Below, one piece after another: positions 1 through 20,138 of a DNA stretch of 20,138 nt. A program made the position numbers and the translations under genes. Each line of letters starts with the position of its first letter. Position 1 is the stretch's first letter. The stretch covers positions 1-20,138 of IMG/VR virus record IMGVR_UViG_3300042567_000345. One strand, written 5' to 3'. Source of the stretch: a virus. The notes under the pieces are model-generated. The model ran no database searches and was not told the origin of the DNA. It worked only from the letters and a program-made list of their open reading frames with translations.

Positions 1-2127
1 AATGTTTGACGAGGCATCTTTACTACCTATTGAATCCATAGCAACGATAGTGCAGCACTGGCTTGCACTAATTAATTCATCGCTACCTCCGTCTGGTGCT
101 CTATAAAGAGATATATCAAATGATGGAGACCCAGCATTATTATAGGAGTGGTAAAACTCAATTCTTAGTTTTCTAGGAACACCAGCTTTAAAATTAATCA
201 TCTGTGATGCATACCTTGTTGACACAGTTGCTAGATTAAATTTATTGAGAATCAGCATGTCATCAAGATAAATTCTTACCCCACCGTAAGAGATCGTTAC
301 TACTAATTGCTCTAACCCAAAAGCTGGGGATATATAGTATCCATCAAATACACCATTGTAGTATTCAGAATAAACTGCTGAGTCTAGTGCAGTGAATGAA
401 AAGTTTGATAAATCAACTGCGTATGCTGAAGATGAAGATATGTTTTTTGACAATGCGGTGTATGATGGTGACGAGAATGCCTTTTCTCCGAGCGCTTTAT
501 CTAGCGGGCTCAGTTCCTTATCAATTGCATCCGCAACAATATCTTTTACACTACTATCTCTCTTATTAGTTGGCATTGCCCAGAAACGAGCACGAAGACC
601 TGTTGATGACACAATATTATTACCGCTTCTATCAATAGACTCCTCGTTGAAAGAAAATGATGCAACAGCACCTCTGCTCTTTGCACCCCTGCGATAGTTA
701 TTTAGTTTGACAATATCTGCACTTGGGAAGTTTGCTCTCATTAAGAGGTTCTCAATGGCATCTCCAACATAAGCATTTTGCATAAAAAAACCGTAGCTGA
801 TTGTTCTTTCTGATAAGAACTTACCCCAGTCTTGAAGGTTTGCACTAACAGACATGTCTGTTCCAGATGACCATTCGTCAACATAGAATGTTCCATTTTT
901 TACATATTCATAAATATCAAACCGAACTTCACAGCCAGCCGTGTGTGATTTTGCAATCGTGTTGCCATACCCTCTCTCCAGAATGGTAACAACATTAGAT
1001 GAATTAACCGATGCACAGAGAATCGTTTCTTCTGATTGAGTATCTTTATCCAAAACTACAATAAAGCTATCTCCAGCACCACCAGCAGGAAGCACTGATC
1101 TGTCCAAAACAGTGAAGGACATATCTGCATTGGATATGTTAGATTGCAAAGTTGTAGTTAAATAAGATGCATCAATATTGTCAGATGGTGGTTTCTTAAT
1201 TCTCCAGCCCGTGTATATTTCAACCTCAAGGTCTTTAACCATGTATTGACCATATGTTGAGCTATTGCTGAATATGTTAAACACTTTGGTTGTATTATCA
1301 AGATTGAGATCAACTGATGCTATTTCAGAGCCGCCCACTGGTAAGCTTGTTGAGTGAACATCTCTTGCTCTATTTACTGAGTATGAGATTACATAATCAC
1401 TAATATCTGTTTCATAAATAGGAACAATCTCTTGTATGCGAGCATAATCTTGTGGATTTACCGTTGTGTAAACGGTTACTCTAATTCTAGAAACATTTTG
1501 TGACGATAGTGCCGTTGATAGTATATGATCTTGATAATACGAACCCGCTGGGATTGTTCCAACTTCGCTTAATAATGTATTTAGCGAACCATCAAATACC
1601 TGTAGCAGGTATGTTGAAATCTGACCATAGAACTCTGATGTTACAATTCTTACCTTATTAACTTTTCTTGTTGTAAAAGTAGCTTCAACATAAGGATTTG
1701 TAGCAAACTGATAACCATCGTATGTAGCGTGAGCATTTGCTGTACTTACACTATTTGACCACCACCCAAATTCAAGATTACTTCCGAGCTGTGTATTTGA
1801 AATATCTGACGATGTGAGTGATGGCATTGCATACCATGAACCATCTGCTCTAATGACATTACCATCAATATCTTTTGCACCAGCAACAGCCCAAGTAAAG
1901 GACTGTCTTTTTATCCCGTTCATAGCCTCTTTTGCAGGAAAGAAAAAACCTCTGCCTGGATAGGCATTGCTTGCTGGAGCATCATTGGTTGTAATAACCA
2001 AATTATCAACATGTCTACTGTCCAACCATTTGATAATAATTTTTGGCTTAATTCTTTGAGCAGGAGATGTTATTGCTGTATTAAAAGAGCTAGACAGCTC
2101 TTTTCCATACATTCCAGATGTTAGCAT
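1..2127 (-). CDS. tail-tip / baseplate protein with PA14-like domain, 3' end missing
   Basis: The frame is open for 709 codons, from an ATG at 2127 down to base 1, where it leaves the window, so the C-terminus is missing. The start is supported by a strong ribosome site (AGGAGG, 5 nt before ATG) lying in the end of the upstream gene, whose TAG directly abuts this ATG. Position after the tape measure and two distal-tail-like genes fits the tail-tip or Tal-type hub slot. The N-terminal ~450 residues are beta-rich (many T, S, V, Y) without a motif I can name. Residues about 570-680 resemble a PA14 carbohydrate-binding domain: a YYNGVFDG segment (~589), GGVRIYLDD (615-623), then an AGVPRKLRIEFYHS stretch, as in the G-R-hydrophobic-x-D and G-x-x-Y-x-I-x-I-E-Y elements of PA14. 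Receptor or glycan binding at the tail tip is inference. Confidence is high for the gene, moderate for the domain. Confidence 0.85.
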   Translation of the reverse strand, partial: MLTSGMYGKELSSSFNTAITSPAQRIKPKIIIKWLDSRHVDNLVITTNDAPASNAYPGRGFFFPAKEAMNGIKRQSFTWAVAGAKDIDGNVIRADGSWYAMPSLTSSDISNTQLGSNLEFGWWSNSVSTANAHATYDGYQFATNPYVEATFTTRKVNKVRIVTSEFYGQISTYLLQVFDGSLNTLLSEVGTIPAGSYYQDHILSTALSSQNVSRIRVTVYTTVNPQDYARIQEIVPIYETDISDYVISYSVNRARDVHSTSLPVGGSEIASVDLNLDNTTKVFNIFSNSSTYGQYMVKDLEVEIYTGWRIKKPPSDNIDASYLTTTLQSNISNADMSFTVLDRSVLPAGGAGDSFIVVLDKDTQSEETILCASVNSSNVVTILERGYGNTIAKSHTAGCEVRFDIYEYVKNGTFYVDEWSSGTDMSVSANLQDWGKFLSERTISYGFFMQNAYVGDAIENLLMRANFPSADIVKLNNYRRGAKSRGAVASFSFNEESIDRSGNNIVSSTGLRARFWAMPTNKRDSSVKDIVADAIDKELSPLDKALGEKAFSSPSYTALSKNISSSSAYAVDLSNFSFTALDSAVYSEYYNGVFDGYYISPAFGLEQLVVTISYGGVRIYLDDMLILNKFNLATVSTRYASQMINFKAGVPRKLRIEFYHSYNNAGSPSFDISLYRAPDGGSDELISASQCCTIVAMDSIGSKDASSNI

Positions 2128-3192
2128 CTACACCTCCTCTAGCGTCATAGAGCAATCAAAATAGTATACATCATCTACAAGATCTCTTCTTATTAAATTT
2201 TCAGAAAAGGTTGATACAAAAACCATAACATTCTCTTCTGTATAGGGAGTAACTCCGTTCTCATCTTGATTAATAATTGTTAATGTATGAACATCTGGGT
2301 CCATAGCTACTGTCTTAAGGTAATTTCTTGACTCTCTATAGTCCACTGTCTTGCTACTATAGTTTGGAATAAAGCTCCATTTAATATTAAATGTTCTCTT
2401 GCCAGAAGAATTTGCTGCATTATTCTTATAGTATCTAGACGAATCACCAGCCCAATTTATATTTTCAACGAATAATGGTGTTACAGAGTAATCAAATGTT
2501 CTTGTTTGATTAGTCAATGGTTTTCCATCAAGCATTAATAGAGCCCTGATTAGCGAACTATCTGCAGTTATGTTCGCTCCAAACCTAATTGCCTCTGCAC
2601 GAACATCCAGATTGTTAAGTATATTAATTCTTATTGTTGCTAAGAATATCTTGCCAGCGGTAGTGAGATTTACCTGACCAGATAGGTTTGCAACAGCAAA
2701 AGCAATTCTTGTTCCATTTGAAACCATTGATGAAAGAATTGCTATTTGAGATGCGCTATATGATGTTTTAACCATAGATGCAGACACTGATGAGTCGGAG
2801 CTCAAGACGCAAGATGAGATTAAAATCTTTGTTCCGCTTGCTACAGAGTTAGAATCAGCGGAGAGTGAAGCACTTGCATAAGCAATCTTTGTAATATTTG
2901 TTTCAACAAGAACTTCTGCTGAAATTACAACATCACCATCCTGTCTTTCTGTTGCAATAACAACAGTTGCGCCATCAACAGCAAGATTTGCTGCTGCATA
3001 TGCAATCTTGTATGCATTTGATGTGAGCTGAGAATTTGATGCAATCGTAATATTTGTAAATCTGAACTGATAAGAAGATACTGTTAGTGTTACACTACTG
3101 TTGATATCAATAGTGACATCCGCAGCATCCGCTTGGTAGAAATCTATACCACGATTAAGTGGTTCACTAAATGAATAAAAACTATCTGACAT
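2128..3192 (-). CDS. distal-tail-like protein with 20-residue repeat array
   Basis: 354 residues in two parts. Residues ~31-210 are a low-complexity S/A/V/N-rich array with a period of 20 residues. Residues ~222-354 are clearly related to the 140-residue protein encoded just upstream: R-x-x-RNYL (286-292 here, 77-83 there) and a Y/F-SE-x-L-hydrophobic-RRD motif (329-337 here, 115-123 there), followed by the same short beta-strand ending. The pair looks like a tandem duplication in which this copy gained the repeat array. Its slot directly after the tape measure and before the tail-tip gene fits a distal-tail (Dit-like) or tail-tube-to-tip adaptor, but I see no named family motif. It starts 3 nt after the upstream stop with a weak purine-rich ribosome site, so translational coupling is likely. 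Its own TAG abuts the ATG of the tail-tip gene. Confidence 0.85.
   Translation of the reverse strand: MSDSFYSFSEPLNRGIDFYQADAADVTIDINSSVTLTVSSYQFRFTNITIASNSQLTSNAYKIAYAAANLAVDGATVVIATERQDGDVVISAEVLVETNITKIAYASASLSADSNSVASGTKILISSCVLSSDSSVSASMVKTSYSASQIAILSSMVSNGTRIAFAVANLSGQVNLTTAGKIFLATIRINILNNLDVRAEAIRFGANITADSSLIRALLMLDGKPLTNQTRTFDYSVTPLFVENINWAGDSSRYYKNNAANSSGKRTFNIKWSFIPNYSSKTVDYRESRNYLKTVAMDPDVHTLTIINQDENGVTPYTEENVMVFVSTFSENLIRRDLVDDVYYFDCSMTLEEV
2563..3102 (-). repeat. 20-residue protein repeat array (about nine units)
   Basis: Inside the preceding CDS, residues ~31-210. Hydrophobic residues recur every 20 positions (L70, I90, L110, L130, I150, L170), and units follow a loose pattern S-D-S-x-V-x-x-x-x-x-K-I-x-Y-A-x-A-x-L-S. 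Clear unit ends are NLA, VIS, SLS, VLS, QIA and NLS. The DNA copies have diverged, so this is an old protein-level repeat rather than a recent DNA expansion. The pattern suggests a beta-solenoid or stacked beta structure; that is inference. Confidence 0.7.
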
Positions 3193-3195
3193 TTT

Positions 3196-3618
3196 CTATT
3201 TCTCTTTAAGAGAAATCTCAACATTGTAGTAGGCACATTGGTTGGGGATATCTCTTCTCACTAGTGTTTCGCTGTATGATTCAACATAGACAACAGTATT
3301 ATAAGATGGTTCTGCTGGATCTAAGGTGATTGATAAACTTGCAGATGAAGATGTTTTGGCAACTGATAGCAGATAGTTTCTTGCCTTACGACCATCAATT
3401 GTTCTTTCTGGATGGTCTGGGAGATACTGAAAAGAAAGGGTGTATACATTCTTAGCGTTCTTAATAAACCTTTTTTTATTCCCGTTTAATAATTCAACAT
3501 TTGACGCAGATGTTGCCATTGAGCTTGAGAATAGGCGACCATGCTCGGTAATTTCTTCCCCATTAATAACTACCAAATGTGTAATACCAGATTGTTGATT
3601 TTGTATTGTAGCTACCAT
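3196..3618 (-). CDS. distal-tail-like protein (paralogue of the next gene)
   Basis: 140 residues, beginning at an ATG that directly abuts the tape measure stop (TAA then ATG), so it is probably translated by reinitiation. The upstream sequence GGGCGG is only a weak ribosome site. The C-terminal ~80 residues contain RKARNYL (77-83) and YSETLVRRD (115-123), shared with the C-terminal domain of the following gene. The N-terminal part (GITHLVVINGEEITEHGR) is short and beta-like. By position, directly after the tape measure, it is expected to sit at the distal end of the tail tube. I do not recognise a named family, so the distal-tail role rests on synteny. Length is short for a Dit, which usually exceeds 200 residues; it may be a minimal tube-to-tip adaptor. 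Confidence 0.82.
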   Translation of the reverse strand: MVATIQNQQSGITHLVVINGEEITEHGRLFSSSMATSASNVELLNGNKKRFIKNAKNVYTLSFQYLPDHPERTIDGRKARNYLLSVAKTSSSASLSITLDPAEPSYNTVVYVESYSETLVRRDIPNQCAYYNVEISLKEK

Positions 3619-6600
3619 TTAGAAACCGCCCTGTATTCCATTATAACTTGTAAATGTTCTTGATTCTAAACCAGCTGCCTTTTGTTGTCTTGGGAGTACA
3701 TTAACATTGTAATCCTTCATCATTCCCTTAAACCATTCTTCTTCCCCGATAAAGGTGTCAACATTAATATTGACGGTTGATACACTTGTTGATCCACCAC
3801 CACCTGCGTATGCTGGTGCTCCAGAAGGTGCTGTAAATCTTGATTGATTAATTCTTTGCATTGTTCCTAGACCCATATTTCTTACAGCATTTGCATTAAC
3901 AACATACTCACCACCATGAAGGATTGCAGGAACTGGCATTGAAGGTGAACCAGGAACATAGCCACCAACTTTATATCCAGGAAGTTGCCCTATTAGAGTG
4001 TCTGTTGGCTTTCCACCATAAAAATTCAATCTTGGGTCAACACTTCTCATAACCTCTTGCAAGAATTCCAAAGATTTTTTATGCAACAGTAGTTTGTACT
4101 GCTCATTATTTGAATCTCTTTTAATCGCCATTGATCTCTCAACAGAATCTCTAATTTGCTGAAGAGCGTTGCTGTCTAATTCGTCTGATAGAGCTTGTGA
4201 ATAATTTGATGAAATTGCATTATATGCTCCAGACAACGAACGAGCAGGTAATGATTCAGATGAGCTCAATAATGAATTAAGAACTAATCTTAGCTCTTGC
4301 ATTTGATCTGGAGGCAGATCAACAGTATCCATTGGTTTTTGCCATCTAGCTATGACATCTGGAAATTGAGAGACCATAGCAGTACCTTGCCATCCTTCTG
4401 GATCTGGTATCTCGTTCTTCATTCTAACAATATAACCACCTGTTGGTTCTTTAAAAATGTGACGCATTAAAGTTCTAAAATCACCATTTTGATCACCTAA
4501 TAAAACATTAGTATTTGAAAGAGGGAAATTTCCTTCTTTTATACCAGAAGATGGATCATAGCCAAATAACATACTCATATTATTTAAGATTGGATTACCA
4601 CTAGTATTATTTCCAAGATAAGCAAACATTTGCTCAAAATCAAATCTTTGAATAAGACCAGGGCTATCATATGTTACAAGCTCTTTAAACTTAGTCATAT
4701 CTCCTTTATTCTTGGCTTCAATCAATTGAAGCAAGAAATCATAGGCTCTTGCAACATACAGCCGACCTGCGCTAAAGCTATAAGCAGCACCTTTGAGCAA
4801 TGGATATCCAGAAACTGGACCGAACGAAGTCATATGCTTGAGCGCACTTGATGCTAAATCAGTTCCAATGTTTTCATCAACGCTTGCTGGTGGTTTTATT
4901 TGACTTAGACCAGGAATGGCTCCTTTATGAATCCCAATTTCAGATGGTGTCAAATTGCCGACTACTTGATCATATAGATCTGTTTTTTCTATTTTTGTCT
5001 TAACATCAAGTGGGAATTTAAAGTTTTCAAAATCCCAAATATCAGTCATATCAATAACATCTCCAGTATTTGCTGTTGATCTTCCTGTTGGATTAGGTAG
5101 CCCAATCATCTCCATAATTGATTGGATTATTCCAGGATTATCGTTTGCCATTCTAAACGGAAGAGAGCTAGAACCTGAGGTTGTGGATGCAATTTCATTA
5201 AACTGAGTCTCAAGGAGGGAAGCGCCAGTTTTCTTTATGTCATCAATCTGGTTAAATGTAGGGAGTTTAAAATAGTTTCCTGTGCGTATTCCTTTTTGAC
5301 TTTCCATTCTAAACAACATCAAAGCTTGGAAAATTTTATTTGTTTGTTGATCTTGAATTAATTTTTTCCATGCATCAATTTCAAAATTATTAATTAATTC
5401 TTTTTCTGCTAGGAAATCAAATGGTATATCCTTTATGTCATTTATTCCACCAAGAGCATCGGCGTACTGAACTGACGCTACTCTACCGTAAGATCCCCCA
5501 GCGTATGAAACTGATTTTGCCCATTCATCAGTAGCCGTAAAAGGAGATAGATTTAAAGGTTGCATCTGAGGTGTGCCCGTCTGAACAGATACTGGATTAA
5601 ACATTTTTATAGGGCTGGCTAGTGGTTTTGACATATCTGGTATTACATAATCCATAGTCTTCATACCTAGCTCTTTACCAGCAACTGATAGCCCCTTTTC
5701 TGGATCATAGAAAGTGCTAGAGGTTGGTTTCCATAGCTGCCCGATGATATCTCCATACTCACTTGGCATGAATTCTTTTAAGATGTCATTTACACCACCA
5801 AGATTTGTACTCTTTGTGTATTCAAGAAGCGTTTTTGTATTAAGTTCAAATCCAGGATATTTACTTGCTAAGTCTGGGACAACCAGAGAAGCTTGTCTGC
5901 GCATTCTTTCTGCCAAGAAAGTATTGAAATCTTCAATTAAGAAACCAGCCAGCATACCATATGCTTCACCTGTCCCAGATGTTGAATTGTATTTTGCTTC
6001 TTCTCCAATCATATCAAGCACAGTCGCAACCTTATACAATTCACCATTTGGTGAAATTGTTTCTGGGTATATTGATCTTAGGGATGCAAATGCTAGATTT
6101 CTGCGTGAATATGGAGTTGTTAATGTATTTAATATATTTGGGTCTTGATCAAGCTGTCCAGTCACCATTAGCAATAAAGCTTTTTTAAGTTCTCTTGAAG
6201 CATCAGTGCCGCCAAACAAAGCAGCCTGCATCATGTTCAACTCAGGATCTGTTGAACCTGGCTGGAATGCGCTAGTCAATCCAGGGATTCCTGTCTTTTT
6301 CTTAGTGAGAGCGTCTAATACAAACTCTGGAGTATAGTACTTAGTCTCTTGATTTCTTGTAATTGTTTTTCTAAACTCATCCATGATCGGTGATTCTGGA
6401 GTGTACATTCCTGGATTCATAGCTATTTGAGTTGCAAACCCAGTGCTGGTTTTATCAGTTACACCAGAACCTTTTCCTGTTTTTACAGAGAACATTGGAT
6501 ATTGTTTTTTAAATGTTGGATCAAACAAACTTTTTTTGCTAAATATTGCTGCGACTGAACTTGCAATAGCATCTTCAAAATCATTATTAGAAATAACACT

Positions 6601-9600
6601 TTCAGGATATCTCAATCTGAGCATTGCCTTGGTGTACTTGCCAATATATCCAAGCTGTGATTCATACAAACTTGCTTTTCTCAGAGAGAGAATATTATCA
6701 ATACCCTCACCGCTTGGGAAAGCTAGGTCAACTCCAGCGTTAACAAAAAGATCATGAAATTCATTTGAAGATAACATTATTTCATTTGCAAATTCATCAA
6801 GATCAAGTCTTTGTCTAACATTAAATATCTTAGCCATCATCTCTGATTCAACATTTGGTTTTCTAAAATTAATCTTCTCTAATAGATCTGGTATTGTAAG
6901 TTTTGCCTTCTTGGAGAAAGCTGGATTTAGCGGATCTGCAAGAGGTCTTCCTGGAAGGATTGGGTTCCCATATTTATCAAATGTTGATTTGTAGTACTTT
7001 TCTTCACTCCCAAACATGTCATAGACAGGTAACTTAGGAAGACCTGCGGTTTCTCTGTTAGCAAAAACTTCTGAAGCGGTATAATATCCTCTCTGTGTTC
7101 TTGTAAGATATTTTTGATAAAAGCTGTCATATGCGGAAGCATATTTATCTTGAACTAATGATGTCGCACTCTTGAATATCCCTGGTTTTTTAACTACTGC
7201 ACTAGAAGCAGCAGATGCACCCATGCCTGGAACTTCATCAAGTGGAATCCAACTGAACGGATCTGATGGATCTTGAGTCATTTCAGTTAATCTAATTGAG
7301 GGAGTAGGAACTGTGCCTGCTGAGCGATTGCCAAGCAATTGTTCTAGTATATATTGTCTTCTTTGAATCAATGATGTCGCATAGTTTAATGCAGTATTGT
7401 TGTGTGGAATAACTGAATGAGCAATCTCTGATATTCTTTCTGGTGTTATTAGTTTCAATTTCTGCGCTGAAGCAGCCATATCCTCTGGAGACATTGAGCC
7501 GAAAACTTTGGATGCATTAAGATATGATCCATGATTGAGAGGATCTGTTGTCATGCTCTTAAGCTCACCGACAATGTTGGTAAACTGTGTATGAGTATCT
7601 GGATTTGACATCTTAGGTTTTCCAGTTCCAGTGAACTTCAGTGAACCACCAGCGTCAATTCTTACTGGAACCCCAGACTCTGAATTAAGAATATTAGGGG
7701 TATCCCAACCAATAACATCGTAGTTACCTAACCATGCATCAACTGCAAAATCTTTTTGGATCAATTTAATATAATCAGGCGATGATAACTGATCAGCAAA
7801 TGAGTTTAGATTGGTTGCTTTTGGAATGATTTCTGAAATGAGTGCTGGACCATTATCAGTCATAATCGTTTTCAAATTAGTTGTTGCAACACCTAGCTCT
7901 CTATAAAGAGCATTTGCAAGCAATTCGTTTTCAATAAGTTCTTGAGTCGTTGCGTATTGACTTGTTGGCTGTTTCACATAATACTGAAGTTTGCTGGATG
8001 GGTTTTCGTAGAGTCCTCCTGGGTTAAATCCTTGCTTTTCACCAATCTTAACCAGGCTTGAGAAATCCAATTCAGGTTCTACTGAGGAGCGAACCTGGGC
8101 ATTAGAAGCAGCAATAAGAGTATCAATAGAACTACTAGGACTACCAGCCATAGTGGTATCAATGAAGCTACCAGAACCAATTGACCCAAATTTAGGACTA
8201 AAGCCGCCTTGAGGCATTGTCATTCTTCCATTCAAAACATCAGCAATCAATGTAGATGGTGCTTTGCCAAATGTTTGTTTTATTGCCCCTGCTGGGTCAT
8301 ATAGATTGTTAAAACCGATTAGTTCTGGAGCTATTGGTGTCTTAGCCCCTCCAGTCATTTTTGCATAAGAAGACTGTATTCTTCCTAACAGGTTTTTATT
8401 AGATAGAACAGTTGTTAATCTATGAGCTCCAGCCTTACTTGCAGATGAACTTAGTGCTCCAGAAACCGCAGCAGCACCTCCTTCACCAAGAGTTGCTGTT
8501 AAAATAGATGCCCCTATTTTTGAAGTTGCTGCACGAGATATACCTGTTTTAACCGCACTGTTTATAAAACTTCCACCACCTAATGTTCCAATGCCGATTG
8601 AGTCCATAATTGCTTTATCACCCGCTAGAGCAAAAGCTGTTTTTTTCCAACCTGGTATTTTTTCTCCAGACATTCTTTCATAAGTATTTAGCTCATTCAT
8701 TGCTGTTTGATATGGTTTACCAACAGTTGTTAGCTGACCATATTTACGAGGAACAAGAGGTATAGAAGCACCAGTTCCATAAAATAAATCATTTTGCCTT
8801 CTTGCGATATTATTAAGAGGATTTTGACTCTTAGAAGGTATAGCTGTTTCAATAAGCCCAGCAGCTGCGTTATATAAACTTACACCACCTACAACACCAA
8901 GTTGTTTAACAGAGTCTGCCACAGAATAAGCAAACTTACCAGTGCCTATTGCAAAATCACTTGCTTTAAAAATTGCTTTCTCAACAAGATTTAGACCTTT
9001 TTCTTTTTTCCAATTAAACGGTTCATCTGCAACTTTTTTAATTTGCTGCTCTACCCTATCTGCAGACCCTCTTGTGTTTGAAGCTGTACCTTTCTTTCCA
9101 CCTGGAACTTGACCACCCTTAATGAATTTTGGAATAAGGTTATTATTCATCTTATTCAAAGCACCTACACCGATTCTTGAAACCGCCTTCGCATTAAGAA
9201 TGTATTCTCCACCATGAAGAAGTGTTGGTACACCTTCTTGTGTTGGCGCTGGGATGAAGCCCTCTGGATACCCTTGATTTTGATTTTGCGCTCTTGATGG
9301 AATTATTCCACCCTTCTTGAAGCCCTTGTAATTTCCAATAAATTCTTGATATGTAAGCGCTCTTAAATTTCTGGCGGCTCTAAGTTCATTATTTCTTGCA
9401 AAAGCATCTGCCCTACCCGTTCCAGCATATGTACCTGTAGGATTAAGAGGAGTGCTGCTACCTGGAGTTCCACCACCTGGTCCACCCGCTGCTGCATCTG
9501 CAGCGCCTGCTGCTGCATCTTTTGCTGCATCTGCGGCTGCTTTTAGTTCAAGGTATTTATTAATTGCTGGATCAAGACTCTTTCTTAGCTTCTCCATCAG

Positions 9601-12600
9601 TGCTGGGTTTAGATCCACCATGTTCTGGAAGCTTCTAAGGATGCTTAGGTTTCCATCAATGATTGCTTGATTGAAAACCTTTGTTGGCTCTGCTTCATCC
9701 AGTGCCTTCTTAAAGTTTGTAATGAAATCGTTCTTAACCTCATCTAAGAACTTGGTCTTCATATCCGTAAAGTTCTGAGCGAGACCAGATGTTATTACAC
9801 CGAACGAATCAATTACTAACTGCTTTCCTTCACCGAACTGTACTCCCATTCCAGCGAGCATTCCGATAGTAATACCAATTACAGTGTTTTCACTCTTATC
9901 AGATCCAAGACCAAATTTTTCTTTTGCTACTAATACAAGTTCGTCAAGATTTGTTGCAAATGGTCCAATAACCTTGTTTGGCATCTTGTCTGCAATTGTG
10001 GTTGCAAAACTTTCAAACATCGTACCAAATGTTGTATTCATATTGGTAGCGTTTGTTTCTGTTAATGTTTGAAGTTCTTGTAGTTGCGCCGTGTACTGCT
10101 CAACAGTAACTGGTGCAATCTTTGTAATTAGAGCAGCAGACTCTTGGAACTTAGCAATTGATTCCTCAAAGAATAATGAAGCCGCATCTTTTGCTTCGTT
10201 AATAGCTTCCTTGAGAGCATCAAGGTTTTCTTTTGCGAGATCCTTTGACCTTTCTTGCTCAATTGTTAAAAGGTCACTACTAAATCCTTTTTCATCAGCG
10301 CTCTGCTGAAGCTGTAGCATTCTTGCGTCATCAACACGACCTTCATAAACAGCCAATGCGTAGTTTCTACGGAACTGCTCATTACTAAGAGCTTGGTTGT
10401 CAATAATCTTTCTTCTATTGTTTTCGTATTCTTTCTTCTTGGTAAGTGATTCTTCTGCCTTTTCAAGCTTACCAAGTGTTTTGATTTGGACATCAAATAC
10501 TTTTAGAGCAGATGTTTTTTGCTTTTCAAGAGCCTTAACGGATGCATCTACAAACTTAGTTAATGCATCTGCCATCTCTCCAGCAACATAATCTTGAAGT
10601 TTCTGAATGGCATCAACAATGCCCTCCTCAATGGCTTTTGCAATTTTTCCAGTAGCGTCAGACTCTTCAAAGCCATCACCAAAGGAGTTACCCATGATTT
10701 CGCCAGCTTCTTCACCAGTTTCTTCTGCTGCGTCTTTAATCTTTGTATCATTACTGATTTTACCCTCGGCTGAGCTGATACCCTTAGATACACCCTTATC
10801 TAGCAGTCCAGTTGCTGCGTTAGCTACTGCATCAATGGCACCACTAGCAGCATTTTTACCCGCATCAACCAATCCATAAAGACCGTCAATAACGAAATTG
10901 ATACTGTCACCAATCCATCCAAATATTCCACCAACACCTGGAATTCTTTCAAGGAAACTAAACACTTTAGCAACAGCTTTTGGAATTAGTGTAAAGTATC
11001 CGATTATCAACTTAATTCCACCAGCGGTGATCCACACCATTCCCTTTAGCAAAGCGGCAATTAACTTAATAACAATCTTTACTGCACCAGAGGTAGCGGC
11101 AACAAGGTAATCAAAAGCTTTACCCCAGTTGCCTTGGAATATTGAAACAACAAACATTACGATATCAATAATCATGTACAGATATGGCTGAATAAAGTTT
11201 TCAACCAGCATCTTAAACCAAGAAGCTACCTTTTGTAATACTTTTCCAACTACTTCAAATGCTTTTGAAAGACCGCCAACAGCATCTCCACCTTTCTTAG
11301 AACCACCACCGATTATTGAAAACAAATCCACAAACGGTTGGATCAGTAACAGAATGGCTTCTTTAAATATTGCCCATGCATTCTTAACTCTTAATATCGC
11401 ACCAGAAGCTTTATCTTTAAAAGCACTAAAGTTTTTAACAATGATATAAACAGCAACTCCGATACCAAGCATGATTGCACCGATACCAGTTGATATGAGA
11501 GCAACCTTCATTAGCTTAAGAGCAATTGTTCCAAGCTTTGTAGCCTTCATGAAGCCAGTCATTGCGGTTGTCATTGTTCTGATTACACCAGTACCACCAC
11601 CACCAGCCATCTGTTGAATCTGCATTGCTTGAACTGCGGCTTTAGCGCCTTGTACCGACTTTGTATAAGCGGCTACTGGACCAGCGTTAAATGCAGCTGA
11701 CGCTAGACCTCTAATATTTCCTGCACCAGTTGCAATCCCTCCACGGGTAGGTAGCATTCCTCTTGCAAAACCTCTTCCTGTTACGCCAGTAGCTGAAGTA
11801 AATGAATCAGCCAAACCAGGAAGCGCCGCTGTTCTTCTTGCTATTGCACCACCAATACCACCACGAGCAATTCTTAATGCTCTATCTTCAGTAATATCTA
11901 CAAGACCTCTCTTTGTAGCAAGCCTTGCTCCACCAGCACCAGTTCTTGATATTCCAGCATCTGTGAGCATGGACTCTCTTAACACTGATGCTTCAGAAAT
12001 TTTTCCAAGAATGTTACCACCAACAAAACCACCCCTTGGACCAATTACACGACCACGAGCATTAAGTCGCATATTATTAGCAGAAAGCATACTTGCTTCA
12101 TTTCTAAGATACTGATCTACACCCAGTCTTCCTGTTGCTGCATGAGAAAGCCTCGCTGCTCTGTTTGCATTGATGGCACTTGTTCTAGCAGCGCCTGTAA
12201 GTCCAGTTAATGGTGTTGGGGTTGGAGCAATATTGCCAGGGAGTGTGATGTTGCGACCAACTCTTGTTGGCATACCAATCATTGATGATGCTGTACCGCC
12301 AGCAGGTGCAAAACTTGGAAGCATAGAAAGTGGTTGTTTCTTGCCAAGGAAACTGTTATACATATCTGTCATTGCCGTGGTTGCTTTCTTTGCTCCACCA
12401 GCAATTCCTACAAGACCACCTTCAAAATTCTTTAACTTCGGTAAGAAGAATGTAGCTGCTCTTCCAAGCACACCGATAGATGATTGCATTGTTCCTAATG
12501 CAAGAATTACTGGTGCCATTACTGCTAAGAAACCGAGGAAGCCAAGAATTAATTTGGATATTCTTTCTCTTGTTGTGTCACTTAGTGCTTGCCATTTTAG

Positions 12601-14556
12601 ATAAAGATTGTTGATCGTATCAGACAGTTTCTTTAATGATGGAGTTACATTTCTAAGTACATCTGCAGCAAAGTTTTTAAATGCAATCTTAATTCTCTGC
12701 GTAGCAACCGAAAGAGATTTCAATGACTGCTCTAATTCCATGTTTGCTACATCAGCAGCACCAGATGCACCTGCGAGCTCAACAAGCATTGCACGACCAG
12801 CCTGTGTTTTTACCTGGCTGATTAAGTCAATGTCTTCATTCAACTTCTTCTCTTTAATCAGCTTAGCTACAGCATCTCGTGCCTCCATAGCACCTTTCTT
12901 TTCTGCTGCTGTAATACCACCGCCTGCACCTTTGCCTTTAAACCCATCAACCAATGCTCCAACTTCAGCAGTAGCAATTCTTGCGATAACACCAATATCA
13001 CTAAACTGACTTATTGTTTCTGGAAGTGCTGTACCGTTGAGTTTATTAAAGGCTCTGATGGATCCTTCAGCAACACCTGCCATTAATCTTTCTGGTGATT
13101 GATTAGCATTAACATTTTTCAAAGCAGCATCAAACTGATTCAATTGTTCAATAGCAACATACATTCTTGGACCCTGACGCTTTTCAAATATTTCAGACAT
13201 CAGTTTCAGTCCAGCTTCAGTGTTTTTTCCACCTTCAACAACTTTTCCAAAAATATCAACAATAGCCTGAAGTCCTGTTAGACCAGTCTTTGTTGATTCG
13301 CTAAATGCGTTACCAGATTTGCCAGTAACACCATATTGCTTAGAAAGTTTTGCTAGTAGTTCAACATTTTGCTTAGTAGGTACAATTGCTCTCTGAAGAG
13401 AAACTTTAATTGAGTTTGCAGAAGCACCAATATCAAAACCAGCAGCCTTCATTGGTGCAAGCAAAGCTGCTGCTTCTGTCATTGACAGACCGAAGCTCAA
13501 AGCCATACCACCAAGTTCAGGCAATGAATCAGCAAGGTCTTTCAACGAAAGTGCGGTGACATTTTCAATTGTGTTGAACATATTGAGCTGAACTGTTGCT
13601 GACGCTATAGCTTTAGATTCACGATCAGCGGCTGATGTTACTTCATCAAATGCGCCAGCAACCTCGTATGCTCTCGTTGCATTAAAGAACAAAGCCGAGG
13701 ATAGATCTTGTGCACCAGATGCATCCATTCCTCCCAATTTTTCTGCAGCTAATGCTAATTCAGTAAGTGCTACAATATTTTCATTTGCAGTAACACCAAG
13801 TTCTGCAAAATCAACAGCCAGGCTAACTACTAAATCTTTTGCGACACCAAATCTTGCGCTTTGCTCGGTCAAAGCAGTATTTAGCTCTCTAAAGGAGTCG
13901 GTCATTTGCTTGACTCTTTTCTCCTTGTCTGGACCAAGATAATCTTTAAGCTTTGAGTTTGCTTGATCCGTTGTCATAGCAACGCCTTCAAGAACCTTTG
14001 TCAATCTTACAAATTGCTCATCAACCTTCAACAAGCTCTGGAAGCCCATTCTTGCAAATAGAAGGATTGGAGCTGTGAGGTTAATCATCAAGCTTCTACC
14101 AACGAACTGTGCGTCTTTACCAATTCGTTGTAGCTTTAGTGATATTGAACTAAGGTCTGAACCAAATGCTCTAATTCGCAAACCTCTTAGGGTTGAATTA
14201 AATTGCTTTAATTCATTCCTGCTTTGAATTAGTTCTCTACCAAACGCTGTGGTTGTACCACCAGCTGATTGAATAGCCATAGCGTATGACTTGATGTTTG
14301 ATTGAACACGCTTAGTCTCTGCGCCAAGAGCCTTCTGATTTGCAATCATCTGCTTGGCAGTCTTCGCATGATCATTCATGCTTCTGTTTGTCATTCCAAG
14401 AGCTTTGTTCACAGCTCGGCTGTGAGCATCAAGCTTGCTCATTGGTACCGTAATACCCCTTAGATTGAGGGCTAAGGCTCTAGTAGCGGCGCTAAGGTTA
14501 GTAATATCCTTAACGCCATTAGTATGTACATTAATTATTAGATCAACATCAGACAT
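3619..14556 (-). CDS. tail tape measure protein, giant, with embedded kinase-like domain
   Basis: 3645 residues; it sets tail length and is threaded through the tail tube. Residues ~215-430 match the TP901-1/PhageMin_Tail type core (FAELGVTANENIVALTEL at 250-267, LPELGGMALSFGLSMTEAAALL near 345-366). Hydrophobic segments lie at ~670-695, ~1013-1040 and a cluster at ~1110-1190. A charged coiled coil runs ~1333-1475 and an Ala/Gly/Pro linker ~1673-1710. The LHGGEY motif that usually marks a tape measure C-terminus occurs at 1780-1785, and again at 3546-3551. Between the two copies are ~1766 residues, including a kinase-like domain at ~2168-2412 and long unrecognised helical stretches; I saw no HExxH or obvious lysozyme motif. 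The start is the first ATG after an in-frame TAA; there is no good ribosome site before it. It follows the frameshifting chaperone gene pair, as expected. Confidence 0.96.
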   Translation of the reverse strand: MSDVDLIINVHTNGVKDITNLSAATRALALNLRGITVPMSKLDAHSRAVNKALGMTNRSMNDHAKTAKQMIANQKALGAETKRVQSNIKSYAMAIQSAGGTTTAFGRELIQSRNELKQFNSTLRGLRIRAFGSDLSSISLKLQRIGKDAQFVGRSLMINLTAPILLFARMGFQSLLKVDEQFVRLTKVLEGVAMTTDQANSKLKDYLGPDKEKRVKQMTDSFRELNTALTEQSARFGVAKDLVVSLAVDFAELGVTANENIVALTELALAAEKLGGMDASGAQDLSSALFFNATRAYEVAGAFDEVTSAADRESKAIASATVQLNMFNTIENVTALSLKDLADSLPELGGMALSFGLSMTEAAALLAPMKAAGFDIGASANSIKVSLQRAIVPTKQNVELLAKLSKQYGVTGKSGNAFSESTKTGLTGLQAIVDIFGKVVEGGKNTEAGLKLMSEIFEKRQGPRMYVAIEQLNQFDAALKNVNANQSPERLMAGVAEGSIRAFNKLNGTALPETISQFSDIGVIARIATAEVGALVDGFKGKGAGGGITAAEKKGAMEARDAVAKLIKEKKLNEDIDLISQVKTQAGRAMLVELAGASGAADVANMELEQSLKSLSVATQRIKIAFKNFAADVLRNVTPSLKKLSDTINNLYLKWQALSDTTRERISKLILGFLGFLAVMAPVILALGTMQSSIGVLGRAATFFLPKLKNFEGGLVGIAGGAKKATTAMTDMYNSFLGKKQPLSMLPSFAPAGGTASSMIGMPTRVGRNITLPGNIAPTPTPLTGLTGAARTSAINANRAARLSHAATGRLGVDQYLRNEASMLSANNMRLNARGRVIGPRGGFVGGNILGKISEASVLRESMLTDAGISRTGAGGARLATKRGLVDITEDRALRIARGGIGGAIARRTAALPGLADSFTSATGVTGRGFARGMLPTRGGIATGAGNIRGLASAAFNAGPVAAYTKSVQGAKAAVQAMQIQQMAGGGGTGVIRTMTTAMTGFMKATKLGTIALKLMKVALISTGIGAIMLGIGVAVYIIVKNFSAFKDKASGAILRVKNAWAIFKEAILLLIQPFVDLFSIIGGGSKKGGDAVGGLSKAFEVVGKVLQKVASWFKMLVENFIQPYLYMIIDIVMFVVSIFQGNWGKAFDYLVAATSGAVKIVIKLIAALLKGMVWITAGGIKLIIGYFTLIPKAVAKVFSFLERIPGVGGIFGWIGDSINFVIDGLYGLVDAGKNAASGAIDAVANAATGLLDKGVSKGISSAEGKISNDTKIKDAAEETGEEAGEIMGNSFGDGFEESDATGKIAKAIEEGIVDAIQKLQDYVAGEMADALTKFVDASVKALEKQKTSALKVFDVQIKTLGKLEKAEESLTKKKEYENNRRKIIDNQALSNEQFRRNYALAVYEGRVDDARMLQLQQSADEKGFSSDLLTIEQERSKDLAKENLDALKEAINEAKDAASLFFEESIAKFQESAALITKIAPVTVEQYTAQLQELQTLTETNATNMNTTFGTMFESFATTIADKMPNKVIGPFATNLDELVLVAKEKFGLGSDKSENTVIGITIGMLAGMGVQFGEGKQLVIDSFGVITSGLAQNFTDMKTKFLDEVKNDFITNFKKALDEAEPTKVFNQAIIDGNLSILRSFQNMVDLNPALMEKLRKSLDPAINKYLELKAAADAAKDAAAGAADAAAGGPGGGTPGSSTPLNPTGTYAGTGRADAFARNNELRAARNLRALTYQEFIGNYKGFKKGGIIPSRAQNQNQGYPEGFIPAPTQEGVPTLLHGGEYILNAKAVSRIGVGALNKMNNNLIPKFIKGGQVPGGKKGTASNTRGSADRVEQQIKKVADEPFNWKKEKGLNLVEKAIFKASDFAIGTGKFAYSVADSVKQLGVVGGVSLYNAAAGLIETAIPSKSQNPLNNIARRQNDLFYGTGASIPLVPRKYGQLTTVGKPYQTAMNELNTYERMSGEKIPGWKKTAFALAGDKAIMDSIGIGTLGGGSFINSAVKTGISRAATSKIGASILTATLGEGGAAAVSGALSSSASKAGAHRLTTVLSNKNLLGRIQSSYAKMTGGAKTPIAPELIGFNNLYDPAGAIKQTFGKAPSTLIADVLNGRMTMPQGGFSPKFGSIGSGSFIDTTMAGSPSSSIDTLIAASNAQVRSSVEPELDFSSLVKIGEKQGFNPGGLYENPSSKLQYYVKQPTSQYATTQELIENELLANALYRELGVATTNLKTIMTDNGPALISEIIPKATNLNSFADQLSSPDYIKLIQKDFAVDAWLGNYDVIGWDTPNILNSESGVPVRIDAGGSLKFTGTGKPKMSNPDTHTQFTNIVGELKSMTTDPLNHGSYLNASKVFGSMSPEDMAASAQKLKLITPERISEIAHSVIPHNNTALNYATSLIQRRQYILEQLLGNRSAGTVPTPSIRLTEMTQDPSDPFSWIPLDEVPGMGASAASSAVVKKPGIFKSATSLVQDKYASAYDSFYQKYLTRTQRGYYTASEVFANRETAGLPKLPVYDMFGSEEKYYKSTFDKYGNPILPGRPLADPLNPAFSKKAKLTIPDLLEKINFRKPNVESEMMAKIFNVRQRLDLDEFANEIMLSSNEFHDLFVNAGVDLAFPSGEGIDNILSLRKASLYESQLGYIGKYTKAMLRLRYPESVISNNDFEDAIASSVAAIFSKKSLFDPTFKKQYPMFSVKTGKGSGVTDKTSTGFATQIAMNPGMYTPESPIMDEFRKTITRNQETKYYTPEFVLDALTKKKTGIPGLTSAFQPGSTDPELNMMQAALFGGTDASRELKKALLLMVTGQLDQDPNILNTLTTPYSRRNLAFASLRSIYPETISPNGELYKVATVLDMIGEEAKYNSTSGTGEAYGMLAGFLIEDFNTFLAERMRRQASLVVPDLASKYPGFELNTKTLLEYTKSTNLGGVNDILKEFMPSEYGDIIGQLWKPTSSTFYDPEKGLSVAGKELGMKTMDYVIPDMSKPLASPIKMFNPVSVQTGTPQMQPLNLSPFTATDEWAKSVSYAGGSYGRVASVQYADALGGINDIKDIPFDFLAEKELINNFEIDAWKKLIQDQQTNKIFQALMLFRMESQKGIRTGNYFKLPTFNQIDDIKKTGASLLETQFNEIASTTSGSSSLPFRMANDNPGIIQSIMEMIGLPNPTGRSTANTGDVIDMTDIWDFENFKFPLDVKTKIEKTDLYDQVVGNLTPSEIGIHKGAIPGLSQIKPPASVDENIGTDLASSALKHMTSFGPVSGYPLLKGAAYSFSAGRLYVARAYDFLLQLIEAKNKGDMTKFKELVTYDSPGLIQRFDFEQMFAYLGNNTSGNPILNNMSMLFGYDPSSGIKEGNFPLSNTNVLLGDQNGDFRTLMRHIFKEPTGGYIVRMKNEIPDPEGWQGTAMVSQFPDVIARWQKPMDTVDLPPDQMQELRLVLNSLLSSSESLPARSLSGAYNAISSNYSQALSDELDSNALQQIRDSVERSMAIKRDSNNEQYKLLLHKKSLEFLQEVMRSVDPRLNFYGGKPTDTLIGQLPGYKVGGYVPGSPSMPVPAILHGGEYVVNANAVRNMGLGTMQRINQSRFTAPSGAPAYAGGGGSTSVSTVNINVDTFIGEEEWFKGMMKDYNVNVLPRQQKAAGLESRTFTSYNGIQGGF
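3901..3960 (-). repeat. second copy of the tape measure LHGGEY motif
   Basis: Encodes tape measure residues 3533-3552: PVPAILHGGEYVVNANAV begins here and is followed by GLGTMQRINQSRF. It matches the motif at residues 1773-1792 in spacing and in the downstream G-x-G-x-hydrophobic-x-x-hydrophobic-N element, 1766 residues further on and ~100 residues from the C-terminus, which is where this motif normally lies. Confidence 0.75.
7321..8055 (-). other. kinase-like domain inside the tape measure protein
   Basis: Tape measure residues ~2168-2412. In order I see a Gly-rich segment GFNPGGLYENP (2176-2186) and YYVK with K2195, the expected nucleotide-binding Lys. E2211 (ENELLANALY) follows on the next helix. 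Then come DAWLGNYDVIGWDTPNIL (2273-2290), with D2280 and N2288 in the catalytic-loop position, and RIDAGG (2299-2304), with D2301 as the metal-binding Asp. A C-terminal lobe holds VFGSM-S-x-E-D and ends near QRRQYILEQLLG. I recall the same motif series from uncharacterised kinase-fold proteins of actinobacteria and phages (HipA/PI-kinase-like fold); no search was possible. All expected catalytic residues are present, so activity is possible. Substrate is unknown. Confidence 0.68.
9181..9240 (-). repeat. first copy of the tape measure C-terminal LHGGEY motif
   Basis: Encodes tape measure residues 1773-1792: GVP-TLLHGGEY-ILNAKAV, followed by GVGALNKMN and an FIKGGQVPGG segment. This G-hydrophobic-P-x-x-L-H-G-G-E-Y/F-hydrophobic-hydrophobic-N/P-A/K motif is a common signature near the end of phage tape measures. 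Here it lies in the middle of the protein, and a second copy sits near the true C-terminus. Confidence 0.75.
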
Positions 14557-14604
14557 GTTTGTACCAACAAATATTATCCCATTTTTTTAGATAATCAGCA
14601 ATCA

Positions 14605-14934
14605 TTAATCTGCTTGATATCCCAATGGAATGCCGAAGTTCATTACTTCAAATGGTCTCATTGGCTCATCTGGCACTCTATCTTCTGGCGAGTACCAGTC
14701 ATCTTCAAAGTCAACATCAGCGCCTTGAGCCAAGGCGAGCGCTTTGATATTCTTACTGAATTCATTAGTACAAGCTCGGTACAATAGAAACATCTCATGA
14801 AGGATTAGAGATTCTTCTAATTCCTCTAGATTTTTCCATGCACCGACCTGTACAAATATTTCTGATTCATATTTGAGAAGGGGAATCTCATTCCATGACA
14901 AGGGTTCACCACCCTCGCCATCCCCGTTTATTGG
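14605..14934 (-). CDS. tail assembly chaperone extension (gpT-like), made by -1 frameshift
   Basis: This frame encodes the C-terminal part of a gpG-gpT type fusion. It opens in frame -1 at the slippery heptamer in the end of the upstream chaperone gene and runs without a stop to TAA at 14605-14607. After the slip, residues P-I-N-G-D-G-E-G-G-E-P-L join the upstream 101 residues to SWNEIPLLKYES and onward, giving a product of about 210 residues. The body is acidic and helical (NLEELEESLILHEMFLLYRACTNEF spans the core), as is usual for gpT-like chaperone domains, which recruit major tail protein to the tape measure. The first possible independent start in frame is a TTG at 14901 with no convincing ribosome site, so frameshifting is the better explanation. 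The tape measure starts 48 nt downstream. Confidence 0.85.
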   Translation of the reverse strand, partial: PINGDGEGGEPLSWNEIPLLKYESEIFVQVGAWKNLEELEESLILHEMFLLYRACTNEFSKNIKALALAQGADVDFEDDWYSPEDRVPDEPMRPFEVMNFGIPLGYQAD

Positions 14935-14940
14935 TTTGGG
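14895..14940 (-). promoter_or_regulatory. -1 programmed frameshift signal: CCCAAAC heptamer plus hairpin
   Basis: On the minus strand the heptamer C CCA AAC occupies 14940-14934 and lies in the zero frame exactly as X XXY YYZ (GAC CCA AAC CAA TAA). The zero-frame TAA follows one codon later. After a 12-nt spacer, an 11-bp stem can form: the arm at 14921-14911 (ATGGCGAGGGT) pairs with 14905-14895 (ACCCTTGTCAT) around the loop GGTGA, with nine Watson-Crick and two G-U pairs. The spacer is longer than the usual 5-9 nt. Heptamer phase, hairpin, the open -1 frame and the gene slot agree with the lambda G/GT arrangement. Confidence 0.8.
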
Positions 14941-15236
14941 TCGTTACCCATTGCTGCAGCCATTACTTCACCAAATGTTCTAAGGTCAAGAATGTCTTCA
15001 AGCAAATCACGATTTGCAGCCAACTCTGGATCAGCCTTTCTCAGTGCGATTGAGGCTGCTGCGATCATCTTATCAATGTCCTCATCAGTCATTCCAGCTT
15101 CGTCATTGGACTTCATATCGTTTGCAACCTTCATGAATTCACGAAGGTGCTTAATTGTCAAAGGCTTTACAATTCTCTTCTTTCCATCAGAAAATGTAAT
15201 CTCAGTACCCTTAAACAGATCAGTATTTGTTGCCAT
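14928..15236 (-). CDS. tail assembly chaperone (gpG-like)
   Basis: 102 residues, helical and acidic in its second half (MTDEDIDKMIAAASIALRK, then DPELAANRDLLEDILDLRTFGEVMAAAM), typical of the short tail assembly chaperone read before the tape measure gene. The N-terminus carries a beta segment ending in KRIVKPLTIKHLREFMK, as in related chaperones whose N-terminal part describes the substrate slot (tail protein). The chaperone binds the tape measure and major tail protein in the cytoplasm and is absent from virions in known systems. ATG at 15236 has an AAGGAG site 10 nt upstream. A minority of ribosomes should slip -1 at 14934-14940 to make the longer fusion. It follows the major tail protein after a 112-nt gap with a terminator-like hairpin, so its expression may be lower than that of the tube protein. 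Confidence 0.9.
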   Translation of the reverse strand: MATNTDLFKGTEITFSDGKKRIVKPLTIKHLREFMKVANDMKSNDEAGMTDEDIDKMIAAASIALRKADPELAANRDLLEDILDLRTFGEVMAAAMGNDPNQ

Positions 15237-15276
15237 TTTTTATGTGCTCCTTGTTTTATAATAATGGGAATAATGC

Positions 15277-15322
15277 AAAAACTCCCAAGTTTCAGTATAT
15301 CATACCGACTCTCAGGAGTTTT
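15277..15322 (-). terminator. terminator-like hairpin after the major tail protein
   Basis: In the 112-nt gap downstream of the tube protein gene, minus-strand AAAACTCC (15322-15315) pairs with GGAGTTTT, and the second arm runs straight into TTTTTGC. A nested stem CGGTAT/ATACTG (one G-U pair, loop GAT) lies inside it. The stem is AT-rich at its base and the T run is only five, so it probably attenuates rather than stops transcription. A partial terminator after the tube gene would let it be made in excess of the chaperones and tape measure. Confidence 0.55.
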
Positions 15323-15348
15323 CGCTTAGTACAAACTTTTGGTTTTAA

Positions 15349-15927
15349 TTAGATTTGGTCAATGATCTTGCCATATTCGTAACCAGTGTCACCGACTACT
15401 GGAAGAACACGGAACGAAACTTCAAAAACTGAAGCTTCTGCTCTCTTCATTGATAGCATTGAAGTGGTCATTGACACTGCTCGCTTAGTGTTAAACTTGC
15501 GTGTCTTTGTCACTGATGCTGTTGAACCTGGGGCATATCCAGTTACCTGGAGTGCGTACTCAAATGGGTACACGCTCTGTGAACCGAACAACAAGGTCTT
15601 GGTGTTTGCGCCATCATTGTTTGCTTTGATGTCATCTCCACCAGTTGTATTGTCGTAGCTCCATGCTGTTGCAAGGTTGTTAAGAGTTCCTTCTGCGAGG
15701 GTTGTCTTAACCATTACTTTCACCTTTGACTGAATGACCTTTGCTGCGTCACCGTACTGGTCAATTTCAATGTCAACCATGTCTGGTTCCCACGAAATTT
15801 CAAGACCACCTTGGGTTGCGCCCACATCTGTCAAGCTATCAAAATCTGAGTTTGTCATCGTGATGTTGGAAACACCAGTTTTTACTGTTGCTTCACCAAC
15901 TACGATATTGGAAGTTGTTACTGCCAT
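15349..15927 (-). CDS. major tail tube protein
   Basis: 192 residues, beta-rich, with the feel of siphovirus tail tube proteins: an N-terminal MAVTTSNIVVGEATVKTG strand pair, GGLEISWEPDMVDIEIDQYGDAA (residues ~40-62), a TKTRKFNTKRAV stretch near 140-151 and the final strand VFEVSFRVLP. In this fold hexameric rings stack to form the tube through which DNA and the tape measure pass. Its slot after the tail terminator and before the chaperone pair is the standard one. ATG at 15927 has the strongest ribosome site in the window besides the tail-tip gene (AGGAGG, 8 nt upstream), fitting a highly expressed protein. A promoter-like box lies before the small gene upstream, and a terminator-like hairpin follows. 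I see no Ig-like C-terminal extension. Confidence 0.9.
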   Translation of the reverse strand: MAVTTSNIVVGEATVKTGVSNITMTNSDFDSLTDVGATQGGLEISWEPDMVDIEIDQYGDAAKVIQSKVKVMVKTTLAEGTLNNLATAWSYDNTTGGDDIKANNDGANTKTLLFGSQSVYPFEYALQVTGYAPGSTASVTKTRKFNTKRAVSMTTSMLSMKRAEASVFEVSFRVLPVVGDTGYEYGKIIDQI

Positions 15928-15942
15928 TTTACTATCCTCCTG

Positions 15943-16137
15943 TTATTCAAGGACAAATATTTTCTTGCCCTTGCGATCTCGCCATTTAGAAATCTTTACG
16001 GCGTGATCTAATTTTATTTCATCTGAGCGGCGACCTATTCCTACGCCTTTTTGCCACTCAAACTCATAAACCTCTTTACCTAGTTTCACGGAAAACCCTG
16101 GGGTCTTGCCGATGTATGTAATTACATTATACTTCAT
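15943..16137 (-). CDS. small basic protein of unknown function, in front of tube protein
   Basis: 64 residues, MKYNVITYIGKTPGFSVKLG at the N-terminus and KISKWRDRKGKKIFVLE at the C-terminus. It is basic and predicted beta-rich by residue pattern, with no motif I can name. It ends 15 nt before the tube protein ATG, and the tube protein's ribosome site lies in that gap, so the two are co-transcribed. The ATG at 16137 has no Shine-Dalgarno site; instead an extended -10-like box (TGG TATCAT) ends 8 nt before it. Similar small proteins between tail terminator and tube genes exist in many siphoviruses, but their role is mostly unknown. Confidence 0.75.
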   Translation of the reverse strand: MKYNVITYIGKTPGFSVKLGKEVYEFEWQKGVGIGRRSDEIKLDHAVKISKWRDRKGKKIFVLE

Positions 16138-16145
16138 ATACTTTT

Positions 16146-16154
16146 ATGATACCA
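16146..16154 (-). promoter_or_regulatory. extended -10-like promoter for the tube protein unit
   Basis: Minus-strand TGG-TATCAT with 8 nt to the ATG of the 64-residue gene. The TGn extension could compensate for the absence of a -35 match, which I do not see. A start about 7 nt after the box would give a leader of only one or two bases. Confidence 0.4.
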
Positions 16155-16162
16155 CAAATATA

Positions 16163-16573
16163 TCAGAGGCTCACTGAGAACAGCGAGAAATCAAGGTCCA
16201 TTTGGTACCAACCTTCTTTTTCAATAGGCTCTGACAAAGAACTTGATACCAGTTGTGAGCTAAGAACTCTTACGCTTGAACTGGCAACATTCCCTTGAAT
16301 CTGATCCCCTTCTCCAAGGAGCTTGATTAATCTTTCTGAGATTTGAAATAACCTGTCAACATCCGAATCATAAATAGAGTATCTAATTGCGTCATACCTG
16401 TTCCAGTATGACTCAACAGATGGGATATGTGGATTGTAATAGTAAATTACAAAAGGAGCTGTTTCTGTGCTGTAACCAATTACTGGGAAAAAATTCATAA
16501 CTTTCCCAGCAATATTAGCCAGAGTGGTATCTGCCTTAAGGTAAGTGTTTATAGAATAGACGCTAATTGGCAT
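16163..16573 (-). CDS. tail terminator / tail completion protein
   Basis: 136 residues with the alpha/beta layout of tail terminators (lambda gpU / SPP1 gp17 / DUF3168-like): an N-terminal helix SVYSINTYLKADTTLANIAG, a hydrophobic strand APFVIYYYNP (~39-48), a central YSIYDSDVDRLFQISERLIKLLG helix (residues ~65-87), and a final amphipathic strand YQMDLDFSLFSVSL. This protein caps the growing tube when it reaches the tape measure length and joins tail to head. Gene order (gp10-like, this gene, small gene, tube protein) supports the call. It starts 3 nt after the upstream TAG with an AAGG ribosome site. The family call is by pattern and position rather than by a signature residue. Confidence 0.78.
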   Translation of the reverse strand: MPISVYSINTYLKADTTLANIAGKVMNFFPVIGYSTETAPFVIYYYNPHIPSVESYWNRYDAIRYSIYDSDVDRLFQISERLIKLLGEGDQIQGNVASSSVRVLSSQLVSSSLSEPIEKEGWYQMDLDFSLFSVSL

Positions 16574-16576
16574 AAA

Positions 16577-17107
16577 CTACCTTACCACATCCACCCCGCC
16601 AGCACCTCTTGCGGTAAAACCTTGTCTAATAAATTCTTGTTTAAGGTTTTTAATAATAACTTGTTTTGCAATCTCTCTAATTTCTTTTCTTTTTGAAGGA
16701 ATCGCTACTTTTCTAACAGCTCTATAGAACTCCGAATAGCCTTGTGCAACAGAGGCTGATCTTACTTTCATAATCCCATTTCCTTTTCCTCTGATTACAC
16801 CACCACCTTTTTTACCAGTTAAAAGAATTGCAGATCCGATCTGGATGTTTCCACCATCTTTTCTAAATGACCCTTTTGGATATGGTTTTACTTTTAAAGT
16901 CATGCCTGTTGGACCAAATGGAATGATTTCGTATTGTAAATACTTTGCAGCCCTTCCTAGATCGGCTGTTGCCATCTTCATGTCACGCTTTGACCTCATC
17001 ATTGCCTGCACTTGTGCATGCTGAACTCGGACTGGTAGGACTGAATAGTAAATAGCAGCCATCTCTGTTTGAATCAAAGCTGACTTGTTAACCCGAATAC
17101 TAAGCAT
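16577..17107 (-). CDS. HK97 gp10-like head-tail protein
   Basis: 176 residues, basic, with a central GPTGMTLKVKPYPKGSF segment, then Gly-rich loops and KKGGGVIRGKGNGIMKVRS, and a long basic C-terminal helix (SEFYRAVRKVAIPSKRKEIREIAKQ onward). It sits between the head-closure gene and the tail terminator, the slot of HK97 gp10 / lambda gpZ type neck proteins that help join tail to head. Its ATG overlaps the 3' end of the upstream gene by 8 nt, indicating translational coupling. The C-terminus ends in a short Gly/Arg tail (TARGAGGVDVVR). The family call rests on size, charge, layout and synteny. Confidence 0.75.
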   Translation of the reverse strand: MLSIRVNKSALIQTEMAAIYYSVLPVRVQHAQVQAMMRSKRDMKMATADLGRAAKYLQYEIIPFGPTGMTLKVKPYPKGSFRKDGGNIQIGSAILLTGKKGGGVIRGKGNGIMKVRSASVAQGYSEFYRAVRKVAIPSKRKEIREIAKQVIIKNLKQEFIRQGFTARGAGGVDVVR

Positions 17108-17474
17108 TTTCCGTAATCTTCCTACAGGTTAAAAGAATCATTCTAACCTTACCGTTATAACCAGTTCTTTTATCAATGTTTACAATCTCTACTGGATAAT
17201 CAACTATTGAATTACCGTAGCGGTCAACTACATTTTGAATTTTATTGCTATAGTTTGCATACTGAGCATCTTTGTGTGAAATAAAAAATTCAACCTCGTC
17301 AATATTTGCAACATACGGATATGTTCTTCTTTCAGAAGACATTGACTGATACAGGGCTTTAATTGTTCCCGACATTGTGTATGATGTTGTTTGTTGCCCA
17401 GCAGCATTAACAGATGTTGTCTTAGTGTAGACATCCATTTTGTGCGGAAGGTTTATAAAAACACCGTTAGACAT
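17100..17474 (-). CDS. head closure / head-tail joining protein
   Basis: 124 residues, with the beta-barrel pattern of the SPP1 gp16 / HK97 gp7-like head-tail joining family (Phage_H_T_join): an N-terminal LPHKMDVYTKT strand, NAAGQQTTSY turn, GTIKALYQSMSSERRT (~37-52), a central VEFFISHKDA strand, and a final YNGKVRMILLTCRKI strand. The H-K-M-D-V-Y opening and a loop followed by hydrophobic strands are characteristic. It forms the ring that closes the portal channel after packaging. Its ATG abuts the TAA of the adaptor gene, and it overlaps the next gene by 8 nt, so the connector genes are a tightly coupled unit. Confidence 0.82.
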   Translation of the reverse strand: MSNGVFINLPHKMDVYTKTTSVNAAGQQTTSYTMSGTIKALYQSMSSERRTYPYVANIDEVEFFISHKDAQYANYSNKIQNVVDRYGNSIVDYPVEIVNIDKRTGYNGKVRMILLTCRKITENA

Positions 17475-18404
17475 TTAAACCACATAGTCCATTACAAACA
17501 GCGTGTAGTCCATAAGAAGGACATCTGCATCAATGTTGCCCGTTGTCTCAAAGAAGTTTGTGGTATTGATTTCATATCTAATTGTATCCATTTCAACTCT
17601 TTGAATTCCATGCCTTCTGAATTCAGAATCGTCATTCATCATGTCAACCAGCAAAAGATCCGCTGCCTGCTCAATATTGTTCGGAACAAATTGCCAACCA
17701 AAATCACCCTCAACTCTGTAAATACTTTGCTTATCAAATCTATTTACAAGCAAAAGAACATTCACGCTATCCAGAACAGATTTTCTAAATTGCAGGTAGT
17801 AGGAACTACCGAAGCTGTGAGGCTCTCTGATTTTCTCAATGTGATTTAAAGTTGCATCGGAGTAGTCGTGCAGAACCGTTTCATCATTTGTTCCTGGGTC
17901 GGATGTGACTTTCCTTAGCGTAGTGATTGGGTTTGGGATATGAAGTGTATTCTTCCCAGAACCCATGACCTCAAGATATTTATTAGGATAGTATTCAAAG
18001 GATTGACCACAGTAGGTATTAATAATATTCCTTACCTTTTTCTCCATCTTTTCAAACTTGTCATACCAATCGGTTTCAAGCTCTGGATGGTCTTCAAAGA
18101 AGGTGTCAATATCAATGTATGGCGTATAGACATTAAAGTATTGTGACTGTGTGTATGATGTCGCACTTATCGTATATGTAAAATCAGCACGATATCTTCC
18201 CGCAGCATTTAGCACATAGATACCAGAAGCTGCTTGACCATAGGTGATAGTATAAACTCCAGCACTTGATCTTGTTGCGTTTGTTGGACCAGAAACAAGT
18301 GATCCAAATTCATGGTATAAACTAACTGACACCACATTAGATGTAGGGTCGCTTGGAAGCGTTAAAGTTAGTGTTTTGCTTGTTTCAATCTTTACATCAT
18401 CCAT
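17475..18404 (-). CDS. head-tail adaptor with N-terminal Ig-like domain
   Basis: 309 residues. Residues ~5-93 look like an immunoglobulin-like beta sandwich (SLYHEFGS, SAGVYTITYG, and AGRYRADFTYTISATSYTQSQYFNV, the usual Tyr-rich strand pair). Residues ~94-309 fit a head-tail adaptor (HK97 gp6 / SPP1 gp15-like): a helix DTFFEDHPELETDWYDKFEKMEKKVRNIINTYCG, a beta domain with IPNPITTLRKV, and later helices (IEQAADLLLVDMMNDDSEFRRHG) that would contact the portal ring. Adaptors are normally nearer 100-200 residues, so the Ig-like domain is an addition, perhaps exposed at the neck. The ATG has no ribosome site; a TGTTATAAT box ends 6 nt before it, which would allow a leaderless transcript. Its TAA abuts the next ATG. 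Confidence 0.8.
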   Translation of the reverse strand: MDDVKIETSKTLTLTLPSDPTSNVVSVSLYHEFGSLVSGPTNATRSSAGVYTITYGQAASGIYVLNAAGRYRADFTYTISATSYTQSQYFNVYTPYIDIDTFFEDHPELETDWYDKFEKMEKKVRNIINTYCGQSFEYYPNKYLEVMGSGKNTLHIPNPITTLRKVTSDPGTNDETVLHDYSDATLNHIEKIREPHSFGSSYYLQFRKSVLDSVNVLLLVNRFDKQSIYRVEGDFGWQFVPNNIEQAADLLLVDMMNDDSEFRRHGIQRVEMDTIRYEINTTNFFETTGNIDADVLLMDYTLFVMDYVV

Positions 18405-18410
18405 AATACA

Positions 18411-18430
18411 ATTATAACAGTATTACTGTT
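18411..18430 (-). promoter_or_regulatory. extended -10 promoter with adjacent palindrome, connector operon
   Basis: Minus-strand TGT-TATAAT, a perfect extended -10 element (TATAAT at 18411-18416), with 6 nt to the ATG of the adaptor gene. Just upstream, and sharing one base with it, is a perfect palindrome AACAGT-AAT-ACTGTT (18416-18430), in the spacer between -10 and any -35. This is where a repressor or activator could bind. No convincing -35 is visible. There is no T run, so it is not a normal terminator. Confidence 0.5.
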
Positions 18431-18439
18431 TTTCAGCCT

Positions 18440-18601
18440 TTAAAAAGTCTGCATTGCTAATGACACTTCTAAATCATTTATTTTATTAGTGACATTTTGC
18501 GTATTAAGAATCCATTTTTCCCCATCCCAAACCCAAGTCTTTCCGTTAGCAGAATGCGTATCGTCAGTAGCTGGATTGGAGGGAAAATTGATAGCAGCCA
18601 T
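18440..18601 (-). CDS. small structural-type protein with W-x-WDG-x-x-W motif
   Basis: 53 residues, from an ATG at 18601 to TAA at 18440. The N-terminus FPSNPATDDTHSANGKTW followed by VWDGEKW is a motif pattern I recall from tail fibre and virion proteins of aquatic phages (F-P-x-x-P-x-x-x-D-T-x-x-x-x-G-x-x-W-x-W-D-G-x-x-W), where it forms a short beta unit often repeated or attached to fibres. A short helix NKINDLEVSLAM completes it. No ribosome site is present; a TATAAT box ends 11 nt before the ATG, inside the repeated 42-nt leader. The function is unknown; a virion decoration or fibre-associated role is inference. Confidence 0.72.
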   Translation of the reverse strand: MAAINFPSNPATDDTHSANGKTWVWDGEKWILNTQNVTNKINDLEVSLAMQTF

Positions 18602-18638
18602 AGTTAGTATCCATTATAGATTATAAAGAACTTTTTTA
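18597..18638 (-). promoter_or_regulatory. 42-nt promoter-like block, copy 2 (before the 53-residue gene)
   Basis: Aligns without gaps with the block at 18992-19033: 31 of 42 positions are identical by hand count. Shared parts are TAAAAAAG-x-TCT, then TATAAT (here 18613-18618), then GATA, then ACTATGGC containing the start codon. TATAAT ends 11 nt before the ATG in both. There is no Shine-Dalgarno site. Confidence 0.5.
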
Positions 18639-18645
18639 CGAATTT

Positions 18646-18996
18646 TTAAACAATTCTATTAACATAGCCAGAAATGTTAATAACATTTGCTGTTCCAGCA
18701 AACCCTCTAATAACAAGAGAGTTGTTCATAGGAAGCCCTGGGACAACTAGTGTTAATCCAGCCTCAGCAGGAATGGTTGATTCAATATGATCTGTGTTAG
18801 CAGTTGTTCCACCGTATTCAATGGTTAGTTTAACTGCACTTGTTGATGAGTTAACGGCATAAATCCAAATTTCATCTAATGATGATGTCCCAGAAACGCA
18901 AGTATGAATCAATGTACCAGCAGTTGCGGTATTAGCAATTACAATTTGCTTACCATCTGTTGAGCCAGATAAGAGTCGTTTAGAAAAGGTTGCCAT
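18646..18996 (-). CDS. small beta-rich virion-type protein, function unknown
   Basis: 116 residues, with a TGKQIVIAN-like opening (TDGKQIVIANTATAGTLIHT), a series of beta strands (SLDEIWIYAVN, AVKLTIEYGG, AEAGLTLVVPG) and the ending VINISGYVNRIV. The S/T/A/V-rich beta pattern and the SGYVNRI ending are what I recall from small, uncharacterised virion or decoration proteins in aquatic phages. It lies among head-proximal genes, downstream of the glycine-rich protein and before the connector block. It has a 42-nt promoter-like block upstream and no ribosome site, so it may have its own leaderless or near-leaderless transcript. A capsid decoration or fibre-base role is inference. Confidence 0.75.
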   Translation of the reverse strand: MATFSKRLLSGSTDGKQIVIANTATAGTLIHTCVSGTSSLDEIWIYAVNSSTSAVKLTIEYGGTTANTDHIESTIPAEAGLTLVVPGLPMNNSLVIRGFAGTANVINISGYVNRIV

Positions 18997-19033
18997 AGTC
19001 TATATCAATTATAATCCATTTAGAGCTTTTTTA
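18992..19033 (-). promoter_or_regulatory. 42-nt promoter-like block, copy 1 (before the 116-residue gene)
   Basis: The block starts at the TAA of the upstream Cys-rich gene and ends in the ATGGC of this gene. TATAAT is at 19008-19013, 11 nt before the ATG. It matches the copy at 18597-18638 in 31 of 42 positions without gaps, with the same spacing of the A-run, the TCT, the TATAAT and the start codon. Confidence 0.5.
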
Positions 19034-19204
19034 CCACTTATTATGAGGGCAATTTAAACCCTCAATAACAATAGATGTAACAAAACAGTTACATTCATGT
19101 TCGGTGCAATTTTTATTTTCTCCAAGATATTCACACTGCTCGCATATGCGAATACATTCTTTTTTCTCTTCTGTGAGATCTTGTAAGTTTTCCCAAATTA
19201 TCAT
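19031..19204 (-). CDS. 57-residue Cys-rich, probably zinc-binding protein
   Basis: 57 residues with seven Cys: C-x3-C-x2-C near the middle, then C-x4-C-x-C, then a final CP-x-x-KW. This spacing and the CP-x-x-KW ending resemble small zinc-knuckle-like proteins I recall from many marine and freshwater phage genomes, whose function is unknown. I chose the ATG at 19204 because it gives a 4-nt ATGA overlap with the stop of the upstream fibre gene. A longer frame starting at 19360 would run 160 nt inside that gene and has no such support. No signal peptide is visible. The upstream fibre protein and this gene are therefore translationally coupled, but a functional link is only inferred from that. 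Confidence 0.72.
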   Translation of the reverse strand: MIIWENLQDLTEEKKECIRICEQCEYLGENKNCTEHECNCFVTSIVIEGLNCPHNKW

Positions 19205-20136
19205 GCCCAGTATACCCAATGCTCCCATGTTCCAGACAGGTTTGTGTAAGTTGCTGTCCCAGCTTGTCCTGTACCCCATATTAGACCATTCGGGAATGAA
19301 CCGCAAGTTGATCCGTTCCAACCAGCACCTACAGCCCCATCCGAGTTTCCCCAGTTGCATGACTGCTGCACATTGTTAAAGAATCCATGACCACCTGCAT
19401 ATCCAAGAAATATCCTATACCCAGTTCTTGTTCCAGATGTTGTATAAATGTTTGTAAAGTTTGTTGTGTTGTATCTCTCGTATCCAGCAAAATAACCAGT
19501 ATGTCGTATATCCAAAGTATCTCTTTGAACAAGCAACCCCTGATATGGAATATCCAAACCCAATCTATTTACTGTTGCGGTTCCGTTGTATGGACTTGAA
19601 AAAACTCTTACCCAAGGTTTTGATTCAATATAATTTGGTGAATAATACAATTCAACTGCCGATGTCATTGCGCCATCTCTAAACCAATAATTTCCTGCTG
19701 GATAACCAAGGTTTTGCAAAAACATTGGTGATGTTGCTGGATTAGATTGCGTTCCGTATGCTGGTGGTTTCTGAAGAGGATACCTTACGACAACAATTCC
19801 AGATCCACCTTCACCACCTTTATTGGTATTGTTATAGTGGGAACCTCCACCACCTCCACCACCAGTATTTGAGCCAGCATCACCGCCTCTGGTATTAGTT
19901 TGTGCATTGTTACTACCACCGTATCCGCTATATCCATTATTATAACCAGCACCGCCAGAGTTAGAACCTACTGCCCCACCGCCTCCACCACCAATGCCTC
20001 CGTTACCACCGCTGCCAGCAGAATAAGCAGCTCCACCACCTCCACCGCCCCAATATAAATCAACACCAAGGATTGAAGAAAATTTTCCAGGACCACCATT
20101 TGGAAAATTTTCTTCAATCCTTGGTGTTGATTTATA
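19201..20136 (-). CDS. glycine-rich fibre / head-decoration protein, 5' end missing
   Basis: Partial: open from the window edge, stop TGA at 19201-19203, about 311 codons visible. The first ~12 visible residues lie in the suspect inverted repeat and are probably not real. From FSSILGVDLYW on there is a long Gly-rich tract (GGGGGG runs, NTGGGGGGG) ending in GGEGGSGIVVVRYP, a signature of glycine-rich fibre domains in many phages. The next ~190 residues form a globular C-terminal domain rich in Trp, Tyr and Gly (GNYWFRDGAMTSAVELYYSP near the start, CNWGNSDGAVGAGWNGSTCG, and a final WEHWVYWA), with faint resemblance to fibrinogen-like lectin domains. It is probably a glycan-binding tip. It lies upstream of the connector genes, not after the tail genes, so it may decorate the head. 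Confidence 0.78.
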   Translation of the reverse strand, partial: YKSTPRIEENFPNGGPGKFSSILGVDLYWGGGGGGAAYSAGSGGNGGIGGGGGGAVGSNSGGAGYNNGYSGYGGSNNAQTNTRGGDAGSNTGGGGGGGSHYNNTNKGGEGGSGIVVVRYPLQKPPAYGTQSNPATSPMFLQNLGYPAGNYWFRDGAMTSAVELYYSPNYIESKPWVRVFSSPYNGTATVNRLGLDIPYQGLLVQRDTLDIRHTGYFAGYERYNTTNFTNIYTTSGTRTGYRIFLGYAGGHGFFNNVQQSCNWGNSDGAVGAGWNGSTCGSFPNGLIWGTGQAGTATYTNLSGTWEHWVYWA

Positions 20137-20138
20137 TT
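20052..20138. repeat. perfect 38-bp inverted repeat at the window end (likely artefact)
   Basis: Bases 20052-20089 are the exact reverse complement of 20101-20138, with an 11-nt loop (20090-20100). The left arm encodes a plausible continuation of the glycine-rich protein (FSSILGVDLYW), while the right arm adds only antisense-derived residues. The repeat ends exactly at the last base. Most likely it is a fold-back chimera at a contig end. Confidence 0.9.

What the first reader, a model, noticed from the sequence alone, without database searches (positions are those of the whole stretch)
7321..8055. Complete-looking kinase-like domain inside a tape measure protein
Residues ~2168-2412 contain, in order, a Gly-rich loop, K2195 in YYVK, E2211, D2280 and N2288, and D2301 in RIDAGG, followed by a helical lobe with VFGSM. 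This is the motif order of HipA/PI-kinase-like folds and matches motifs I recall from uncharacterised actinobacterial and phage proteins. Tape measures are known to carry peptidases or muramidases for entry; a kinase-like cargo would be a new type. A tape measure is delivered into the cell envelope or cytoplasm at infection, so such a domain could modify a host protein at the very start of infection. Activity and delivery are inference.
Basis: partly seen in the sequence, partly recalled or inferred. Interest (0 to 1): 0.82.

Follow-up and report, generated by a model that had tools for sequence, protein, structure and literature searches.

The report
Swappable kinase cargo in phage ruler
A phage tail-ruler protein carries, in a slot where relatives carry other cargo or nothing, a kinase-like enzyme domain with its active-site residues intact, which suggests that some phages use their tail to inject interchangeable enzymes into the bacterium at the start of infection.

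Summary
Residues 2161-2412 of a 3,645-aa tape measure protein are predicted to form a two-lobe atypical kinase domain (AlphaFold pLDDT 88, pTM 0.87; best solved match CtkA, Z 15.6, then HipT, HipA, LepB, actin-fragmin kinase). K2195, E2211, D2280, N2288 and D2301 are kept in at least 96 of 97 viral and 65 of 66 cellular relatives. The window domain matches no Pfam family. Of 89 viral frames examined with the domain, 80 are not tape measures; one is annotated as particle-associated. Tape measures with 91-97% identical bodies carry unrelated inserts there; more distant ones carry none. The kinase segment has almost no synonymous divergence from one sister contig that is far more diverged around it, so the module seems recently exchanged. 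A second, distant tape-measure lineage also carries the kinase; a sibling with a 99.7% identical body lacks it. Other inserts show transglycosylase matches and metzincin- or ART-like motifs. Most likely the tail delivers an exchangeable kinase effector. Activity, substrate and delivery are untested.

The parts
3619..14556 (-). tape measure protein gene, 3,645 aa
   Evidence: open frame; five PHROG tape-measure families E 6.6e-27 to 7.7e-5; Pfam PhageMin_Tail E 3.8e-7, under cut-off
9217..14556 (-). constant tape-measure body, residues 1-1780
   Evidence: residues 1-1760 have significant alignments in 39 of 39 complete motif-bearing tape measures, covering 708 to 1,760 residues; 96.8% identical in L158, which has other cargo
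9118..9282 (-). first GGEY motif (about residues 1759-1813; GGEY at 1782), left border of the insert
   Evidence: pS 0.089 at 1781-1820 against 0.45-0.66 in the neighbouring steps
3988..9117 (-). variable cargo insert, residues 1814-3523
   Evidence: from about residue 1865 replaced by unrelated sequence in L158 and L160; no cargo in 11 of 28 distinct complete relatives
7321..8076 (-). HipA/PI-kinase-like domain, residues 2161-2412 (finding: 2168-2412)
   Evidence: AlphaFold model, fold matches, five catalytic-type residues nearly invariant
7057..8136 (-). apparently exchanged block, about residues 2141-2500, around the kinase domain
   Evidence: pS 0-0.14 per 40 codons, against 0.49-0.80 at 1821-2100 and 0.16-0.22 just downstream, mostly 0.3-0.6 further on; window versus L014
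7972..7974 (-). K2195, beta-3 lysine (YYVK)
   Evidence: 96 of 97 viral, 65 of 66 cellular; on strand E52-56 of the model
7924..7926 (-). E2211, helix-C glutamate
   Evidence: 96 of 97, 65 of 66; in helix H65-81 of the model
7717..7719 (-). D2280, catalytic-loop aspartate
   Evidence: 96 of 97, 65 of 66 (column biased by the search pattern)
7693..7695 (-). N2288, catalytic-loop asparagine
   Evidence: 97 of 97, 66 of 66
7654..7656 (-). D2301, metal-binding aspartate (RIDAGG)
   Evidence: 96 of 97, 65 of 66 (viral column biased by the search pattern); follows strand E158-160 of the model
3820..3987 (-). second GGEY motif (residues 3524-3579; GGEY at 3548), right border of the insert
3622..3987 (-). 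constant C-terminal cap, residues 3524-3645
   Evidence: significant alignment in 39 of 39 complete relatives, covering 109 to 122 residues; pS 0.03-0.06 from 3541 on against L014
14605..15236 (-). two tail-assembly-chaperone-like genes upstream, with slippery C_CCA_AAC at 14934-14940
   Evidence: chaperone role is inferred from position and the frameshift site

Best explanation
The tape measure of this probably actinobacterial phage is a constant body (about 1,780 aa) plus a constant C-terminal cap (about 120 aa), with an internal slot between two copies of a GGEY(I/V)xNAxAV motif that holds exchangeable cargo. Here the cargo includes a HipA/PI-kinase-like domain with a complete set of ATP- and metal-site residues. 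Shown by computation: the predicted fold, conservation of the residues, the slot, and different cargo in closely related phages; exchange of the kinase module itself is strongly indicated. Inferred: the cargo travels unfolded in the tail tube, leaves with the tape measure at infection, refolds in the host and phosphorylates a host protein to help takeover or blunt defence.
For: Model pLDDT 88, pTM 0.87, with K on the third strand, E in the next helix, D and N in a loop before a short strand and D after the following strand. CtkA Z 15.6 (rmsd 3.9, 227 aligned), HipT 12.0, HipA 11.7, LepB 11.4, actin-fragmin kinase 10.0, PI3K about 9. Profile alignment with nine HipA_2 kinases pairs all five residues (single-pair E 5e-4, but HHalign probability only 32%). 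Conservation 96/96/96/97/96 of 97 and 65/65/65/66/65 of 66. Swap: L158 and L160 share residues 1-1864 (95.6%, 89.9%) and the C-terminal end (from 3524 or 3528; 83.6%, 78.7%) with the window but not the middle, and no kinase domain was found in their records. Second lineage: L081 has the kinase; L237, body 99.7% identical, does not, and identity resumes 12 aa after the kinase. Synonymous divergence near 0 in the kinase block. Relatives in proteins with ART and MuF domains; one relative annotated as particle-associated.
Against: No activity, substrate or delivery data. The window's domain matches no Pfam model. Foldseek's own TM-scores are modest (0.30-0.55, large rmsd). Residue geometry in the model was not measured. 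That a globular enzyme passes the tail tube and reaches the cytoplasm is not shown. The exchange signal for the kinase rests on one metagenomic contig (that of L014), where an assembly chimera cannot be excluded. Only 9 of 89 viral frames with the domain carry the tape-measure motif, from two lineages, and the 80 contigs scanned are the best of 482 by similarity to the query.
Confidence: 0.66

Rival explanations
1. Kinase fold with a different chemistry: the domain transfers AMP, glutamate or another group (as SelO and SidJ do, recalled) rather than phosphate to a protein.
For: Kinase folds of the atypical branch do several chemistries (recalled); the family is too distant from characterised enzymes to assign a reaction by sequence.
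Against: Best fold matches are named kinases (CtkA, HipA, HipT, actin-fragmin kinase, PI3K) and the Lys/Glu/Asp/Asn/Asp set is conserved.
Confidence: 0.12
2. Kinase acting on a small molecule or lipid rather than a protein, for example a phosphoinositide-type or nucleotide substrate.
For: One of 24 full-length proteins from cellular genomes matches PF00454 PI3_PI4_kinase at E 1.4e-5; PI3K and PI4K chains are among the fold matches; a viral library hit is named phosphatidylinositol 3-/4-kinase (rank 9).
Against: HipA/CtkA-type protein kinases match better. Bacteria rarely use phosphoinositides, although actinobacteria make PI (recalled).
Confidence: 0.1
3. The domain works inside the producing cell, modifying tail proteins or the tape measure itself during assembly or maturation, and is not an effector.
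For: The tape measure is made late and sits in the tail; some phage proteins are modified in assembly (recalled).
Against: Closely related tape measures make do with unrelated cargo, more distant ones with none; relatives occur in other large phage proteins, several with ART or MuF domains.
Confidence: 0.08
4. Catalytically dead filler: the insert only lengthens the tape measure.
For: Insert size sets protein length, and tape-measure length sets tail length (established knowledge).
Against: Five catalytic-type residues nearly invariant over 163 domains from phages and cellular genomes; cargo sizes vary from 649 to 1,815 aa among complete relatives.
Confidence: 0.04

Closest known systems
HipA / HipT toxin kinases and CtkA (HipA/PI-kinase-like atypical kinases)
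   Same: Two-lobe fold, Z 15.6 to 10; Lys-Glu-Asp-Asn-Asp set in the same order; Gly-rich loop usually with a Ser, reminiscent of the autophosphorylated P-loop Ser of HipA (PMC10653801, passages).
   Different: No Pfam HipA match for the window domain; 5 of 38 relatives touch HipA_C (best E 0.0017) and 4 of 38 HipA_2 (best 0.058). D to N spacing is 8, against D-x-H-x-x-N in 4 of the 5 HipA_C proteins fetched. No HipA N-terminal subdomain match in the protein. Carried on a tail protein. The window has Phe where 84 of 97 viral relatives have Ser.
HipA_2 (PF20613) kinases
   Same: Closest sequence family found; NIDRSWRNPN and LIDHGAALWF parallel NYDVIGWDTPN and RIDAGGSLKF.
   Different: Weak matches only: 4 of 38 members, best E 0.058; 1 of 9 at 0.0074; 1 of 24 cellular full-length proteins at 2.4e-4.
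Polyvalent proteins and their kinases (Iyer et al. 2017, PMC5512222; passages read)
   Same: Giant multidomain phage proteins predicted to be packaged and injected, including ART domains; the large non-tape-measure relatives fit this class.
   Different: The kinases described there have lost the C-terminal subdomain and keep a phosphotransfer His and Asp; this domain keeps a helical C-lobe and has no conserved His. 'HipA' and 'tape measure' do not occur in the text held.
MuF polymorphic toxins (PMC5576092; passages read)
   Same: Constant virion-association domain with a variable enzymatic part; 3 of 22 viral and 5 of 24 cellular proteins with this kinase also match MuF.
   Different: Carrier here is the tape measure, the variable part is internal, and a constant cap follows it.
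Tape-measure-related effectors of actinobacterial contractile injection systems (Sle1; PMC13277306, abstract and passages read)
   Same: Tape-measure-like carrier with diverse, replaceable functional domains in actinobacteria. That paper also notes earlier suggestions that C-terminal motifs of some actinophage tape measures modulate the host.
   Different: Those are host-encoded effectors of contractile systems; here a phage's own tape measure with an internal insert. 'Kinase' does not occur in that text.
Tape measures with muralytic motifs (mycobacteriophage TM4 and others, recalled)
   Same: Enzymatic domain inside a tape measure; 5 of 25 cargo types here match a transglycosylase model (best E 5.2e-6).
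   Different: Wall-lytic domains aid entry; a kinase needs ATP and so a cytoplasmic site of action (inference).

Membership tests
HipA/PI-kinase-like atypical kinase superfamily | two-lobe kinase fold | tested here: met
   predicted model and fold matches
HipA/PI-kinase-like atypical kinase superfamily | Lys, Glu, catalytic Asp, Asn and metal Asp conserved in order | tested here: met
HipA/PI-kinase-like atypical kinase superfamily | these residues converge on one site in the model | not testable with these tools
HipA/PI-kinase-like atypical kinase superfamily | phosphotransfer activity | not testable with these tools
   needs protein
HipA toxin (HipA_C, PF07804) | match to HipA_C | tested here: not met
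   window domain 0 families; 5 of 38 relatives weakly, best E 0.0017
HipA toxin (HipA_C, PF07804) | HipA N-terminal subdomain or HipS, and HipB partner, alongside | tested here: inconclusive
   no Hip-type Pfam match in the whole protein; nine neighbouring or tail frames scanned against PHROGs only
Polyvalent-protein kinase of Iyer et al. 2017 | loss of the C-terminal subdomain, conserved phosphotransfer His and Asp | tested here: not met
   five C-lobe helices at residues 192-269 of the model; no His among invariant or nearly invariant columns; definition from passages
Tape measure protein | match to tape-measure profiles; place after major tail protein and chaperone pair with -1 frameshift site | tested here: met
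   (under cut-off)
Polymorphic toxin / effector architecture | constant carrier with interchangeable effector region | tested here: met
Polymorphic toxin / effector architecture | cognate immunity gene | not tested
   not looked for; a strictly lytic phage would not need one (inference)
Polyvalent protein | several different effector domains in one packaged polypeptide | tested here: inconclusive
   only the kinase is recognised in the window's cargo; some relatives combine it with ART, MuF or NUDIX; packaging not tested

The most novel reading that the evidence does not exclude
Tape measures of this actinophage group are a polymorphic injection platform: body and cap are constant, the duplicated GGEY motif marks (and by its low synonymous divergence may serve as homology arms for) a cassette slot, and cargos such as a kinase, ART-like and metzincin-like enzymes are swapped between phages and injected ahead of or with the genome, so the siphophage tail works as an effector-secretion device.
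Probability: 0.5. Interest if true: 0.92.

Novelty: new variant of a known kind. Interest (0 to 1): 0.82.

Why it matters
The enzymatic parts of tape measures that I know of act on the cell wall (recalled). A kinase needs ATP, so it would mean that the tail delivers host-modifying enzymes at time zero, before any phage gene is expressed. The swap pairs (nearly the same body and cap, different cargo) make this testable: phages that differ mainly in the insert. Cultured phages that carry the same domain, though in other proteins, exist (Gordonia phages Forza, Sixama, Phendrix, GodonK; Actinomycetia phage DSL-LC01), so knock-outs and phosphoproteomics can be done in laboratory hosts. The domain family, 482 stretches in viral contigs and 65 loci in cellular genomes, has no function assigned that I found.

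Tried and rejected
Sequence-only look-ups: no Pfam family for the window domain, no meaningful PDB sequence hit, no NCBIfam hit of note for the protein. Hanks-type Ser/Thr kinase was rejected: order and spacing fit the HipA/PI-kinase branch and that branch ranks first by VIA-align, although Foldseek's E-value order mixes in many ordinary protein kinases. Three HipA_C proteins, all of one genome, gave no useful profile alignment (E 0.5). The L158 replacement cargo has no Pfam match; a 342-aa part of it has no match in the phage collection and only its own record in viral contigs. An AlphaFold model of the ART-like cargo region of L221/L192 failed (2-row alignment, pLDDT 34). So the ART label for those cargos rests on the R, STS, ExE pattern and one weak Pfam match (E 0.049, 1 of 25); in PDB sequences L221 gave only sub-threshold ART-toxin chains (E 0.35 and above) and L192 nothing. 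The metzincin label rests on HEMGHxFNLDHPH with SIM(D/S)Y and one weak match (E 0.033, 1 of 25); L187 gave no PDB match. In one search short 35-49 aa stretches of tape-measure body also appeared in the kinase-profile table; I dropped them as spurious. Literature searches for a kinase or HipA in tape measures, or for exchangeable tape-measure cargo (open-licence PMC papers only) showed none in the listings; I opened six papers (PMC5512222, PMC7824862, PMC9503650, PMC5576092, PMC13277306, PMC10653801), reading passages, and for PMC13277306 also the abstract. No paper on phage fHe-Yen8-01 is held.

Full report
Observation. The window (20,138 bases, a virus record) holds on the minus strand a tail gene cluster. 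Its largest gene, 3619-14556, encodes 3,645 aa. The N-terminal third matches PHROG tape-measure families (E 6.6e-27 to 7.7e-5) and Pfam PhageMin_Tail (E 3.8e-7, under its cut-off). Upstream lie two small genes joined by a canonical -1 slippery heptamer, C_CCA_AAC, as in tail-assembly chaperone pairs, and a major-tail-protein-like gene.

Fold. An alignment of the window domain with 37 viral relatives (A2) gave a confident model: mean pLDDT 88.2, pTM 0.87, 204 of 276 residues at 90 or more. K2195 lies on the third strand, E2211 in the following helix, D2280 and N2288 in a loop before a short strand, D2301 after the next strand, followed by a helical lobe: the order of a kinase active site. Foldseek gives 247 PDB chains at E of 0.001 or less; the 50 listed are kinases, with modest TM-scores (0.30-0.55). 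VIA-align ranks CtkA first (Z 15.6, rmsd 3.9, 227 aligned), then HipT (12.0, 4.4, 207), Shewanella HipA (11.7, 5.2, 211), LepB (11.4, 3.5, 194), HipA S150A (11.3, 3.8, 200), actin-fragmin kinase (10.0, 4.1, 210), PRPK/Bud32 and PI3K/PI4K (about 8.5 to 10); ordinary protein kinases lie at about 8 to 9. A profile alignment with nine HipA_2 kinases pairs all five residues (E 5e-4 for that single comparison, HHalign probability 32%). HipA and HipT use two conserved aspartates for ATP coordination and Mg binding (PMC10653801, passages read); that D2280 and D2301 correspond to them is my inference from the order of motifs.

Conservation. Relatives: 19 of 50,697 phage records, some of them duplicates of one phage; 482 confirmed stretches in viral contigs, of which the best 80 were kept; 65 loci in genome contigs; 6 plasmid records. 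In one alignment of 163 domains (profile E below 1e-20, not dereplicated), K, E, D, N and D are kept in 96, 96, 96, 97 and 96 of 97 viral/phage domains and 65, 65, 65, 66 and 65 of 66 from cellular genomes. The patterns that found most of these loci contained the D2280 segment or the D2301 segment, so these columns are partly enriched by the search; K, E and N are not, and the eight phage rows found by plain tblastn (in A1) show all five. In the Gly-rich loop, the position that is Phe2177 in the window is Ser in 84 of 97 and 61 of 66.

Where relatives sit. Of 89 viral/phage frames with the domain, 9 carry the tape-measure motif, in two lineages (L010-L014; L079, L081, L082, L084). 77 of the 89 frames exceed 1,000 aa (my count; some frames are cut by contig ends). 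I looked at nine annotated neighbourhoods. In four the gene lies beside portal or other head genes: DSL-LC01, Gordonia phages Forza and Phendrix and a Pseudomonas juntendi plasmid. In Mecenats66 and fHe-Yen8-01 a terminase lies a few genes away. In phiT5282EW, Dolphis and ST4 no head gene is annotated nearby. Pfam finds the ART exoenzyme domain in 5 and MuF in 3 of 22 viral proteins, and ART in 6, MuF in 5 and NUDIX in 4 of 24 from cellular genomes. In Yersinia phage fHe-Yen8-01 the 2,146-aa carrier is annotated 'phage particle associated protein'.

The slot. The motif PAxLHGGEY(I/V)xNAxAV occurs twice in the window's tape measure, GGEY at 1782 and 3548. Two close tape measures, L158 and L160, match residues 1-1864 (95.6% and 89.9%) and the C-terminal end (83.6% from 3524, 78.7% from 3528; L160 is cut by its contig end) but have sequence unrelated to the window's between. 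Their own two cargos share a first part (88% over 294 aa) and then diverge (25.5% over about 940 aa). No kinase domain was found in their records (108,687 and 41,632 bases; possibly fragments). A scan with the motif gave 254 confirmed stretches, 80 kept. With six loci added by me, 86 frames carry the motif (some share a contig); 39 are complete, 28 of them distinct at 95%. All 39 have significant alignments with the window's body (covering 708 to 1,760 of 1,760 residues) and cap (109 to 122 of 122). Of the 28, 11 have no cargo (1,870-2,238 aa; one motif 113-119 aa before the end, or two motifs 46-67 aa apart), 2 are long with a single motif, and 15 carry 649-1,815 aa between two motifs. The kinase is in 3 of 28 (L010, L014, L081). 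Among 16 pairs of 15 proteins with similar bodies (over 60% identity and coverage), 10 share at most 11% of their cargo; the other six share 20 to 98%.

A second case. L081 (3,340 aa) and L237 (3,072 aa), whose bodies are only distantly like the window's, have bodies 99.7% identical to each other and match at 90.5% up to residue 2485. L081 then has a possibly ART-like stretch and the kinase (2942-3201); L237 has other sequence; identity resumes at 3213, 12 aa after the kinase.

Exchange. Window against L014: synonymous divergence (Nei-Gojobori, Jukes-Cantor) is 0.03 in the kinase domain and 0.04 in the cap, against 0.28-0.44 in the body and 0.38-1.1 in most other cargo (0.10-0.25 just beside the kinase). 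In 40-codon steps pS is 0 from 2181 to 2260 and 2301 to 2380, and falls to 0.089 over the first motif. Selection on the protein alone would not do this; recent recombination would. A chimeric contig is the caveat, since this comparison rests on one contig; L158, L160 and L237 come from three others.

What other cargo is. Of 25 cargo clusters, 5 match a transglycosylase model (best E 5.2e-6), 3 DUF6861 (best 6.6e-5), 1 weakly a metallopeptidase (0.033) and 1 weakly an ART (0.049), besides three minor matches. L187 and L198 have a metzincin-type HEMGHxFNLDHPH motif; L221 and L192 an R-STS-ExE ART-type pattern. A fold model for the latter failed. Many clusters have no recognised domain.

Host. 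WhiB genes, typical of actinobacteria and their phages (recalled), are in 5 of 9 related records, including those of L158 and L159/L014; of 14 control genomes only Corynebacterium has one. Distant tape-measure relatives are in Gordonia and Rhodococcus phages (7 records). An actinobacterial host is likely, not shown.

How it most likely works. Tape measures are ejected from the tail tube at infection (stated in PMC13277306). Cargo near the C-terminal end would be close to the tail tip and leave early (recalled orientation). A HipA-like kinase needs ATP, which points to the cytoplasm. I think a host protein is the most likely substrate; which one is unknown.

Verdict. Observation confirmed, interpretation supported, and extended: an exchangeable internal cargo slot in a tape measure, with a domain of a HipA/PI-kinase-like family that Pfam does not hold as one payload.

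Noticed in passing
window 14934-14940: Canonical -1 frameshift heptamer C_CCA_AAC at the end of the upstream chaperone-like gene; reading shifts into the next small gene.
   Followed up: partly
window 7312-8139 and the relatives in A2: 10 of 38 relatives (not the window itself) match PADLOC's candidate defence model PDLC04340 (PDC-M03A, best E 2.6e-5), so bacteria may use a related kinase in defence.
   Followed up: no
window residue 2177 (codon at 8026-8028): The usual loop Ser (84 of 97 viral relatives) is Phe here; if that Ser is an autophosphorylation brake as in HipA, this lineage lacks it.
   Followed up: no
L122 4350-7070: A bacterial MAG protein with two tandem copies of the kinase domain.
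   Followed up: no
L091-L155: The domain occurs in cellular genomes of Endozoicomonas, the Pseudomonas syringae group, Legionella longbeachae, Gastranaerophilales, actinobacteria and others, in open frames of about 250 to 5,200 aa; some look like prophage genes (MuF, minor capsid), most contexts were not examined.
   Followed up: partly
L258 4576-8976: A plasmid of Pseudomonas juntendi carries phage head genes, with a protein annotated as NUDIX that holds the kinase domain beside the minor head protein: perhaps a phage-plasmid.
   Followed up: no
L198, L187, L221, L192, L202, L199: Other tape-measure cargos with metzincin-like, ART-like and unidentified but recurring stretches worth their own study.
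   Followed up: partly
window 19201-20136: Open frame with a very Gly-rich N-terminal part, cut off by the window end, on the same strand as the tail genes.
   Followed up: no
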